From positions 1,134,001-1,198,000 of the forward strand of contig NZ_QYCZ01000001.1 of assembly GCF_003614945.1 (NCBI RefSeq): DNA of 64,000 nt. Reading direction: 5' to 3'. Position 1 is the stretch's first letter. Each line of letters starts with the position of its first letter. This DNA is from Bergeyella cardium (GTDB lineage: Bacteria > Bacteroidota > Bacteroidia > Flavobacteriales > Weeksellaceae). The translations under genes and the position numbers were made by a program. The notes under the pieces were generated by a model. That model made no database searches. It saw only the letters and a program-made list of their open reading frames with translations, and had not been told where the DNA came from. Below are positions 1-64,000 of the stretch, piece by piece.

Positions 1-792
1 AAGACTGGTAAAACTGAGCTCTCCAGTATTATAATTGATGATATAGTCGGCATCTTCGCCTCTTTTCATCAGTATACCATCGATAAACACCTGCTCGGAG
101 CCTGAAATTATCGTGATAAAGTTCTCCCCATTCTTCCCTCTAAGCCTGTACGGGCCCTGATTGCCCTCCACCCCTTGAAACCTCATCCTGTGAAACTCCG
201 AGCGGGCAACTCCTATCGACAAGTCGGTAAAAGTCTTGTTCTCCTCCCCAAATTCAGTCTGGAACTCCAAACCTAAGCTCCTCCTCTGGTACTTTCCGAA
301 ATAGGTTTTATCATCTATAAGGTCAATATGCCCTGCTCTTAATATCGTCTTGTCCTTAATATTGAGCTGAATAAAAATCCTGTCAAAATCCTCCAAAGTC
401 TGGGTATAGCCATCTGCCTGTACAGGGAGGCTGTGGTCATAAATACTCGCGAGGATGGAGACATCTTTGGAGAGCTTGCCACCAATCTGCAAGTCCATAC
501 TGCTCTGCACTGCCGAACCTTGATTGTTTCCAAAACTCAGCCCTCGGATAATGGAGCCCTTAGAAGTGAGCTCACCCAAAATCCTTTTCCTATCAGCTTT
601 TATCAGAACAGCATCATCTATAATCCTCTTCTGAGGATGTTTTATAAAATCTACCGTATCCCGCTTGAAGAAATCTTTATTCATCTTAGCAGAAATAAGG
701 CTATCTACCTTCAAGCTGTCCTTAATATTCGGATTTTCCCACGAGAAAATCTGGGCGTAAGAAGAGTTTATCCCTAAAAATCCGAATATCAT
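1..792 (-). CDS. Outer-membrane/surface protein, N-terminal part (3' end outside window)
   Basis: The minus strand is open from about 813 to the window edge and reads as a typical exported Bacteroidota protein. A hydrophobic leader ends in NSSYAQ, a signal peptidase I-like site, followed by a soluble region. It contains RGLSFGNNQGSAVQSSMDLQ and later GSEQVFIDGILMKRGEDAD, a motif I associate with large conserved flavobacterial surface proteins of unknown role. The ATG at 792-790 is the first ATG. A TTG at 813-811 would give a longer and more convincing signal peptide, but its GGAGG is only two bases upstream. The C-terminus lies beyond position 1, so family and length cannot be judged. It is divergent from the TonB receptor. 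A beta-barrel is possible but not shown by the visible part. Confidence 0.75.
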   Translation of the reverse strand, partial: MIFGFLGINSSYAQIFSWENPNIKDSLKVDSLISAKMNKDFFKRDTVDFIKHPQKRIIDDAVLIKADRKRILGELTSKGSIIRGLSFGNNQGSAVQSSMDLQIGGKLSKDVSILASIYDHSLPVQADGYTQTLEDFDRIFIQLNIKDKTILRAGHIDLIDDKTYFGKYQRRSLGLEFQTEFGEENKTFTDLSIGVARSEFHRMRFQGVEGNQGPYRLRGKNGENFITIISGSEQVFIDGILMKRGEDADYIINYNTGELSFTSL

Positions 793-940
793 ACAAAATA
801 AAAACAGCCTCAAAGCCTCCTTTTTAAAATAACGCCGTAAAATAACGAAATTAGAATGAATTTTTTGCCTCTGGCATAGAAGGACAACCTACTCAAATAT
901 GGGTATTTAATTTTTTCACTATCAAAAAATCTTTTTTAGC

Positions 941-948
941 TACCTTTG
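941..948 (+). promoter_or_regulatory. -7 promoter element (TACCTTTG) of the TonB receptor
   Basis: This is a perfect TAnnTTTG match, 20 bases before the ATG at 969. A GTG at 948 is in frame with the receptor but overlaps this element, so it cannot be the start. The short leader leaves no room for a B12 riboswitch. Confidence 0.7.
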
Positions 949-968
949 TGCCTTTCCTTACGAAACTT

Positions 969-2981
969 ATGTCATTTTCTACCTCCTTTCAGTGCTATAT
1001 TCTCATTTTGTTTTTACTTTTTGGGCATTATGTTTCTGCACAGAGGGGAGCAGACAGCCTCCAAACAATACAAACACTGGAATTATACAAAAGGAATTTC
1101 AAAGAGGTGATTCCTGTACAAGTGCTTAGCGGTAAGGAGCTCCAAAGACTTAATTCTCATTCGGTGGCAGATGCTCTGAGGTATTTCTCTGGTGTTCAGA
1201 TTAAGGATTACGGAGGTATAGGAGGGCTAAAAACCATTAATATTCGGAGTCTTGGGAGCCATCATACGGGTGTTTTTTATGATGGTATCCAGCTTGGAAA
1301 TGCACAGAACGGAATTGTAGATTTAGGTCGGTTTTCTTTGGATGATGTAGAGGAAATAGCCCTTTATAATGGGCAGAAATCCGATATATTTCAGCCAGCG
1401 AAAGATTTTGGTTCGTCGGGGAGTATTTATATTCAGCCTAAAAGGCCTTTATTTTCAAATGGAAGGAAAACCAATCTCATTTTAAGGCTTAAAAATTCGT
1501 CTATTTCGCTTTTCAATCCCTCTTTTCGGCTGGAGCAGAGGCTTTCAGCTCATACTTCTGCGAGTATTAGTGGTGAGTTTCTGGAAAGTGATGGCATCTA
1601 CCGCTTCCGATATACTAAAAAGAAGCTCGATGGGAGTATCGCCTATGATACGCTTGCTAAGAGGTATGATAGTGATATTCAATCCAAAAGATTAGAGACT
1701 GCGATATTCACTAAACTCGATAGAGGCAGTTGGGAGGCGAGGGCTTATGCTTATCAGTCCAACCGAGGGCTTCCCGCGCCGATTGTGAATGGCGGTTTTA
1801 AGGAAAGAGGGCGAAGGTTGCGAGACGAGAATTATTTTCTGCAAACCACATTGCGTAAAAAGCTGTTCCCCAGCATTGAAACACAACTTAAAGCCAAACT
1901 TTCTTACGACTATACCCATTATGCAGACACGGCGACCACCACCAAGCTCCACAAGATTCAAAATACTTATATTCAGCGGGAAGCCTACTTCTCCTCATCC
2001 AATATTTACCGCATAGGTTCAGGTTGGGACATCAGCTTAAGCGCAGATTTCCAATTCAATAATCTTAGTGCCGACCTGCCACTCTTCTCTTTCCCCACCC
2101 GATACACAGAGCTCGTAGCCTTTGCTACAACTTACCAAAAGGGAGGCGTTAAGGTACTGGGCAGCCTCCTTGGCACCTTCGTTCAAGAGGAAGTAGAGCG
2201 CAATGCAGCCTCTCCCGACAAATCCGAATGGTCGCCCTCCCTCTTCCTAAGCTATCAATTGAAGAATCAAGGCGTTAGTTTCCGAGCATTTTATAAAAAA
2301 TCCTTCAGAATGCCTACTTTTAACGATCTCTATTACACAATGATTGGATACTCAAACCTTAAACCCGAATACACTCATCAATATAACTTTGGGCTAAGCT
2401 TTCAGAAGGCAAACGATGCTAAAATACTGAAACAACTTCAGCTAAATGTAGATGTGTATTTCAACAAAGTAGAAAATAAAATCATCGCTGCACCTAACGG
2501 CAGTATGTTTAGGTGGATGATGAAGAACCTTGGATATGTGGAAATTATCGGTACGGATATTCAACTGCAAACTACGCTTCAGATGGGGAATTTTAACCTT
2601 CGTCCGCTCTTAAATTATACTTATCAGTCAGCAAAAAATCTCACCGATAAGTCAGATTCATATTACAACCATCAAATTCCATATACCCCCCTACATAGCG
2701 GTAGTTTTTCGTTAATTTCAGACTATAAAGGCTGGGGGCTACATTACAGTTTCATTTATGCAGGCAAGCGGTATAATGCACTTCAAAACAATATCCGTTA
2801 TTATGAAATCCAGCCTTGGTATACTCACGATATTTCATTGCAAAAAGAATTTAAAGTTGGAACTAATAAATTTAAAGTATCTTTGGAAGCAAATAATCTC
2901 CTCAATCAGTACTACGAGGTTGTAGCAAACTATCCGATGCCTGGTAGAAACTTCAAACTGGTACTCAACTGGAACTTATAG
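969..2981 (+). CDS. TonB-dependent outer-membrane receptor, BtuB-like
   Basis: Predicted TonB-dependent transporter of 670 residues. The signal peptide ends YVSAQ at residue 25. A plug domain follows (VLSGKELQRLNSHSVADALR; INIRSLGSHHTGVFYDGIQL; YNGQKSDIFQP), then a 22-strand-type barrel ending in an aromatic strand (FKLVLNWNL). The plug wording closely resembles the Bacteroides BtuB group. The next gene, 11 bases downstream, encodes a surface beta-propeller lipoprotein, the arrangement known for BtuB-BtuG corrinoid uptake. There is no N-terminal carboxypeptidase-like extension and no SusD partner, which argues against a glycan system. The start at 969 was chosen because of the promoter. The substrate (corrinoid) is inferred; a haem or other metal chelate remains possible. 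Confidence 0.85.
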   Translation: MSFSTSFQCYILILFLLFGHYVSAQRGADSLQTIQTLELYKRNFKEVIPVQVLSGKELQRLNSHSVADALRYFSGVQIKDYGGIGGLKTINIRSLGSHHTGVFYDGIQLGNAQNGIVDLGRFSLDDVEEIALYNGQKSDIFQPAKDFGSSGSIYIQPKRPLFSNGRKTNLILRLKNSSISLFNPSFRLEQRLSAHTSASISGEFLESDGIYRFRYTKKKLDGSIAYDTLAKRYDSDIQSKRLETAIFTKLDRGSWEARAYAYQSNRGLPAPIVNGGFKERGRRLRDENYFLQTTLRKKLFPSIETQLKAKLSYDYTHYADTATTTKLHKIQNTYIQREAYFSSSNIYRIGSGWDISLSADFQFNNLSADLPLFSFPTRYTELVAFATTYQKGGVKVLGSLLGTFVQEEVERNAASPDKSEWSPSLFLSYQLKNQGVSFRAFYKKSFRMPTFNDLYYTMIGYSNLKPEYTHQYNFGLSFQKANDAKILKQLQLNVDVYFNKVENKIIAAPNGSMFRWMMKNLGYVEIIGTDIQLQTTLQMGNFNLRPLLNYTYQSAKNLTDKSDSYYNHQIPYTPLHSGSFSLISDYKGWGLHYSFIYAGKRYNALQNNIRYYEIQPWYTHDISLQKEFKVGTNKFKVSLEANNLLNQYYEVVANYPMPGRNFKLVLNWNL

Positions 2982-2992
2982 GTCTTAAAACA

Positions 2993-4135
2993 ATGAACAA
3001 GAGCCCCTTTTTTTTAATAGCTATCTCTTTGATTTTCCTCCTTTTTGGCTGTAGAGGAAATGAATACATTCCTCAGATAGAGGAAACACCTCTTCCACCA
3101 GAGGCTTCTGGAAAGATACGGGGTTTTTATCTCTTGAATGAGGGAGCAATGGGAACCAACCAGGCTACACTGGATTATCTGGACTATACAAAGGGAATTT
3201 ACCACAAAAACATCTACGCTACTGCCAACCCAAGTGTAGTGAAAGAACTCGGAGATGTGGGGAATGACCTCCAAGTCTATGGTTCTAAGCTCTATGCCGT
3301 AATTAATGTATCAGGAAAGATAGAAGTACTTGATACAAAAACAGCAAAGCGCATCAAATCCATCCCTTTGCAAAACTGCCGATATATTTGCTTTAGTGGT
3401 GGAAAAGCCTACGCCAGCAGTTATAATGGAAAGATCTCTCCAGACCCAAAAGCTCCACTTGGAAAGGTGGTGGAGATAGACACTGCCAGTCTTAGTATCC
3501 AGAGAGAAGTAATTGTAGGCTACCAACCTGAAGAACTCGTCGTGGGAGAAAATAGCAAGCTCTTCGTTGTTAATTCAGGTGGCTACCGTTTCCCAAATTA
3601 TGATAAAACTCTTTCTATTATCGACCTTAAAACCTTTACTGAAGAGAAGAAGATAGATATAGATATTAATCTCCATAGAATTAAAAAAGACAGATTTGGA
3701 GATTTGTATATCAGTTCACGGGGAGACTATTATAACCACAAATCCAACCTCTTTGTAGTAGATGCCAGCACAGGTGAAGTCAAAAAATCCTTTGATATTC
3801 CTGTGAGCAATATGACAATAGTTAATGACAAACTCTACTATTATGCTAATGACTTTAACTATAATACTCACACAACTAAGAAGTCATTTGGAGTGATAGA
3901 TGTAGAATCAGAGACCATTCTCAGTACGGATTTAATCCCTACCGAATATCAAAAAAAGATTCAGAATCCATACGGTATCGCTGTAAATCCAATAAGTGGG
4001 GATATTTATATCACCGATGCGAGGGACTATACCTCTATTGGTTATATCTATGCCTTTGACAAAAATGGTAACTTCAAATGGGAGCAATCAGCAGGCAATA
4101 TTCCTGCTCATTTTGCATTTGTTTATAAAGATTAA
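2993..4135 (+). CDS. Surface beta-propeller lipoprotein, YncE/DUF5074 type (BtuG-like)
   Basis: 380 residues. The lipoprotein signal is MNKSPFFLIAISLIFLLFGC, with the lipid-accepting Cys at residue 20. The rest is a repeating series of short beta blades (GNDLQVYGSKLYAVINVSGK; YQPEELVVGENSKLFVVNSG; YGIAVNPISGDIYITDARDY), typical of a seven-bladed YncE-like propeller. In Bacteroides, BtuG proteins of this fold cap the BtuB transporter and bind vitamin B12 very tightly. Position directly after the receptor supports the same role as a surface substrate-capture lid. It is almost certainly cotranscribed with the receptor. The ligand is inferred from context only. Confidence 0.8.
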   Translation: MNKSPFFLIAISLIFLLFGCRGNEYIPQIEETPLPPEASGKIRGFYLLNEGAMGTNQATLDYLDYTKGIYHKNIYATANPSVVKELGDVGNDLQVYGSKLYAVINVSGKIEVLDTKTAKRIKSIPLQNCRYICFSGGKAYASSYNGKISPDPKAPLGKVVEIDTASLSIQREVIVGYQPEELVVGENSKLFVVNSGGYRFPNYDKTLSIIDLKTFTEEKKIDIDINLHRIKKDRFGDLYISSRGDYYNHKSNLFVVDASTGEVKKSFDIPVSNMTIVNDKLYYYANDFNYNTHTTKKSFGVIDVESETILSTDLIPTEYQKKIQNPYGIAVNPISGDIYITDARDYTSIGYIYAFDKNGNFKWEQSAGNIPAHFAFVYKD

Positions 4136-4244
4136 TCAATACTTTTATATTAATTTTCAATGATTTAATCTCTATTATTAACATTTTCAATTTCCTCAAA
4201 AATCTATTCTAAATAGACTAATAAGGTATTTTTTATTATTTTTC

Positions 4245-4252
4245 TACCTTTG
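4245..4252 (+). promoter_or_regulatory. -7 element (TACCTTTG) directly in front of the 4260 gene
   Basis: This is a TAnnTTTG match ending seven bases before the ATG at 4260. With a transcription start a few bases downstream of the element, the mRNA would have almost no 5' leader. It shows the surface-protein pair at 4260-6275 can be transcribed apart from the receptor. Confidence 0.65.
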
Positions 4253-4259
4253 TGGGACA

Positions 4260-5408
4260 ATGAAACCGAAACACTTAATCTTTTTATTGGCTCTTGGAGC
4301 ATGTACTGCGGATGACTTTCTGCAACCCGATATCCCTATTGGAATTTTAGAACCCTCCTATACGGTCAACAGGTTTAAAGTCCTGGAGATAAAGCCCAAC
4401 ATCCCGCTTTCTGCATCTTTCATTTGGAAAGTAGATGGTAAAGAATACTCTAAAGCTCCTGTCTTTGAATTTATTTCCACAGAAATAGCTCCTCATACCC
4501 TTAACCTTGAGGTTTCTTATAATGGCAAATCACTTACCTATACTTCAACCATTAATGTAACCGAGGAAGACAAGAAATTTAGCGAGTATATTGCCGATGT
4601 ATTAGAGTATCGCCCTGCTGTGGGGCAGTTCATCAACAAACTCCCAGCCTACGAAGACCAAAATACCGAACAACATCTCCTCGCTAAGGCAAAAAAAGCT
4701 CTTGTGGGTGATACAAAAGACCTTATTAGTCTTGGGGGATATGGTGGTTTTGTTATCTTTTCGTTTGACCACACCATTCCTAACCTTACGGGGAGAGATT
4801 TTAAAGTTTTAGGCAATGCCTTTGCGGGCAGTAGTGAACCTGGAATCATAATGGTAGCCTATGACAGAAATAAAAACGGAAAGCCAGATGATAATGAATG
4901 GTACGAAATTGCAGGGAGTGAACACTCTTCTTCGGAGACGGTGAAGAATTACCAAATCACCTATTTTAAACCTGAAAATGAACCTTCTGGTGAAGAAAAA
5001 AACTATATAAAATGGGAAGATAATCAAGGAAATTCAGGTTTTAAATCAAAAAACAGATTTCATTCTCAGAGCTATTACCCTCTTTGGCTCCATCAGTCCA
5101 CACTATCATTCTCTGGAACAAAGCTAAAGGATAATTACACCCAAAATGGCGGAGCGAATGCCCATTGGACAGGCAAGGCTTATGATTTTGGCTATGCTGA
5201 TAACGCTCCCAACGAATCTGAGGCCTCTAATATAGACATATCTTGGGCAGTAGATAAAAATGGAAAACCTGTACATCTCATCGGGATTGATTTTATAAAA
5301 GTCTATACCGCTATTAACCAGGAGGCTGGCTGGCTGGGTGATATATCAACCGAAATCAGAGGTGCTTATGACCTTTGGATGAAAAACTCAACCAAAAATA
5401 ACAAATAA
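4260..5408 (+). CDS. Surface lipoprotein with PKD-like domain, third gene of the receptor locus
   Basis: 382 residues. A short lipoprotein leader (MKPKHLIFLLALGAC) places the lipidated Cys at residue 15. A PKD/Ig-like beta segment follows (FIWKVDGKEYSKAPVFEF, about residues 55-75), then a large domain containing LGGYGGFVIFSFDHTIPN, EPGIIMVAYDRNKNGKPDD (calcium-loop-like) and a C-terminal IDFIKVYTAINQEAGWLGDI. I recognise this as the Bacteroidota cell-surface protein commonly next to BtuB/BtuG-like and DUF4465 genes. Its role is unknown; accessory corrinoid binding at the cell surface is plausible. It has no type IX sorting domain. The next gene starts 15 bases downstream, so the two are probably one transcript. 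Confidence 0.75.
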   Translation: MKPKHLIFLLALGACTADDFLQPDIPIGILEPSYTVNRFKVLEIKPNIPLSASFIWKVDGKEYSKAPVFEFISTEIAPHTLNLEVSYNGKSLTYTSTINVTEEDKKFSEYIADVLEYRPAVGQFINKLPAYEDQNTEQHLLAKAKKALVGDTKDLISLGGYGGFVIFSFDHTIPNLTGRDFKVLGNAFAGSSEPGIIMVAYDRNKNGKPDDNEWYEIAGSEHSSSETVKNYQITYFKPENEPSGEEKNYIKWEDNQGNSGFKSKNRFHSQSYYPLWLHQSTLSFSGTKLKDNYTQNGGANAHWTGKAYDFGYADNAPNESEASNIDISWAVDKNGKPVHLIGIDFIKVYTAINQEAGWLGDISTEIRGAYDLWMKNSTKNNK

Positions 5409-5423
5409 ACTTATTATATACAG

Positions 5424-6275
5424 ATGACTACAAGAATTTTCAAAAACCTTTACATTAGGATCTTTTTACTGACAATCAGTACTGTGGCACTTACATCCTG
5501 CCAAATGGACAATGAGCCTATCCAACTCGTAGAGCAGGGTATTACGACCTTAGACCTTTCCAAATTTGATCTCTCCGATGGTACTGCAGTTACGGGTGGA
5601 AAAATCTGGAAAGACACCTATACCGAAGACAAAGCTTTAGAAATCGGCATTTTCAAGTTCAACCATACCGCTGTTCAAAGCTGGAACTACTGGAGTGGCT
5701 TCACGGTTTCTAACAGCAATGATAATACAAATCATCTCAACTCCCAAGGTGGTTGGGTAAAAAACCAATGGGGTACAATGCCCAAAGGAGGGGTAAATGG
5801 TGAAGGTACTCCTTTTCTTATCTCCTATGCTGATCATAAGCCTGCACAAGGTGTATTAAAAGCAGGAGAAGTAATAGATTTAAGCAAATTTTCCAGCAGT
5901 GTAGAGATTGCCGATAATTCCAAAACCTATACAGCAAAGTCTGTAAGTCTTGCAATAAGCCCTTGGTCATATTACGGTATCTTAAATGGTGATTCCTTTG
6001 CAAGAAAATTTGAAAAAGGTGACTATTTTGCAATTCATATCTATGGTTTAGATAAAGATAAAAAACTCACAAACAATGCAGAACCGATTATTCACTATTT
6101 TGTAGATTTTAGAAATAAAGTAGATAGTATAGACACCTCTTGGAAAAAGGTAGATTTATCTCCTCTCGGACAGGTGAAGTATCTTCTCTTCTTCTTAGAG
6201 ACTACCGATGTAGGACAATATGGTGCCAATACCGCGCTTTATTTCTCTATGGATAAACTTTCTGTAAAAGAATAA
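5424..6275 (+). CDS. DUF4465-domain surface lipoprotein
   Basis: 283 residues. The leader ends VALTSC (Cys 26), so it is a predicted lipoprotein. The body has the DUF4465 signature: an aromatic block WNYWSGFTVSNSNDNTNH around residue 90, a glycine-rich stretch, then WSYYGILNGDSFARKFEKGD and a C-terminal VDLSPLG followed by LLFFLET, consistent with a carbohydrate-binding-module-like beta sandwich. DUF4465 proteins accompany BtuB/BtuG in many Bacteroidota, and a related surface lipoprotein (BtuH) has been described as a B12 binder. It is the last gene of the locus, before a strong hairpin terminator. Function as a corrinoid-binding accessory is inferred. Confidence 0.75.
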   Translation: MTTRIFKNLYIRIFLLTISTVALTSCQMDNEPIQLVEQGITTLDLSKFDLSDGTAVTGGKIWKDTYTEDKALEIGIFKFNHTAVQSWNYWSGFTVSNSNDNTNHLNSQGGWVKNQWGTMPKGGVNGEGTPFLISYADHKPAQGVLKAGEVIDLSKFSSSVEIADNSKTYTAKSVSLAISPWSYYGILNGDSFARKFEKGDYFAIHIYGLDKDKKLTNNAEPIIHYFVDFRNKVDSIDTSWKKVDLSPLGQVKYLLFFLETTDVGQYGANTALYFSMDKLSVKE

Positions 6276-6291
6276 CTCAAACACACAAAAA

Positions 6292-6331
6292 ACAAAAGAG
6301 GGAGTAGATACTATTCTATTCCCTCTTTTGT
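6292..6331 (+). terminator. Terminator after the surface-protein locus
   Basis: A perfect 12-bp stem ACAAAAGAGGGA / TCCCTCTTTTGT encloses a 16-base loop. The T-rich right arm ends the operon 17 bases after the DUF4465 stop. Confidence 0.75.
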
Positions 6332-6441
6332 ATATGAAATATTAGGTCTTTTATAATAAATTTCGTCTTGTTCAATATAAAATTAGATTGAGAAAAATTA
6401 CAACAAGTTTCATATTTTCCCTCTTTCCTATGCATAATTTC

Positions 6442-6449
6442 TATATTTG
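6442..6449 (+). promoter_or_regulatory. -7 element (TATATTTG) of the two-component operon
   Basis: A TAnnTTTG match 33 bases before the response-regulator ATG, placed between the preceding terminator and the gene. Confidence 0.65.
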
Positions 6450-6482
6450 CCGAGATAAATCCTAAAAACAAAGTGTAAATAA

Positions 6483-7154
6483 ATGAAAATTTTAATAGTA
6501 GAAGACGAACAAGGGCTTCGAGAAACGATAACGACATTTTTAGAAAAGGAAAACCTCCGTGTAGAGGGAGCAAAAAACGCAAAAGAAGGACTGTATAAGG
6601 TTATAGACTATGAGTATGACTGTATTTTGCTAGACATTACCCTCCCAGACGGCAACGGTCTCGATATCCTCCGCTCATTAAAGGAAAATAAGAAGACAAC
6701 CCCCGTTATTATCCTCTCTGCAAAGGATTCTATCGACGACAAAGTCAGTGGTTTGGAGCTCGGAGCCGATGATTACCTCGCGAAACCCTTCCATCTCGCC
6801 GAGCTTTTCGCTCGGATAAAATCGGTTACCCGAAGAAAGCTACAGCACGGGAATTCTTGGATTAGCTATAAGAATATAAGGCTTAACTATGAGGATAGGC
6901 AGGTTACGGTGGGTGATGAACCCCTCCAGCTCAATAGAAAAGAGTTTGATATGCTTTACCGATTCATCAGTCGCCCCTCAAAAACCTTTGAGAAGACTTC
7001 TTTGGCAGAAATGGTCTGGGGAGATTATATTGACCAGTCCGAAAGTCTGGATTTTATCTATTCTCAAGTAAAAAACCTCCGCAAAAAACTGAAAACACAC
7101 CGCTCCGAAGCAGACATTATTGCCGTCTATGGCATAGGATATAAATTTGAGTAG
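6483..7154 (+). CDS. OmpR/PhoB-family response regulator
   Basis: 223 residues. The N-terminal receiver domain shows the acidic pair EDE at 7-9, the phospho-acceptor Asp 51 (ILLDITLPDGNG) and the conserved Lys in LAKPFH near 101. The C-terminal winged-helix DNA-binding domain (about 125-223) carries LNRKEFDMLYRFISRP and the recognition helix LDFIYSQVKNLRKKL, ending in GIGYKFE. Its stop is immediately followed by the histidine-kinase ATG, so the pair is translationally coupled. A copper P-ATPase lies downstream but has its own promoter, so metal sensing is a guess rather than a conclusion. Family assignment is secure. Confidence 0.92.
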   Translation: MKILIVEDEQGLRETITTFLEKENLRVEGAKNAKEGLYKVIDYEYDCILLDITLPDGNGLDILRSLKENKKTTPVIILSAKDSIDDKVSGLELGADDYLAKPFHLAELFARIKSVTRRKLQHGNSWISYKNIRLNYEDRQVTVGDEPLQLNRKEFDMLYRFISRPSKTFEKTSLAEMVWGDYIDQSESLDFIYSQVKNLRKKLKTHRSEADIIAVYGIGYKFE

Positions 7155-8450
7155 ATGATTTCCCTAAAAAACTACACCCAGAAGCATCTTTCGCTCTTCA
7201 TTTTCCTGCTTATCGCCTTGTGGGCGGCACTTTTCTATGCCTTTATCCTCGATGAGGTCTATGATAATGTAGATGACGGCTTGAAGGACAGGAAAATCGC
7301 TATCATTCGCGAGGCTTACGACAACCCAGAGATCTTAAAAACAGATGAATACGGCATTGGACAGTTTAAGATAACTCCAGTGCCAGACGAGGAGTTTAGC
7401 CAATGGAATAGACTCCGCAATGAGATGTTTTATATGCCTTATGACCAAGAAATGGAGCCTTACCGAGTGCTAACGACCCATTTTTTGGACAAAGAAGGGC
7501 GCTCTTACCAACTGGAGATCCGTACTTCTACTGTAGAAGAGGATGATTTGCTCATCAACCTCGCTGTAGCCCTCGCTGTACTCTATGCTGTGCTGGTGAT
7601 ATGCGTTTATTGGGTCAATAGAATCGTTCTGAACCGAGCTTTTAAGCCTTTTAGGGAGATTATTTCCCAGCTTTCCGCCTACCGATTCGGAAGTAAAAAT
7701 ACCTTTGTAGAACCTGAGACCTCCATCTCCGAATTTAAGGACTTATCTAAGGGAATTTTGACAATGCTTAACGATAATCAAGAGGTGTTTATGCAACAAA
7801 AGGCATTCATAGAAAATGCTTCCCACGAGCTAAAAACCCCGATCAGTATCATTCAAAATAAAATAGACCTCCTTATAGAACAAGGCAGTAAGGAAGAGGA
7901 AATTCAGCAACTCATCCAGATAAAAAGCACGGCTAAACGGATGTCTGACCTCATCTCATCGCTCCTTACCCTCTCCAAGATTGAAAATAACCAGTTTCAA
8001 GAAGAGGAAAGCATCAACGCTAATGAAATAATTGATGAAATGGCAGAAAATGCCGAATCCTTAGTCCAATATAAAGAAATTCAGCTCGATATTAAGGAAA
8101 AAGGAGTCTTTCAAGTAGAGTTTAATCGTAATCTTTTCCACATTATTTTGGCGAATCTCTTCCAAAATGCCGTGAAATACAGCCCTCCAAATGGAGAAAT
8201 CTGCATTGAAATCTCTCCTAATGAGATTGTTTTCTCAAATACCGCTACAGGTACCGCTTTGGACGGAGATAAAATCTTTAATAGGTTCTATAAACAGTCA
8301 AACGACAGCCTCTCTACAGGTCTGGGGCTTGCCATTCTCCAAACGATCATCAATAATGACCCTAGACTTAAAATAGACTACTCTTTTTCTAATAATAAGC
8401 ACTTTTTTAGGCTTTTAAAAGCTAATATTGAGTATCTTTTTCCCTTTTAA
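7155..8450 (+). CDS. Sensor histidine kinase, membrane-bound
   Basis: 431 residues. One membrane helix near the N-terminus (LSLFIFLLIALWAALFYAFI) and a second around 135-155 bracket a roughly 100-residue periplasmic sensor region with no recognisable fold. A HAMP-like linker and the dimerisation helix follow, with phospho-acceptor His 224 (FIENASHELKTPISI). The ATPase domain has the N box LANLFQNAVKYS and a G2-like STGLGLAI; the DxGxG G1 box is weak, as in many Bacteroidota kinases. The start ATG directly abuts the response-regulator stop. The signal is unknown. Confidence 0.9.
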   Translation: MISLKNYTQKHLSLFIFLLIALWAALFYAFILDEVYDNVDDGLKDRKIAIIREAYDNPEILKTDEYGIGQFKITPVPDEEFSQWNRLRNEMFYMPYDQEMEPYRVLTTHFLDKEGRSYQLEIRTSTVEEDDLLINLAVALAVLYAVLVICVYWVNRIVLNRAFKPFREIISQLSAYRFGSKNTFVEPETSISEFKDLSKGILTMLNDNQEVFMQQKAFIENASHELKTPISIIQNKIDLLIEQGSKEEEIQQLIQIKSTAKRMSDLISSLLTLSKIENNQFQEEESINANEIIDEMAENAESLVQYKEIQLDIKEKGVFQVEFNRNLFHIILANLFQNAVKYSPPNGEICIEISPNEIVFSNTATGTALDGDKIFNRFYKQSNDSLSTGLGLAILQTIINNDPRLKIDYSFSNNKHFFRLLKANIEYLFPF

Positions 8451-8467
8451 AGGATATAAAATCCTTC

Positions 8468-8516
8468 ACTTACCACTTAAAGCCTACTACTTACCGCCTT
8501 AAGCCTGCTGCTTATT
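8468..8516. repeat. Heptamer repeat tract (7 x 7 bp)
   Basis: Consecutive 7-mers read ACTTACC, ACTTAAA, GCCTACT, ACTTACC, GCCTTAA, GCCTGCT, GCTTATT. The tract starts 17 bases after the kinase stop and belongs to the GCYNNNN family seen in other gaps of this window. Confidence 0.6.
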
Positions 8517-8562
8517 ATAACTTTTATAGACTTAAGTATAAGAGAGATTAGATTTGATGATT

Positions 8563-8570
8563 TAACTTTG
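8563..8570 (+). promoter_or_regulatory. -7 element (TAACTTTG) of the copper ATPase gene
   Basis: A perfect TAnnTTTG 31 bases before the ATG at 8602. The preceding repeat tract separates the ATPase gene from the two-component operon, so it is likely transcribed on its own. Confidence 0.65.
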
Positions 8571-8601
8571 CAACTTAGAAAATCATTAAACCAAATAAGA
8601 G

Positions 8602-11163
8602 ATGACAACTAAATACAAAGTCTTAGGAATGAGCTGTGGAAGCTGTATGCAGAAGATTTCTGGCGTGCTGAATGGCATTGAAGGGCTTTCAGCTAAGATT
8701 GACCTCGCAAAGTCCAGTGCAGAACTCATTTCAGAGCGAGAAATTGATATTAATTACCTTAATTCTGAGCTTCAGAAGGTGGGCGATTATGCTCTGCAAG
8801 CGTTTGAAGCTGAACAGCCAACGGAATATACGCCTCCACAAGAGAGAGTTTCCCCAAGCTCGGTATATTATTGCCCAATGGAGTGCGAAGGAGAGCGCGT
8901 CTATTTCCAAAAAGGGCTTAGATGCCCGATCTGTAATATGTACCTCGTGCCAATAGAGGAACAGGAGGCAAACAGAGCGAAAGGCGTGCATCTTCAGCAT
9001 CATACGATGGGCAAAGAAGGGCATCATCATCAAAATATCAGCACAGAAAGTGAAAATGAGGGTAAATATTACTGCCCGATGTTCTGCGAAGGCGATAAAG
9101 TCTATAACGATAATGTAGGATGCCCAGTCTGTGGAATGGATCTCGTAATGATACCCTATAAAGACGGCAGAAAAACCGATACTACCTATCAGAAACTCAA
9201 AAAGAAGTTCCTCATCAGCTTAGGATTCACCTTGCCTGTTTTTATCCTCTCAATGGGAGGGATGTGGATAAGCTGGGGACTCCCAAAAGAGGTCATCGGA
9301 TATGTAGAGCTCCTCTTCTCTCTCCCCGTTATCTTCTACTCTGGCTGGTTTCTCATCAAGAGAGGCTTTAATTCCTTCCAAACTTGGAACCTGAATATGT
9401 TCTCACTCATATTTTTGGGAACGACAGCCGCATTTTTATTTAGCATTGTGGCATTATTCGCCCCTCAGCTCCTCCCCCACGAGCTAATGCACGATGGTGA
9501 GCTCTCACTCTACTTTGAGTCCGTCTGCGTAATCCTTACCCTCGTAATTATGGGGCAAATGCTCGAGGCAAAAGCCCATCAGAAGACAGGGAAAGCTATT
9601 GAAGAATTAATGAACCTCTCGCCAGAGACGGCTAACCTCATCAGAGATGGTAAGGAGGAGAAAATCCCCCTCTCGGAAGTGAAAACAGGAGATATCCTTA
9701 GGGTAAAAGTAGGAGAAAAGATTCCCGTAGATGGTAAGATTCTGGAAGGAAGCTCTTCGGTGGATGAATCGATGATTACAGGCGAGCCTATACCCGCTGA
9801 AAAAGGTCTAAACGATAAAGTAAGCTCTGGAACGCTCAACGGAAACGGTAGTTTTCTGATGCTTGCCGAAAAAGTAGGAAGCGATACCCTCCTGGCGCAG
9901 ATCATAAACCTCGTAAATGAAGCCAGCAGAAGCAAAGCTCCCATACAAAAGCTCGCCGACCGAGTTTCAAAAATCTTTGTACCAACTGTAATCGGTATTT
10001 CAGTACTTACCTTCGCTTTATGGTACCTCTTCGGGGGAGAAAACAGGCTCATTTATGCCCTTGTAAATGCCGTAGCGGTTCTTATTGTGGCTTGTCCCTG
10101 TGCATTAGGGCTTGCTACCCCAATGAGCCTGACCGTAGGCATTGGAAAAGGCGCTAAAAACGGTATCTTAATAAAAAATGCCGAAGCATTAGAACAAATG
10201 AATAAAATAAATGTGCTCATCACCGATAAAACAGGAACCCTCACCGAAGGTAAGCCGAGTATAGATGGAATTTTTGCCATCAACTCCTCCCAAGAAGAGC
10301 TCCTAAGCATTGCTGGAGCACTTAGCCAAAACTCCGAGCACCCCCTTTCTCAAGCAATACTAAAAGCTACAAGAGAGAAAGGGCTAATGAACTTCAAACT
10401 TTCCTCTTTTGAGAATATTTCTGGGAAAGGTGTTTCGGGAATATCGGGAGACCATCGGCTTTTATTGGGTAATGAAGCCTTGTTAAAACATTTTTCTATC
10501 CCTGTTTCGGATGAGGTTTCTCAAAAAGCGTCTGAACTCCAGTCTCAAGCAAAAACAGTCTCCTTCGTAGCGAGAGGGAATGAGGTTTTAGGGCTTATCA
10601 GCTTCTCGGATAAGATAAAGGAGAGCTCTAAAAAGGCAGTTAAATTCCTTCAAAGCCACAATATAGAGGTTGTAATGCTCACAGGAGACCATCAGCAGAC
10701 CGCAAGAGCCGTAGCGGAGGAGCTCGGTATTAAAAATTACAAAGCAAGCTGCCTCCCTGCCGATAAGATGAATGAAATTAAAAGGCTACAAGCTGAAGGG
10801 AAGGTGGTAGCAATGGCAGGGGACGGCATCAATGATGCACCAGCACTGGCACAGTCGGACATTGGAATTGCGATGGGCACAGGAAGCGGTGCTGCGATAG
10901 AATCAGCAGAAATCACCCTCTTGAAAGGAGATATTTGGGGCATAGCAAAAACAAAAATCCTCAGCGAAAAACTCCTGAGGAATATCAAAGAAAACCTGTT
11001 CTTTGCTTTTGTGTATAATACGCTGGGGATACCCATTGCAGCAGGTATTTTGTATCCTTTCTTTGGAATATTGCTCAGTCCGATGATTGCTGCTGCAGCG
11101 ATGAGCTTTAGCTCGGTATCGGTTATACTCAATTCGCTAAGGCTTAACAGCACGAAACTCTAA
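8602..11163 (+). CDS. Copper-type heavy-metal P1B-ATPase
   Basis: 853 residues; exports Cu(I) or a similar soft metal across the inner membrane using ATP. In order: an N-terminal HMA domain with GMSCGSC (9-15); a first heavy-metal-binding module with CPMEC and CPICNMY (about 89-116); a His-rich linker (130-143); a second module with CPMFC and CPVCGMD (156-184); eight membrane helices. The transport motif CPC is near 498 ([12 protein letters not shown]), the phosphorylated Asp is in DKTGTLTEG near 540, the HP motif is in SEHPLSQAI, and GDGINDAPA is near 740. The double CPM...CPxC modules are common in Bacteroidota copper pumps and may also receive metal. It ends at a terminator 11 bases later. 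Confidence 0.92.
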
Positions 11164-11174
11164 GAAGCCTATAC

Positions 11175-11201
11175 TATACCTCTTCGGAGGTATATTTTTT
11201 T
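11175..11201 (+). terminator. Terminator of the copper ATPase gene
   Basis: An eight-bp perfect stem TATACCTC / GAGGTATA with a TTCG tetraloop is followed by a run of seven T. Confidence 0.85.
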
Positions 11202-11274
11202 GGCAAAAAGTATTTCATTACACCTTCATATTAGAAATAAAATCTACTGCATATTTAATACAGTAAAAAGAGTT

Positions 11275-11766
11275 TTACTTTTTCTTTCGGCTCTTCCTAA
11301 AATCCCAAGGTGCTACCGGTGAAGGCTCTACCCAAAGCCCTACTTTATTCTTTCGGGCTTCATTTTCAAGATGGGCATAGCTCTTATCATTAGAATATCT
11401 CTTAAAATGCCACGCCAGCCCCAAGCGCACCAGCTCTTTATTCACACATAAATTATCTACATAGACTTCTGCCAATAGTCTTTTGTATCTGTCGGTCTTG
11501 CTACGCGCTACCAGCTTCACCTCCTTACCAAAGCACAGGTCAGATACCTTCTGCTTAGCCCTCTTCCCAAATGCTTGCTTCTTTTCTGGGCAATCAATAT
11601 GCAACAAACGCACACTTACCTCCTTGCCTTTTATCAATACCTTAAAGGTATCTCCATCTTTCACCCCTACCACTTTTCCTGTGGCTACCACTGAGGTTTT
11701 GGAAGCCTGAGAACTCCCCAAAACCGCAAAAAGCATCAATAAAACAATGAAAACTCTCTTAAACAT
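11275..11766 (-). CDS. Secreted thermonuclease-like nuclease (SNase family)
   Basis: 163 residues. The signal peptide ends GSSQA (about residue 21). The SNase core follows, with VVGVKDGDTFKVLIKG (calcium-site Asp), VRLLHIDCPEK (Arg and Asp), FGKRAKQ, DRYKRLLAEVYVD (catalytic Arg) and LVRLGLAWHFKRYS. All main catalytic positions of staphylococcal-type nuclease are present. It should cleave DNA and RNA outside the cytoplasm. The C-terminus is very basic (FRKSRKKK). It is a single gene, divergent from rlmN, with its own -7 element. Confidence 0.9.
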   Translation of the reverse strand: MFKRVFIVLLMLFAVLGSSQASKTSVVATGKVVGVKDGDTFKVLIKGKEVSVRLLHIDCPEKKQAFGKRAKQKVSDLCFGKEVKLVARSKTDRYKRLLAEVYVDNLCVNKELVRLGLAWHFKRYSNDKSYAHLENEARKNKVGLWVEPSPVAPWDFRKSRKKK

Positions 11767-11792
11767 TTCTAAAAAATTAAAATAATTGCGGG

Positions 11793-11800
11793 CAAAGATA
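11793..11800 (-). promoter_or_regulatory. -7 element (TATCTTTG) of the nuclease gene
   Basis: Minus-strand TAnnTTTG, 26 bases before the nuclease ATG at 11766. The following bases (CCCGC) mirror those after the divergent rlmN element. Confidence 0.65.
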
Positions 11801-11865
11801 CCTATCTCCTCAAAATTAGCCGTACTGATGAACTAGCTCCCCATATAAAAACCATAAGAAAATAC

Positions 11866-11873
11866 TATCTTTG
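11866..11873 (+). promoter_or_regulatory. -7 element (TATCTTTG) of rlmN
   Basis: Plus-strand TAnnTTTG, 20 bases before the TTG start at 11894. With the divergent copy at 11793 it defines a 65-bp region containing both start sites. Confidence 0.65.
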
Positions 11874-11893
11874 CGGGCTGAAAAGAAAAGATT

Positions 11894-12955
11894 TTGAAAG
11901 ATATTCGTACGCTCAGCCTTGAAGACTTAAAGGAGTATTTTATACAAATTGGTGATAAGCCCTTCCGTGCAAAGCAGGTTTATGACTGGCTGTGGAGCAA
12001 GAATCTCCACTCATTTGAGGAGATGACGAATCTCTCAAAAAATCTCAGAGAAAACCTATCAAAAGACTTTGTGATTAATCCCATTGCCGTAGATACCCTA
12101 CAAAAATCCAGCGATGGAACGATTAAAAACGGCGTAAAGCTACACGATGGGCTCCTTGTAGAATCAGTACTCATCCCTACCGAAACGCGAACTACAGCCT
12201 GCGTATCTTCTCAGGTAGGCTGCTCATTAAACTGTGAATTCTGTGCAACAGCAAAACTCAAAAGAATGCGAAATCTGGAAGTTGCCGAAATCATAGACCA
12301 AGTAGCATTGATAGACAGGCAAAGCAGACTTTACTTTGGGCGACCGCTCTCTAACATTGTCTTTATGGGAATGGGCGAGCCGATGATGAACTACAAAAAT
12401 GTAGTAGAATCCATACGAAAGATAACCTCACCTGAAGGCTTGGGTATGTCTCCAAGGAGGATTACAGTCTCCACATCGGGGATTCCTAAAATGATGAAAA
12501 TGCTCGCCGATGAAAACCTAAAAGTAAAACTCGCACTCTCTCTACACTCCGCTATTGAGCACAAGAGAAATGATATTATGCCTTTCTCCTCAAAATTCCC
12601 GCTCACCGAGATTATGGATGCGCTTCAATATTGGTATAGACAGACAGGTTCTCCCATTACCTTTGAATATTGCGTTTGGGGAGGGATTAATGATACCGAT
12701 GAAGACATCAAGGCATTGATTAAATACTGCCGACAAGTACCATCTAAAGTAAATCTTATTCAGTACAACCCCATTGGTGAGGGTAAGTATGACCACCGTA
12801 ATATAGAAGCTGAGGAGCGGTATGTACACGAACTCGAAAAGGCAGGGATTACCATCGTTGTAAGGCGTAGCCGAGGTGGAGATATAGATGCTGCCTGCGG
12901 ACAGCTCGCAAACACCCACTCGCGCAAAGAAGCCAATGGCGTGGCAGGCACTTAA
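11894..12955 (+). CDS. rlmN: 23S rRNA (A2503)/tRNA (A37) C2-methyltransferase RlmN
   Basis: 353 residues. Radical-SAM methyltransferase that methylates C2 of adenosine in 23S rRNA and some tRNAs. The iron-sulfur cysteines are C110, C114 and C117 (CSLNCEFC). GEPMMN and the C-terminal catalytic Cys in AACGQLA are present, and the N-terminal region matches the RlmN accessory domain (KPFRAKQVYDWLW). The start is TTG with AAAAGAAAAGA before it; no ATG fits. The last residues (NGVAGT) and the stop lie in sequence resembling the window's repeat modules, so the tail after GQLAN is probably not ancestral. Confidence 0.95.
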   Translation: MKDIRTLSLEDLKEYFIQIGDKPFRAKQVYDWLWSKNLHSFEEMTNLSKNLRENLSKDFVINPIAVDTLQKSSDGTIKNGVKLHDGLLVESVLIPTETRTTACVSSQVGCSLNCEFCATAKLKRMRNLEVAEIIDQVALIDRQSRLYFGRPLSNIVFMGMGEPMMNYKNVVESIRKITSPEGLGMSPRRITVSTSGIPKMMKMLADENLKVKLALSLHSAIEHKRNDIMPFSSKFPLTEIMDALQYWYRQTGSPITFEYCVWGGINDTDEDIKALIKYCRQVPSKVNLIQYNPIGEGKYDHRNIEAEERYVHELEKAGITIVVRRSRGGDIDAACGQLANTHSRKEANGVAGT

Positions 12956-12988
12956 TACAATCTAACAGCCAAAAGCTAGAAGCTAAAA
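12933..12988. repeat. Repeat-module remnant plus heptamers at the rlmN/DUF808 3' ends
   Basis: CCAATGGCGTGGCAGGCA (12933-12950) resembles the hairpin module CCACTGGCGTGGGGAGCA found at 55058. It is followed by CTTAATACAATCTAAC, nearly matching CTTAGTACAAACTAAC after the array at 46714. Heptamers GCCAAAA, GCTAGAA, GCTAAAA follow (12968-12988). The rlmN stop and the DUF808 stop both fall inside this block. Confidence 0.55.
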
Positions 12989-13855
12989 ACCAGCTACCGC
13001 CCGTAGCCTCCTAATCACGCTCACAAAACCATAAACCAATCCCCCACCTGCTAGCCCTGCTCCTGTTTCTATCAAGATTTCGGGGATGCGCCGGTATTCT
13101 TCTGTTATATGATGTATTTGTGGGATATAATGTGCAAAAATCCCCCCTGCTACTAATATTAGCGCTACCGTTCCTATGACTGCAAATGCTCGAATAATAA
13201 TAGGTAAAGCACTTATCAATAAGCGCCCTATCTTCGCCAGCAGTCCTTTATTCTCAGATTTTTTTATAAGGCTAAAACCCAAATCATCCATCCTTACAAT
13301 AAGGGCAACGAAGCCATAAACTCCAACTGTTGCCAGCACAGAAACCACACAAACCGTTATAATTTGCCTTATCAATGGCTCTCCGAGCACTGTTCCTAAG
13401 GCAATAATCACAATCTCCACCGAGAGTATAAAGTCGGTAGATATAGCTTCCTTCACCTTTATTTTTTCTGCGACCATAGGGTCGTTTTCTTCTGCTTTCG
13501 GGGCGTTTTTTTCACTTGCTGAGCCCTCTTTTTTATGGAAGAGATAATGGACAATCTTCTCCACTCCCTCAAATGCGAGATAGAGCCCTCCAAATACCAA
13601 AATCCACTTGATAGCAACGGGATAGATGATGTTTAACAGCAAGGCAATAGGCACTATAATCGCTTTATTTACAAGGGAACCTTGGGTTATTTTCCAAAGT
13701 ACGGGCAGCTCTCTGGAAGAGACAAATCCCGTCGCCTTATTTGCATTTACGGCTAAGTCATCGCCCAATATTCCTGCTGTTTTTTTGGTCGCGACTACCA
13801 CATCGTCCATCAGGCTCGCTATATCGTCCAATACTGCAAAAATTCCTGTTGCCAT
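12983..13855 (-). CDS. DUF808 (YedI-like) inner-membrane protein
   Basis: 290 residues. It begins with the family hallmark MATGIFAVLDDIASLMDDV, then DLAVNANKATGFVSSRELPV. Several membrane helices follow (LVNKAIIVPIALLLNIIYPV; DFILSVEIVIIALGTVLG; ITVCVVSVLATVGVYGFVAL; and two near the C-terminus). The family is widespread and its function is not established. A charged loop (about 115-135) is rich in Lys and Glu. It is convergent with rlmN; the two genes end 27 bases apart in repeat sequence. It appears to be a single-gene unit. Confidence 0.9.
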   Translation of the reverse strand: MATGIFAVLDDIASLMDDVVVATKKTAGILGDDLAVNANKATGFVSSRELPVLWKITQGSLVNKAIIVPIALLLNIIYPVAIKWILVFGGLYLAFEGVEKIVHYLFHKKEGSASEKNAPKAEENDPMVAEKIKVKEAISTDFILSVEIVIIALGTVLGEPLIRQIITVCVVSVLATVGVYGFVALIVRMDDLGFSLIKKSENKGLLAKIGRLLISALPIIIRAFAVIGTVALILVAGGIFAHYIPQIHHITEEYRRIPEILIETGAGLAGGGLVYGFVSVIRRLRAVAGF

Positions 13856-13941
13856 CTCTTATTTTTTAAATTTTTCGGGCGCTAAAATAAACCTTATTCC
13901 TCAATTTTTCTCTATACAATGAGCTAATGATTTTTTTCATT

Positions 13942-14067
13942 GAGAAAAACTCAATAAAACGAACGAAAAAATGCTAATACAGTAGGTAAAAACACCAATG
14001 TAACGAGTAAAAATACGAATGCAACACTCAAAAATGCGAATGCAATGGGTAAAAACGCTTCTGCAAC
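13942..14067. repeat. Degenerate 21-bp tandem repeats (6 units)
   Basis: Six adjacent 21-bp units start at 13942, 13963, 13984, 14005, 14026 and 14047. The core is NNGTAAAAAYRCGAATGCAA, clearest in units 3-6. The gap 13856-14411 otherwise holds only AT-rich sequence and a -7 element. One frame reads KNTNATL-like heptads, but it lacks a start and is bounded by stops, so I do not call a gene. Confidence 0.7.
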
Positions 14068-14342
14068 TATCTAAATCAACAAATCAACGCTAAGATTAGT
14101 GTTACAACTAGTAAAAATGAAAAATACGCTACAAAAAATCAATTATCAACTATAAAAATTACGAAATCATCAATTTATTCAATCTCAATTATTTAAATTC
14201 CACCCCTTTTTAATAAAAAAAGGGTCTCTAACCCAAGCCAACTCTTCCCTCCCCTACCCCTCCATTCTCCTAAAAAGTCTAAACAAAGAGGCTTGCAGCT
14301 GTTAAAAAAATATAAAGTTTTTGTACGCACTAATAAATTATT

Positions 14343-14350
14343 TAGTTTTG
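14343..14350 (+). promoter_or_regulatory. -7 element (TAGTTTTG) of porX
   Basis: TAnnTTTG match 61 bases before the porX ATG. It is the only good match in the preceding 300 bases. Confidence 0.5.
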
Positions 14351-14411
14351 ATGACGAAACAGAGCAAAAAGCTCCTAAAAATCAGATATAATTAATAAAA
14401 AAACACAGATT

Positions 14412-15953
14412 ATGGCAAAAATACTTTGGATAGATGACGAAGTAGATCTACTCAAACCCCACATCGTCTTCCTCGAAGGCAAAGGCTACTCCATCACCCC
14501 GATTAATAATGTAAATGAAGCCCTCGAGCTCATAGAAAAAGAAAAATTCCAGCTCACCCTCCTCGATGAGAATATGCCAGGAATCTCTGGGCTCGAAGCC
14601 ATTCCCCTGCTCAAAAGCAAAGACTCTGCAATGAAGATCGTAATGGTTACCAAAAGCGAAGAAGAGCACATTATGGAGCAGGCAATAGGCTCACAAATCG
14701 CCGACTATATCCTAAAACCCGTCAACCCCAATCAAATTCTCCTCTCCTTAAAGAAAAATTTGCAGGAAGACAACCTCGTAGAGCAAAAAACCATCCTTGA
14801 ATACCAGCAAGAATTCCGAAATCTCTCTATGGAACTCGCTTATCTGAAAACCTATCAAGACTGGGCAGATTATTACAAGAAAATAATGAATTGGGAGATC
14901 AAGTTTGATAAAGTGATGGATACCGAATTTGCCGAGCTCCTCCAATCTCAGAAAGAAGATGCCAATATTCAGTTCTCAAAGTTCATAGAACGCAACTACG
15001 AAGGCTGGCTGCACTCCTCCGATAAACCAATGATGAGCCACACCCTTTTTAAAGACCGCGTAAAACCCGAAATAGAGAAAGGAAAAGTCCTCCTCCTGAT
15101 GATCGACAACCTGCGCTACGACCAATGGAAAGTCATAGAGCCCCTCTTTGCCAAATATTATAATAAGGTACAGGAGGACTACTACTACAGCATCCTGCCC
15201 ACCGCTACACAATACGCGAGAAACGCCTTCTTTGCTGGGCTCCTCCCATCGGAGATAGAAAAACGCTTCCCTGATAAATGGTTTAATGACAATGAAGATG
15301 GAGGAAAAAACGAATACGAAAAAGATTTCCTCAACGATCAGATGAAAAGGCTCGGGCTGAGCGGAAAGACCTCAAAATACATCAAAATCCTCAATGCCGA
15401 CTTTGAAAGAAAAATCTACGAGGACTTTAATCAATACAAAAACTACGAACTCCTCACCATCGTCTATAATTTCATCGATATCCTCTCCCACGCGAAGACC
15501 GATAATCATATTGTAGACCAGCTCATCCGAGATGATAAAACCTTCAGATCCCTTACCCTCAACTGGTTTGAAAACTCCTCCCTCATCAAAATAATTCGCC
15601 TCGCCGCCGAAGTGGGCTTTAGATTGGTCATCACTACCGACCACGGGACTATCTATGTTAAAAAGCCCAGCCAAGTCATCGGCGACCGAGAGACTTCTAC
15701 CAACATCCGATACAAAACGGGGCGTAGCCTCACCTATGATGAGAAAGAAGTCTGGGCAATCACCCAACCCGAGAAGTTTTTCCTCCCAAAAGGCAACCTA
15801 AGCTCCAAATACATCTTCGCGAAGAATAATACCTTCCTCGCTTATCCGAAGAACTACAACCATTTCGTGAATTACTATCGCGATACCTATCAGCACGGGG
15901 GGATTTCTCTCGAAGAGTGCATCATCCCCGTCAGTATAATGGAGCCAAAATAA
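14412..15953 (+). CDS. porX: PorX-type response regulator with PglZ domain (type IX secretion regulation)
   Basis: 513 residues. An N-terminal CheY-like receiver (acidic pair DDE at 8-10, phospho-acceptor Asp 52 in LTLLDENMPG, Lys in ILKPV near 102) is fused by a helical linker to a C-terminal PglZ/alkaline-phosphatase-like domain (about 200-510). That domain has metal-ligand motifs LLLMIDNLRYDQW, DILSHAKTDN and ITTDHGTI. This architecture and length match PorX, which with the PorY kinase and the sigma factor SigP controls type IX secretion genes. No partner kinase is nearby, as is usual. A hairpin follows the stop. Confidence 0.93.
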   Translation: MAKILWIDDEVDLLKPHIVFLEGKGYSITPINNVNEALELIEKEKFQLTLLDENMPGISGLEAIPLLKSKDSAMKIVMVTKSEEEHIMEQAIGSQIADYILKPVNPNQILLSLKKNLQEDNLVEQKTILEYQQEFRNLSMELAYLKTYQDWADYYKKIMNWEIKFDKVMDTEFAELLQSQKEDANIQFSKFIERNYEGWLHSSDKPMMSHTLFKDRVKPEIEKGKVLLLMIDNLRYDQWKVIEPLFAKYYNKVQEDYYYSILPTATQYARNAFFAGLLPSEIEKRFPDKWFNDNEDGGKNEYEKDFLNDQMKRLGLSGKTSKYIKILNADFERKIYEDFNQYKNYELLTIVYNFIDILSHAKTDNHIVDQLIRDDKTFRSLTLNWFENSSLIKIIRLAAEVGFRLVITTDHGTIYVKKPSQVIGDRETSTNIRYKTGRSLTYDEKEVWAITQPEKFFLPKGNLSSKYIFAKNNTFLAYPKNYNHFVNYYRDTYQHGGISLEECIIPVSIMEPK

Positions 15954-15958
15954 TTTTT

Positions 15959-15966
15959 TATATTTG
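15959..15966 (+). promoter_or_regulatory. -7 element (TATATTTG) upstream of the exonuclease gene
   Basis: TAnnTTTG starting five bases after the porX stop and 84 bases before the exonuclease ATG. The hairpin at 15992 would lie in the 5' leader. Confidence 0.45.
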
Positions 15967-15991
15967 TAGCTCATAATAAATATATTTTTAA

Positions 15992-16026
15992 TGATAGGCT
16001 GGGATTCTTTCCAGTCTATCATTGTT
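15992..16026 (+). terminator. Hairpin between porX and the exonuclease gene
   Basis: Stem TGATAGGCTGG / CCAGTCTATCA with an 8-base loop, followed by TTGTTT. It may terminate porX. Because a -7 element lies upstream of it, it could instead be a leader structure. Confidence 0.5.
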
Positions 16027-16050
16027 TAATATCCGCAAAACAAGCATCAG

Positions 16051-16809
16051 ATGAAGATAATTTCCTATAATGTAAACGGTATAAGGGCTGCTTTCTCCAA
16101 AAATTTAGATGAGTGGCTGAAAATAACGAATCCAGACCTCATCAGTTTCCAAGAATTGAAGGCTATGCAGGAGCAGATTGATCATAAAGCCTTTGAAAGC
16201 CTCGGTTATCACAGTTTTTGGTTTCCCGCCGAGCGAAAAGGCTATAGCGGCGTGGGCATAGCCTCAAAAGCCAAGCCCAAAGCCGTAGTCTATGGAATGG
16301 GAATCGATAAATACGACTCCGAAGGGCGAGTAATCCGCACCGATTTCGCAGATTTCTCCACCATTTCCGTTTATGTGCCCAGCGCTTCCAATATTGAGAG
16401 GCTGGATTTCAAAATGGAGTTCTGCTATGACTTTATGAACCACATCAAAGAGCTTAGAAAGGAAATCCCTCACCTAATTATCAGTGGAGACTTCAATATT
16501 TGCCACGAAGCGATAGATATTCACGACCCTATCCGTCTAAAGAATGTCTCAGGCTTTCTTCCGATAGAACGAGAGTGGATGAGCCTCTTTATGAGCGAGT
16601 GTAAGCTGCTCGATAGCTTCAGAATCTTCAATGACCAGCCGGAGAACTACACTTGGTGGAGCTACAGGCAAAATGCCCGCGCGAGGAACAAAGGCTGGCG
16701 CCTCGATTACCACTTCGTAGCCGATATACTCGAGGAGCGGCTCCAAAATTCCCTCATCTTAAAGGATGCCGTGCACTCCGATCATTGTCCTATCCTCTTA
16801 GAAATCTAA
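16051..16809 (+). CDS. xth: Exodeoxyribonuclease III (AP endonuclease, ExoA/Xth family)
   Basis: 252 residues, the usual length. Endonuclease/exonuclease/phosphatase fold with MKIISYNVNGIRAA (Asn), FQELKA (metal-binding Glu), GYHSFWFPAERKGYSGVGI, the ISGDFNICHEAIDIHDP catalytic block (Asp and Asn), FRIFN, YTWWSYRQNARARNKGWRLDY, and the C-terminal HSDHCPI with the catalytic His. It processes abasic sites and 3' ends in base-excision repair. A strong terminator follows 11 bases after the stop. Confidence 0.95.
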   Translation: MKIISYNVNGIRAAFSKNLDEWLKITNPDLISFQELKAMQEQIDHKAFESLGYHSFWFPAERKGYSGVGIASKAKPKAVVYGMGIDKYDSEGRVIRTDFADFSTISVYVPSASNIERLDFKMEFCYDFMNHIKELRKEIPHLIISGDFNICHEAIDIHDPIRLKNVSGFLPIEREWMSLFMSECKLLDSFRIFNDQPENYTWWSYRQNARARNKGWRLDYHFVADILEERLQNSLILKDAVHSDHCPILLEI

Positions 16810-16819
16810 TATTGCGAAA

Positions 16820-16855
16820 ACCTTCTCTTTCTAAATATAAGAGAAGGTCTTTTTT
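16820..16855 (+). terminator. Terminator of the exonuclease gene
   Basis: A 10-bp stem ACCTTCTCTT / AAGAGAAGGT with a 9-base loop is followed by CTTTTTT. The rest of the gap to 17170 holds only the 21-bp duplication at 16882 and AT-rich sequence. Confidence 0.85.
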
Positions 16856-16881
16856 AGTAAAATTATCTCCCTTTTTTCTTA

Positions 16882-16923
16882 TCCGAAGGCGTTCCGAACG
16901 GGTCCGAAGGCGTTCTAAACGGG
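16882..16923. repeat. Tandem duplication of a 21-bp GC-rich unit
   Basis: TCCGAAGGCGTTCCGAACGG plus G is followed directly by TCCGAAGGCGTTCTAAACGG plus G; two bases differ. Each unit can be read as three 7-mers. The GC content is well above that of the surrounding gap. Confidence 0.75.
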
Positions 16924-17170
16924 TTAAAACTTGTTTTTTAACAGAAAATTCTCATAAAAAACGATATTTCTTTACCGATTTATTAATTTCAATGGGTTAA
17001 GTTCGCCATAGAATTTGAAAAAATAGAGGAAATTCAGCGTTATTATATCATCTATTAAGTATTAAAAAAAGAAGTATTGCCATTTATTCTTAATATCATA
17101 CAAAAAAAATGGCTTCTAGCCCAAAACTTAAGACTAAAAACCCGTTAATGATAATAAGTTTATAGATGAA

Positions 17171-18100
17171 TTAATGAGACCAGGAGCGGTTATCGGTATT
17201 GGCATCTCTTTTTACACCATTGCTCAGGTTGTAGGCGAAACCTACGCCGAGGGTTTGTTTTAGCTGCGTCTTCTTAATCTGGTTGTGGTCGTAGAGAAGG
17301 TCAAGCGTGATGACGGAAGAGATGTATTTATTGATTTTCATATTAAGCACCCCACCATAGGAGAGAACCAATCGGTCGGGATGGTCTAGGTAGTTGGAAA
17401 ATACGGATGCGGTATTGGCAAGGGTGATATTCTCCATCAATTTTAGCTTATACTGGGCGGTAGCGAGGAAACCGAGCTGGAAGAGAGAAGAATCTCCATC
17501 GTTTTTCAAGCCATACAGCCCCTCTTTTTGGAGCTCTTTATCCAATACGAAAGTCCACCGTGCGTTGGCAGGTCTTAGGGTAAGGGTAAAGTCGGCAGCG
17601 GGCTTGTAAGTAAAACCAGCACCTACGCTAAGGTAGCCTGGCGCCATAAAATTAGAGGTCTTCACATCGTCTGCTGGCGGAGTGCCGTAGGTATAGCCCG
17701 GTGCGAACTGGGTAATAAGCCCTGCACCGGCGGATGCATACCAGCTTTTGGAGACTTTACGGCCATAATTGGTGGATAGATTAAGAACATCTTGGGTCTT
17801 TCGGGCTCCTGTGCCCTTAGTATCGTTTTGACCGTAGCCAAGAACGATGATATTCTCCCAAAGGTCTTTATCCTTCTGGTAAGTAAGGTTATAATTAATG
17901 CCAGCTATCCAGCCGACATTGTTGGTTCCGCCACCTACCCAGTTAGAGAACGCCGCTTGGTTGAGCATTAAGGAGTGTTGCCCCTCGATAGACCAGTTTT
18001 TAGTAGCAAGGGAATCGGTTTTAGCCTCTACAAGCTGCTCCTCCTGTGCAAAAAACAGGGAAGAAGACATTGCTAAGAGGGCAAATGCAATTTTTTTCAT
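17171..18100 (-). CDS. DUF3078 outer-membrane protein
   Basis: 309 residues. The signal peptide ends SSLFFAQ (about residue 19). The mature protein is rich in alternating aromatic beta strands, with the DUF3078 opening NWSIEGQHSLMLNQAAFSNW and WVGGGTNNVGWIAGINYNLT, then many Tyr/Trp/Phe-rich strands (WYASAGAGLITQF; ARWTFVLDKELQ). It probably forms a beta barrel in the outer membrane; function unknown. It lies 10 bases downstream of the capsule-locus aminotransferase but has its own -7 element inside that gene's 3' end, so it can be expressed separately. Confidence 0.88.
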   Translation of the reverse strand: MKKIAFALLAMSSSLFFAQEEQLVEAKTDSLATKNWSIEGQHSLMLNQAAFSNWVGGGTNNVGWIAGINYNLTYQKDKDLWENIIVLGYGQNDTKGTGARKTQDVLNLSTNYGRKVSKSWYASAGAGLITQFAPGYTYGTPPADDVKTSNFMAPGYLSVGAGFTYKPAADFTLTLRPANARWTFVLDKELQKEGLYGLKNDGDSSLFQLGFLATAQYKLKLMENITLANTASVFSNYLDHPDRLVLSYGGVLNMKINKYISSVITLDLLYDHNQIKKTQLKQTLGVGFAYNLSNGVKRDANTDNRSWSH

Positions 18101-18110
18101 TATTTGATTC

Positions 18111-19265
18111 TTAAAAATTAGGAGGCAAATGTAGGAAAATATTTTTCACGACCTGAGCAATGCGCTCCTTGTCCTCATCGGTGAGATTAGAGCCAGAAGG
18201 AAGGCAAAGTCCGTTATTAAATAGGTTTTCGGATACGCTTCCACCGTAGTATGGGCTGGTCTTAAACACAGGCTGAAGGTGCATAGGCTTCCACAATGGG
18301 CGAGATTCTATATTCTCTTCTAAGAAAGCAAGCCTGAGGTCTTCCCTCGTCTTGCCCGTTTTCTCTGGATTGATAACGATTGCCGAAAGCCAATGGTTGG
18401 AATAATAATCTGCACTCGGCTCGGTAAAAACCTCTACTCCATCAATGTCTTTAAATAAATCTTGATAGAAAGTGTGCATCTCCCTACGGGCTTTTATCCT
18501 CTCGGGAAGGACTTCCATCTGCCCCCTGCCGATACCTGCCGAGATGTTGCTCATTCTGTAATTATAACCAATCTCCGAATGCTGATAGTGGGGTGCATTA
18601 TCCCGAGCCTGAGTGGAAAGGAAGACGGTTTTATCCTTCTCCTGCTGAGTGTGGCAAACCAATGCCCCCCCGCCAGAAGTGGTGATAATCTTATTTCCAT
18701 TAAAAGAAAGCACACCAAACCTCCCGAAAGTACCGCAAGCCTTGCCCTTATAAGTGGAGCCCAAAGCCTCTGCAGCATCTTCTACAAGTGGGATATCGTA
18801 CTTCTGCGCGATGGACAAAACTTCATCTACCTTGAAAGGCATACCGTAAAGCGATACCGCAACAATCGCTTTTGGCATCTTGCCCTTAGCAATGCGGTCG
18901 GTAATAGCTTCTTCTAAGGCTTTTGGGCAGATATTCCAAGTCTCTGGTTCGGAATCTACAAACACAGGAGTTGCCCCTAAATAGGCAATAGGATTTGCCG
19001 ATGCAGAAAAAGTCATTGACTGGCAGATGACCTCATCACCCGCCTGCACACCACACTGAATAAGCGCCAAGTGAAGCGCCGCCGTACCCGCCGAAAGTGC
19101 AGAGACCTTTACCCCATTCCCAAGGAAGCGTTCCAAGTCTGCCTCGAAGCCATCTACATTTGCCCCGAGCGGTGCTACCCAGTTGTTTTCAAATGCCTCG
19201 TGAATATATTTGAGCTCATTGCCGCCCATATGCGGAGATGAAAGCCAGATTTTTGTGTTGCTCAT
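18111..19265 (-). CDS. PLP-dependent sugar aminotransferase (PglE / DegT-DnrJ-EryC1 family)
   Basis: 384 residues. It transfers an amino group from glutamate to a nucleotide-linked 4-keto sugar. Motifs: NNWVAPLGANVDGFE near the start, ALSAGTAALHLAL (cofactor phosphate), VEDAAEALGSTYKGK (Asp contacting the PLP ring nitrogen), FGVLSFNGNKIITTSGGG with the Schiff-base Lys, and GYNYRMSNISAGIGRGQ. With the PglF-type dehydratase, PglD-type acyltransferase and PglC-type transferase of the same locus it would complete UDP-bacillosamine synthesis. In related loci pglC-pglD-pglE are contiguous; here a seven-kilobase-scale separation by the acyl cassette intervenes. It is the last polysaccharide gene of the run. 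Confidence 0.88.
   Translation of the reverse strand: MSNTKIWLSSPHMGGNELKYIHEAFENNWVAPLGANVDGFEADLERFLGNGVKVSALSAGTAALHLALIQCGVQAGDEVICQSMTFSASANPIAYLGATPVFVDSEPETWNICPKALEEAITDRIAKGKMPKAIVAVSLYGMPFKVDEVLSIAQKYDIPLVEDAAEALGSTYKGKACGTFGRFGVLSFNGNKIITTSGGGALVCHTQQEKDKTVFLSTQARDNAPHYQHSEIGYNYRMSNISAGIGRGQMEVLPERIKARREMHTFYQDLFKDIDGVEVFTEPSADYYSNHWLSAIVINPEKTGKTREDLRLAFLEENIESRPLWKPMHLQPVFKTSPYYGGSVSENLFNNGLCLPSGSNLTDEDKERIAQVVKNIFLHLPPNF
18126..18133 (-). promoter_or_regulatory. -7 element (TACATTTG) for the DUF3078 gene, inside the aminotransferase 3' end
   Basis: A minus-strand TAnnTTTG 25 bases before the DUF3078 ATG at 18100, overlapping the last codons of the aminotransferase. Confidence 0.55.
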
Positions 19266-19282
19266 TATTTAATTAATTTTTA

Positions 19283-20026
19283 TTACTGTACACTATATCC
19301 TCCATCCACTGGTAGCTCTACACCAGTAATCCATTTGGAATTATCTGATAATAGAAATGAAATAGCTTCTGCTACATCATTAGGTTCTCCTAAACCAAGA
19401 GGGTGCATAGATTCTATTTTAGAAACATTATCTTCACTGATGCTCTCCAATATTTTTATAGACATATCTGTCTTTACCATACCAGGAGAAACACAATTTA
19501 CACGAATATTTTTAGGGGCTAATTCTAATGCTAAAGCTCTCATTATACCTACTATTGCATGCTTAGACATACAATAGGCGGTTTTAGCAGTTTGCCCTAA
19601 ATGCCCCATTACAGAACTTATAAAAACCAAGCTACCTCCTACTGGGTCAAAATTGCCTTTCTTCAATAAAAACTTAGTAATTAGGACAGCAGGATAGGCA
19701 TTTACATCCATTACTTTTTCAAGAGTTGCTTTTTTCAGCAATTTAGATGGGATTGTAGCTTCTATACCTGCAGAATACACAAAACCATTATAAGGAACCC
19801 CATCTGCTACGCTATCTGATAGTGCCTTATTTAGTACTTCTTCATTTGTAACATCAGCAGGGAAAATTTGATATTTTCCTACTTCAAGTTGAGAAGCAAG
19901 AGCATTTAATTTCTCTGTATCACGAGATATTAAAACCAAATCTGCCCCCTGCTTAGCAAGATTAAGAGCAGTCTCTCTTCCCAAACCAGAAGAAGCACCT
20001 ACTATAAGGATTTTTTTACCTTTCAT
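19283..20026 (-). CDS. Short-chain dehydrogenase/reductase, FabG-like
   Basis: 247 residues. Rossmann fold with the nucleotide motif VGASSGLGRE (about 9-18), VYSAGIE in place of the NNAG block, and catalytic Ser (FISSVMGHLG) with YCMSKHA supplying Tyr and Lys. The C-terminal GVELPVDGGYS is typical of FabG-type 3-oxoacyl-ACP reductases. It sits six bases downstream of an acyl-carrier-protein gene, in an operon with KASIII and a second ACP. A likely role is reducing the keto group of an ACP-bound acyl chain destined for a sugar. Direct action on a nucleotide sugar is the alternative. Confidence 0.85.
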   Translation of the reverse strand: MKGKKILIVGASSGLGRETALNLAKQGADLVLISRDTEKLNALASQLEVGKYQIFPADVTNEEVLNKALSDSVADGVPYNGFVYSAGIEATIPSKLLKKATLEKVMDVNAYPAVLITKFLLKKGNFDPVGGSLVFISSVMGHLGQTAKTAYCMSKHAIVGIMRALALELAPKNIRVNCVSPGMVKTDMSIKILESISEDNVSKIESMHPLGLGEPNDVAEAISFLLSDNSKWITGVELPVDGGYSVQ

Positions 20027-20031
20027 CTGTA

Positions 20032-20250
20032 CTATTTTTGAAGCATTTCTATGATTTTGTCCAGAGTAATCATTTCTGATATTTCTTCTGGTTCAAAAGA
20101 TTTATCAAAAGAGTCTTCTAACTCTACAATAAGGTTTAAGTGCCTTAGTGAATCCCAGTTCTCGATAGTTTTCTGGGAAATCTCTGCTGGGAAATCTGCA
20201 ATAGGTAATTCAAATACCTCAGACATAATTGCAACTATTTGCTCTTTCAT
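20032..20250 (-). CDS. Acyl carrier protein (cassette copy 1)
   Basis: 72 residues, acidic, four-helix ACP fold. The phosphopantetheine attachment Ser is in ENWDSLRHLNL (DSL motif, about residue 34), and the acidic recognition helix is LIVELEDSF. It lies between the FkbH-type gene (13 bases away) and the reductase gene. It is clearly distinct from a housekeeping AcpP (no TVELVMALEE-type helix), so it is presumably dedicated to this cassette, most simply as the carrier charged by the FkbH-type enzyme. Confidence 0.85.
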   Translation of the reverse strand: MKEQIVAIMSEVFELPIADFPAEISQKTIENWDSLRHLNLIVELEDSFDKSFEPEEISEMITLDKIIEMLQK

Positions 20251-20263
20251 TGTTCTTTATTAA

Positions 20264-21844
20264 TTATTTAAAATTTATGGTATAATAATCTTTAATTTCT
20301 ATCTCTAAATCTGGGTTGAAGGAGTATTTCTTAATGCCTTCTGGGTCTTCGCTATCTATTGTAAAGCCTACTTTTTCCAAGAAATCTTTAGTCATTGCAT
20401 TTTTCTTAGATGGGATGTATTCTGCTTTTACTTCTTTACCTGTTTGGGATTGCAGGTGTTTTATAATACTTAGTAGGGTGATTTTTTCTATCTCACGACC
20501 TAATATTCTACAACTTAAAAGGTAAGAATCGAGGAATAAAGTATTGTTTTGCTCTTCAACAATGCAGGCAATGGTAATACCATTATCGCCAAACTTATCC
20601 TTTACATTGGCACAGTAAATATGGCTTCCATTTTTGAGTTTAAGTTTGAGGTCTTCCTCTGTATAGCGCTGAGTTCTTAGATTAAATTGATTGGTTTTCT
20701 GAGTCATTTGAGCAATACGGGAGATATTAGCATCATTTGCAGAGATAATATCTACTACGATATCTAAGCTAGCGAGATAATCATCCATATTATTAAAGAC
20801 TTTTTTGCTCTCGTTTCGGAAGAAGTTTTCTTTATACTGCTCGGTTTTATTTAAGTCCTCCTGCGAGAGCTCAAAAGCAGTGAAGTACTCATTATAGACT
20901 TTCCAAAAGAAATCTACCAAATCATAAGGCTTGTCTGGAAAATCTGGAACTTCTACCTCTGGAAGAAATTCTTTTACAATGCCCCTCTCAATAGGGTTAT
21001 CGTCTATAAAGACAAAGCTATCGGTACCGATATTAAGCTCTTCTGCTATTGATTTTATATTCTCTGCTTTATTCTGCCAATTGATTCGATAAGCGGAGAG
21101 TACTTGGTCATTAATGAGATGATTAGGGTTTTCTCTCCACAGCTCTTGTACATCTGCAAGGTTGTTTTTGCTACATACAGCCAAAATAACCCCTTTTTTG
21201 GAGAGCATTAAAAGTAATTCTTGAAAACTCTTAAAGGCATTACCTGGATAATCTTGTCCGAGTTTTACACCGTGAACACCATCTTCACCTACAACGCCTC
21301 CCCAGAGTGTATTATCACAATCTAAAACAATGCACTTCTTTCTTTTAAGACTGATGAAATCCAGTTGGCTATTGAACCAATTCTTAAAAGGTTTAGCCAG
21401 TTTTGGGTTAATAATCATTTGAGATGTAAAGAAAAATCGCCAGTCTACTTTATCGATTGTTTGGTTTTCAAAAAACTGATTAAGCTCTACTACTTTTATA
21501 TTATTCTGCTCAAAGGAGAGGGATTTAAGGGATTGATTAAATCTGAGGATGGCTGAACTCAGCTCAGAATGTTTTATTTGCCAATTCTGCTGATATTCCA
21601 CAGGAAGAGTTAGAGCTATGATTCTCTTATCTGAAATTAGCTGAGTGATAAGGGAGATTTTAGATTGTATTTCCTCTATTTCTTCTATCTGCTTTTCTGG
21701 AGTTTTGCTCGGGTCTAGCTGATAGAAAAGGATGATGTTATCATAATCTTCCTGAGGGAGGGATACATCTCCATAACCACTGAAATGAGTAGTATTATCA
21801 AAGAGATACTCAACCGTATAGTTTCTATAAACGAAGTTTTTCAT
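20264..21844 (-). CDS. FkbH-like HAD-IIIC protein (glyceryl-ACP-synthase type)
   Basis: 526 residues, the usual length for this family. After a variable N-terminal region (1-170) comes the HAD motif I VLDCDNTLWGGVVGEDG, motif II/III elements AVCSKNN and FVFIDDNPIERGIV, then the FkbH C-terminal signature MTQKTNQFNLRTQRYTE and an acetyltransferase-like tail (LDSYLLSCRILGREIEKI). Characterised relatives dephosphorylate 1,3-bisphosphoglycerate while loading a glyceryl group onto an ACP, in polyketide and tetronate pathways. With two ACPs, a KASIII and a reductase alongside, it probably supplies a C3 acyl starter. Its start overlaps the stop of the upstream VOC gene (TAATG), indicating coupling. 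Confidence 0.85.
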   Translation of the reverse strand: MKNFVYRNYTVEYLFDNTTHFSGYGDVSLPQEDYDNIILFYQLDPSKTPEKQIEEIEEIQSKISLITQLISDKRIIALTLPVEYQQNWQIKHSELSSAILRFNQSLKSLSFEQNNIKVVELNQFFENQTIDKVDWRFFFTSQMIINPKLAKPFKNWFNSQLDFISLKRKKCIVLDCDNTLWGGVVGEDGVHGVKLGQDYPGNAFKSFQELLLMLSKKGVILAVCSKNNLADVQELWRENPNHLINDQVLSAYRINWQNKAENIKSIAEELNIGTDSFVFIDDNPIERGIVKEFLPEVEVPDFPDKPYDLVDFFWKVYNEYFTAFELSQEDLNKTEQYKENFFRNESKKVFNNMDDYLASLDIVVDIISANDANISRIAQMTQKTNQFNLRTQRYTEEDLKLKLKNGSHIYCANVKDKFGDNGITIACIVEEQNNTLFLDSYLLSCRILGREIEKITLLSIIKHLQSQTGKEVKAEYIPSKKNAMTKDFLEKVGFTIDSEDPEGIKKYSFNPDLEIEIKDYYTINFK

Positions 21845-22248
21845 TATTTTTCTAATAGTTCTATTAATCCTACAGATGGGTTATACAAAAAGCATATCTT
21901 TCTATTGCTAAATGCAACGGCAGGTGTGGGAGGAAGGACTACAGCAAATCGTTGCTTTTTAAGTTCTTCTATTTTCTCATTAAAATTTGATATTTCATAA
22001 CAGATATGGTATAATGAAGTGCCTGATTTAGCTAAAATTTTTGATACGGGATTCTCCTCTTGGGCAGGTTCTACAAGTTCTATCAGATGGTTGTTTTCAT
22101 TTTTGAGAAACAATAAATTAACTCCTTGTATAGGGTCAAAAATGATATCGGAAGCTGTTTGATAGCCTAAATTAAGAAATGATTTAATGCTTTTCTCAAT
22201 AGATTTGGTCGCTAAACCATAATGATGGACTTTCATATTATATTTCAA
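21844..22248 (-). CDS. VOC-superfamily protein (methylmalonyl-CoA epimerase-like)
   Basis: 134 residues. The two beta-alpha-beta-beta-beta halves are visible, with metal-ligand candidates His in VHHYGLA, Glu in LIELVEP, His in YHICYEI and Glu in LIELLEK. The nearest named family is methylmalonyl-CoA epimerase, but the substrate here is more likely an ACP-bound intermediate. It overlaps the KASIII stop by 11 bases, and a second in-frame Met (MKVHHYG, at 22236) would remove the overlap. It is translationally coupled to the FkbH gene. Such VOC genes recur next to FkbH genes in glycan loci, to my recollection. Confidence 0.75.
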   Translation of the reverse strand: MKYNMKVHHYGLATKSIEKSIKSFLNLGYQTASDIIFDPIQGVNLLFLKNENNHLIELVEPAQEENPVSKILAKSGTSLYHICYEISNFNEKIEELKKQRFAVVLPPTPAVAFSNRKICFLYNPSVGLIELLEK

Positions 22249-23290
22249 TTAAATCACTGATATAAGTATCTGCTAAATCCAAAGATGCGGCAGCCCAAGA
22301 AAGCCCTGCTCCAAATCCACTCATAATAATCTTATTATTAATAGATTGCTTATCTTTCAATTCACTCACTATTGTTAAAGGAATAGTTGCTGAACTTGTA
22401 TTTCCAAATTTATCTAAACTAATAGGCACTTTTTCCATATCATATTTTAGCTTTTTGCTAAAAAACTCAATCATAAATTTATTTGCCTGGTGAAATATGA
22501 TAGAATCATAATCAGAAATATTAGTCTGAGTAGCTTCTAACAGTTCTTTTATACTTTTAGGAACTACTTTCAAAGTAAAATTAAATACATCTATTCCATT
22601 CATATAGATTTGTAACTCATTTCCTATGCTTCCATCTTCACGAATTTTCTCTTCTAAACTATTTTTTGTAAATGGATTTCTACAAGCTCCCCCAGGTACA
22701 TTAACAGATGCCCATCCTTCTCCATCTGTATGTAAAATAGCATTAAAATTATTTCCTTCTTTTTTCTCCAAAAGAGTTGCTGTTCCTGCATCTCCATAGA
22801 GTAAAGCATTGGTTTTATCTTTTGAATTTACAATTTTAGAAAATGTTTCCCCATCAAGCAATAAAACTCTATTTATATTAGGTAGATTAAGGTATGTAAA
22901 TGCTGTAGTTAATGCATAAATATATCCACTACAAGCTAAGGAGAGATCAAAGCAGATAGTATTTTTGCTAAGTCCTAAACGATTCTGAAGTATAGGAGCT
23001 GTAGCTGGTATCTTATAATCTGTAGTCTGAGACATAAATATGAGCACATCAATAGAATCTTTATCTATATTCAAATCAGAAAGTAATTTTTCTGCAGCAT
23101 TATAGCATAAATCGGATGCACAAATATTTTCATTAGAAATTCTGCGCTCTTTAATTCCAACTGATTCTATTGTTTTTTTCAATTCCTCTTCTGGAAAAAT
23201 ATGATTAAGACTTTCGTTTTTAATCACTTGTTTAGGTACACAAGCAGAAATACCTTTAATTGTAACATTGGGAATGTGAATATAAGCCAT
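22238..23290 (-). CDS. KASIII/FabH-family ketosynthase of the cassette
   Basis: 350 residues. Thiolase fold with catalytic Cys (SLACSGYIYAL), His (IIFHQANKFMIEFF) and Asn (DKFGNTSSATIP); all three active-site residues are present. It is divergent from the housekeeping FabH at 52076 (which has AACSGFLYAL, VPHQANKRII, YGNTIAAT). The gene starts one base after the upstream ACP stop. A likely task is a decarboxylative or acyl-transfer condensation on the cassette ACPs. In tetronate pathways a KASIII homologue joins glyceryl-ACP to a ketoacyl chain, but a simple chain-extending role is equally possible. Confidence 0.85.
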   Translation of the reverse strand: MAYIHIPNVTIKGISACVPKQVIKNESLNHIFPEEELKKTIESVGIKERRISNENICASDLCYNAAEKLLSDLNIDKDSIDVLIFMSQTTDYKIPATAPILQNRLGLSKNTICFDLSLACSGYIYALTTAFTYLNLPNINRVLLLDGETFSKIVNSKDKTNALLYGDAGTATLLEKKEGNNFNAILHTDGEGWASVNVPGGACRNPFTKNSLEEKIREDGSIGNELQIYMNGIDVFNFTLKVVPKSIKELLEATQTNISDYDSIIFHQANKFMIEFFSKKLKYDMEKVPISLDKFGNTSSATIPLTIVSELKDKQSINNKIIMSGFGAGLSWAAASLDLADTYISDLIEI

Positions 23291-23521
23291 TTACTTTTGA
23301 TTTTGAACAATATTGTATATATCTTCCACAGTTACTGCATTTTTAATATCATTATGAGTTAGAGCTACATCATATTCCTCTTCTATTACAGCTAAAAGTC
23401 CTAATGCGGCTAAGGAACTCCATTCTTCAAAGTTCTTAAACTCTGTAGCCATTGTTACTTCTGATACTTCTACTTCATCAAATATTGATGTAAAGTCTTC
23501 TATAAATTTATTCTTGTCCAT
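23291..23521 (-). CDS. Acyl carrier protein (cassette copy 2)
   Basis: 76 residues, acidic. The attachment motif reads EEWSSLAALGLL: the usual Asp before the modified Ser is itself Ser, a variant seen in ACPs of glycan clusters. The recognition helix continues LAVIEEEYDVAL. It lies between the PglD-like gene (10 bases) and the KASIII gene (adjacent). Two different ACPs in one operon suggest one carries the starter and the other the extended or finished chain. Confidence 0.8.
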   Translation of the reverse strand: MDKNKFIEDFTSIFDEVEVSEVTMATEFKNFEEWSSLAALGLLAVIEEEYDVALTHNDIKNAVTVEDIYNIVQNQK

Positions 23522-23531
23522 TATATTTTTT

Positions 23532-24173
23532 TTAGAATTTAACTTTTATTGCAGGGTTTCCTATATAGAGCCCTTCATCTTTTATACTTCTCAGCAGAAT
23601 ACTGCCTGCTCCTAATGTATTTTCATTACCCATTTTTTTATTCTGAATAATCCCACTATTAAAACCCAAAAGATTAAGGTTACCAATATGTACATTACCA
23701 GAAATTTGAACATTTGGGCTAAATACATTATAGTCTCCAACAAGATTATCATGACCAAGTGTAACTCGAGTATTAAAGACATTAAAATCACCTATTTTAG
23801 TATTACAACTGATTATAGTATTTAATGCAAAAATATTTCCATGCCCGATATTTATACTATCTTTCCCTAAAAACTGTACAGTAGGGTGAATAATATTAGG
23901 AAAAATAAGATAATTATTATTTATCAGCTGTTTTACAGTGAAAATATGCTTTGGAGTACCAATAGCAATAGCTACTTCCAATGGATAATCAATAATATTC
24001 AACTGCTCTACTGTACCTACAATCTTTCCAAAATTATTTTTGAGAAGCCCTGGTGCATCATCAAAAAAACCTATAAACTCATATTTTGTATTTTGAGCCC
24101 GTAACATATCTCTCCATATACAAAAGACCTCTTGTCCAAACCCTCCCGCACCTACGATTGCTATTTTTTTCAT
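23532..24173 (-). CDS. PglD/NeuD-type sugar N-acyltransferase
   Basis: 213 residues. An N-terminal nucleotide-sugar-binding half (MKKIAIVGAGGFGQEVF, DDAPGL, VAIAIGTP) is followed by a left-handed beta helix of hexapeptide repeats (INIGHGNIFALNTIISCNTK, IGDFNVF, VTLGHDNLVGDYNVFSPN). The catalytic-base His is in TLGHDN. PglD acetylates the 4-amino group of UDP-4-amino sugars in bacillosamine synthesis. Because two ACP genes and a KASIII follow directly in the same operon, the acyl donor here may be an acyl-ACP rather than acetyl-CoA; that is inference. Confidence 0.85.
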   Translation of the reverse strand: MKKIAIVGAGGFGQEVFCIWRDMLRAQNTKYEFIGFFDDAPGLLKNNFGKIVGTVEQLNIIDYPLEVAIAIGTPKHIFTVKQLINNNYLIFPNIIHPTVQFLGKDSINIGHGNIFALNTIISCNTKIGDFNVFNTRVTLGHDNLVGDYNVFSPNVQISGNVHIGNLNLLGFNSGIIQNKKMGNENTLGAGSILLRSIKDEGLYIGNPAIKVKF

Positions 24174-24184
24174 ATATTAATTTA

Positions 24185-24790
24185 TTAGTTTTTTCCATTA
24201 AAATTTTCTACAGTGGCGTGCCCTTCTTGGGAGATGCCCTCGCGGATGAAAACCTTTTTTATCGTTAGCAATATGATTTTTACATCTAATAAAAAGCTGA
24301 TATGATCTACATACCAAACATCGAGTTCAAATTTTTTAGTCCAAGATATCGCATTTCTCCCATTAACCTGTGCCCAACCCGTAATACCAGGTTTTATTTC
24401 GTGGCGACGGCGCTGCGTTTCGCTATACAAAGCTAAATATTCTGGCAGTAAAGGTCTTGGCCCTACGAGAGACATATCTCCTTTGATCACATTAAGGAGT
24501 TGAGGGATTTCATCAAGAGAGGTTTTTCTTACAAATAACCCAATTTTGGTGAGCCGTTTAGCATCTGGGAGGAGATTTCCATTGGAATCTCTCTTATCAT
24601 TCATCGTTTTAAACTTGATAATCTTAAAAATCTTCCCATCTTTCCCTGGTCTTAGCTGATAAAAGAAAGGCTTGCCATCATTAACAAAAAATAGCCCCAC
24701 CATTACCAAAAAAAATAGAGGGAATAAACAGATAAAACCTATGAATGACAGGCTAAAATCTAAAAATCTCTTGATAAAAAGGCGGTACAT
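24185..24790 (-). CDS. PglC-type monotopic phosphoglycosyltransferase
   Basis: 201 residues: the minimal catalytic form without a WbaP-like N-terminal membrane domain. A single re-entrant hydrophobic helix (LSFIGFICLFPLFFLVMVGL) is followed by FKTM, the catalytic Asp-Glu dyad in TSLDEIPQLLNVIKGDMS, and LVGPRPLLPEY, IKPGITGWAQVNGRN. It transfers a phospho-sugar, probably the bacillosamine-like sugar, to undecaprenyl phosphate and so starts the repeat unit. It is followed at 11 bases by the PglD-like gene. Confidence 0.92.
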   Translation of the reverse strand: MYRLFIKRFLDFSLSFIGFICLFPLFFLVMVGLFFVNDGKPFFYQLRPGKDGKIFKIIKFKTMNDKRDSNGNLLPDAKRLTKIGLFVRKTSLDEIPQLLNVIKGDMSLVGPRPLLPEYLALYSETQRRRHEIKPGITGWAQVNGRNAISWTKKFELDVWYVDHISFLLDVKIILLTIKKVFIREGISQEGHATVENFNGKN

Positions 24791-24792
24791 TC

Positions 24793-25695
24793 TTACTTAA
24801 ACCTAAATAAATTTAGTAACAAAAATAAATAAAATTTCTTGGTATCTCTCATTAATTGGGTGTTATATTTCAATATCATCTTATTTCGTTGGAAGTAAGA
24901 GCCGAGAAAGGCTCGGTATATCTTATAATAATCTGAACCTGGTTCTATATACTTTATATAGTTCTCAATGTGTTTTTTATGATAACCTCTGAGGACTTTA
25001 CCTATTTTATACTTAATCGTACTAAAAGATAATTGATTAAGATGCCCATGTACATTATTATTATGCAAACGATAATGAATATAAGAATTTCCATCTATAC
25101 AGACCTTAAACCCTCTACTTCTGGCGAAGAAATATACCAACCAGTCATGCGAAAACTCTTCCCAACAAGAGGAATCTACCGTAGGTATAAAGGCTTTGAG
25201 TTGCTGAGCAAGATTTTTAGTAAAAACATAGGTGCAACCAGCACTCCCCCCCTCGAAGAGGAAATCATATTTCTTTTGTGGGTAATCCTTTTTTAGCAGA
25301 AAGAAACTATTGTTCTGCATATCCCACTTGGTAAGGTTAGAGCAATAGAGCTCTGCACCTTCTGCTTCTAATTTTTCTACTGCAGCACTCAGCTTTTGGG
25401 GTAGCCAAATATCATCTTGGTCTGCAAAGGCTACAAAATGAAAGTCTTCATTAAAATCTATCTCTGTTATCATTTTAAGGAAGTTATTTGCTGCAGAACC
25501 TGTAGCAGGAGTATTTATCTTGACCTTTAATTCTGGAAATTTTTCCCTAACAAGGGATACAGTTCTATCCTCACTCAAATCATCATTAACAACAAGGTCC
25601 ACAAGAACCCCTTCCTGATTTAATATTGACTGAATCTGCTCCTCTATATACTTTTCTCCGTTGTAAGATGCGAGCAGGGTTTTTATTGTTTTCAT
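24793..25695 (-). CDS. Glycosyltransferase family 2 of the capsule locus
   Basis: 300 residues, GT-A fold. LLASYNGEKYIEEQIQSIL marks the start, LVVNDDLSEDRTV the nucleotide-binding Asp pair, AFADQDDIWLP the metal motif, and FSHDWLVYFFA with HYRLHNNN the C-terminal acceptor part; this resembles rhamnosyl-type GT2 enzymes. It is the only recognisable glycosyltransferase in the locus besides PglC, so it probably adds the second sugar (for example GalNAcA) to the PglC product. A basic, hydrophobic C-terminus may associate with the membrane. Confidence 0.88.
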   Translation of the reverse strand: MKTIKTLLASYNGEKYIEEQIQSILNQEGVLVDLVVNDDLSEDRTVSLVREKFPELKVKINTPATGSAANNFLKMITEIDFNEDFHFVAFADQDDIWLPQKLSAAVEKLEAEGAELYCSNLTKWDMQNNSFFLLKKDYPQKKYDFLFEGGSAGCTYVFTKNLAQQLKAFIPTVDSSCWEEFSHDWLVYFFARSRGFKVCIDGNSYIHYRLHNNNVHGHLNQLSFSTIKYKIGKVLRGYHKKHIENYIKYIEPGSDYYKIYRAFLGSYFQRNKMILKYNTQLMRDTKKFYLFLLLNLFRFK

Positions 25696-25700
25696 AATGC

Positions 25701-26699
25701 TTAGCTTATTTCGTGCGTATCATAGAAAGTATAGATAAAATGGAAAAGAATCACTATAGAAGCATAATCCATTAAATTATTAAAGCGTTTGTATTTAGTA
25801 TCATCTACCCTAATAAAAATAAGCCCCGTAAGTAAATAAGGTGAATACCTAAATGCTGCGATAGGACTAATAAAAAATACCAGTATATAAAGCGCAAGTG
25901 TAGTAATAATTACTGGATGGAAGAATCGCTTCCTTAGAAAAAGATAAGCAACAAAAGTAGCAGACATAAAGACAGCAAAAAATATATAATGTATAATACT
26001 AAATATCTGTTTCTCGCTATATGCATTAAACTTACTATTTATCAACTCAAGCTCTGGTCGGTTTAAAAGAGTACCTACAAATATTACTGATACTAAAAGG
26101 GAAAAAACAATAGTAAAATAATAAAAATACTTCTTACTCTTATGAAAAATAAGCACTATTGGAACAGTAGAACTAAAGTGCATAAACGGAGTAAGATATA
26201 CTAATTTTGTAGTTTTCTTATCATTATAAATCTGATGGATAAAGTATGCAAATATAACATATGGAATCCCATTCCTAAGCAAAACATAGGAGAACAACAA
26301 GTAGTAGAGGGAGAAAAATATCATTTTTTTCCAAGTACGGACATTTTCTGCCCAAATAAGCCATATAAAAAAGCTATTAACAATGATGAAATTAAAGTAA
26401 AACATCAGTTGGAAAACTTCTTTTCTGGTATCTAAAAGGTTTGAACAGAAAGTATGAAGCAAATAGAGATAAGGCTCTTTGGTAAAATAATCAAGTAATT
26501 TCTCTGGTTTCTCCATTCTATACAGATGATAGTATGCCATATAATCTTTGCCCCAACTTACATCTATAGAGAAACGTAAAATAAAACTGAAAACGATAAA
26601 AGCAAATGTAAAAAATGCTTTATGAACAGGATTCTTGTGCAGACATCCTAAATAAAAAAAAAGGAAAGTAATTCCCAAATATAAATGTAACTCATTCAT
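25701..26699 (-). CDS. EpsG/Wzy-like polysaccharide polymerase
   Basis: 332 residues with about ten membrane helices. The EpsG-family pattern is visible: an N-terminal helix pair, then RFSIDVSWGKDYMAYYHLYR, a PYLYLLH segment, HFSSTVPIVL, and C-terminal FRYSPYLLTGLIFIRVDD. It would join lipid-linked repeat units on the periplasmic side. It sits between the GT2 gene (5 bases) and the flippase-like gene (1 base). AT content is high and codon choice visibly different from the housekeeping genes, as usual for variable surface-sugar genes. Confidence 0.8.
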   Translation of the reverse strand: MNELHLYLGITFLFFYLGCLHKNPVHKAFFTFAFIVFSFILRFSIDVSWGKDYMAYYHLYRMEKPEKLLDYFTKEPYLYLLHTFCSNLLDTRKEVFQLMFYFNFIIVNSFFIWLIWAENVRTWKKMIFFSLYYLLFSYVLLRNGIPYVIFAYFIHQIYNDKKTTKLVYLTPFMHFSSTVPIVLIFHKSKKYFYYFTIVFSLLVSVIFVGTLLNRPELELINSKFNAYSEKQIFSIIHYIFFAVFMSATFVAYLFLRKRFFHPVIITTLALYILVFFISPIAAFRYSPYLLTGLIFIRVDDTKYKRFNNLMDYASIVILFHFIYTFYDTHEIS

Positions 26700-26700
26700 T

Positions 26701-27399
26701 TTATCTAATAAATAAAAGAATTAATATTAATACAAAATGAGCACATATTCTACTTGTGGTAATGATGTTAAGCTCTTTTAATCCTTTACCATTATCAATA
26801 GAAGCCATCATCCTTGGATCTATAAACAGGAGGAGACTCATAGCTCCTACTGAATTCAGTACCTGGCTATAAGAACTTAGCATAAGAACTTTCTGCGGAA
26901 AATAAAATGCAATGTAGTAAAGAAAAGTCATACTAAAACCATATACAGATGAAGCTAGAAAAGAAAAACCAAAGAACAAACTGTCTTTCTTAAAATTAAT
27001 AGCCTCCTTTCTAAAAGTAGGATTCAAAATAATCGTGAAATCTTTTTTATACTCTACTTTTCCAAGGAAGAAATTAAGTTTTGATATAATAAATCTTGAT
27101 ATAGCTAAGGAATACCTTCTACTATAAAGCATTATAAGGAGAAGAATGACGAATATGTGTGCAAGGAGGGTCATTAGCCAGATTAAGTCCTTATCTTTTA
27201 CAGACTCGGTATAGTAGGCCATAATAGGTGCGAAGATAAGAATAAACCCCCGAGCAGAATACTGAAAAACATTGATAAGGGAAAAAAGATATCTGAAATT
27301 TTTATTATCGTGAAGATTAAATTTTAAATGATAGGTAAATACATCTATATAAATAGATACAGCATACATTAGTGGAGCTATAAGAAATTTAATATCCAT
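26701..27399 (-). CDS. Amj-family (alternate lipid II flippase type) membrane protein
   Basis: 232 residues with about six membrane helices. It does not look like a canonical Wzx (too short, no 12-14 helix pattern). Features match the Amj/YdaH family as I remember it: an N-terminal helix with DVFTYHLKFN, SLINVFQYSARGFILIFAPI, and near the end LLLFIDPRMMASIDNGKG followed by SRICAHFV. Amj moves lipid II across the membrane in Bacillus subtilis. In this capsule locus, one base from an EpsG-type polymerase and with no other flippase, it is the best candidate to flip the undecaprenyl-linked repeat unit. Confidence 0.65.
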   Translation of the reverse strand: MDIKFLIAPLMYAVSIYIDVFTYHLKFNLHDNKNFRYLFSLINVFQYSARGFILIFAPIMAYYTESVKDKDLIWLMTLLAHIFVILLLIMLYSRRYSLAISRFIISKLNFFLGKVEYKKDFTIILNPTFRKEAINFKKDSLFFGFSFLASSVYGFSMTFLYYIAFYFPQKVLMLSSYSQVLNSVGAMSLLLFIDPRMMASIDNGKGLKELNIITTSRICAHFVLILILLFIR

Positions 27400-27575
27400 C
27401 TTTTTTTCCTTTCTTCAATTATTATAGTTTTTCTTTAGGCTTTTCAAGTATAATATTACTCTCTTCCTATATTCTATTCTAAGCAATTTTGTGATGGCTT
27501 ACTAAATTATCCTTCCATCTTGCAGATTTTTTTAGAAAAATCTCTTATTAGTTTTTAAAAATTTATTACTGATGC

Positions 27576-27583
27576 CAAAGGTA
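27576..27583 (-). promoter_or_regulatory. -7 element (TACCTTTG), internal promoter of the capsule locus
   Basis: Minus-strand TAnnTTTG in the 291-bp gap between the dehydrogenase and flippase genes, giving a leader of about 170 bases. It can drive flippase-to-aminotransferase expression independently of the CapD-Wza-Wzc genes. The gap is otherwise AT-rich without visible genes. Confidence 0.55.
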
Positions 27584-27690
27584 ATGATTATCAATAAATG
27601 TACATTGTCTTCATATAACTTTTTCAGCCTAAAGATCTCTTATTCTATAAGTTTATTAATTTAATAAAATAGCAGATAATAATTTTGGAA

Positions 27691-28974
27691 TTAAAGTCTC
27701 TTATCCACATTCTCAAAAACACCTTTTACATCATAGACTACAGTACTTGAGGTCTTTAAAGTTTCTATATCTAAATTTTTAAAATCTTTATGAGCTACCC
27801 CAAAGATAATTGCATCATACTTCCCATTAGGGAGCTGCTGAGTACTCGTGATACCGTACTCATGCTGAACCTCAGAAGGATTTGCCCAAGGGTCAAAAGT
27901 ACTTACCTTCACACCGAAATCCTCCAAAGCAGAAATGACATCTACGATTTTCGTATTTCGGACATCTGGGCAATTTTCTTTAAAAGTTACCCCAAGCATT
28001 AGGACTTTAGCACCATTGATTTGAATATTCTTCTTAATCATCGCCTTTATCACTTGCTCTGCAACATATTTGCCCATAGAATCGTTCATTCTTCTCCCCG
28101 CAAGGATAATCTCTGGATGATAGCCGTACTCTTGAGCTTTCTGTGCTAAATAATATGGATCTACACCGATGCAATGTCCCCCAACGAGACCTGGCTTAAA
28201 TGGAAGGAAATTCCACTTAGTGCCTGCTGCCTTTAGTACATCGTGAGTATTGATATCCATTAGATTAAATATTTTAGCCAACTCATTTACGAAAGCAATA
28301 TTAATATCTCTTTGAGAATTTTCAATCACTTTTGCTGCTTCAGCAACTTTAATAGTTGGCGCAAGGTGAGTCCCTACTGTAATTACTGATGAATAAAGGT
28401 TATCCACCACTTTTCCGATTTCTGGTGTGGAGCCAGAAGTTACTTTTAGAATTTTCTCTACAGTATGCTCTTTATCACCTGGATTAATCCTTTCAGGGGA
28501 ATATCCAGCAAAGAAATCTTGATTAAATTTCAATCCTGAAGCCTTCTCCACCACAGGGATACAATCTTCCTCCGTTGCCCCAGGATAAACAGTAGATTCG
28601 TAAATAACAATATCTCCTTTTTTGATGACTTTTCCTACGGTCTCACTTGCTTTTACAAGAGGTGTAAGGTCTGGGCGATTATTCCTATCCACAGGTGTAG
28701 GAACAGTGATAATGTAGATATTGGCATCTTTTATATCTTCCAGATTTGATGAGCAGAAAAGTCCGTTAGAACTTGTATTGAATGGGTTTTCTCCAACCAA
28801 AACTGACTTCAAAAGTTCATCAGAAACCTCCAAAGTTTCATCGTGTCCTGCATTGAGTTCTGTAATTCTTTTCTGGTTAATGTCAAATCCTACCACAGGG
28901 AATTTCGTTGCGAATAATCTTGCTAATGGAAGACCGACATATCCTAAACCTATAACTGCTATTTTATGATTCAT
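27691..28974 (-). CDS. UDP-N-acetylhexosamine 6-dehydrogenase (WbpO/TviB type)
   Basis: 427 residues. UDP-glucose/mannose dehydrogenase family: N-terminal NAD fold AVIGLGYVGLPLARLFA, TVPTPVD, YESTVYPGATEE, catalytic loop GYSPERINPGDKEHTVE, AEAAKVIENSQRDINIAFVNE, and the active Cys in PGLVGGHCIGVDPYYLA. The ERINPGD wording favours the UDP-GalNAc/GlcNAc-oxidising WbpO/TviB subgroup over UDP-glucose enzymes. With the 4-epimerase 18 bases upstream it would produce UDP-GalNAcA, as in Vi antigen and Pseudomonas O6 synthesis. Confidence 0.88.
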   Translation of the reverse strand: MNHKIAVIGLGYVGLPLARLFATKFPVVGFDINQKRITELNAGHDETLEVSDELLKSVLVGENPFNTSSNGLFCSSNLEDIKDANIYIITVPTPVDRNNRPDLTPLVKASETVGKVIKKGDIVIYESTVYPGATEEDCIPVVEKASGLKFNQDFFAGYSPERINPGDKEHTVEKILKVTSGSTPEIGKVVDNLYSSVITVGTHLAPTIKVAEAAKVIENSQRDINIAFVNELAKIFNLMDINTHDVLKAAGTKWNFLPFKPGLVGGHCIGVDPYYLAQKAQEYGYHPEIILAGRRMNDSMGKYVAEQVIKAMIKKNIQINGAKVLMLGVTFKENCPDVRNTKIVDVISALEDFGVKVSTFDPWANPSEVQHEYGITSTQQLPNGKYDAIIFGVAHKDFKNLDIETLKTSSTVVYDVKGVFENVDKRL

Positions 28975-28992
28975 TTTTTATATTCTTACTTT

Positions 28993-29982
28993 TTACTTTA
29001 AATTTTCCCAATACCAATCTACAGCTTCTTTTAGTCCCTCTTCAAATTTATGAGTAGGATGGTATCCTAAATTCTTCTGAGCCTTTTCTATACTTGCCAA
29101 TGAATGAGGAACATCTCCCTGACGATTAGGCCCGTGGAGGATTTCTACATTAGCGATTTCAGTATCGTATGCAGAGAGATATTCTTTTAATAATTCTGCC
29201 ATTTGCTTGATAGTTGTTCTGTCTCCCACCGCTGTGTTATACACTTGATTAATAGCTCCCTCATCTTCTGAAATGAGTGCAAGGAGATTCATCTGAACGA
29301 CATTATCTATATAGGTAAAATCTCTGGAATAAGTACCATCTCCATTGATTGTAGGAGACTGATGATTCATCAATTGAATAACAAACTTAGGAATAACCGC
29401 AGCATAGGCTCCATTAGGATCTTGCCTTCTCCCAAATACATTGAAATACCTTAATCCAACAGTATCAAAATTGTAAGTTCGTTTAAATACATCTGCATAA
29501 AGCTCATTTACATATTTTGTAATTGCATAAGGAGAAAGTGGTTTTCCAATAACATTCTCTACCTTTGGTAATGACTGGGAGTCTCCATAAGTAGACGAAC
29601 TCGCGGCATAGACTAACCTTTTTACCGCTGCATCTCTCGCTGCAACGAGCATATTGAGAAAGCCTGATACATTCACATCATTGCTTGTAACAGGGTCATT
29701 GATGGAACGAGGAACAGAGCCCAAAGCAGCCTCATGAAGCACATAATCCTGGCCTTCGCAAGCTTTTTGGCAAGTTTCTAAATCACAAATATCACCTTCT
29801 ATAAGGGAAAATTTAGGATTAGAGAAAAATGGTTCAATATTATGCCTGTGTCCAGTAGCAAAATTATCTAAAACCGTAACTACAGCTCCGATTTCTAATA
29901 ATTTTTCACAAAGATTAGAGCCGATAAAGCCTGCTCCACCCGTAACCAATACCTTTTTATCTTGTAATTTTGAGAAGTCCAT
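28993..29982 (-). CDS. UDP-N-acetylglucosamine 4-epimerase (WbpP/TviC type)
   Basis: 329 residues, extended SDR. TGGAGFIGSNLCEKL binds NAD, HEAALGSVPRSINDP is a hallmark of the WbpP/TviC group that prefers N-acetylated sugars, and catalytic Tyr/Lys lie in SPYAITKYVNE after AASSSTYGD. RDFTYIDNVVQMNL follows. It interconverts UDP-GlcNAc and UDP-GalNAc and pairs with the adjacent dehydrogenase. Eight bases separate it from the Wzc gene. Confidence 0.88.
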   Translation of the reverse strand: MDFSKLQDKKVLVTGGAGFIGSNLCEKLLEIGAVVTVLDNFATGHRHNIEPFFSNPKFSLIEGDICDLETCQKACEGQDYVLHEAALGSVPRSINDPVTSNDVNVSGFLNMLVAARDAAVKRLVYAASSSTYGDSQSLPKVENVIGKPLSPYAITKYVNELYADVFKRTYNFDTVGLRYFNVFGRRQDPNGAYAAVIPKFVIQLMNHQSPTINGDGTYSRDFTYIDNVVQMNLLALISEDEGAINQVYNTAVGDRTTIKQMAELLKEYLSAYDTEIANVEILHGPNRQGDVPHSLASIEKAQKNLGYHPTHKFEEGLKEAVDWYWENLK

Positions 29983-29990
29983 ATTAAACC

Positions 29991-32360
29991 TTATCCTAAT
30001 AATCTTCTGAAAAATCCTTTTTTCTCTTTGCTATGGTAGCCGTAACCATATTTATTGCCATAACCGAGATTAGTCTTGCTTACATCATTAATAACAAAAG
30101 CAACATTGTTGAGCTTATGACTGTTGATATTATCATTTGCAAAATTGATAAGCTCTCGCTCAGTGTACTTAGAACGGGTAACATAAAGCGTGGCATCTGC
30201 AAGCTCCGCGAACAATAATGTATCCGTAACAAGAAGTAAAGGTGCTGTATCTACAATGATATAATCATACTGAGTGCTCAATGTATTGAGGAGCTGCTCA
30301 AATCTACCATTAGAGAGGAGCTCTGTAGGGTTTGGAGGTATCATTCCAGAATAAACTACATCACAATTTGGATTAAATAGCGACTGATGAATGATATCCT
30401 CTACCTGTATATCGTCAGAATGGAGATATTCGGTAAGACCTGCATAGGCACGGCTTTTAGGATCGTATCTCTGCAACTGAGGATTTCGGATATCAGAACC
30501 TATAATGAGCACTTTGGTTCTAGGATTAGCAAGAGTAAGCGCCAGATTGATAGAAGTAAAGGTTTTACCCTCGCCTTTTACAGAAGAGGTAACGAAAACC
30601 ACTTTACCTTTGTGCTTTTTAGGAAGCATAAAGTTCAGATTCGTAATCAGTATTCTAAATGCCTCAGCAACTGGTGAAACATCATTTACTTTAATAATAT
30701 CATCCTCTCCTTTCTTAATGCTTGGCAATTCTGCTATGACAGGAGTGGTGGATAGCTTTTGAATATCATGCTTAGACTTGATTTTATTATCTACAAGCTC
30801 ATAAATATAAATGATAGCTAAAGGAATGAGGAGACCGATAACCAAACCTACAAGCAGGATAATCATATTCTTTGGAGCGACGGGCTTATCAGAGGGGTAT
30901 GCGGTGTCTACCACCCTTGCTTTATCGGCAATAATGGATTGAGTAATGGCAGACTCTTCCCTCTTCTGCAAAAGCAATAGATAGAGGCTTTCTTTTATCT
31001 GCTGCTGTCTTTCTATCCCTCTGAAAAGTTTCTCCATAGAGGGAAGTTGAGAGATTCTGCCAGAGATTTTATTCTGCTCGCTAAGGAATTCATTCCTTGT
31101 GATTTCTAAAGCGATTTTATTCTTTTGTAAAGACTGCAATACAGAGGAACGCATCGCATTAATCTGCTTTGTGAGGTCTATTACGGTAGGATTTTCCTCA
31201 GTAGCGGATTCCAAGAGACGATTTCTCTCAAGGACGAGCTTATTATAGGTAGAAATTACAGTAGAAGCATCTGCATTTTGAAGCCCGACATTAGTTGGGA
31301 GGACTTGGTAAGCTCCTTGTTTGGAGACATAGGATATCAGCGAGTTGGTAAGCTCAAGCTGGGCATCTGCTTCGAGTTGTTTTGCTCTGTTTTCAACGGT
31401 AGTTTCGAGACTGAGCTTAGCTTCGGTAGGGATATCAGTAATTTTATAATCTACTTTGAACTGCTCTTTTTTATTTTCTACATCACCGAGTTCTATGGAG
31501 AGTTTTTTTATTCTTTCATCGATGAAATCGAGGGTTTTTTTAGACTCCGAACTCTTGTCGTCTATCGCATCAATATTATAAGCAATAATGAGGTCATTGA
31601 TAAGATCCTCTGCTTTTTTGATATTAGGGTAATTCATAGAGAGCGCGATAACCGTAGCATCTTTATTGACCAAATCTACTTTTAGAATCTCTTGATAATA
31701 ATTCACTGCCTTTTCAAGCGAAGAAATATGAAGCTCTAATGCAGATACATCTATGTCTTTATTGAGTTTTGGATTGTAGGTCTCGTTTTTAGTGATAATC
31801 ATTTTGGCATAAGGCAGGGAGATGGTCTTCCCAAGCTCAGAGGTGATTTCTTTTTTGAGTTCATCAGAATTGAGGCTCAGTTTATTGCCTTTAACGATAA
31901 GCTCTAAAGGTTTTTTAGGGAAGTCTACATTAGGAGTTTCACTGATAATCTTCACACTAACAGGAGAAGTCTCTTTGTAAAGCTCTACCTTTCTAAAACC
32001 TTTCTTAGCAAAGAGGCTTGCTTGAAAATTATTATTCTGTACAACTTCACGCATTAGTTTTTTGGAGCTGAAAATCTGGATTTCATTATCTATGCTATTG
32101 GTTTTTAATCCACCAAAACCAGACAAATCAGCAAGGAGCCCGAGTTCTGGACTACCAGAGGAATTATCTGCATCTTTTATAAGAACGGTAGACTCCACTT
32201 TATAAACAGGAGTCATAAACTTCAATGCAAAATAAGTAAGAAATAAAGTAAGGAATATACTTATGATAAACCATTTCCAGCGCTGTAAGTAAGGCTTTAT
32301 GATTTCCGCTAAATTAAATTCTTCTGAAGTGTTTGTATCTATCGTTTTTTCTGATGACAT
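29991..32360 (-). CDS. Wzc-like polysaccharide co-polymerase / tyrosine autokinase
   Basis: 789 residues. Cytoplasmic N-terminus, membrane helix ([17 protein letters not shown], about 33-50), large periplasmic coiled-coil part, second helix ([22 protein letters not shown], about 505-530), then the BY-kinase domain with Walker [18 protein letters not shown], Walker A' [14 protein letters not shown] and Walker [11 protein letters not shown]. The tail carries a Tyr cluster ([12 protein letters not shown]) for autophosphorylation, then FFRRLLG. It regulates chain length and export together with Wza. No separate phosphatase gene is present nearby. Confidence 0.93.
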
Positions 32361-32434
32361 TCTTTTTTATATTAATCGTTGATGATTTTATCTAATGAAA
32401 AGGAAACAGGCTAAACCCGTGTAATGGCAAGGGA

Positions 32435-33232
32435 TTATTTCCTGATAAACAATGCTAAAAGACCAATAATCACACTGGCTACTGAGATGTATATACCTGC
32501 ATTAGGGTCAAGGCGAGAGGCTTTCTGTCTTGTTTTATTTGCAGGCACATAGATGACATCTCCTTGTTTTAAGATATAGTAGGGAGAATTAATAAAATCT
32601 GCTTTTGAGAGGTCTATCTTAGTTTGCTCTACTCTACCTTCGGTAGTTCGTATGAGGAGGACTTCATCTCTAAGTCCGTAAATGGTAAGGTCTCCTGCTA
32701 AGCTCAGTGCCTGCATTAGGGTACCTTTCCCATCTGATAATATATACTCACCAGGGCGAGTAACCTCTCCCATTACGGAGACTTTAAAATTATTAAGCCG
32801 AACACTTACGGAAGGCTCTTTTATGTATCTTCTGAGTTTATTATAGAGAGTAGATTTTAATCCATCTATCGTCAGTCCCTTTACATTGATTTTACCTAAG
32901 ATCGGCATATCAATAGCTCCCTCATCATCTACTATATAAGTAGGTCCAGAAGCTGTTTGAGAGATGTTCTGAACATTACCTGTAATATTTAAATTCTGTA
33001 ATGCTTTACCCGAAGAATAGCTTTGATTAAAGGGAGCAGCTACATCAGCATCTTTTGCCATCACCATAATAACAAGCTCATCACCTGGTTGCAGAGTAGT
33101 CTGCTGTAATTTATGTGCATTTTCAAGAACTATTTTCTCTATATCTTGCATATAGTTGAGGTTTTTCCTCGGCTCACAAGAGAATAAAAATATTAACCCA
33201 AATAAAGGTAAAATCTGCTTAATAATGTTCAT
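32435..33232 (-). CDS. Wza-like outer-membrane polysaccharide export lipoprotein
   Basis: 265 residues. Lipoprotein leader MNIIKQILPLFGLIFLFSC (Cys 19). Poly_export domain from about 40 (LQPGDELVIMVMAKD, YIVDDEGAIDMPILGKINVK, VSVRLNNFKVSVMGEVTRPG) and an SLBB domain (TLMQALSLAGDLTIYGLRDE; LKQGDVIYVPAN). A C-terminal hydrophobic helix (GIYISVASVIIGLLALFIRK) is typical of the short Bacteroidota form and may be the outer-membrane helix. It lies between Wzc and the CapD gene. Confidence 0.92.
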   Translation of the reverse strand: MNIIKQILPLFGLIFLFSCEPRKNLNYMQDIEKIVLENAHKLQQTTLQPGDELVIMVMAKDADVAAPFNQSYSSGKALQNLNITGNVQNISQTASGPTYIVDDEGAIDMPILGKINVKGLTIDGLKSTLYNKLRRYIKEPSVSVRLNNFKVSVMGEVTRPGEYILSDGKGTLMQALSLAGDLTIYGLRDEVLLIRTTEGRVEQTKIDLSKADFINSPYYILKQGDVIYVPANKTRQKASRLDPNAGIYISVASVIIGLLALFIRK

Positions 33233-33266
33233 TTATATTATTATAAAAAGTGGTGCAAATATACAA

Positions 33267-35222
33267 TTAAAAAACCGAAGACTCATTGTGTTTATCAAGT
33301 CTCTCGTATATGGAGTTATTGCTTTTAAATTCTCTTACTATTTTCTTTATTAGCCTTACTACTTCCATTTTATCATTTTCTTTTGCTAATAATATAAGTT
33401 CATCTGTAAGACTATCTATATCAGCAAACGGCATAGATGGGTCTTTGGAAATCATTATCTTCTCGTGAGTAGTAGGCAGGTTTTTGGTATCATCGCTCAG
33501 GAGTTCTTCATAGAGTTTTTCCCCTGGTCTAAGCCCTGTAAATATAATTTTAATATCTATATCAGGTTCAAAACCTGAGAGCTTTATCATTCTTTTTGCG
33601 AGGTCTACAATTTTTACGGGTTCTCCCATATCAAAAACATAGATTTCACCACCATTACCCATAACCCCTGCGGTAAGAACAAGCTCACACGCCTCTGGAA
33701 TAGTCATAAAATATCGTACAATATCAGGGTGGGTTATGGTTACGGGGCCGCCAGCTTCTATTTGCTTCTTAAAGTAAGGGATTACCGAGCCATTAGAACC
33801 TAAAACATTACCAAATCGAGTGGTAATAAACTTGGTTTTATTCCCCTCCATACCCTGCAATGCCTGCACAAAGAGCTCTGCCGTTCGTTTGGTTGCCCCC
33901 ATTACATTGGTAGGGTTCACCGCTTTATCTGTGGAGACCATTACAAAGCGATTGACATTATATTCACTTGATAACAGTGCCAGATTCTTAGTTCCCAATA
34001 CATTTGCAAGGGTGCCTTCATTAGGATTATTCTCCACAAGAGGCACATGCTTATATGCTGCAGCGTGATAGACCATAGAGAATCTATACTCTTGGAAAAG
34101 CGCCTCTACCCTATCCTTATGGGTAATATCTGCAAGGATAAATTTAATATCCACCTCTGGGAAATTCTGCCTCATTTCGAGTTCTATATCGTATAGAGGA
34201 GTCTCTGCTTGATCAAGTACGACCAATACACTCGGTTTGTACTGTGCTACCTGCCTCACAATTTCACTACCGATAGAGCCTGCACCTCCCGTTACCAGCA
34301 CTGCTTTCCCAAGATGTCTCTGCTCTACTTCTTTATTCTCAATTTTTATCTGCTTTCTGTTGAGCAAATCTTCTATCTGTAATTTTTGTATACCGAGCTT
34401 ATTCTCCTTACTACCGAACTTTTCTATATCTCCAGCCTTCAATACTTGGAGTTTTTTTTCCAAGAAAAGAGCTACCCATTCATCAAGTTCCTTTTTGGAA
34501 ATAATTTCTTTCAGTACAATGATTCCATCTATATCAAGGCTCTCTTTTGTACTTTTTTCAAGATCAGTCTTATGGTAAATTCTCTTTCCGAGTAATTTTG
34601 CACTTTTAGAATCTTTTCTATTGGTAATAAAACCTGTAACTACATATGGTGATTGTGAATTATCTTTTATTGCCTTTGCTATAGCTACAGACTTCTCTCC
34701 CACTCCAAGAACCAACACTTTCTTACCAAAAGTAAGATGCCCATAATCTTTTACTATATAAAACATCTCCTTTACTACCAAACGAAGAGAGAAAAGGAGC
34801 ATACAGGCTATAATACTAAATATAAATAAAAATACTACTGAATGCTGTATAAGCCGAACACCCGTAAACTGTATAATACCATAATTAATAAAACCTACAC
34901 TAATGGTAGAACATAAAATAACAAGTATAAGTTTTAATAAGTCAATGAAGGTAGAATGTCGAATAATCCCCGCAAAAGTTTTGAAGATATACATAAAGAA
35001 GATATTTACCATCAGAATAAAACCACCAACCCCAACACGATGAGAAAAAACTTCTATATTTCCAAAACGTTTAAAAAACCAACAAGCAGTGATTATAGCA
35101 ATAAAAATCAGGAAAATATCTATCAACAAAATAGCCCACCTCGGCAGATATCTCATATCTGAAAGGCTTACAACATTATCTCCACTATAAATTCTCTTCT
35201 TTAATTCTTCAATAGCATTCAT
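33267..35222 (-). CDS. UDP-GlcNAc 4,6-dehydratase, membrane-bound (PglF/CapD type)
   Basis: 651 residues from the ATG at 35222. A longer reading exists but overlaps the -7 element. Four N-terminal membrane helices (about 25-140) and a CoA-binding-like Rossmann region (KKVLVLGVGEKSVAIAKA) precede the catalytic SDR domain with LVTGGAGSIGSEIVRQ, YHAAAYKHVPLVE and FVMVSTDKAVNPTNVMGATK, where Thr-Asp-Lys replaces the classical Tyr site. PglF converts UDP-GlcNAc to the 4-keto-6-deoxy sugar, first step of the bacillosamine-type route whose later enzymes are at 18111 and 23532. First gene of the capsule run. Confidence 0.92.
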   Translation of the reverse strand: MNAIEELKKRIYSGDNVVSLSDMRYLPRWAILLIDIFLIFIAIITACWFFKRFGNIEVFSHRVGVGGFILMVNIFFMYIFKTFAGIIRHSTFIDLLKLILVILCSTISVGFINYGIIQFTGVRLIQHSVVFLFIFSIIACMLLFSLRLVVKEMFYIVKDYGHLTFGKKVLVLGVGEKSVAIAKAIKDNSQSPYVVTGFITNRKDSKSAKLLGKRIYHKTDLEKSTKESLDIDGIIVLKEIISKKELDEWVALFLEKKLQVLKAGDIEKFGSKENKLGIQKLQIEDLLNRKQIKIENKEVEQRHLGKAVLVTGGAGSIGSEIVRQVAQYKPSVLVVLDQAETPLYDIELEMRQNFPEVDIKFILADITHKDRVEALFQEYRFSMVYHAAAYKHVPLVENNPNEGTLANVLGTKNLALLSSEYNVNRFVMVSTDKAVNPTNVMGATKRTAELFVQALQGMEGNKTKFITTRFGNVLGSNGSVIPYFKKQIEAGGPVTITHPDIVRYFMTIPEACELVLTAGVMGNGGEIYVFDMGEPVKIVDLAKRMIKLSGFEPDIDIKIIFTGLRPGEKLYEELLSDDTKNLPTTHEKIMISKDPSMPFADIDSLTDELILLAKENDKMEVVRLIKKIVREFKSNNSIYERLDKHNESSVF

Positions 35223-35253
35223 CTTATACAATCTATTTCCTGTATAGGATTTA

Positions 35254-35261
35254 CAAAAATA
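35254..35261 (-). promoter_or_regulatory. -7 element (TATTTTTG) at the head of the capsule locus
   Basis: Minus-strand TAnnTTTG, 31 bases before the chosen CapD start at 35222. It rules out the upstream in-frame ATG at 35285. Confidence 0.6.
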
Positions 35262-35387
35262 TAAAAAAGCACTTCTAAAATACAATATCGCTCTAGATTA
35301 ATTATCTTTTGCCTAATATTTCTCTTTTTCATAATACTCAAAAGAAAGTTTTACAAAACATACAGACAATTTGTCAGCTCCCAAGCA

Positions 35388-35404
35388 TTGGCAAAAAATT
35401 TGAC
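35388..35404 (+). promoter_or_regulatory. Possible heat-shock or sigma-54-like promoter of grpE-dnaJ
   Basis: TTGGCA and TTTGAC are spaced as -24/-12 boxes 25 bases before the grpE ATG; TTGAC rather than TTGC makes the match imperfect. No TAnnTTTG or CIRCE element is present. GCTCCCA / TGGGAGC also form an inverted pair around this site. Confidence 0.3.
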
Positions 35405-35428
35405 TAATGGGAGCAAAAAATATTCATT

Positions 35429-35971
35429 ATGTCTGAAAATAACGATATTCAAAACGAAGAACTCAACAAAAACGAGGAAATACAACCAGAAGAAGCCGTA
35501 GAAAAAACGGAAAATCTGGCAGAAGAAAAATCCATAGAGGAAATTTTGGCAGAGGAAAAGGACAAATACATCCGCCTCTATGCCGAGTTTGAAAACTTCA
35601 AACGAAGAACCATAAAAGAAAAGCAAGATTTCTTCCTCTATGCCAACCAAGATATTATGACCTCCCTTTTAGGGGTGTTAGACGACTTCCAAAGAGCACT
35701 AAAAGACATCTCCCAAAACGGAAACGAGGCCGACCTGAAAGGCGTAGAGCTCATCTATCAGAAGTTTAAAAGCAAATTAGTAGAAAAAGGTCTTAAACCT
35801 ATCGAAGTAAAGGCTGGAGATGATTTCAATGTAGATTTCCACGAGGCTATTACCCAAATCCCTGCTCCTTCCGACGAGCTAAAAGGCAAAATCATTGATG
35901 TAATAGAGGAAGGCTATATACTCCACGACAAGGTCATTCGCTTTGCAAAAGTAGTTACAGGGCAGGCCTAA
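35429..35971 (+). CDS. grpE: GrpE nucleotide-exchange factor
   Basis: 180 residues. An acidic N-terminal tail (about 1-45) leads into a long dimerising coiled coil (YIRLYAEFENFKRRTIKEKQ) and the C-terminal beta wing (GDDFNVDFHEAITQIPAP; VIEEGYILHDKVIRFAKVVT), all diagnostic of GrpE. It releases ADP from DnaK during chaperone cycling. dnaJ follows at 29 bases; dnaK is not in the window. Confidence 0.96.
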   Translation: MSENNDIQNEELNKNEEIQPEEAVEKTENLAEEKSIEEILAEEKDKYIRLYAEFENFKRRTIKEKQDFFLYANQDIMTSLLGVLDDFQRALKDISQNGNEADLKGVELIYQKFKSKLVEKGLKPIEVKAGDDFNVDFHEAITQIPAPSDELKGKIIDVIEEGYILHDKVIRFAKVVTGQA

Positions 35972-36000
35972 GAGCGTATAACAAACAATAGAATTAAACG

Positions 36001-37131
36001 ATGTCTAAAAGAGATTATTATGAAGTACTGGGCGTATCAAAATCCGCCTCAGCAGATGAAATAAAGAAAGCATACAGAAAATTAGCGATAAAATATCACC
36101 CAGATAAAAACCCAGGTGATAAAGAAGCCGAAGAAAAATTTAAAGAAGCCGCAGAGGCCTATGAAGTTCTCAGCGACCCAGATAAAAAAGCCAGATATGA
36201 TCAGTTCGGGCACGCAGGTATGGGCGGCAATGGTGGCTTTGGAGGCGGTGGCTTCGGTGGTGGAATGAGTATGGAAGACATCTTCGAGCAGTTCGGGGAT
36301 ATCTTCGGTGGAGGCGCTTTCGGTGGTTTTGGAGGCTTCGGTGGTGGAGGCAGCAGAACCCAACAAGTGAGAGGTTCAAACCTTAGGGTGAGAATAAAAG
36401 TCAACCTCGAAGAAATGCTCAATGGCACCACAAAGACCATCAAAGTAAAAAAAATGAAAGCCGCTGCTGGTGCTACATCTAAGACCTGCCCTACTTGCCA
36501 CGGTACAGGAGCTCAAATAAAGGTGATGAACACAATGTTCGGGCAAATGCAAACCCAAACCACCTGTAGCACTTGCCAAGGACTAGGAAAGGTGGCCGAC
36601 CACATCCCTGCAGGAGCCAATGCACAAGGGCTTATAAAGGACGAGGAAGAAGTATCCATCAATATTCCCGCAGGAGCGAGAGAGGGCATACAGTTTAGCG
36701 TAAGAGGCAAGGGTAATGATGCCCCTTTTGGTGGTGCAGCAGGAGACCTCATCGTCGTTATAGAAGAGGAGCAGGACGCTACTATCAAACGAGAAGGAGA
36801 TAATCTCCACCAAGAGCTCTACATTTCCTTCGCGGAAGCAGCCCTCGGAACCAAAAAAGAAGTGCCTACCGTAGGAGGTAAGGTAAAAATCACGATAGAT
36901 GCAGGTACTCAGTCGGGCAAAATCCTCAGGCTCTCAGGTAAGGGGCTCCCAAGTATAGACCACTACGGCAAAGGAGATATGTTTATCCATATCAATGTTT
37001 GGACGCCACAAAAACTCACCCCCGAGCAGAAATCCTTCTTTGAAAAACAGCTCGAATCAGGAGAAATGAAAGCTGAACCTTCAGGAAAGGAGAAATCTTT
37101 CTTTGATAAGGTTCGGGACTTGTTTTCTTAG
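36001..37131 (+). CDS. dnaJ: DnaJ co-chaperone lacking zinc centre I
   Basis: 376 residues. J domain with HPD at 33-35, a Gly/Phe-rich linker (72-118), a cysteine-rich region and two C-terminal substrate domains. Normal DnaJ has four CxxCxGxG repeats; only two are present, C163/C166 ([10 protein letters not shown]) and C189/C192 (TCSTCQGLG). By alignment these are repeats 2 and 3, which form zinc centre II. The positions of repeats 1 and 4 read [12 protein letters not shown] and [11 protein letters not shown], without Cys. The reading frame is intact, so this is a lineage variant and not damage. It still stimulates DnaK ATPase by prediction. Confidence 0.95.
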
Positions 37132-37148
37132 TCTGTTATCGCATCTAC

Positions 37149-37170
37149 AGCATACTTGGGTATGCTTTTA
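37149..37170 (+). terminator. Terminator after dnaJ
   Basis: Stem AGCATAC / GTATGCT, loop TTGG, followed by TTTTA; the T run is short. Confidence 0.5.
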
Positions 37171-37326
37171 CTGTATAAAGAAACACATAAAATCCCCCTT
37201 TTAAAAAGAGGAATTTTTTTTAATAGCCCACTATTTATTATGACTTAAAAAGTTTATATTCACAGCTAATAAGTTGGAATTATAGAAAGAGATAAAGTAT
37301 TTTTACGCGATTTATTGAGATAACCG

Positions 37327-37791
37327 ATGGAGAAGAAATCTTATACCTTTGAGGAAATCAAACAAAAAATGGCAAATTACTGTACTTACCAGGACAGATG
37401 TCATTACGAAGTAGAACAGAAAATGCGCGAATTTATCCTTATTCCTGAAGCAAAAGATGAGATTCTGCTGTACCTCATTAAGGAAAATTACTTAAATGAA
37501 GAACGATTTGTAAGAAGCTATATACGAGGAAAATTCTACATCAAAGACTGGGGGAAAAATAAGATTCGTATTCATCTAAAACAAAAACAAATCAATGATA
37601 AACTCATTAGCTCGTGCTTTGATGAGATAGATGATGACGATTATAGAAATACAATACAGAAACTCTATACCGCCTATTTCTCTAAACAGAAAGGGATGAA
37701 AGACTATCAGAAGAGGATGAAGTGCATTCGCCATCTACTCTCCAAAGGCTTTGAATATAATGAAATTCAAAACAGTATAACCGAGCAATAG
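37327..37791 (+). CDS. recX: RecX-family regulator of RecA
   Basis: 154 residues. Three-helix RecX repeats are visible: YTFEEIKQKMANYCTYQDRC, then EILLYLIKENYLNEERFVRSYI and KNKIRIHLKQKQINDKLI, and a third repeat MKCIRHLLSKGFEYNEIQNSI. RecX limits RecA filament growth. No recA is nearby. I see no convincing TAnnTTTG in the gap before it. Confidence 0.88.
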   Translation: MEKKSYTFEEIKQKMANYCTYQDRCHYEVEQKMREFILIPEAKDEILLYLIKENYLNEERFVRSYIRGKFYIKDWGKNKIRIHLKQKQINDKLISSCFDEIDDDDYRNTIQKLYTAYFSKQKGMKDYQKRMKCIRHLLSKGFEYNEIQNSITEQ

Positions 37792-37798
37792 CCTCGGC

Positions 37799-39004
37799 CT
37801 ATTTCAAAGTAAAAACGGTAATCTCAGGATTTACGCCTACCCTGCCTGGGAAGCCTAAGACCCCAAAACCACGATTGACATAAAGATACTTTCCAAGACT
37901 CTCGTAGAGGTCTATCCACTTAGGGTATTTATACTGCACGGGAGACCATTTTATGTTTTTCAGGTCTAAGCCAAACTGCATCCCGTGGGTATGACCAGAA
38001 AGGGTAAGCGCAATATCCGAAGGGTGGGTTTTCACAACTTCATCAAAGTGGGTAGGGTCGTGGCTCATCAGTATTTTAGCAGCATTCTGAGGTATTCCCT
38101 CTGTGGCTTTATCCAAATCTCCATATTGAGGGAAAGGGGGAAGTCCCCAGTTTTCAACACCGATAATATAGAGCCTCTCCCCTGCTTTTTCTATGACTGT
38201 ATGCTCATTTCTCAGCATTTGGAACCCTGCTTTTTCTTCCAATTCTATAAGTTTGGCAACATTGGCTTTCTGCTCCTTATTGGTTGTATAGTAATAGTAG
38301 CCGTAATCGTGATTGCCAAGTACAGCGAGCTTTGCATCTTTTGCCTTTATCTCTGAGAAAAGGGGAACAAAAGGCTCAAACTCCTCCGCTACCATATTGA
38401 CCATATCCCCAGTAAAGAGCACGAGGTCTGCCTGCTGCTCATTGATAAGATTAATTGCATTTCTAAGCTTTTCGGGATGAGAAAAACTCCCACTATGCAC
38501 ATCGGAAATCTGAACTATTGTATAGCCCTTAAATGCTTTTGGCAGGTTTTTGATTTTAAGTTTTACGAGCCTTGCCCTATGCCTGTATTTCCCAAAAATA
38601 ATCCCATCTACTACGATTCCAGAGAATAGCCCAGCCAATCCCAACCCGAGCAAACTAAGGAAATTTCTACGATGAGGATAATGCTTCTCTTCATTCCTGT
38701 TCAAATGCTGAATACCATAGTCTAAGAGCCTGAAAACATCATCTATAAGGAGGAAAAAGGCAATAAACACCTTCGGAAGAAGGAAAATGAGTGCAATCGA
38801 AATAATATACGACATCTTATGGGCATCATACTTATTAATACCAATAGAAAAGATGAAATACAGCTCTACAATATAGATAAGCGCAGTAACTGAAATATAA
38901 ATTATCCTGAATTGAGGGCTTTTTAGAAGGACTCCTACTGCTTTATAAACATAAAATTCTAATAAAAAGAACAGCCCAAGGACGATAAGAATATTCTTAA
39001 CCAT
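37799..39004 (-). CDS. Membrane-anchored metallophosphoesterase (YaeI-like)
   Basis: 401 residues. Four N-terminal hydrophobic helices (about 1-130) are followed by a calcineurin-like catalytic domain: QISDVHSGSF (Asp and His), FTGDMVN, LGNHDYGYY, MSHDPTHFDEV and LSGHTHGMQFG supply the full set of metal ligands. Relatives act on lipid-linked phosphates such as UDP-diacylglucosamine or phosphatidylglycerophosphate, but the substrate here is unknown. It is convergent with recX, whose stop is seven bases away. Confidence 0.9.
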   Translation of the reverse strand: MVKNILIVLGLFFLLEFYVYKAVGVLLKSPQFRIIYISVTALIYIVELYFIFSIGINKYDAHKMSYIISIALIFLLPKVFIAFFLLIDDVFRLLDYGIQHLNRNEEKHYPHRRNFLSLLGLGLAGLFSGIVVDGIIFGKYRHRARLVKLKIKNLPKAFKGYTIVQISDVHSGSFSHPEKLRNAINLINEQQADLVLFTGDMVNMVAEEFEPFVPLFSEIKAKDAKLAVLGNHDYGYYYYTTNKEQKANVAKLIELEEKAGFQMLRNEHTVIEKAGERLYIIGVENWGLPPFPQYGDLDKATEGIPQNAAKILMSHDPTHFDEVVKTHPSDIALTLSGHTHGMQFGLDLKNIKWSPVQYKYPKWIDLYESLGKYLYVNRGFGVLGFPGRVGVNPEITVFTLK

Positions 39005-39049
39005 AAAAGAATGTAGTGATTTTAAAAATTAATTGATTTGAATGAGAAA

Positions 39050-39622
39050 TTAAGCACTGCCCGCCCTCTCCTGCTTGGCAAAAACAAAGAGGCTAAGCCT
39101 TGCAAAGAACCACCCGATAAGGCTCCCCACTACGGCACCCGTAAGGACATCCAAAGGGAAATGTACCCCGAGATAAATCCTGCTATAAGACACAAAAGCT
39201 GCCCAAAAGAACAAAATATACGGGAGAGATTTTAGTTTATTTTTGAATAAAATACTGAGAAATGTCGCTATAAAAAAAGTATTAGAAGCGTGAGCCGAAT
39301 AAAACCCAAACTGCCCACCGCATTTCACCTTTCTTATAATATCGGAGATAGATGGGTCGTGGCAAGGGCGAAGGCGCTCTACTCCATATTTAAAGACATT
39401 TGCCAACTGGTCCGATACCGTAACACCCAAAGCGATAAAGACCAAAGCGAAAAGGAAACTATTAAGTCTGTAACTCTTAAAAAGGAAGTAGCAGAGAATA
39501 AAATAAAACGGAAGCCAAACCCAAACCTCCGAAACGGTAAGCCAAAAAGCATCAAAGGACTCTGTACCGAGCCCATTTAGATATACTAATAATTCTTTAT
39601 CTTCTGCTATAATCTCTTGCAT
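39050..39622 (-). CDS. PAP2-family membrane phosphatase
   Basis: 190 residues with about five membrane helices. The three phosphatase motifs are clear: KYGVERLRPC, YSAHASN, and SRIYLGVHFPLDVLTGA. It could recycle undecaprenyl pyrophosphate or act on another lipid phosphate. Its ATG overlaps the tatA stop (TAATG), so the two genes are translationally coupled. Confidence 0.9.
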   Translation of the reverse strand: MQEIIAEDKELLVYLNGLGTESFDAFWLTVSEVWVWLPFYFILCYFLFKSYRLNSFLFALVFIALGVTVSDQLANVFKYGVERLRPCHDPSISDIIRKVKCGGQFGFYSAHASNTFFIATFLSILFKNKLKSLPYILFFWAAFVSYSRIYLGVHFPLDVLTGAVVGSLIGWFFARLSLFVFAKQERAGSA

Positions 39623-39954
39623 TATGATCTGCTTACTGGTCCTTCGTAGGTTTCATCTTCCAGCGGATTTACTTTTGGAGTGTCTGGCTCAGGAGTTTCT
39701 GCTACAACGTTTTCTATATCTTTCATCGGATTGAAATCCTTAGCAGCATCTTTTACCTTTTCTATCTCCTTTTTAATTTCTGCAACGGGATTATCTGCTT
39801 CTTTCATTATTTCAGTTTTAATATCCTCTACAGCACCGCGCATCTTGCGCACCCCCTGCCCTAAATCCCGAGCGATAGAAGGTAACTTGTCTGGACCAAA
39901 CAGAACGATAATAACCAGTGCTATCATTAGCATTTCACCTATACTCAATTCCAT
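39622..39954 (-). CDS. tatA: Twin-arginine translocase subunit TatA/TatE family
   Basis: 110 residues. A short membrane helix (IGEMLMIALVIIVLFGPDKL) with the FGPDKLP hinge is followed by an amphipathic helix (IARDLGQGVRKMRGAVEDI) and an acidic tail, the usual TatA layout. It forms the protein-conducting part of the Tat pathway; tatC is not in the window. The -7 element lies only four bases before the ATG, so the mRNA is predicted to be leaderless. Confidence 0.9.
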   Translation of the reverse strand: MELSIGEMLMIALVIIVLFGPDKLPSIARDLGQGVRKMRGAVEDIKTEIMKEADNPVAEIKKEIEKVKDAAKDFNPMKDIENVVAETPEPDTPKVNPLEDETYEGPVSRS

Positions 39955-39958
39955 TGCG

Positions 39959-39966
39959 CAAATTTA
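39959..39966 (-). promoter_or_regulatory. -7 element (TAAATTTG) abutting tatA
   Basis: Minus-strand TAnnTTTG separated from the tatA ATG (39954) by the four bases CGCA. Confidence 0.65.
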
Positions 39967-39987
39967 TAATTTTTTATTAGAAGTTAG

Positions 39988-40521
39988 TCAAATCTTATCT
40001 CCACTAGGAAAGCCGAGCAGCACACCTTCTATTTCCAGAAGTTTCTGTTTCCTCAGTAAGCCACCACCATAGCCCGTAAGAGTTCCGTTAGAACCAATAA
40101 CCCTGTGACAAGGAATAAGGATGGAGATTTTATTCTGTCCATTGGCATTGGCTACGGCTCGTACAGCTTTTGGTCGCCCCAAGAGATTTGCCTGCTTCTG
40201 ATAGCTGGTTGTAGTGCCATAAGGGATTTTAAGCAAAGACTCCCATACCTGCTTTTGAAAGTCTGTGCCCACCGTATTTAGTGGAACGCTGAAGCTCTTC
40301 CTCTTCCCTTGAAAATACTCATTTAATTCTCTTTCTAAAAGTTTTAAATGCTCATTCTCCCCTTTTACAATCTCCCCTTGAAGTGTCTTTGAAATCTCTT
40401 TAAGCTCCTTATCCAAACCTTTACTGTCTGGGAATTCCAAAAGGCAAACACCCTTGTTATCGGCACAAGCGAAGAGCTCACCAAGAGGCGTTTTAATCTC
40501 TTTTAAATAAATCGTATTCAT
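39988..40521 (-). CDS. ogt: Methylated-DNA--protein-cysteine methyltransferase (Ogt/MGMT)
   Basis: 177 residues. The alkyl-acceptor Cys is in IPCHRVIG, with FQKQVWESLLKIPYGTTTSY (recognition helix), RAVANANGQN (Arg finger region) and the C-terminal GGLLRKQKLLEIEG. It repairs O6-alkylguanine by suicidal transfer to the Cys. It follows recF by one base in the same direction. Confidence 0.95.
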   Translation of the reverse strand: MNTIYLKEIKTPLGELFACADNKGVCLLEFPDSKGLDKELKEISKTLQGEIVKGENEHLKLLERELNEYFQGKRKSFSVPLNTVGTDFQKQVWESLLKIPYGTTTSYQKQANLLGRPKAVRAVANANGQNKISILIPCHRVIGSNGTLTGYGGGLLRKQKLLEIEGVLLGFPSGDKI

Positions 40522-40522
40522 A

Positions 40523-41602
40523 TTATATACTAAATATCTTGCTTTCGTTATTTATTTTTTTCACTACACTTTCTGTGCGTTCCCTGTGGGTATCGGTAAT
40601 AAAAATTTGCCCAAAAGATTCGCTATTCACAAGCTCTATAAGTTGAGAAACGCGGCTATCATCAAGTTTATCAAATATATCATCAAGGAGGAGGATGGGC
40701 GACTTACCCGTAAGCTCCTTTATCCGATTAATCTGTGCCAGTTTCAAGGCGATAAGAAATGATTTCTGCTGCCCCTGAGAGCCTGTCTTCTTTATCAAAT
40801 TGCTGTTCATTTCAAAGATAAGGTCATCTTTATGCACTCCTTTGGAAGTGTAGGTAAGTACTCTATCCTTTTCCAGATTTTTCCTGAGCAGGTCTTCAAA
40901 ATTTCCTTCCGAAAGATGGGACTCATACGATACATTAATCTCTTCCTTAGCTCCCGAAATTACTTCATAGAAATACTGAATAACGGGCTTAAGACTCTGT
41001 ACAAACGACTTTCTCTTCTCAAAAATCTCACTGCCATACTGAGTGATAGGCTCATTATAAATATCCAAAGAATCAGCATCAAAGGTTCGGTTTTTTGCAA
41101 AGAACTTCAGCAGGGCATTCCTCTGTTGAACCGCTTTCTGGTATTGTATCAAGTCAAAGAGGTACTGAGAATCGGTTTGAGAAATCATCGCATCGAGGAA
41201 CTTCCTCCTACTCTCCCCAGAGTCTGAAATGAGATTGGAATCATACGGAGAGATGATAACACTCGGCAGATAACCAATATGGTCAGCAATACGGTTATAG
41301 GTTTTATCATTCTTTTTAATCACTTTCTTAGCTTCTTTGTGGAGCATTATTTTTATAGTCTCATCTCGGTCTTCATTCTGTACTTCTGCGGTAATGGAAA
41401 AGAAATCTTCCCCGTCCTTAATATTATTTAAGTCCGAATTCCCAAGAAAGCTCTTACCTACGGAGAGGTAGTGTAGGGCATCGAGAATATTGGTTTTTCC
41501 CACACCATTATTCCCCACAAAACAGTTGATTTGTGGCGATAGCTGAAAGGTTCTTTCGGGGTGATTTTTAAAATTCGCTAAGAAAAGTCTTCGTAAAATC
41601 AT
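40523..41602 (-). CDS. recF: DNA replication/repair protein RecF
   Basis: 359 residues. SMC-like ATPase: Walker A CFVGNNGVGKTNILDALHYL (about 28-47), the RecF-specific ISPYDSNLISDSGESRRKFLD, signature GSQGQQKSFLIALKLAQ, and Walker B PILLLDDIFDKLDDSR. It loads RecA at gaps together with RecO and RecR. The -7 element is five bases before the ATG, predicting a leaderless transcript. It is not next to dnaA/dnaN here. Confidence 0.95.
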   Translation of the reverse strand: MILRRLFLANFKNHPERTFQLSPQINCFVGNNGVGKTNILDALHYLSVGKSFLGNSDLNNIKDGEDFFSITAEVQNEDRDETIKIMLHKEAKKVIKKNDKTYNRIADHIGYLPSVIISPYDSNLISDSGESRRKFLDAMISQTDSQYLFDLIQYQKAVQQRNALLKFFAKNRTFDADSLDIYNEPITQYGSEIFEKRKSFVQSLKPVIQYFYEVISGAKEEINVSYESHLSEGNFEDLLRKNLEKDRVLTYTSKGVHKDDLIFEMNSNLIKKTGSQGQQKSFLIALKLAQINRIKELTGKSPILLLDDIFDKLDDSRVSQLIELVNSESFGQIFITDTHRERTESVVKKINNESKIFSI

Positions 41603-41607
41603 CGCAA

Positions 41608-41615
41608 CAAATGTA
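41608..41615 (-). promoter_or_regulatory. -7 element (TACATTTG) abutting recF
   Basis: Minus-strand TAnnTTTG separated from the recF ATG (41602) by five bases, TTGCG. Confidence 0.65.
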
Positions 41616-41680
41616 AAAAAAAGAAGTTGCCCATAAAAACAACTCCTTTATAATATAGTCTAAGGTTTATACTCAGATTT

Positions 41681-42112
41681 TTATTTTGCCTCGGCAGGTT
41701 GCTCTGTTTCCTCCGGCTTTGCAAAACTTTCAGCCGTAATATACCCTGCTTTTTGAAGGATGTTATACCACTGAGCAAGTTTCTTAATATCGGATACATA
41801 GACTCTCTCTGTATCATAATCAGGAAGAGCGGAGAGCATAAAGTCTTTCAGCTCTGCATCCGTAGCCTTATGAGAAATCGTTTCTTTGTAATCATTTCCC
41901 TTTGCAATATTTTCAAATACTTGAAAAAGTGGAACTTCCTTATCAAAAGTATACATAGAAATATTATCTAACAAACTTACCTGAGAAGAATTACCAATAC
42001 TTACTTTCTTTTTTGTGATAACATCTTCAATGATAAATCCGTTTCTAAGTTGAGAAACTAATTTGTAAAGTCCCGGTTTTCCAGAGATGGAAATTATTTT
42101 TTCTAACAACAT
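41681..42112 (-). CDS. DUF5606 protein
   Basis: 143 residues, small and soluble. It opens MLLEKIISISGKPGLYKLVS and continues QLRNGFIIEDVITKKKVSIG, VSLLDNISMYTFDKEVPL, YDTERVYVSDIKKLAQWYNI and a disordered Glu/Pro/Ala tail. This is the Bacteroidota-specific DUF5606 family, routinely found beside def and ruvX; the beta-rich N-terminal half suggests an SH3-like domain. Function unknown. It follows def by 36 bases in a ruvX-def-DUF5606 operon. Confidence 0.88.
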   Translation of the reverse strand: MLLEKIISISGKPGLYKLVSQLRNGFIIEDVITKKKVSIGNSSQVSLLDNISMYTFDKEVPLFQVFENIAKGNDYKETISHKATDAELKDFMLSALPDYDTERVYVSDIKKLAQWYNILQKAGYITAESFAKPEETEQPAEAK

Positions 42113-42148
42113 CTTAAATTTATTTTATTTAATACTTAACTAATTCAA

Positions 42149-42721
42149 TTATTTAGGAAATCTCATTTTATAGCCTACACTAATATCTCCCTGAGATATT
42201 TTATTGAGCTTCCCTTTCACTAATTTCTTTTTTAATGCACTGAGATGGTCGGTAAAGAGTATGCCCTCAATATGGTCATACTCGTGCTGAATGATTCTCG
42301 CCCTGATATCAGAATAGCTCTCCGTATGCTTCACGAAGTTCTCATCATAATATTCTATCAATATGGTTTCCTTTCGCTTTACATCTTCCCGCACATCGGG
42401 TATAGAGAGACAACCTTCATTAAACTTCCACTCCTCACCGCTTTCTTCAAGGATTTTAGCATTGATGAAGACTTTCTTAAAGGTTTTAAGCTCATCAGCA
42501 ATCTCTGCATAATCCTCATCCTCTGCAAGAGGCGAAGCATCTACTATAAACAGGCGGATGTCCAGACCTATCTGCGGTGCTGCCAAACCAATACCATTAG
42601 CTTCATTCATTGTTTCAAACATATTCGCAATAAGTGTCTGAAGCTCTGGATAGTCTTTATCTATATCTCTCCCCGTCTTTCTCAATACAGGGTCGCCAAA
42701 GGCTCTGATGGGTAATATCAT
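42149..42721 (-). CDS. def: Peptide deformylase
   Basis: 190 residues. The three metal-site motifs are present: GIGLAAPQIG, EGCLSIPD (Cys ligand) and HEYDHIEG (His ligands and catalytic Glu). It removes formyl groups from nascent proteins. The ATG overlaps the ruvX stop (ATGA). Confidence 0.96.
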   Translation of the reverse strand: MILPIRAFGDPVLRKTGRDIDKDYPELQTLIANMFETMNEANGIGLAAPQIGLDIRLFIVDASPLAEDEDYAEIADELKTFKKVFINAKILEESGEEWKFNEGCLSIPDVREDVKRKETILIEYYDENFVKHTESYSDIRARIIQHEYDHIEGILFTDHLSALKKKLVKGKLNKISQGDISVGYKMRFPK

Positions 42722-43128
42722 TTCTTTTCTAAATAATTTTGTAAAATAATCGTGGCACTTACCTTATCAATCAATTCTTTCTGCTCCCGTTGCTTCTTAT
42801 TTTTACCGCTTTGGCTGATGAAATAAGAAGCCATTTTGGAAGTAAACCGCTCATCAAATCGCTCTACTTTTATCCGTGGAAACTCCCTCTCAAAAACCTC
42901 AATAAATCTGAGGATATCGATTTCTACTTCAGACATATTCCCCTTTAAATCCACTGGAAGACCTATAACTACAGTCTCAACAGCATTAGAGCTAAAATAA
43001 CCTCTGAGGTAATCTACCAGCTTGGCTGTGGGCACGGTATCCAAGGTACTTGCGATAATCTGCATATCATCGGTTACCGCCAGTCCGCAACGGGCTCTTC
43101 CATAATCTATCGCTAAGATTTGCGCCAT
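42718..43128 (-). CDS. ruvX: Holliday-junction resolvase-like RuvX/YqgF
   Basis: 136 residues. RNase H fold with AIDYGRARCGLAVTDD (first catalytic Asp), VVIGLPVDLKGNMSEVE and the C-terminal DKVSATIILQNYL (last Asp). Relatives process the 16S rRNA 5' end or resolve junctions. First gene of the ruvX-def-DUF5606 operon; its -7 element is seven bases upstream of the ATG. Confidence 0.92.
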   Translation of the reverse strand: MAQILAIDYGRARCGLAVTDDMQIIASTLDTVPTAKLVDYLRGYFSSNAVETVVIGLPVDLKGNMSEVEIDILRFIEVFEREFPRIKVERFDERFTSKMASYFISQSGKNKKQREQKELIDKVSATIILQNYLEKK

Positions 43129-43135
43129 AAGGCTG

Positions 43136-43143
43136 CAAATTTA
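43136..43143 (-). promoter_or_regulatory. -7 element (TAAATTTG) just before ruvX
   Basis: Minus-strand TAnnTTTG, seven bases from the ruvX ATG at 43128. Confidence 0.65.
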
Positions 43144-43280
43144 AAAAATTTTCTCAACTCCTTAACATAAGACAAAAGGGGCATTGTCCCTTTTTTTAGG
43201 GATAATGTGCTTTTTAGAGTTAAAATTCATTTTTTTATTTAATTAATATTTAGCTAATTAAAATTTTCTACTGTGGAAAA

Positions 43281-43391
43281 TATTTTTCATCACTATGAAA
43301 TTATAATTTTATAACTACGAAATTTCTATTTCATCATTACAAAATGGAATTTTCATCACTATGAAATATTTTTTCATCACTACGAAATAAA
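43281..43391. repeat. Degenerate 22-bp tandem repeats with inverted-repeat core (5 units)
   Basis: The core TTTCATCACTATGAAA (TTTCAT and ATGAAA are inverted copies) recurs five times. The reference A falls at 43289, 43311, 43333, 43355 and 43376, a spacing of 22, 22, 22 and 21. It lies in the gap 43129-43524, which otherwise holds two -7 elements and AT-rich sequence, about 100 bp upstream of the helicase promoter. Confidence 0.75.
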
Positions 43392-43488
43392 AATCGCCTG
43401 CTTTTGTATTTTTAATTCTGTAGGGCATCATTATTTTTTTCAATCAATATAATATATTAAGGTGTATTTGTTATATAAATAAAAGTTT

Positions 43489-43496
43489 TATATTTG
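43489..43496 (+). promoter_or_regulatory. -7 element (TATATTTG) of the DEAD-box helicase gene
   Basis: TAnnTTTG 28 bases before the ATG at 43525. Confidence 0.65.
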
Positions 43497-43524
43497 CCGC
43501 CTAATAATTAACAGCGTTCTTTTA

Positions 43525-45159
43525 ATGAATTTATTTACGGAATCCAACCTCAGCCCTGAAATCATCAAGGCGGTTGGCGAACTCGGCTACGAACAGCCGA
43601 CAGAAATCCAGAAACTGACTATTCCTTTTATTCTCTCTGATATTCGCGATTTAATCGCTCTTGCGGCTACGGGAACAGGCAAAACAGCAGCATTTTCGCT
43701 TCCGATTCTGGATATGATAGACGACACAAGTCGTAAAATCCAGCTTTTGGTGCTCTGCCCTACTCGTGAGCTTTGCCTCCAGATTACCAAAGACATTAAA
43801 AACTATACGAAATACCTCCCAAATCTAAAAACTGTTGCAGTTTATGGGGGGAGCAGTATTGTAGATCAGATGCGCTCCTTAAAGGAGAAACCTCAGATTA
43901 TCGTAGGTACTCCTGGGCGAGTTATAGACCTTATTAAGAGAAAATCTCTTGATTTCTCTGCGATACATTGGCTCGTTCTCGACGAAGCCGATGAGATGCT
44001 CTCTATGGGCTTTAAGGATGACCTTGAAACCATACTCAGCGAAACACCAGACGAGAAACAAACCCTGCTCTTCTCTGCTACGATGAATAAGGAAGTAGAA
44101 AAAATCTCTAAAAACTACCTTACAAATCCGCACAAGATTTCCGTAGGTTCTATTAATGCAGTGAAGAAGAATATCTCCCACGAGTATTATGTAGTAACCT
44201 ACCGACAGAAGAAAGAAGCCCTCAAAAGGCTGATAGATGCTAACCCCAACCAGTACTCTATTATCTTCTGCCGAACGAGAGCAGAAACTCAGGATGTGGC
44301 TGACTTCCTTATGCAAAACGGCTATGCTGCCGATGCATTGCACGGAGACCTCTCCCAAGCACAAAGGGATATTGTGATGAAGAAATTCAGGCTTAAAAAC
44401 CTTGAAATCCTTGTAGCTACTGATGTTGCTGCCAGAGGGCTGGATGTAGATTCCCTCACTCATGTAATCCACTACTCTCTACCCGATGACCCAGAAGTAT
44501 TCGTACACCGAAGTGGTAGAACGGGGCGTGCAGGTAAAGACGGTATCTCTATGGCACTCATAAAACCAGACGAGACTCGAAAACTGAAACAAATAAAATC
44601 TCAAACCAAGATAGAAATCGTAGAGAAGCAAATCCCGAAAGGAGATATCATCATCAAAGCACAAGTGGCAGGCGTATTTGATAAACTCCTCACCAAACAC
44701 GAGGATTATTTTGACTTTGATAACAGCCTCATTCCCGACCTCTCTCAGTTCACAAAAGAGGAATTGGTTCATCAGCTCCTTCAATTCCAACTGAAAGATA
44801 TGGCACTCTACTATCAGAATAGAAACGACCTTTCTTCTCAGCAACTCTCTGATGAAGCCGAACCATCTGGCAGAAGAGACAGAAAACGCGGACGAGACCA
44901 AAAGAAAAGAAACAGCGCAGATATGGTACGCTTCTTCTTCAATCTCGGGAAAAGAGACAGACTGAGAAAAGTAGATATGCTGGACATCATCAATAAAGCA
45001 ACGGCTAAGTCTAAAAAACGGGCAGACATTGGCGATATTGAAATCCTTGATAAATTTACCTTCTTTGAAGTAGAAAAAGATTTCAAAAACGAAGTTCTAA
45101 GCAATATCTCCTTTATGAAATTCAAAGGAAAAGAAATGCGTGCCGAAGTGGCAAATTAA
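43525..45159 (+). CDS. DEAD-box ATP-dependent RNA helicase with DbpA-type RNA-binding domain
   Basis: 544 residues. RecA-like domain 1 has the Q motif (GYEQPTEIQKLTIP), AATGTGKTAAF, PTRELCLQ, GTPGRVIDL, VLDEADEML and SAT; domain 2 has IIFCRTRAET, DVAARGLDVD and HRSGRTGRAG. A basic linker (about 440-470) leads to a DbpA/CsdA RRM-like domain (MVRFFFNLGKRDRL... IGDIEILDKFTFFEV). Relatives aid ribosome assembly or cold adaptation. It is transcribed alone, with the 22-bp repeats upstream and a terminator downstream. Confidence 0.93.
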   Translation: MNLFTESNLSPEIIKAVGELGYEQPTEIQKLTIPFILSDIRDLIALAATGTGKTAAFSLPILDMIDDTSRKIQLLVLCPTRELCLQITKDIKNYTKYLPNLKTVAVYGGSSIVDQMRSLKEKPQIIVGTPGRVIDLIKRKSLDFSAIHWLVLDEADEMLSMGFKDDLETILSETPDEKQTLLFSATMNKEVEKISKNYLTNPHKISVGSINAVKKNISHEYYVVTYRQKKEALKRLIDANPNQYSIIFCRTRAETQDVADFLMQNGYAADALHGDLSQAQRDIVMKKFRLKNLEILVATDVAARGLDVDSLTHVIHYSLPDDPEVFVHRSGRTGRAGKDGISMALIKPDETRKLKQIKSQTKIEIVEKQIPKGDIIIKAQVAGVFDKLLTKHEDYFDFDNSLIPDLSQFTKEELVHQLLQFQLKDMALYYQNRNDLSSQQLSDEAEPSGRRDRKRGRDQKKRNSADMVRFFFNLGKRDRLRKVDMLDIINKATAKSKKRADIGDIEILDKFTFFEVEKDFKNEVLSNISFMKFKGKEMRAEVAN

Positions 45160-45200
45160 AATTCTCTTGTAGAAATCAGAAATAATTAAGACAAAACCCA

Positions 45201-45229
45201 AAGCAGCCCCATTAGAGGTTGCTTTTTCT
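45201..45229 (+). terminator. Terminator after the helicase gene
   Basis: Stem AGCAGCC / GGTTGCT (one G-T pair), loop CCATTAGA, followed by TTTTCTTT. Confidence 0.7.
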
Positions 45230-45368
45230 TTAATAAAAGTAGCTATTGAATACCTCTTTGTCTTGTTTTATCGGCAAATTATCTCTCTAAAAAATATATA
45301 TAAACAATTAAAATAACGGCTCAGCTAACAAATCAAAAATTATGTTTCATCAATTCATTGGGAATTAT

Positions 45369-45376
45369 TAACTTTG
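45369..45376 (+). promoter_or_regulatory. -7 element (TAACTTTG) of the proline dehydrogenase gene
   Basis: TAnnTTTG 25 bases before the ATG at 45402. Confidence 0.65.
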
Positions 45377-45401
45377 CTGGCATTAAAATAAAAAAACAAT
45401 A

Positions 45402-46568
45402 ATGAGCACTTTTGATAACACAGAGATTGCTTTTGCTGATAAAACCACAAAACAGCTGGAAAAAGCAAAATGGATGTTCACAATGATTCAGCACCCTACA
45501 CTTACGAATATAGGGATTGATTTACTCAACTTCACCATCCGAAACAACTTCCCTCTCGTAGAAGGAATCGTAAGAGATACACTCTTTGAGCAGTTCTGCG
45601 GTGGAGAAACCCGTGAGGTAAGTATGAAAGTGGTAAATAAAATGCACACCCACCATATCGGAAGCATTTTTGACTATGCCATTGAGGGGAAGGAAGAAGA
45701 AGCTGCTTTTGACCAAACTCTAAAAGAAACAAAGGAGAACATTACTTTTGCAAAAGGTAATCCAGCTATCCCTTTCGTAGTATTTAAGCCAACAGGCTTC
45801 GGTAGATTAAACCTCTACGCAGATGTACAAAGCGGAAAAACCCTTAGCGATGCCGAGCAAGAAGAATGGCAAAAAGTAAGAAACAGATACGAAGAAATCT
45901 GCAAATTCGCCTACGAAAATGATGTAATCCTAATGGTAGATGCTGAGGAATCTTGGGCTCAAACAGCGGTAGATGATATTGTAAATGAAATGATGGCAAA
46001 ATACAATAAAGAAAAAGCAATTGTATGGAATACCATCCAAATGTACAGAACAGGGAGAATAGAATACCTTGAAGAAGACCTCAAACGCGCCAATGAAGGC
46101 AACTACTTCCTCGGTTACAAATTCGTTCGTGGGGCATATATGGAGAAAGAGAGAGAAAGAGCTGCAAAAATGGGCTACCCATCTCCTATCCAGCCCAACA
46201 AAGAGGCATCTGATAAAAACTATGATGATGCTATCCACTTCGTAATGGAACACCTTGATAAAATCTCTGCCTTCTTCGGCTCTCATAACGAAGTTTCTAT
46301 GAAGCTCCTTATGGACAAAATGAAAGAAAAAGGACTTGAAAACAACGACCCAAGAATCCACTTCGGACAGTTATACGGTATGAGTGATAACATCACCTAT
46401 ATGCTCGGACACCTGAAATACAACGCCAGCAAATACCTCCCTTACGGTCCAGTAAAAGATGTAGTTCCTTACCTTACACGAAGAGCACAGGAAAATACTT
46501 CCGTAGCAGGGCAAACGGGACGCGAACTCTCCCTCCTGAGAAAGGAAATCCAAAGAAGAAAGAATTAA
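45402..46568 (+). CDS. Proline dehydrogenase (monofunctional)
   Basis: 388 residues. TIM-barrel flavoenzyme oxidising proline to pyrroline-5-carboxylate. Characteristic segments: VVFKPTGFGRLNLYADVQSG, VILMVDAEESWAQTAVDD, NTIQMYRTG, YKFVRGAYMEKERERA, FGSHNEVSMKLL, FGQLYGMSDNITYML, YGPVKDVVPYLTRRAQENTS with the RRxxEN substrate-binding motif. There is no fused dehydrogenase domain, as usual in Bacteroidota. A perfect terminator follows 26 bases later; the DNA after it is a repeat zone. Confidence 0.95.
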   Translation: MSTFDNTEIAFADKTTKQLEKAKWMFTMIQHPTLTNIGIDLLNFTIRNNFPLVEGIVRDTLFEQFCGGETREVSMKVVNKMHTHHIGSIFDYAIEGKEEEAAFDQTLKETKENITFAKGNPAIPFVVFKPTGFGRLNLYADVQSGKTLSDAEQEEWQKVRNRYEEICKFAYENDVILMVDAEESWAQTAVDDIVNEMMAKYNKEKAIVWNTIQMYRTGRIEYLEEDLKRANEGNYFLGYKFVRGAYMEKERERAAKMGYPSPIQPNKEASDKNYDDAIHFVMEHLDKISAFFGSHNEVSMKLLMDKMKEKGLENNDPRIHFGQLYGMSDNITYMLGHLKYNASKYLPYGPVKDVVPYLTRRAQENTSVAGQTGRELSLLRKEIQRRKN

Positions 46569-46594
46569 ATTATCTCAACCATTCTTAAATGGGA

Positions 46595-46628
46595 AATCGT
46601 AAAGCCAATTGGCTTTACGATTTTTTTT
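46595..46628 (+). terminator. Terminator after proline dehydrogenase
   Basis: A perfect 12-bp stem AATCGTAAAGCC / GGCTTTACGATT with loop AATT; the right arm runs straight into eight T. Confidence 0.92.
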
Positions 46629-46637
46629 GCCACAGCG

Positions 46638-46714
46638 CCCCTTAGCACGGCAGCCACACCGTAGCCGGTGAGGCACCCACTAGCGTGGGGAGCACCCCTT
46701 AGCAGGGGAGGCAC
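46638..46714. repeat. Array of 19-bp hairpin modules with constant TAGC loop (4 units)
   Basis: Units start at 46638, 46657, 46676 and 46695, exactly 19 bp apart: CCCCT-TAGC-ACGGC-AGCCA (degraded), CACCG-TAGC-CGGTG-AGGCA, CCCAC-TAGC-GTGGG-GAGCA, CCCCT-TAGC-AGGGG-AGGCA. Stem arms differ between units but match within a unit, while loop and linker are conserved. The array ends in CTTAGTACAAACTAAC. The gap 46569-47129 holds this array, a heptamer tract, one hairpin and the second array at 46999; I see no gene. Confidence 0.85.
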
Positions 46715-46744
46715 TTAGTACAAACTAACCGCACACCGCCAACT

Positions 46745-46793
46745 GCTAGAAGCTAGAAGCCAAAAGCTAGTTGCCAGTTGCCATCAGCCAAAA
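46745..46793. repeat. Heptamer repeat tract (7 exact units)
   Basis: Consecutive 7-mers: GCTAGAA, GCTAGAA, GCCAAAA, GCTAGTT, GCCAGTT, GCCATCA, GCCAAAA. All units begin GCYA. This is the cleanest tract in the window. Confidence 0.85.
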
Positions 46794-46825
46794 AAGAGTA
46801 CGGCACCCCACTCGGGGTGCCGTAC
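46790..46825 (-). terminator. 12-bp perfect hairpin with minus-strand T run
   Basis: GTACGGCACCCC / GGGGTGCCGTAC with loop ACTC (46798-46825). Read on the minus strand it is followed by TCTTTTTT, so it could end transcripts from the minus-strand genes at 47130-48781. Confidence 0.6.
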
Positions 46826-46998
46826 AAATAACAAAATACTAACAACTATAAAAACGCATTATGCACACAAGTGATAAAGTGCAAGGTTTCTATTTCTTTT
46901 TTATCATTTGAAGAACTTTATCCATCATTGATTTTTTTTGTCTATTCTTGAGCTTACTCGTTATTTAGGTTTAATAGGCTGGCTTAGCTAATGGCTAT

Positions 46999-47064
46999 CG
47001 CTCGAGAGAGCGAGGCACCTTCGCTCGAGAGAGCGAGACACCCTCGCCCGAGAGGGCGAGGTCA
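46999..47064. repeat. Array of 23-bp hairpin modules with GAGA loop (3 units)
   Basis: Units start at 46999, 47022 and 47045: CGCTC-GAGA-GAGCG-AGGCA-CCTT, CGCTC-GAGA-GAGCG-AGACA-CCCT, CGCCC-GAGA-GGGCG-AGGTC. In the third unit both arms changed together (T to C in the left, A to G in the right), preserving the stem. Confidence 0.85.
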
Positions 47065-47129
47065 TCTCGCTTTTCTAATTGCCCAAGAAGGATAGCAATA
47101 TATAACTTTAACAACTCTATCATAGCGAG

Positions 47130-47734
47130 TTAGGCAATTATCACAGGAACATTAAACACTTCTGTTCTTGGTGACTTTAGAAATACTTTGGATGTATTGC
47201 TAAACTGCGTTGTGATGCTCAGCTCGTAGTTGCCTGCGGGGAGCGAGGCGGGGATAAGCACCAAAAGACGAGATGGCTCATTCAGAACAGCCACAGCCTG
47301 GCAGGCACTTACTACATACCATAGCCAGTGAGGCAATTGAATAAGTGCTCCCCACGCCAGTGGGCGCCGAGGAATTCTACTTTGGTTTGGGAGATGGCTT
47401 TTCTTAGCTCTGCACCTTGATTTACATTTACATAGACGCTGTGCTTGTCCTTATCCCAAGTCCTATCGCGGAAGGCTCCCTTGATGGCCGGGCGCATTAT
47501 CACGAGACCTGTATTCACTACATAGCCTTGGAGCACGAGCTCTGTGCTCTTGCGATTAAAGCGGGAAACAATGTCTATTACGGTCTCCTCTTTTATCTCC
47601 ATACCTTCTTTTTTGAGCTCTGCTACAATCTCTGCTATGCTTACGCTCCCTACGCTCGCAGGAACGCCTACAAAATCTGATGGGTCGCTGGTAAGAGGGT
47701 TATCTCTTAGCCACGCTTTTAAAGTATTTTTCAT
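47130..47734 (-). pseudogene. Broken HU-like/DUF4469 DNA-binding protein gene, middle replaced by repeat sequence
   Basis: Two minus-strand fragments belong to one family. The 5' part (47734 to about 47369) encodes the N-terminal HU-like domain MKNTLKAWLRDNPLTSDPSD ... ISQTKVEFLG. The 3' part (about 47287-47130), in a different frame, encodes the DUF4469 C-terminus VLNEPSRLLVLIPASLPAGN ... VPVIIA. Intact relatives run continuously to about 240 residues; here some 40-60 residues are missing. The junction is CCCACTGGCGTGGGGAGCAC plus further repeat sequence, which adds AHWRGEHLFNCLTGYGM and a stop. The 5' piece could still make a 140-residue protein. Confidence 0.75.
47302..47365. repeat. Hairpin-module cluster inside the broken gene
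   Basis: On the minus strand CCCAC-TGGC-GTGGG-GAGCA-CTTA (47364-47342) is a 19-bp module with its CTTA tail. On the plus strand TACCATAGCCAGTG-AGGCA (47317-47335) shares 14 bases with 58378-58391, and GGCAGGCACTTACTAC (47300-47315) repeats the array-end motif. Confidence 0.7.
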
Positions 47735-47770
47735 TGTAATATGGTTTTTTGTTTATTGATTGTTTAGTGT

Positions 47771-48781
47771 TTAGTTATTGAGCTGTTTCCAGCCAGAAGG
47801 GGTACAGCCGTGGAAATTCGTTCCGTCAAACTTTATAGTACCTCTAGTATTAGCGTTGCAGTCACCTAAGGCATTGGCTTTCATTTTTAGATCTTTCTCT
47901 AAATAAAGAAGATTACCAATAGCTACTTTACTATAAGAAGGTCCTGTTCTGGCATATATAGGAGCTCCTCCTATAGCTATTATATGGGGTTCTGTTACAA
48001 CAGCACCTATAGCTATGGAGCCAGTTGCTGTAGAGGCGGTATAAGCATTAAATACAGCATAAGAATTCGACCCCTCAGCTGTACCATCTATAGCAATAGA
48101 GTTATGCCCTATTGCTGTACCTCCAAATAAAGCTTTGGAGAAGGGCCCAACTGCATAAGTATTTCTACCTATAGCTTCTGAATATTCACCTTTTGCCTCA
48201 GTATTATCCCCTATGGCAAAAGAATAAATCCCAGTAGCCTTTGCATCAGTACCAAAAGCAAAAGACTTTTCTCCCGTAGCACCATTTTCATTACTAGGAG
48301 AAGTACTATGGCTAAAATCTATTGCTCCTTCTCCTATGTCTCCATAGTTATTAGGATCTCTGCCTATTAATCTCCAGCCTGTATTGCCATTTTCGGTTAT
48401 CTTTTCTAAGCCTGTAGGAGGATTCATATTAAGTTTTTTCCATTTGCCATTTACTGCATCGTAGTAATAAAAACCTGGAGAAATAATTCCACTTACCCTT
48501 GGGTCTGTGCCTGTGTAGAATAAATTCTCTACATAGACCATAGTTGCTTCTTCTGGAGTGGTTATATTCGCTACTCTAGCTTTGGAGAGTTTAGGGATTA
48601 ATAGCCCCTCATTCGTCGTAGCCGTTGCTAAGGCATTGTCTGGGTTTGGTCGGAGATCCAGAGTAGCCTTCGGCGTATCTGTGTTTATCCCTACTCTATC
48701 ATCATACTGCGCACTTGCGAGAGCACTTATACTTATCAGCCCAAGTGCTTTCAATCTAAATAATAAATTCTGATGTGTCAT
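47771..48781 (-). CDS. Secreted protein with YadA-head-like repeats
   Basis: 336 residues. The signal peptide ends ALASAQ (about 24). A conserved Bacteroidota opening follows (VGINTDTPKATLDLRPN ... GLLIPKLSKARV). From about 165 to 275 come 14-16-residue SFAFGTDAKATG, SFAIGDNTEAKG, SEAIGRNTYAVG, SIAIG units, the repeat of YadA/Hia head beta-rolls. The C-terminal part (CNANTRGTIKFDGTNFHGC) carries two Cys. There is no type IX sorting domain or membrane anchor. A possible surface adhesin or fibre protein; its partner is unknown. Its 5' side faces the giant hairpins. Confidence 0.8.
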   Translation of the reverse strand: MTHQNLLFRLKALGLISISALASAQYDDRVGINTDTPKATLDLRPNPDNALATATTNEGLLIPKLSKARVANITTPEEATMVYVENLFYTGTDPRVSGIISPGFYYYDAVNGKWKKLNMNPPTGLEKITENGNTGWRLIGRDPNNYGDIGEGAIDFSHSTSPSNENGATGEKSFAFGTDAKATGIYSFAIGDNTEAKGEYSEAIGRNTYAVGPFSKALFGGTAIGHNSIAIDGTAEGSNSYAVFNAYTASTATGSIAIGAVVTEPHIIAIGGAPIYARTGPSYSKVAIGNLLYLEKDLKMKANALGDCNANTRGTIKFDGTNFHGCTPSGWKQLNN

Positions 48782-48828
48782 AATTTATGTTCTACTTTAT
48801 TTAATTATATCTTCTAAAAATTAGCGGT

Positions 48829-48872
48829 GCGTTTGGGGCATTTTGCCCTTTCGGGCAAAATGCCCCAAACGC
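48829..48872. repeat. Perfect 20-bp-stem hairpin
   Basis: GCGTTTGGGGCATTTTGCCC (48829-48848), loop TTTC, perfect complement 48853-48872, then AAAAAA. No mismatch in 20 pairs. Confidence 0.9.
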
Positions 48873-48877
48873 AAAAA

Positions 48878-48922
48878 AGCACTGAGAGGTGCGCGGGCTT
48901 TGCCCGCGCACCTCTCAGTGCT
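48878..48922. repeat. Perfect 21-bp-stem GC-rich hairpin
   Basis: Left arm 48878-48898 (AGCACTGAGAGG followed by TGCGCGGGC), loop TTT, perfect complement 48902-48922. It starts five bases after the previous hairpin. Its GC content is far above that of the neighbouring sequence. The rest of the gap 48782-49223 is AT-rich with one -7 element. Confidence 0.9.
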
Positions 48923-49192
48923 TAATAAAGATAAAGTATTTTATCTATACCTATTTAAAGAAAGATAAAAATTTACCGCATATACGCAAGTCTATGCAGC
49001 TAATTCTTATCATATTTTGTGTTTCTCTTTCCATCTTTTTCATCTAATTGCTTCGCAAAGATGAGAGTATTTATTTATTATGCAAGAGATAGATTATAAA
49101 TTTTAGCCTCCAGCCAAAATCTATTGGTGAGCAATGGAAAAAGAATTCATCAGCTAGTAATAGTACTCATTACTCCAGTAAGAAATTATTTG

Positions 49193-49200
49193 TACATTTG
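49193..49200 (+). promoter_or_regulatory. -7 element (TACATTTG) of the marR-sanA operon
   Basis: TAnnTTTG 23 bases before the ATG at 49224. The in-frame TTG at 49209 is too close to be the start. Confidence 0.65.
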
Positions 49201-49223
49201 GGGGCTATTTGAAAATAACCTTT

Positions 49224-49688
49224 ATGGAAAAGAATGCAAACGATAAAATTGAGCATATAGATCTCATCTTAAAGCAGACTTGGCTTGCGGTTTCTAAAAT
49301 GTATTCAGATTTGGCACAGGAGCATCATTCTACCCCTGTGCAGGCACTCACGCTCTTGAAAATAGACCCCAAATCTGGTACAAGGAGTACAAACTTGGGC
49401 CCAAAGATGGCGATAGGCCCTACATCACTTACAAGAATTATAAAATATCTGGAAGACAACGGCTATATATATAAGGAAAAGACCTCGTTTGATAAGCGGG
49501 AAGTTATTATTAAACTCACTGAAAAAGGGCTTATATACAGAGATATGGCAAAGGAAATGGTAATTTCATTTAACAAAATCCTGTTAGAGAGAGTAAGCCC
49601 ACACAAATTAGAAATCTTTAAAGAAGTAATGGATGAAATCTTTCACACCGCAGTAGAGCTCAACGCAAAACACGCCCAAATGAAATGA
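49224..49688 (+). CDS. MarR-family transcriptional regulator
   Basis: 154 residues from ATG 49224. Winged helix-turn-helix with QALTLLKIDPKSGTRSTNLG, the recognition segment IGPTSLTRIIKYLEDNGYIY and wing KTSFDKREVIIKLTEKG, flanked by dimerisation helices. The KREV wing wording is typical of MarR. The ATG of the sanA-like gene overlaps its stop (ATGA). It may control that gene or the adjacent protease; ligand unknown. Confidence 0.9.
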   Translation: MEKNANDKIEHIDLILKQTWLAVSKMYSDLAQEHHSTPVQALTLLKIDPKSGTRSTNLGPKMAIGPTSLTRIIKYLEDNGYIYKEKTSFDKREVIIKLTEKGLIYRDMAKEMVISFNKILLERVSPHKLEIFKEVMDEIFHTAVELNAKHAQMK

Positions 49689-50338
49689 AAACCCTCAAGC
49701 GATTATTGATTGCTTCAGCCATTATTATGGGGCTATTAGCAGCTCTTATTATTTTCTGTAATTGGAAAATAGAAGCAGATTCTCGGGATTTTATCTCTGA
49801 TGATGTCAATACGCTTCCAAAGGAGAAAGTTGCATTGGTTCTCGGGACTTCTAAAATCTTACAGAATGGATATCAAAATGCCTACTTCTACCACAGGATA
49901 GATGCAGCAGAACAGCTTTACAAAAGCGGTAAGGCAAGCTACATCATCGTAAGTGGAGATAATTCTGTAAAAGGCTACAATGAACCCGAAGATATGAAAC
50001 TGGAACTCATAGCACGAGGTATCCCAGAGGAGAAAATCTATGAAGATTTCGCAGGCTTCCGCACTTTGGATTCGATTATTCGGGCAAAAGAGATATTCGG
50101 GCAAGAAGGCTTCATCATTATTTCTCAGAAATTTCATAATGAAAGAGCCGTATTTCTCGCTCGCCACTATGGAATAAACGCCTACGGATATAATGCCACC
50201 GATGTAGCTCGCTATTCAGGGCTCAAAATACAAATCCGAGAACGATTTGCCAGAGTAAAAGTCTTCATTGACCTTATCTTCGGTGTAAAACCTAAATTCG
50301 GAGGAGAGAAAATTAATATAGAACAAGAAATAAATTAA
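49685..50338 (+). CDS. SanA/YdcF-like DUF218 membrane protein
   Basis: 217 residues. One N-terminal membrane helix (LLIASAIIMGLLAALIIF) and a periplasmic DUF218 domain with VALVLGTSKILQNG, YYK-like DAAEQLYKSGKASYIIVSGD, PEDMKLELIARGIPEEKI, and ISQKFHNERAVFLARHYGIN. E. coli SanA is linked to envelope barrier function and vancomycin exclusion. It is translationally coupled to the marR gene. Confidence 0.88.
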   Translation: MKTLKRLLIASAIIMGLLAALIIFCNWKIEADSRDFISDDVNTLPKEKVALVLGTSKILQNGYQNAYFYHRIDAAEQLYKSGKASYIIVSGDNSVKGYNEPEDMKLELIARGIPEEKIYEDFAGFRTLDSIIRAKEIFGQEGFIIISQKFHNERAVFLARHYGINAYGYNATDVARYSGLKIQIRERFARVKVFIDLIFGVKPKFGGEKINIEQEIN

Positions 50339-50363
50339 ATATAATTATACGAAAGTTAAAACT

Positions 50364-51947
50364 ATGAAAAAACTAATTTTAGCATTAGGGCTAATCTTTG
50401 CGGGGCATCAATTTAACGCTCAGGAAAAGCCAGCGGTAGATTCTACCTTCTTAAAAAACTGGATGCACTCGGATTTTGAGGCTACAGGAGTCTATGGTGT
50501 GAATACATTAAAGGCGAAGGAATTCCTGAAACAGAATAATAGAAAGCCCGTAGATATCGTGGTTGGTGTGCTAGACAGCGGTGTGGAGTATTTCCACGAG
50601 GATTTAAAGAATAATATCTGGACGAATCCGAAAGAAAAGGAGGGCAACCAAAAAGATGATGATAAAAATGGTTTCGTAGATGATATCCACGGCTGGAACT
50701 TCGTAACTGATAAAAACGGAAACAGCTATGATGACGACTCCTACGAACTCACCCGCCAGTATGCAAAACTCGAGAAACTATTCAGAGAGCAGGGGCTTCA
50801 CATTAAAAATCAGAAGCTCTATAATGAATATTTAAGGCTGAAAAAAGATTATTATACCTCTATATACAGGTTTGAGCAGGTGAAGCATTTGGCACAGTCA
50901 AGGCTTGATTTCTACCAGCCGAGGTTGAAAGCATTAGCAGAGGCTCTCGGTGAGCAACCGCTCTCCAAATCTGTGGTGGATAATTTCTCCTCAGAAAATA
51001 ACCTCGCTCTTGAGGGGCTGTTTATCTTCAAAGAAGTGCCACAAAAGGACTGGGAAGGCAAGACTATCTCCAATGTTATCTCCTCTTATCTCAAAAGATA
51101 TCAAAGCCAGCTGGACTATGCAGAGAAGCAACTCACAAAGAGCTATGGCTTAGATTTTAATCCCAAAGCAGGCGTCATGGGCAATCACTATGGAAATAAC
51201 GATGTAAAAGGGCTCTCTGATGATCACGGAACCCATGTAGCAGGGATTATCGCTGCTGAGTGGGATAATGGCAAGGGTATGCACGGAACTGGCGGTGGCA
51301 ACTATGTAAAGATTATGGGCGTTCGTGTAGTTCCCGATGGTGATGAGCGAGATGAAGATATCGCTAATGGAATTAGATATGCTGTAGATAACGGAGCAAA
51401 AATCCTCAATATGTCTTTCGGAAAAAGCTATGACGATAACCATAAACTCATAGTAGATGCCTTTAAATATGCCGAGAAAAAGAATGTACTCATCGTAAAA
51501 GCAGCAGGGAACAGTAACGAAGATATAGATGTACGAATACACTATCCAATGACGCTGATTAATGATAAGCAGTTCAGCCCTACAACCATTACAGTAGGTG
51601 CCAGCACTCGCCACGCAGATAAATTAAAGGCAAGATTCTCCAACTATGGTAAAAAATCGGTAGATGTCTTTGCTCCTGGTATGGAAATCTACTCCTCCGT
51701 ACCTGGCGTGAGCAAGTATGCTTTCTTCAATGGTACTTCTATGGCATCTCCTGCTGTGGCTGGTGTAGCAGCTTTGGTGTGGTCTCACTATCCTAAGCTA
51801 TCGGCAGCAGAGATTAAGACCATTCTCGTTTCTTCTGTTAATAAAAACGACCAGCTAAAAGACCTCTCCGTCTATGGCGGTGTAGTAGATGCGTACAAAG
51901 CGGTACAAAAAGCTGAAGAACTCTACAAGAAAAAGAAACTTAAATAA
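50364..51947 (+). CDS. Secreted S8 (subtilisin-like) serine protease
   Basis: 527 residues. The signal peptide ends HQFNAQ (about 20). Catalytic triad Asp 71 (VGVLDSGVEY), His 288 (DDHGTHVAGI) and Ser 459 (NGTSMASPAVAGVAALV), with oxyanion Asn in KAAGNSNED. About 215 residues separate Asp and His, far more than in subtilisin; the insert (about 110-270) is charged and helical (YAKLEKLFREQGLHIKNQKL). A DDDKNGFVDD calcium-loop-like motif sits at about 97. No type IX sorting domain is visible, so it is probably periplasmic. A terminator follows. Confidence 0.92.
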   Translation: MKKLILALGLIFAGHQFNAQEKPAVDSTFLKNWMHSDFEATGVYGVNTLKAKEFLKQNNRKPVDIVVGVLDSGVEYFHEDLKNNIWTNPKEKEGNQKDDDKNGFVDDIHGWNFVTDKNGNSYDDDSYELTRQYAKLEKLFREQGLHIKNQKLYNEYLRLKKDYYTSIYRFEQVKHLAQSRLDFYQPRLKALAEALGEQPLSKSVVDNFSSENNLALEGLFIFKEVPQKDWEGKTISNVISSYLKRYQSQLDYAEKQLTKSYGLDFNPKAGVMGNHYGNNDVKGLSDDHGTHVAGIIAAEWDNGKGMHGTGGGNYVKIMGVRVVPDGDERDEDIANGIRYAVDNGAKILNMSFGKSYDDNHKLIVDAFKYAEKKNVLIVKAAGNSNEDIDVRIHYPMTLINDKQFSPTTITVGASTRHADKLKARFSNYGKKSVDVFAPGMEIYSSVPGVSKYAFFNGTSMASPAVAGVAALVWSHYPKLSAAEIKTILVSSVNKNDQLKDLSVYGGVVDAYKAVQKAEELYKKKKLK

Positions 51948-51966
51948 GTTTTTTTGATAGAAATAC

Positions 51967-52007
51967 AAAGCACGCTTACCTCAGATAGAGAAAGCGTGCT
52001 TTTTTTA
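51967..52007 (+). terminator. Terminator after the S8 protease gene
   Basis: Stem AAAGCACGCTT / AAGCGTGCTTT with a 13-base loop and a run of seven T. Confidence 0.88.
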
Positions 52008-52075
52008 TTGGAGGAGAGACTAAAAAACAGCCTTAGCATAAGAATACTATCCTATTAATATAAACTATATTCAAT

Positions 52076-53077
52076 CTATGGCTCTATGCCCCACCTCAAG
52101 AGGCTTGCTCCCCACGAGAAGCCAGCACCAAACGCTGTAAGAAGTATAATCTCTCCTTTCTTCATATCAGAGGCATTTTCCCACAGGCAAAGGGGAATGG
52201 TAGCAGCTATGGTATTCCCGTATTTCTCAATATTGACTACCGTTTTTTCTTCATCTATACCGATTTCCCTACCTACGGCATCTATAATCCTTTTATTTGC
52301 CTGATGAGGTACTAACCAATGTATATTTTCTACCGATAGATTATTCTTCTCTAAAACTTCAAGGCAGGCTTTGCTCATCGCTTCTATTGCGTGTTTGAAG
52401 ACCACCTTGCCGTCCTGTTTTATATAAGATTTCTCAGCCTCATACCCATCCGCACTATAAGGGTATTGCGTACCTCCGCCCTCTATATTCAGGTATTCTC
52501 GTCCTGTACCATTGCTGTAAAGAAGTGAGTCTATTAGTCCGAGTTCAGGCGAAGGCTCCAGCCATACTACGCCTGCACCATCACCAAAGAGGATATTGGT
52601 ACTCCTGTCGTATAGATTTACATAGGTGCTGATATTGTCCGCTCCTATAACGACTACATTTTTGAACCTCCCACTCTCCACAAGGCTACTCCCCGTACTA
52701 AGTGCATAGAGAAAGCCCGAACAAGCGGCATTCATATCAAATGCAAGATGGGTTTGTATCCCGAGTTTTTCACAGATAATATTCGCTGTGGAGGGCATTG
52801 GCATATCTGGGGTAGAAGTTGCTACGATAAGGGCATCAATGCTGTGAATATCCTTTTCATACTTTTCTACAAGGGCTTCTATCGCCTTTATCGCCATATC
52901 TGATGTTGCAGAATTTTCGCTGAGTATTCTGCGTTCTTTTATCCCCGTTCTTTTAGTTATCCATTCATCGGAGGTTTCAGTTTCCTGCTCCAAATCTTGG
53001 TTTGTCCTTTTATTAGGTGGCAGATAACCGCCTACCGCCGTGATTACTGCATACATTTTTTCAAGTTCTTTCGGCAT
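52076..53077 (-). CDS. fabH: 3-oxoacyl-ACP synthase III (FabH)
   Basis: 333 residues. KASIII with catalytic Cys (NAACSGFLYAL), His (WLVPHQANKRII) and Asn (EKYGNTIAATIP), plus FDMN, GDGAGVVWLE and AFGAGFSWGASLLRW at the end; TDEWITKRTGIKERR marks the substrate-entry region. It starts fatty-acid synthesis by condensing acyl-CoA with malonyl-ACP. It stands alone and not in a fab cluster. A second in-frame Met (MYAVITAVGG, 53056) is a possible alternative start. Confidence 0.92.
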   Translation of the reverse strand: MPKELEKMYAVITAVGGYLPPNKRTNQDLEQETETSDEWITKRTGIKERRILSENSATSDMAIKAIEALVEKYEKDIHSIDALIVATSTPDMPMPSTANIICEKLGIQTHLAFDMNAACSGFLYALSTGSSLVESGRFKNVVVIGADNISTYVNLYDRSTNILFGDGAGVVWLEPSPELGLIDSLLYSNGTGREYLNIEGGGTQYPYSADGYEAEKSYIKQDGKVVFKHAIEAMSKACLEVLEKNNLSVENIHWLVPHQANKRIIDAVGREIGIDEEKTVVNIEKYGNTIAATIPLCLWENASDMKKGEIILLTAFGAGFSWGASLLRWGIEP

Positions 53078-53097
53078 GTTTAAATAAAAAAAGTCTG

Positions 53098-53105
53098 CAA
53101 ATTTA
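53098..53105 (-). promoter_or_regulatory. -7 element (TAAATTTG) of fabH
   Basis: Minus-strand TAnnTTTG, 20 bases before the ATG at 53077. Confidence 0.6.
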
Positions 53106-53163
53106 ATAGCTTTAAATGAAAAATAACAATCTATCGTAAAAATTAAGATGTTTTAAATAGCTA

Positions 53164-53243
53164 TAGGCTTTAGGCAGTAGGCTTGCCTATTAAAACTATT
53201 GGCTAACTGCCATTAGCAAAAAGCTAGCTGCCGCTTACTGCTC
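53164..53243. repeat. Heptamer tract overlapping the acyl-CoA ligase stop codon
   Basis: Units TAGGCTT, TAGGCAG, TAGGCTT (53164-53184, complement orientation), then GCCTATT, and GCTAACT, GCCATTA, GCAAAAA, GCTAGCT, GCCGCTT (53202-53236). The ligase stop at 53237-53235 lies inside the last unit. Confidence 0.7.
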
Positions 53244-55007
53244 ATAGAGTTTATTATAGAGGGCAATATATTTTTCTTTTATGTTCTTTCGTTTGAGTTT
53301 GAGGGTTGGGGTAAGCTCGCCCCCCTCTATTGACCAGATTTCTGGGGAGAGTTCTATTTTCTTTATCTGTTCCCAGTTGCCAAGGCTTGTATTTATTTTG
53401 GCTATTTCTTTTTCTATTCGGGCTTTGAGCTTAGGGTCTTGGGACATCTGCTCTGGTGTTTCACCAATGTTATAATGCTTTATTATCGCCCAGTTTTTTG
53501 CAAAGCTAAAGTCGGGCTGTACAATGGCACAAGGCATTTTCTCGCCATCGCCCACTACCATTATTCGCTCGATAAATTTGGAAGATTTCGCAAGGTTTTC
53601 AATAATCTGAGGAGCGATGTACTTACCTCCTGAGGTTTTAAACATTTCTTTTTTACGGTCGGTAATTTTCAGGAAACCCTCTTCATCTATAAAGCCGATA
53701 TCCCCTGTTTTGAAGTAACCGTCTTCTGTAAAGGCTTCTTGGGTAAGCTCTTCATTATTATAATAGCTCTTGAATATGGACTCTCCTTTTACACTGATTT
53801 CTCCATCGGGTTGAATCTTTACATCAAGGTTTTTTACTATGGGACCAACGGTACCTATTTTCATCCTGTCAAATGAATTTACGGCAACTACGGGAGAGGT
53901 TTCCGTGAGCCCATAGCCCTCCAAGATAGGTATCCCTGCATTCTGATAGATTTTATTAAGCCTTTCGGAAAGAGATGCCGAGCCAGATACGAGGGTAATA
54001 ATCTCTCCGCCCAAACCTTCTCTCCATTTTTTGAAGACTAATTTATCTGCCAATTTCTCTTTTATTCCTCTTGGTTTTCCTATGCCTTTTTTATTTTCAG
54101 CAACACGGATTGCCCAGTGGAATATTTTAGATTTCAGCCCACCATTTGCCGTTCCTTTTTGGTAGATTTTGTCATACACTTTCTCCAAAACTCGTGGTAC
54201 AACGGTCATATAATGCGGTTTTACTTCCTTGATATTCTCTCCGAGTTTATCAAAGCTCTCAGCAAAGTAAAAGGAGAAGCCCCTGCACTGGAAGAAGTAG
54301 AAGAGCATTCGCTCGAAGATATGGCATATAGGCAGGAAGCTGAGCACTCTTGTGTTTTTGTAGGAGAGCCCTTTTCGTATTGGGGTGATGTTATAGCAGC
54401 CCTCTATATTGGCGATAATATTTCTATGGGTAAGCATTACCCCTTTTGGGCGCCCCGTAGTTCCTGAGGTATAGATGAGCGTTGCCAAATCCTCAGCTCT
54501 GATGGCATTAGAGAGGTCCTCCACTTCATTCTGGGTAGCCTCGCTTTCGCCGAGGTCTATTATCTCTATCCAGTTGGCCGCACCTTCTACCTCCTCAAAA
54601 GTAAAAATTCCCTGCAAGCTGGGTACTTTTGCTTTAATTTCTTCTACTTTTTGGAGGAGTTTTTTATCGGATACGAAGCAGTATTTTATCTCTGCATCGT
54701 TGAAAATAAATTCGTAATCTGCTGGTGAAATGGTAGGATACACGGGCACTGTGATTACACCGATTTGCAATGCTCCGAAATCTACCGCCGCCCATTCTGT
54801 ACAGGTTGCAGAGGTAATGAGGGAGATTTTATCCCCAGGGCTAATGCCCAGTTTCAGCAGACCTCTTGAGAACTTATTGCCAAGGCTTATAAACTCTGCT
54901 GTGGAGGTTTTCTCCCATTTGCCGTTTCTTTTTGTGGCAAACATATCCGCTTTCGGGAAGTTTTCAGCGTAGTTTCTGGCGATGTCAAACAGTCTTTCTA
55001 TCTTCAT
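53235..55007 (-). CDS. Long-chain fatty acid--CoA ligase (AMP-forming)
   Basis: 590 residues. Adenylate-forming enzyme: P-loop-like LIYTSGTTGRPKGVMLTHRN, the family insert and linker, GYGLTETSPVVAVN, GDIGFIDEEGFLKITDRKKE and a C-terminal Lys region TPTLKLKRKNIKEKY. Length and wording match the FadD15-type long-chain ligases common in Bacteroidota. It activates exogenous or recycled fatty acids. Divergent from the 55450 cluster; its promoter lies beside a hairpin-module array. Confidence 0.92.
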   Translation of the reverse strand: MKIERLFDIARNYAENFPKADMFATKRNGKWEKTSTAEFISLGNKFSRGLLKLGISPGDKISLITSATCTEWAAVDFGALQIGVITVPVYPTISPADYEFIFNDAEIKYCFVSDKKLLQKVEEIKAKVPSLQGIFTFEEVEGAANWIEIIDLGESEATQNEVEDLSNAIRAEDLATLIYTSGTTGRPKGVMLTHRNIIANIEGCYNITPIRKGLSYKNTRVLSFLPICHIFERMLFYFFQCRGFSFYFAESFDKLGENIKEVKPHYMTVVPRVLEKVYDKIYQKGTANGGLKSKIFHWAIRVAENKKGIGKPRGIKEKLADKLVFKKWREGLGGEIITLVSGSASLSERLNKIYQNAGIPILEGYGLTETSPVVAVNSFDRMKIGTVGPIVKNLDVKIQPDGEISVKGESIFKSYYNNEELTQEAFTEDGYFKTGDIGFIDEEGFLKITDRKKEMFKTSGGKYIAPQIIENLAKSSKFIERIMVVGDGEKMPCAIVQPDFSFAKNWAIIKHYNIGETPEQMSQDPKLKARIEKEIAKINTSLGNWEQIKKIELSPEIWSIEGGELTPTLKLKRKNIKEKYIALYNKLYEQ

Positions 55008-55034
55008 TATACAGTTATCTTGATTTTAAGCGCC

Positions 55035-55042
55035 CAAAAGTA
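55035..55042 (-). promoter_or_regulatory. -7 element (TACTTTTG) of the acyl-CoA ligase gene
   Basis: Minus-strand TAnnTTTG 27 bases before the ATG at 55007. The 19-bp hairpin modules start 14 bases upstream of it. Confidence 0.6.
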
Positions 55043-55056
55043 CTGAAATATTTTTT

Positions 55057-55141
55057 TCCACTGGCGTGGGGAGCATCCACTGCGTGGAGAGCACTTAGAA
55101 ATAATTGCCTCACCGGCTACGGTGCCGGTGAGGCAATTATT
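55057..55141. repeat. Hairpin-module array and 18-bp-stem palindrome
   Basis: TCCAC-TGGC-GTGGG-GAGCA (55057) is followed 19 bp later by TCCAC-TGC-GTGGA-GAGCA-CTTAG. Then comes a palindrome with arms 55100-55117 and 55124-55141 (AATAATTGCCTCACCGGC and its complement, loop TACGGT). Positions 55106-55124 are the exact complement of the unit at 46657-46675. Together with the element at 55213 this accounts for most of the gap 55008-55449. Confidence 0.85.
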
Positions 55142-55212
55142 AAAAGAAAAAAGCAATTAGCCATTAACCCAATATGATAAAAATCTTGTTTTATCTATAA
55201 AATAAAAATATT

Positions 55213-55220
55213 TACATTTG
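55213..55220 (+). promoter_or_regulatory. -7 element (TACATTTG) with no long ORF behind it
   Basis: Perfect TAnnTTTG 229 bases before the next gene at 55450, with a terminator hairpin in between. Confidence 0.55.
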
Positions 55221-55225
55221 ACGCC

Positions 55226-55389
55226 TGAAAAAAGAAGCTAAACTCACTTGAAAACGAAACATAGAATTAACATATGATTAAGAGATATAAGGCGTCCCCC
55301 CCATTAATTCATTAATAAACAGCGCAAAAACCGGCCATCACCAACATAATGGACGAATTTCATCTATGGATGAAGTTCGTCCATTTTTG
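55226..55389 (+). ncRNA. Candidate small RNA or attenuated leader
   Basis: Bounded by the -7 element at 55213 and the terminator at 55349-55389, a predicted transcript of about 165 bases. It contains a possible 13-codon ORF (MIKRYKASPPLIH, ATG at 55274) and a C7 run. Either an independent small RNA or a leader controlling the downstream Cys-rich peptide gene by attenuation. I recognise no known RNA family. Confidence 0.3.
55349..55389 (+). terminator. Terminator/attenuator hairpin upstream of the Cys-rich peptide gene
   Basis: Arms ATGGACGAATTTCATC and GATGAAGTTCGTCCAT (15 pairs plus one T-G wobble), loop TATG, followed by TTTTT. It lies 60 bases before the 55450 start. Confidence 0.8.
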
Positions 55390-55449
55390 CGTGGTTTCTG
55401 TTCGTTTAATATTCATACCCTATTTGAAAATAACATTAAAATTATATAA

Positions 55450-55635
55450 ATGAAAAAAGCAATTTTATTGGGGCTATTAGCCCTATCGGTAAGTGCAGGA
55501 GCGTATGTAGTATCCTCACGCATAGAAACAGAAGGAAGAAGGTGCAACCCAAATGGCATTTGCAAAGCCTGCAAAAATTGTAGTGCTTGTAAGCATTGCC
55601 ACGAAAGAGGGGGAAAATGTAGCGTATGTAGATAA
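55450..55635 (+). CDS. Small Cys-rich exported peptide
   Basis: 61 residues. An N-terminal hydrophobic leader (AILLGLLALSVSAGAYVV) is followed by a basic mature part with eight Cys in the last 31 residues. Five of them are exactly three apart (ICKACKNCSACKHC), then a final CSVC pair. The CxxC ladder suggests metal or iron-sulfur binding or disulfide stacking; one or two His are also available. I recognise no family. It is the first of four same-strand genes, 24 bases before the TerB-like gene, and is preceded by an attenuator-like hairpin. Confidence 0.7.
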   Translation: MKKAILLGLLALSVSAGAYVVSSRIETEGRRCNPNGICKACKNCSACKHCHERGGKCSVCR

Positions 55636-55659
55636 ATTAAATAACTAAATAAATAGTAT

Positions 55660-56058
55660 ATGGATTTAAAATTAAAAAATCATTTAGTGAATTTGTATTT
55701 CCTTGCATTAAGCGATGGGAACTTTGCTCCTGAGGAAATGAATGTAATTTTAGAAATAGCCAATGAAAAAGGCATTTCTAAAGAAGAATTTGAGAGTATT
55801 ATTACCAATCCAATGATGGAGATTACTTTTCCTGAAAATTTTATAGAAAAGGTAAAACTCCTCTATGATTTTGTAAGAGTAGTCTTAGCCGATGGTATTA
55901 TTGAGGCTGATGAAAAGCAATCTTTCCTTAAATTCTGTGAGAGATTCCAAATAGAGCAAGATGCGGGGGAAGAGCTCTTTGAATGGTTAGTAGAATTAGC
56001 CAAACAGAACCTCCCATCTACAAAAATAAATGAAGAAATAGAAAAATTAATACAATAA
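55660..56058 (+). CDS. TerB-like protein
   Basis: 132 residues, all-helical and acidic. Two repeats of the TerB pattern: LYFLALSDGNFAPEEMNVIL ... ANEKGISKEEFESI and FVRVVLADGIIEADEKQSFL ... FCERFQIEQDAGE. The acidic DGxxxxxE turns are typical metal-binding positions. TerB-family proteins link membranes to stress complexes in tellurite-resistance-like systems. It has two bases before the next gene and is clearly part of that operon. Tellurite resistance itself is not implied. Confidence 0.75.
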   Translation: MDLKLKNHLVNLYFLALSDGNFAPEEMNVILEIANEKGISKEEFESIITNPMMEITFPENFIEKVKLLYDFVRVVLADGIIEADEKQSFLKFCERFQIEQDAGEELFEWLVELAKQNLPSTKINEEIEKLIQ

Positions 56059-56060
56059 TT

Positions 56061-57356
56061 ATGGCACTAGAAAAATTAAAGGATTTATTGAAGAAAAATG
56101 TACCACAAACAGAAGCTCCCAAAGTAGTTTCTGAACGGGCACCTGAAATAAAAAGAGAGGAAGAAGACACCTCTTTTGGCAAAACAGAGACACAAAGCTA
56201 TGAAGACTGGGGCTTTGAATCTGCAAAAAAGCAAAACGGAAATAAACTGGCTTTTACAGGATTTTGGAGCTTAGTAAAAGAATACTACCGTAAAATTGAA
56301 ATCTTAAAACAGTATGGAGATAACAAAGATGCCCAAAAAGCGGAAGTAGAGCTAAGCAAAAAAGAAAGAGAAATAGAGCAAAAGCAATCTATAATATCAG
56401 GAATTAAAGATAAAATACAAGTACTGAAAGAGAAGATTGATAATCTTAAAAAAGATATTATAAGAATTAAGGAAAACCCAGAGACCATACTCCCTGACAA
56501 AGCCAGCAAATTAGGATTTATTATTGGCTGTACCATCTTGGCTTTCCTTACAATATATCTGTTTGTGTTCTATAGTTCTGCTGCTTACTCAGCAATGTTT
56601 AAGGAATTTACTATTGATGAGTTAGGAGTGGCAAGTTCTATTTTTGACCCTAAAGCTGTAGAGATGGCTTTCAAAGAGGGAGCTGAAGCACCAGTTTATA
56701 TCCTTACTCTTCCATTTGTATTTTTAGGTTTAGGATATCTTATCCATAAATTCCAAGAAGCAGAAGGCAATGCAAAATATTTTAAGATTGCTTTCCTTAT
56801 TGCTATTACCTTTGCTTTTGATGCTCTCCTTGCATACCATATTACCAAAAAAATATATGATATACTTAAGGAAAATAAATTCCAAGATATGCCAGAATAT
56901 AGTATACCAATGGCTATTAGTGATGGCAATTTTTGGCTTATCATTTTTGCAGGGTTTGTGGTATATATTATCTGGGGATTTGTGTTTGACCTTACTATGG
57001 AAGCTTATGATAAACTTAATATAGTAGCATTAGCTATAAAAGCAAAAGAAAGTGAAATAAGAATAATAGAAGATGATGTAGATAAACACAATAAAGAAAT
57101 AGATACTATTAATGAACATATACATAAAGTAGAACTGGAAGTTATAGACCTCAAAAAGATTGTAAATGGAGAAGTCTTCAAAATCAATTGGAATAGATTC
57201 TACCAGTGCGTTGGCGAATTTACAACGGGATGGACGCACTGGATGACTGCCAATAAAAAAGAAACTGCTCTTATAGATGATATCCACAAACAAAATGAAA
57301 ATCTAGTAGAAGAACATAAAAAATCAATATTAGCTATAGAACAAGAAAAAAAATAA
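56061..57356 (+). CDS. Membrane protein with flanking coiled coils (unknown)
   Basis: 431 residues, family not recognised. A charged N-terminal tail (1-60) precedes a cytoplasmic coiled coil (about 90-140, Lys/Glu-rich), membrane helices at about 150-178, 210-230, 240-262 and 288-312, then a second coiled coil (about 320-368: AIKAKESEIRIIEDDVDKHN), a short aromatic domain (WNRFYQCVGEFTTGWTHW) and another charged helix. Four helices with both ends cytoplasmic suggest a scaffold or channel-like protein. It lies between the TerB-like and VWA-like lipoprotein genes, 3 and 6 bases away. Confidence 0.7.
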   Translation: MALEKLKDLLKKNVPQTEAPKVVSERAPEIKREEEDTSFGKTETQSYEDWGFESAKKQNGNKLAFTGFWSLVKEYYRKIEILKQYGDNKDAQKAEVELSKKEREIEQKQSIISGIKDKIQVLKEKIDNLKKDIIRIKENPETILPDKASKLGFIIGCTILAFLTIYLFVFYSSAAYSAMFKEFTIDELGVASSIFDPKAVEMAFKEGAEAPVYILTLPFVFLGLGYLIHKFQEAEGNAKYFKIAFLIAITFAFDALLAYHITKKIYDILKENKFQDMPEYSIPMAISDGNFWLIIFAGFVVYIIWGFVFDLTMEAYDKLNIVALAIKAKESEIRIIEDDVDKHNKEIDTINEHIHKVELEVIDLKKIVNGEVFKINWNRFYQCVGEFTTGWTHWMTANKKETALIDDIHKQNENLVEEHKKSILAIEQEKK

Positions 57357-57362
57357 AGACAA

Positions 57363-58259
57363 ATGAAAAGAATAATACACATCTTATTAGCAACGGCTCT
57401 ATTAGCCGTTACCTCTTGTAGTAAAGACGAAAAAAAAGAATCAGGAGCATCTACCGCTATTTCTGAGCAGGACAAGCAGCTTAATATCACCGTGCTTTTA
57501 GACCTATCCGACAGAATAGACCCAGAAGTAGTACCAGAAAAACCCGAGCATTACCAAAGAGATATAGCGGTTATTAATGAGCTTATTTCCATCTTCAAAA
57601 AAGATATGGATGCAAAAGGAGGACATAGGTCAAAAGGAAAATTTAAAGTAATCTTCAGCCCTAATCCACAAGACCCCAACATCAATAAAATAGCTTCCGA
57701 ACTCAATGTTGATTTATCTCAAATGGAGATTAAAGAAAAGAAAAAAGTCTTTGATGAAATCAGTGATAAGTTTAGAAAAAACTTAGAGAGCATCTATACC
57801 ACTACAATCAAAAATAAGCAGTATATAGGCTCAGATATCTGGCGATTTTTCAAAAATGATGTGAAAGACTATTGCGTATCCGATGATAAAAACTATAAAA
57901 ATATCTTAGTAATCCTTACCGATGGCTATATCTACCACGAAGACTCAAAAGAAATAAGTGGCAATAGAAGTAGCTATTTATTACCATCCATCATACAACA
58001 GCACAATTTAAGAGCACCCGATTGGAAAGACAAAATGCAAAAAGGAGATATAGGGTTTATAACTCCTCGTAATGATTTAGAAGATTTGCAGATATTGGTA
58101 TTAGAGGTAACGCCGTCTAAAGCCAACTTAGCCGATGAAGATATCATTAAAGAATACTTCAATAAGTGGTTTAAAGAAATGAAAGTAAAAAAATATGAAA
58201 TCTATAACACCGACTTACCCGAACATACCAAAATACGAATAGAAAAGTTCTTCAAATAA
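57363..58259 (+). CDS. VWA-like lipoprotein
   Basis: 298 residues. Lipoprotein leader ending LLAVTSC (Cys 19). The core resembles a von Willebrand A domain: hydrophobic strand NITVLLDLSDRID (Asp 47, Ser 49; the usual third MIDAS Ser is Arg), then NILVILTDGYIYHEDS for the second metal-site strand, and QILVLEVTPSK. A C-terminal helix-rich tail continues to 298. VWA proteins often pair with AAA or Ter-type partners; here the neighbours are a TerB-like protein and a membrane coiled-coil protein. Probably anchored to the outer face of the inner membrane or to the outer membrane. Confidence 0.75.
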   Translation: MKRIIHILLATALLAVTSCSKDEKKESGASTAISEQDKQLNITVLLDLSDRIDPEVVPEKPEHYQRDIAVINELISIFKKDMDAKGGHRSKGKFKVIFSPNPQDPNINKIASELNVDLSQMEIKEKKKVFDEISDKFRKNLESIYTTTIKNKQYIGSDIWRFFKNDVKDYCVSDDKNYKNILVILTDGYIYHEDSKEISGNRSSYLLPSIIQQHNLRAPDWKDKMQKGDIGFITPRNDLEDLQILVLEVTPSKANLADEDIIKEYFNKWFKEMKVKKYEIYNTDLPEHTKIRIEKFFK

Positions 58260-58267
58260 CACTCCCC

Positions 58268-58656
58268 AGCAGCCATCCTAACAGATGGCTGCTCCCTTAT
58301 CCCCCCCCCCACACCTTGCAGGTAATGCTCTTACCCACACCTTGCAGGTGATGCTCTTACCCACTGCGTGGGGATTATACCATAGCCAGTGGGTATTTTA
58401 GCTAAAAGCTAGGAGCTAATTAAACTAAAAAAAGAGGCAATGCCTCCTAAAATTGACCCCACAGGGTCTGAAATTGACCCCCACAGAGGGGGGGGCCTTC
58501 CAATTAGGGATAATAAAAGAAGCAATGCCTCCCCCTTCCAATTAGGGATAATAAAAGAGGCAATGCCTCCCCCATAGGGTAACAGGCAGTAAGCCTAACC
58601 ATACACTACTTACTGCCTACTGCTTACTGCCTACTGCCAAAAGCTAATCGCCAGTA
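58268..58656. repeat. Mosaic of hairpins, direct repeats, homopolymers and heptamers
   Basis: In order: perfect stem AGCAGCCATC / GATGGCTGCT (58268-58293); C10 (58301-58310); two 26-bp copies of CACACCTTGCAGGTRATGCT plus CTTACC; CCATAGCCAGTGGG (58380-58393); G8 (58488-58495); two 40-bp copies sharing CCTTCCAATTAGGGATAATA (58496-58535, 58534-58573, one mismatch); and heptamers GCCTACT, GCTTACT, GCCTACT, GCCAAAA, GCTAATC, GCCAGTA (58615-58656). No gene is visible in 58260-58696. Confidence 0.8.
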
Positions 58657-58670
58657 GTCAATTTATTTTC

Positions 58671-58678
58671 TATTTTTG
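58671..58678 (+). promoter_or_regulatory. -7 element (TATTTTTG) of the phosphoesterase-Smr operon
   Basis: TAnnTTTG 18 bases before the TTG start at 58697, directly after the heptamer tract. Confidence 0.6.
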
Positions 58679-58696
58679 CCTTCAAAATAGAGGGTT

Positions 58697-59191
58697 TTGA
58701 CAAAGATTTTATTACTTTCAGATACGCATTCTTATATGGACAGCAGGATTTTGTCCTATGCCAAAGAAGCCGATGAGGTTTGGCATTGTGGGGACTTTGG
58801 TTCTATGCAGGTGGTAGAGGCTATAGAGGAGCTAAAACCCCTGAGAGGCATCTATGGGAATATCGATGGCACACAGATTCGGGCAGTTTTCCCAGAAGTC
58901 AGCCGCTTCACCTGCGAGGGCGTAGAAGTTCTAATGATACACATCGGGGGCTATCCTGATAAATACTCGCCATTGGCAAAGGAAGAAATCACTAAAAAGC
59001 CCCCTCGCCTCTTCATCTCTGGGCATTCTCACATCTTAAAAGCGATGTATGATAAGAAATTTGGCTTACTTCACCTCAACCCTGGTGCTGCAGGAAAATC
59101 GGGCTGGCACAAAGTACGCACAATGATGAGATTTACCATAGACGGTACAGAGATAAAAGATTTGGAAGTAATAGAACTCGGAACTAAATAA
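58697..59191 (+). CDS. YfcE/MJ0936-type metallophosphoesterase
   Basis: 164 residues. LLLSDTHSYMD (Asp, His), WHCGDFGSM, IYGNIDGTQIR (Asn), MIHIGG, ISGHSHILK and LNPGAAGKSGWH give the full metallophosphoesterase set of this small phosphodiesterase family. The start is TTG with AGAGGG just upstream; no ATG fits. The Smr gene follows at six bases. Confidence 0.92.
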   Translation: MTKILLLSDTHSYMDSRILSYAKEADEVWHCGDFGSMQVVEAIEELKPLRGIYGNIDGTQIRAVFPEVSRFTCEGVEVLMIHIGGYPDKYSPLAKEEITKKPPRLFISGHSHILKAMYDKKFGLLHLNPGAAGKSGWHKVRTMMRFTIDGTEIKDLEVIELGTK

Positions 59192-59197
59192 ACAACA

Positions 59198-59701
59198 ATG
59201 AATATAGGCGATAAAATTTCGGTGGTAGATGAAGATTTAAAAGGCATAATAACCTCCATAAACGGCGATAGTGTAGCTTTTGAGGATGAATTTGGCTTTA
59301 GCCATCAGTATCCAAAGTCCAAACTCGTGCTCCATCAGTCGGAAATCTATGAGAACATCAAGATGCAGGACAAGTACGAATACACAAGACCCAAATCTAA
59401 AAAGCACTCGACAAATCACCTCATCTTAGACCTTCATTTTAATAAACTAGTGAGCCATCCGAATGACTACAACAGCTTTGAAAGGCTCTTTCTACAAAAG
59501 GAAAAACTTATGGATTCGCTGGACTTCTGCCGAGAGAACAGAATAAAACGCTTAGAAATCATCCACGGGATAGGCGACGGCACGCTACAAAAAATGGTAC
59601 ATAATACCCTGCAATCTCAGGTGGGAATTGATTTCTATAATAAAGACATCCTCCATCATCAGACAGGAGCGGTTATCGTCGAGTTTCATCATTCAATCTA
59701 A
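59198..59701 (+). CDS. Smr-domain protein
   Basis: 167 residues. An N-terminal SH3/KOW-like strand region (IGDKISVVDEDLKGIITSIN ... FEDEFGFSH) precedes a C-terminal Smr domain with LILDLHF and the nuclease-type motif LEIIHGIGDGTLQKMVHNTL. Resembles the small Bacteroidota DUF2027/Smr proteins and the end of MutS2; possible RNA or DNA endonuclease acting in ribosome rescue or repair. It converges on the glycosyltransferase gene, one base apart. Confidence 0.85.
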   Translation: MNIGDKISVVDEDLKGIITSINGDSVAFEDEFGFSHQYPKSKLVLHQSEIYENIKMQDKYEYTRPKSKKHSTNHLILDLHFNKLVSHPNDYNSFERLFLQKEKLMDSLDFCRENRIKRLEIIHGIGDGTLQKMVHNTLQSQVGIDFYNKDILHHQTGAVIVEFHHSI

Positions 59702-59702
59702 A

Positions 59703-60707
59703 CTAATGCCTATGGAAATGCTTCGGAAAGGCATCTTCTGGTTTCATCCGCAGAAGATTCAGCTTTAGCCAAGATTCTAAAAAGCCCCAACCGTAGGAAA
59801 ACATCTGTATATAAGACGAAACTACCGACAGCCCTGCAATGCTAAGATTCCTGCTCACCACCAGCGAGTGGAAGAAAATCACAAAAGTATAAAGCCCATA
59901 GACCGCGAGGAACAGTCCCCGGCCCAGTAGAAAATACTCCCACACCCCCAGCACATAACCGATAAGGAAGAAGCTCGGGAAAGCAAACGATAGCTTCACA
60001 TACTTCGGATGCCTTTGGTTGAGGATGGGTCTCGCACATCCGAACTGATACACTTGCCGTGAGAATTTTCCAAAATCCGTCCGCCTCTTGTGATAAACCG
60101 CAATATCATCAAAGAATGCCGTCTTAAACCCCTGCTCCCAAAGCCTCATAGAGAGGTCAGGGTCCTCACCTATCCGCATCTCGGAGAAGCCTCCTACTGT
60201 GCAAAACACCTCCTTCTTCACTCCCATATTAAAACTTCGAGGTTGGAATTTAGACACCGACTTCCTACTCCCACGAATACCCCCAGTGGTAAAAACCGAA
60301 GTCATAGAATATGAAATCGCTTTCTGCATCAGATTAAACCCTCGATGTGCCTTATCTGCCCCTCCAAAAGCATCGCAATCGGTATTCTGTATGTTCTTTT
60401 TTATGTTGGCAATATAGTCCTTCTCGGTGATTACATCTGAATCCACAAAGACTAACCACTCATTCTTCGCCTTATTTGCGCCGTAGTTTCTGGACAGTCC
60501 TGGTCCCGAATTCTCCTTTCGGTAGAAGTGGATATCCAGCTGCTCACGAAACAGCTCTACCGTGGGTTGCAGGCTTATCTGCGAGCCATCATCTACTATA
60601 ATGACCTCAAAATCCTTATCCGTTTGGAAAGACAAGGACTGAAGCAGCTCAAAAAGCTCATTCTTCCTATTATATATAGCAATGATGATGGATATACTCG
60701 GGCTCAT
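59703..60707 (-). CDS. Membrane-associated family 2 glycosyltransferase
   Basis: 334 residues. GT2 domain: SIIIAIYNRKNELFELLQSL, VIIVDDGSQ, SGPGLSRNYGA, LVFVDSDV (metal motif), FNMGVKKEVFCTVGGFSEMR and IGEDPDLSMRLW with the catalytic-base Asp, then YHKRRTDF. Two or three membrane helices follow (FPSFFLIGYVLGVWEYFLL; LFLAVYGLYTFVIFFHSLVV). It lies outside the capsule locus; acceptor unknown. Confidence 0.9.
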   Translation of the reverse strand: MSPSISIIIAIYNRKNELFELLQSLSFQTDKDFEVIIVDDGSQISLQPTVELFREQLDIHFYRKENSGPGLSRNYGANKAKNEWLVFVDSDVITEKDYIANIKKNIQNTDCDAFGGADKAHRGFNLMQKAISYSMTSVFTTGGIRGSRKSVSKFQPRSFNMGVKKEVFCTVGGFSEMRIGEDPDLSMRLWEQGFKTAFFDDIAVYHKRRTDFGKFSRQVYQFGCARPILNQRHPKYVKLSFAFPSFFLIGYVLGVWEYFLLGRGLFLAVYGLYTFVIFFHSLVVSRNLSIAGLSVVSSYIQMFSYGWGFLESWLKLNLLRMKPEDAFPKHFHRH

Positions 60708-60729
60708 TCTCTGATTTTTTTGAATGGCG

Positions 60730-60737
60730 CAAAGATA
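60730..60737 (-). promoter_or_regulatory. -7 element (TATCTTTG) of the glycosyltransferase gene
   Basis: Minus-strand TAnnTTTG 22 bases before the ATG at 60707; a heptamer tract (complement of GCTAAAA, GCCAAAA, GCTAGAA) begins just upstream. Confidence 0.6.
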
Positions 60738-60741
60738 GCAA

Positions 60742-60832
60742 TTTGGCTTCTAGCTTTTGGCTTTTAGCAGTGGGTGGATAGAAAAGCGAGATGGTCTCGC
60801 TCTCTCGGACGAGCGCCGTAGCCGGCAAGGCA
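60742..60832. repeat. Heptamers, GCGAGA hairpin and one 19-bp TAGC module
   Basis: Complement of GCTAAAA, GCCAAAA, GCTAGAA at 60745-60765; hairpin GCGAGA-TGG-TCTCGC (60786-60800); module CGCCG-TAGC-CGGCA-AGGCA (60814-60832) followed by CTTAACC, the same layout as the array at 46638. Confidence 0.7.
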
Positions 60833-60843
60833 CTTAACCTCAT

Positions 60844-60880
60844 AAAAAAATACAGACTTTAAAGGGCTGTATTTTTTTTT
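60844..60880 (-). terminator. Terminator after lptB (symmetrical)
   Basis: AAAAAAATACAG / CTGTATTTTTTT stem with an 11-base loop; A and T runs on both sides allow function in either direction. It lies 33 bases past the lptB stop. Confidence 0.75.
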
Positions 60881-60887
60881 GCTTTTA

Positions 60888-60922
60888 GCTAATTGCCAGA
60901 AGCCAAAAGCTATTAGCTACTA
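60888..60922. repeat. Heptamer tract (5 units) covering the end of lptB
   Basis: GCTAATT, GCCAGAA, GCCAAAA, GCTATTA, GCTACTA. The lptB stop (60915-60913) and its last two Ser codons lie inside the final two units. Confidence 0.8.
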
Positions 60923-61650
60923 ATTATATCTTGATAGACGAAATTCTCACCGAGGTAGGCTTCGCGCACTTGCGGGTCATCTGCCAAATCCTGAGGCAGA
61001 CCTTCTTTTAGAATTCTCCCTTCAAACATTATATAGGTCTTGTGGGTAATGGCAAGGGTTTGCTGTACATTATGGTCGGTGATGAGGATTCCGATATTCT
61101 TTTTGGTAAGGCTACGCACGATTTTCTGTATATCTTCCACAGCAATGGGGTCTACCCCTGCAAAAGGCTCATCGAGGAGGATGAAGCTCGGGTCGGTAGC
61201 GAGGCAACGGGCAATTTCGGTTCTACGCCTTTCGCCACCAGAGAGGAGGTCTCCCCTGTTTCTTCGGACATGGTTCAGGGAAAACTCTTCTATCAGCTCA
61301 TCGCACTTCTCTCGTTGCTGTTTTTTGGAGAGCTTGGTAAGCTGTAAAACGCCCATTAAATTTTCCTCTACGGTGAGCTTTCTAAATACGGAGGCTTCCT
61401 GAGCAAGGTAGCCTATGCCTTTCTGTGCTCTGCGGTACATTGCATCTGTGGTGATGTTTTGCTCATCTAGAAAGATATTCCCCGATGTGGGTTTTACCAG
61501 CCCTACAATCATATAAAAAGTAGTGGTTTTGCCTGCTCCATTAGGCCCGAGCAATCCTACGATTTGCCCTTGTTCTACCTCTATGGATACGCCTTTCACT
61601 ACTTTCTTTGGTCCGTATTCTTTTATTAAATTCTCTCCTCTCAAAATCAT
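60913..61650 (-). CDS. lptB: LPS export ABC transporter ATPase LptB
   Basis: 245 residues. Walker A GLLGPNGAGKTTTFYMIVGL, Q loop YLAQEASVFRKLTVEEN, signature LLSGGERRRTEIARCL, Walker B FILLDEPFAGVDPIAVEDI, switch His in ITDHNVQQ and the LptB tail LADDPQVREAYLGENF. It powers lipopolysaccharide transport with LptF/G. The -7 element is five bases before the ATG; a heptamer tract supplies the last codons. Confidence 0.95.
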   Translation of the reverse strand: MILRGENLIKEYGPKKVVKGVSIEVEQGQIVGLLGPNGAGKTTTFYMIVGLVKPTSGNIFLDEQNITTDAMYRRAQKGIGYLAQEASVFRKLTVEENLMGVLQLTKLSKKQQREKCDELIEEFSLNHVRRNRGDLLSGGERRRTEIARCLATDPSFILLDEPFAGVDPIAVEDIQKIVRSLTKKNIGILITDHNVQQTLAITHKTYIMFEGRILKEGLPQDLADDPQVREAYLGENFVYQDIISS

Positions 61651-61655
61651 AGAGG

Positions 61656-61663
61656 CAAATATA
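61656..61663 (-). promoter_or_regulatory. -7 element (TATATTTG) abutting lptB
   Basis: Minus-strand TAnnTTTG separated by five bases from the lptB ATG (61650). Confidence 0.7.
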
Positions 61664-61702
61664 AATTATTTTTTTACATACTAAAAGTTAGCCCAAAAAC
61701 TG

Positions 61703-61710
61703 TATTTTTG
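61703..61710 (+). promoter_or_regulatory. -7 element (TATTTTTG) abutting gldD
   Basis: Plus-strand TAnnTTTG separated by four bases (CCCA) from the gldD ATG at 61715. Confidence 0.7.
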
Positions 61711-61714
61711 CCCA

Positions 61715-62272
61715 ATGTTTAAAAAATTAGCATTAATACCTTTATCTATGGCGGTGGCCGGCTGTACCCAAGATACAATGCCCAAGCCGTACGGAGAGCT
61801 AAGACTGGAGTATCCAAAGGCAGAATACAAGACATTTGATTCGCCGTGTGGATATCGCTTTGAGTACTCCAATTTTGCAAAGGTAGAACAGGCTAAGCAG
61901 GACTGCTGGTATCATATCAATTACCCAAAAATGAAGGCAAAGGTTTTCATCACCTATTTCCCTATAAAGAATGATTTTGACCTTCATATAAAAGAAGCCG
62001 AGAAAATGGTCTATGAGCACACGATTAAAGCCTCTGCCATAGAAACCAAATCTTTTGAATATCCAGAGAAGAGAGTCTTTGGAAATTTTTATGAGCTCAA
62101 AGGGCATTCAGCATCTAATATTCAGTTTTATGTAACCGATAGTACCAGACACTTCGTAACTGCAAATCTTTACTTTAATACCCGACCAAAGCCCGACTCC
62201 TTAGCTCCTGCAATAGATTATATAAAAAAGGATATGCTGAGGATGCTCGATACTTTTGAATGGAAAAAATAA
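61715..62272 (+). CDS. gldD: Gliding-motility-associated lipoprotein GldD
   Basis: 185 residues. Lipoprotein leader MFKKLALIPLSMAVAGC (Cys 17). The family opening MPKPYGELRLEYPKAEYKTF is followed by CGYRFEYSNFA, CWYHINYPKMKAKVFITYFP, YEHTIKASAIETKSFEYPEK and FYVTDSTRHFVTANLYFNTR. GldD is needed for gliding and type IX secretion in Flavobacterium johnsoniae; in non-gliding relatives it is retained with the secretion machinery. It shares the logic of porX at 14412, though the genes are far apart. Confidence 0.9.
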   Translation: MFKKLALIPLSMAVAGCTQDTMPKPYGELRLEYPKAEYKTFDSPCGYRFEYSNFAKVEQAKQDCWYHINYPKMKAKVFITYFPIKNDFDLHIKEAEKMVYEHTIKASAIETKSFEYPEKRVFGNFYELKGHSASNIQFYVTDSTRHFVTANLYFNTRPKPDSLAPAIDYIKKDMLRMLDTFEWKK

Positions 62273-62311
62273 GATGATTATTAACCGTAAATAAATATTA
62301 TTCAAGAATAA

Positions 62312-63232
62312 ATGAAACTTTTAGTAGTAGGCTCAATGGCTTTCGATGCAATAGAAACGCCTTTCGGAAAAACAGATAAAACCTTAGGGGGTGCTGCCAC
62401 TTATATCGGCTTGGCATCTTCCGTTTTAGGAGCAGAAACAGCGCTGGTATCAGTCGTAGGAGGAGATTTCAACCAAGAATACTTTGATATGCTCACCAGC
62501 AGAGGTGTGAATATAGATGGTGTAGAGATAAAAAAAGAGGGGAAATCCTTCTTTTGGAGTGGGAAATATCATAATGACCTCAATACGAGAGATACGCTCG
62601 CTACTGAAGTTAATGTTTTGGCTAACTTCACTCCTCAAATCCCTGAGCACTCTCAAGAAGCGGAAATCCTCCTGCTCGGGAACCTTGACCCTACGGTTCA
62701 GCTCTCGGTATTGAAACAGATGAAGAAAAGACCACAGATGGTGATATTAGACACAATGAATTTCTGGATGAATACCGCTTGGGATAAGCTAATGGAAATG
62801 ATAGCCCAAACCGATGTAATTACCATAAATGATGAAGAGGCACGCCAGCTTTCCAACGAATACTCCCTCGTAAGAGCAGCGGAGAAAATACACGCTATGG
62901 GTCCTGAATTTGTGATTATAAAAAAAGGAGAGCACGGTGCTCTGCTCTTCCACAACCATAATGTTTTTGCGCTCCCAGCACTCCCTTTGGAAGATGTTTT
63001 TGACCCAACAGGTGCAGGAGATAGCTTTGCAGGAGGCTTTGCCGCTTACCTTGCAAAAACCGAAGACCTCAGCTATGAGAATATAAAATCGGCAATTATT
63101 ATAGGCTCTGCCGTAGCCTCTTTTACCGTAGAAAAGTTCGGCACCGAAAGACTTCAAGAGATAAGCAAAGAGGAATTGAAAGGGCGAATATCAGACTTTA
63201 AAAAGCTCACCTCCTTTGAAGTAAATATCTAA
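62312..63232 (+). CDS. PfkB-family carbohydrate kinase
   Basis: 306 residues. Ribokinase fold: GGAATYIGLASSVLGAETAL near the N-terminus, SVVGGDFNQEYFD, ITINDEEARQLSNE, VIIKKGEHGALL and the catalytic/anion-hole motif FDPTGAGDSFAGGFAAYL. Substrate (sugar or nucleoside) cannot be told from sequence; this subgroup regularly lies near gldD in flavobacteria. It follows gldD by 39 bases, probably in one transcript. Confidence 0.88.
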   Translation: MKLLVVGSMAFDAIETPFGKTDKTLGGAATYIGLASSVLGAETALVSVVGGDFNQEYFDMLTSRGVNIDGVEIKKEGKSFFWSGKYHNDLNTRDTLATEVNVLANFTPQIPEHSQEAEILLLGNLDPTVQLSVLKQMKKRPQMVILDTMNFWMNTAWDKLMEMIAQTDVITINDEEARQLSNEYSLVRAAEKIHAMGPEFVIIKKGEHGALLFHNHNVFALPALPLEDVFDPTGAGDSFAGGFAAYLAKTEDLSYENIKSAIIIGSAVASFTVEKFGTERLQEISKEELKGRISDFKKLTSFEVNI

Positions 63233-63306
63233 CGCCTCAAAAGAATCAGGGCTTAATTTTAAGAAAGAATTATAATAAAAGATTTAGAGCTTTTCTCTAA
63301 GAATTA

Positions 63307-63314
63307 TATTTTTG
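63307..63314 (+). promoter_or_regulatory. -7 element (TATTTTTG) of the SurA-like gene
   Basis: TAnnTTTG 21 bases before the ATG at 63336. Confidence 0.6.
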
Positions 63315-63335
63315 CACATCTTTTAAACTAAAAAA

Positions 63336-64000
63336 ATGATAAAGAAATCTGGAGTATTCTCTCTGTTTTTAATTGTATTTGCATTATTTTCTTCGGCAGT
63401 TTCTGCACAGGTAAAACAAGGTCAACTAGTCGATGGTATCGCAGCCGTTATCGGGAATGAAATCATACTGGAATCCGATATTGATGAGCAAATGGCTTAT
63501 GCAAAACAGCAGGGGATTAATGTATCCAACAAATGCGAATTTCTCAGTAGTTTAATCAACAATAAACTCCTCATCTACGAAGCGAAAAGAGATACCTTGA
63601 TAGAAAACCGAAGCACTGCCATAAAAGAAATGGCAGATCAGAAGTACAATCAAATCCTCGCACAATTCCCAGATGAAAAGGAAATGCTAAGAGTATACGG
63701 CTTCCGTACGGGGTATGAAATGAAAAATGCTATCCAGAAAATAGATTCTGATAACTACTACCAAGGTGAGAAATACAAGAGAATAACAGCGGGTACAGAC
63801 ATTACGCCTAATGAGGTTACAGACTTCTACAATACCTATAAATATCAGCTCCCAGAAGTAAAAGATGAAGTTTCTTTGGCGCAAATCGTCCTCCATCCAA
63901 AACTCACCGAGAGCCACAAACAGGAACTTATTGACAAACTTAAAAGGATAAAAAAAGATATACAAAACGGCGAGAGCTTCGAGAATATGGCAAGAATCTA
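63336..64000 (+). CDS. SurA-like periplasmic peptidylprolyl isomerase, N-terminal part (continues past window)
   Basis: The first 221 codons are visible. The signal peptide ends AVSAQ (about 23). The SurA chaperone opening follows: LVDGIAAVIGNEIILESDID, EQMAYAKQQGI, FLSSLINNKLLIYEAKRDTL, then an ITPNEVTDFYNTYKYQLPEV linker and the start of a parvulin domain (VSLAQIVLHPK ... IKKDIQNGESFENMARI). SurA escorts outer-membrane proteins through the periplasm. The active-site parvulin residues lie beyond 64000. Confidence 0.9.
   Translation, partial: MIKKSGVFSLFLIVFALFSSAVSAQVKQGQLVDGIAAVIGNEIILESDIDEQMAYAKQQGINVSNKCEFLSSLINNKLLIYEAKRDTLIENRSTAIKEMADQKYNQILAQFPDEKEMLRVYGFRTGYEMKNAIQKIDSDNYYQGEKYKRITAGTDITPNEVTDFYNTYKYQLPEVKDEVSLAQIVLHPKLTESHKQELIDKLKRIKKDIQNGESFENMARI

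Follow-up and report, generated by a model that had tools for sequence, protein, structure and literature searches.

Dispersed hairpin words with a constant loop and foot suggest a REP-like mosaic repeat in Bergeyella cardium

The genome of Bergeyella cardium (1,959,232 bases on three contigs) carries a dispersed vocabulary of short hairpins, here called words, which share a loop and a 3' foot and differ in their stems. On balance, and with slightly better than even confidence, we read them as a mosaic repeat, REP-like and specific to its lineage, for which no transposase was found in the same genome; the words seem to add a branch to an already known class of small bacterial repeats. The window analysed is a stretch of 64,000 nucleotides, contig C1 (NZ_QYCZ01000001.1) 1134001-1198000, and coordinates refer to it unless a contig is named. 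The closest matches of one protein encoded there are from Bacteroidetes MAGs, Riemerella columbina and Amniculibacterium.

The array at 46638-46713 on the plus strand is tiled exactly by four units at a 19-bp period, and a CTTA follows at 46714-46717, a tail or spacer that terminates or links words. By sequence and word table, unit 1 (46638-46656) is CCCCT-TAGC-ACGGC-AGCCA, unit 2 (46657-46675) is word A, CACCG-TAGC-CGGTG-AGGCA, unit 3 (46676-46694) is word B, CCCAC-TAGC-GTGGG-GAGCA, and unit 4 (46695-46713) is word E, CCCCT-TAGC-AGGGG-AGGCA. A preliminary description had seen four 19-bp units with matched arms here; the period stands, and units 2-4 each pair at all five positions, but unit 1 is a chimeric, unpaired word, because its 5' arm comes from a CCCCT word and its 3' arm from a GCCGT/ACGGC word. 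Behind the CTTA lies a block, ACAAACTAACCGCACACCGC (46720-46739, plus strand), that is frequent after arrays and has 17 copies in the genome with up to three mismatches against none in the control. The sequence ACAAACTAACCACACACCGC is often found downstream of arrays together with seven-base repeats (17 copies with up to three mismatches, control 0). Such repeats, AGAAGCY/AAAAGCY/AGTTGCC, follow the block at 46741-46785 on the plus strand, where they are imperfect. Seven-base imperfect repeats with a fixed frame and variable inner bases also occur at 12964-12998, 58605-58642, 60742-60768 and 60880-60922, often downstream of arrays, and in Halpernia humi the end of the homologous gene bears a seven-base array that is different.

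Further words lie close by. A second plus-strand array at 46998-47071 consists of 23-bp units with the loop GAGA and the arms TCGCTC/GAGCGA and TCGCCC/GGGCGA (RNA fold z -5.0); one of its stem pairs has changed from T-A to C-G, a paired change, and its word type falls outside the TAGC vocabulary. A worn B4 word, GCCACAGCCTGGCAGGCA, occupies 47290-47307 on the plus strand. It is followed by a tail-to-tail pair, made of a worn word A on the plus strand (TACCATAGCCAGTGAGGCA, 47317-47335) and a B1 word on the minus strand (CCCAC-TGGC-GTGGG-GAGCA, 47346-47364).

The other copies named in the preliminary description are present as described. At 55057-55075 stands a word B variant, TCCACTGGCGTGGGGAGCA (TCCAC-TGGC-GTGGG), and at 55076-55093 another, TCCAC-TGC-GTGGA-GAGCA, with a loop of three and a compensated outer pair (both plus strand, sequence and word table); 60814-60832, also on the plus strand, holds a variant of word A, CGCCG-TAGC-CGGCA-AGGCA, and then CTTA. 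The imperfect forms at 12933 and 47317 are likewise confirmed, the first as a worn B4 word (12933-12950, plus strand) in the C-terminal tail of the rlmN open reading frame (ORF; TIGR00048), the second as the worn half of the pair just given. To these sites and the GAGA-loop units the window adds an inverted word A on the minus strand at 55106-55124 and a plus-strand array at 58312-58396, in which a B3 word and a worn A word accompany two F words (CACCT-TGC-AGGTR). The inverted unit is joined to the words before it by a 12-bp tail-to-tail centre, CTTAGAAATAAT (55094-55105), and by sequence and fold the region 55102-55139 forms a 15-bp perfect fold-back, TAATTGCCTCACCGG / CCGGTGAGGCAATTA, a join that resembles a template switch. 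Two near-identical 38-bp direct repeats, CCTTCCAATTAGGGATAATAAAAGARGCAATGCCTCCC, are found at 58496-58573, and part of a third copy lies near 58426.

Genome-wide, the preliminary claim of real tandem hairpin modules is borne out. The pattern TRGC-N5-RRGCAC, a search in which the arms played no part, has 98 matches in the genome (1.96 Mb), far above the nine in the reversed control; a frequency no higher than in shuffled intergenic sequence would have spoken against the claim. Among the 97 matches read back, 52 have arms that pair at four or five of five positions; when the arms were shuffled 2000 times, 11.6 did so on average and never more than 23. Word A (CACCGTAGCCGGTGAGGCAC) has 66 matches with up to three mismatches and none in the reversed control, and a word related to unit 3, CCCACTGCGTGGGGAGCA, has 19 against a control of 0. 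In 98 other genomes, word A gives a single match in each of four, all with three mismatches, and a reversed-control match in five. Among the genomes searched, a set with one genome of the genus, the word family is thus confined to its own genome. Exact matches of two words were absent from viral contigs; a search against phages gave no match and one against plasmids two matches (E 0.5). A limited literature search found no published description of a TAGC-loop word family. The strand of the words is unevenly distributed across bins along the chromosome.

A catalogue of 233 units, of which 140 are perfectly paired at five positions, was drawn up from 323 kb of stretches picked by pattern or word matches, so its totals are not genome counts; the reversed-sequence control of this search gave seven raw matches. 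Ten in-gene words were set aside ahead of those counts that rest on 223 units. The units fall into six word families: A (CACCG), B (CCCAC, GCCAC, TCCAC), C (GCCGT), D (CTCGT), E (CCCCT, GCCCT, GCCTT) and F (CACCT). Variants changed on both sides exist (CACTG/CAGTG four times; CGCCG/CGGCG, GACCG/CGGTC, TCCAC/GTGGA and GCCCT/AGGGC twice each), as do the hybrid words CCCCT-TAGC-ACGGC (at 46638) and CTCGT-TAGC-ACGGC. With six recurrent families and their variants, the stems are a limited set and do not covary freely; of the preliminary interpretation, the matched arms, the fixed loop, linker and period and the dispersal therefore remain and free covariation of the arms does not. Nor are the arms those of a single REP or MITE family with fixed stems. 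At C1:438514-438696 three copies at 82-bp spacing each place a word A variant after ACCAACCCARYGGATA, and at C1:938281-938543 a longer repeated unit contains TATTAATTTCAGGAAACCCGTAGCACGGGAGG and T runs, which may act as terminators.

The words form 94 arrays, 38 of them of one unit, and are joined in stereotyped ways. Same-strand neighbours number 110; a direct join links 46 of them, CTTA 24 and ATTA four. The 19 opposite-strand neighbours stand tail to tail in 16 cases and head to head in three; A is paired with B in nine of the 16 tail-to-tail pairs, and 12 of them share a 12-bp spacer such as CTTARAAATAAT, so that inverted dimers at a set spacing, as in BIMEs and REPINs, are present here too. 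Consecutive identical hairpins number two of 129, against 4.5 expected, a difference that is not significant.

Arrays are placed with respect to genes, which were called by a simple longest-ORF rule. Of 54 array 5' ends, 32 are no more than 25 bp from a stop codon or overlap one; of 40 3' ends, two are so placed (Fisher P 2e-8). Near start codons, for which distances under this rule are unreliable, the figures are 7/46 for 5' ends and 0/35 for 3' ends. Twelve of 102 clusters fall inside an ORF call, ten of them lone weak matches with three or four mismatches, without which the count is two of 92. The words are thus short palindromic repeats that are extragenic and present in many copies. In several open frames, some of which may not be genes, the stop is supplied by the TAG of the loop or by a later word. 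The ORF at 11894-12955 is rlmN (TIGR00048 above cut-off, residues 4-344 of 353), and its C terminus, THSRKEANGVAGT, is encoded by worn words; in relatives, rlmN ends in ACGQLANK plus 0-6 residues in all 14 copies read (31 other genomes matched). From this comparison, the coding end of rlmN was probably replaced or invaded by the array. Open frames with putative C-terminal tails made from words were also seen at C1:178917 (PTAWGALTP), C1:224313 (PTAWGAHRTS), C1:1224551 (TAWQAIRP) and C2:93831 (PTAWEPLSRGGTR).

But how do these words compare with described repeats? REPs of the GTAG and CGTC families, which are associated with TnpAREP/RAYT, are described as short extragenic palindromes in many copies, with inverted dimers and sub-families that differ in their stems (PMC3733652). 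The words of B. cardium are like them in being short, extragenic and multi-copy, with inverted pairs and families of differing stems. Unlike REPs, they show no terminal GTAG/CGTC foot, carry TAGC in the loop and form tandem 19-bp strings of different words, and no Y1 transposase was found in their own genome. No constant tetranucleotide (GTAG or CGTC) was seen by eye 5' of the arm in the listed flanks; the constant foot is 3', RRGCA. Because two REP hallmarks, the foot tetranucleotide and the Y1 gene, were looked for and not found, we do not file the family as REP, but it works like REP/BIME. Its arrays, like BIMEs and REPINs, mix direct and inverted hairpin units in a mosaic and include tail-to-tail pairs; unlike them, they draw on a larger vocabulary, avoid neighbours of the same family and have no known mobilising gene. 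Dispersed GC-rich hairpins in AT-rich spacers are also known from fungal mitochondria, as GC clusters or double-hairpin elements reported to be mobile; those are organellar and of other sequences.

A RAYT encoded in the same genome was sought and rejected: the Y1 transposase model (PF01797, Y1_Tnp) has no match there, while five of 14 control genomes were positive. A reverse transcriptase gave no match in the genome either, and Y2_Tnp, the mark of IS91/Helitron-like elements, gave none there or in the control genomes, and is therefore uninformative. Relatives, however, contain a hairpin of comparable design, with a core CCGTAGG, variable paired arms and the tail ATCTNTGTAGAA, in ten of 149 genomes (seven of 68 genera; control 0). 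Its arms co-vary, with 139 of 160 pairs matched compared with 87 +- 6 (32 copies from 30 of 41 places, related copies included). Seven of the ten genomes have a Y1_Tnp gene no more than 410 bp from the hairpin, and in three the closest such gene on that contig is at least 39 kb off. Y1_Tnp genes of relatives are adjoined by CCGTAGG-like hairpins with variable stems, and at two loci such hairpins flank the gene left and right in opposite orientations. In this bacterial family, REP-type transposases are thus already accompanied by hairpins that keep core and tail and vary the stem, which speaks against the preliminary view that no described element has this design. As described in PMC6006769, TnpAREP subclass 2.6 is mostly from Bacteroidetes, and 'atypical secondary structures' flank the gene and are repeated elsewhere. 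The CCGTAGG double hairpins, which also adjoin Y1_Tnp genes, may belong to this subclass. The words of B. cardium, by contrast, share neither the core CCGTAGG nor the tail ATCTNTGTAGAA with the class of the relatives, and the two together have no match in their genome, forward or reverse. For known TnpAREP, the described cleavage sites in single-stranded REPs are CT or CA next to the hairpin (PMC8266576); it is suggestive only that the foot GCA-CTTA contains both.

Under the REP-like reading, every unit is a small hairpin whose loop, mostly TAGC, is constant, as is its 3' foot RRGCA, often with CTTA next. What is recognised and spread would be the single-stranded hairpin with its loop and foot, not the letters of the stem; on this proposal, stems are free to change pairwise or to be swapped and the words could still spread. 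New words would come in from other places in the genome and attach to existing arrays at GCA or GCA-CTTA, or else meet tail to tail over the 12-bp centre. They would settle in spare DNA, often directly behind stop codons, and once settled the hairpins would decay under little constraint. We infer that a REP-type (HUH) enzyme, since lost or acting unseen, spread the words, with the loop and foot as its recognition marks. Against the REP-like reading stand the lack of Y1_Tnp, reverse transcriptase and 5' tetranucleotide matches, and the lack of sequence shared with the class of the relatives. Moreover, Y1_Tnp is widespread in the family in any case: it is matched in all ten CCGTAGG genomes and also in eight of 12 genomes that lack the exact CCGTAGG pattern, and the three genomes with distant genes weigh in the same direction. 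A structure-addressed repeat would do without a REP-type transposase: some other activity would copy any small hairpin whose loop is of the TAGC type and whose foot is RRGCA(CTTA), the stem being a free label. The genome would in this way accumulate its vocabulary, with words recombined at loop and foot and pasted behind stops. We think this improbable.

The main rival to the REP-like reading needs no enzyme of this kind at all. Template switching during replication would make and mend the hairpins, one arm being copied from the other to give paired changes in one step, and where copying jumped from one dispersed word to another, at the TAGC loop or GCA foot that they have in common, hybrids, fold-backs and tail-to-tail joins would result. 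Template switching is described as able to create hairpin stems and compensatory changes (PMC8794818), and it accounts well for the two hybrid words and the fold-back at 55102-55139; the genome without a Y1-type transposase also fits. The preliminary suggestion of a copying process that keeps inverted symmetry may well hold. However, template switching alone leaves the 94 dispersed arrays with their fixed joins unexplained, as well as the 5' ends that face stop codons. The inverted loops that it predicts were not found, the apparent cases being minus-strand readings of ordinary units. Overall, transposase-free template switching explains hybrids and fold-backs but not the stereotyped joins and placement, and we judge it unlikely as the full account.

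Could the arrays instead be selected as RNA? As 3'-UTR hairpins, they might protect mRNA, affect ribosomes at the stop or end transcription. The 32 array 5' ends that abut stops agree with this idea, as does C1:1605615, where a stop codon and a T-run terminator flank a word; yet either unit end faces stops and starts. The terminator role itself is not apparent at 46657-46713, where AGGCA, GAGCA and AGGCA come after the three hairpins without an immediate T run; elsewhere the words were found partly by their foot, so that the comparison there is not independent; a T run occurs further downstream at a few sites, for example C1:607510. In RNA folding, the arrays at 55057 and 46998 beat their shuffles clearly (z about -5), partly through pairing between units, which tempers their support. 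The 46638 array folds only modestly better than shuffles (z -1.9), with not all unit hairpins formed, and 47345-47395 is unremarkable (z -0.7). Rfam gave no match at the gathering score in the window or in 11 loci.

The pattern of substitutions also weighs against a selected RNA. Covariation was tested on distinct rows only, with common paired variants counted once. In family A, seven doubly changed cells are paired where shuffling gives 3.3 on average (P 0.03), next to 38 one-sided changes; family B has eight against 4.5 (P 0.05) and 35 one-sided, and family E three against 1.7 (P 0.17) and eight one-sided, while C, D and F have no doubly changed paired cells. Within families, covariation is therefore weak; across families, doubly changed cells number 59 against 25.7, with arms that the search had not used. 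Under selection as RNA, one would expect G-U to be tolerated more readily than A-C, but RNA-breaking A-C mismatches are as common as G-T (55 and 42, P 0.22), and the same is true of the 73 units that lie near stops (21 and 14). With more one-sided than paired changes within families and A-C no rarer than G-T, pairing seems to matter when words spread and not afterwards: our reading is that they spread as perfect hairpins and decay later, and the preliminary notion that the hairpin as such is conserved is not upheld. On the Rfam result, the mismatch counts and the within-family covariation, we set a conserved structured RNA aside as quite improbable. Expansion of a single unit by slippage into an ordinary VNTR, to which the exact 19-bp period at 46638 and the tandem-repeat calls would point, is very improbable, plain tandem duplication being contradicted by the neighbour statistics: same-family neighbours number 16 of 129 against 33.3 +- 4.7 expected (0 of 5000 shuffles as low), so that the short, dispersed arrays do not grow mainly by neighbour copying.

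Finally, we turn to what the words suggest about bacterial repeats. An intergenic repeat can, it seems, alter its stem and yet keep its loop, foot and spacing, and such families would consequently be missed by searches for identical sequence. Covariation in repeats of this kind need not indicate a functional RNA. The array at rlmN further suggests that repeats can extend into coding ends, where they may provide new C termini together with stop codons.
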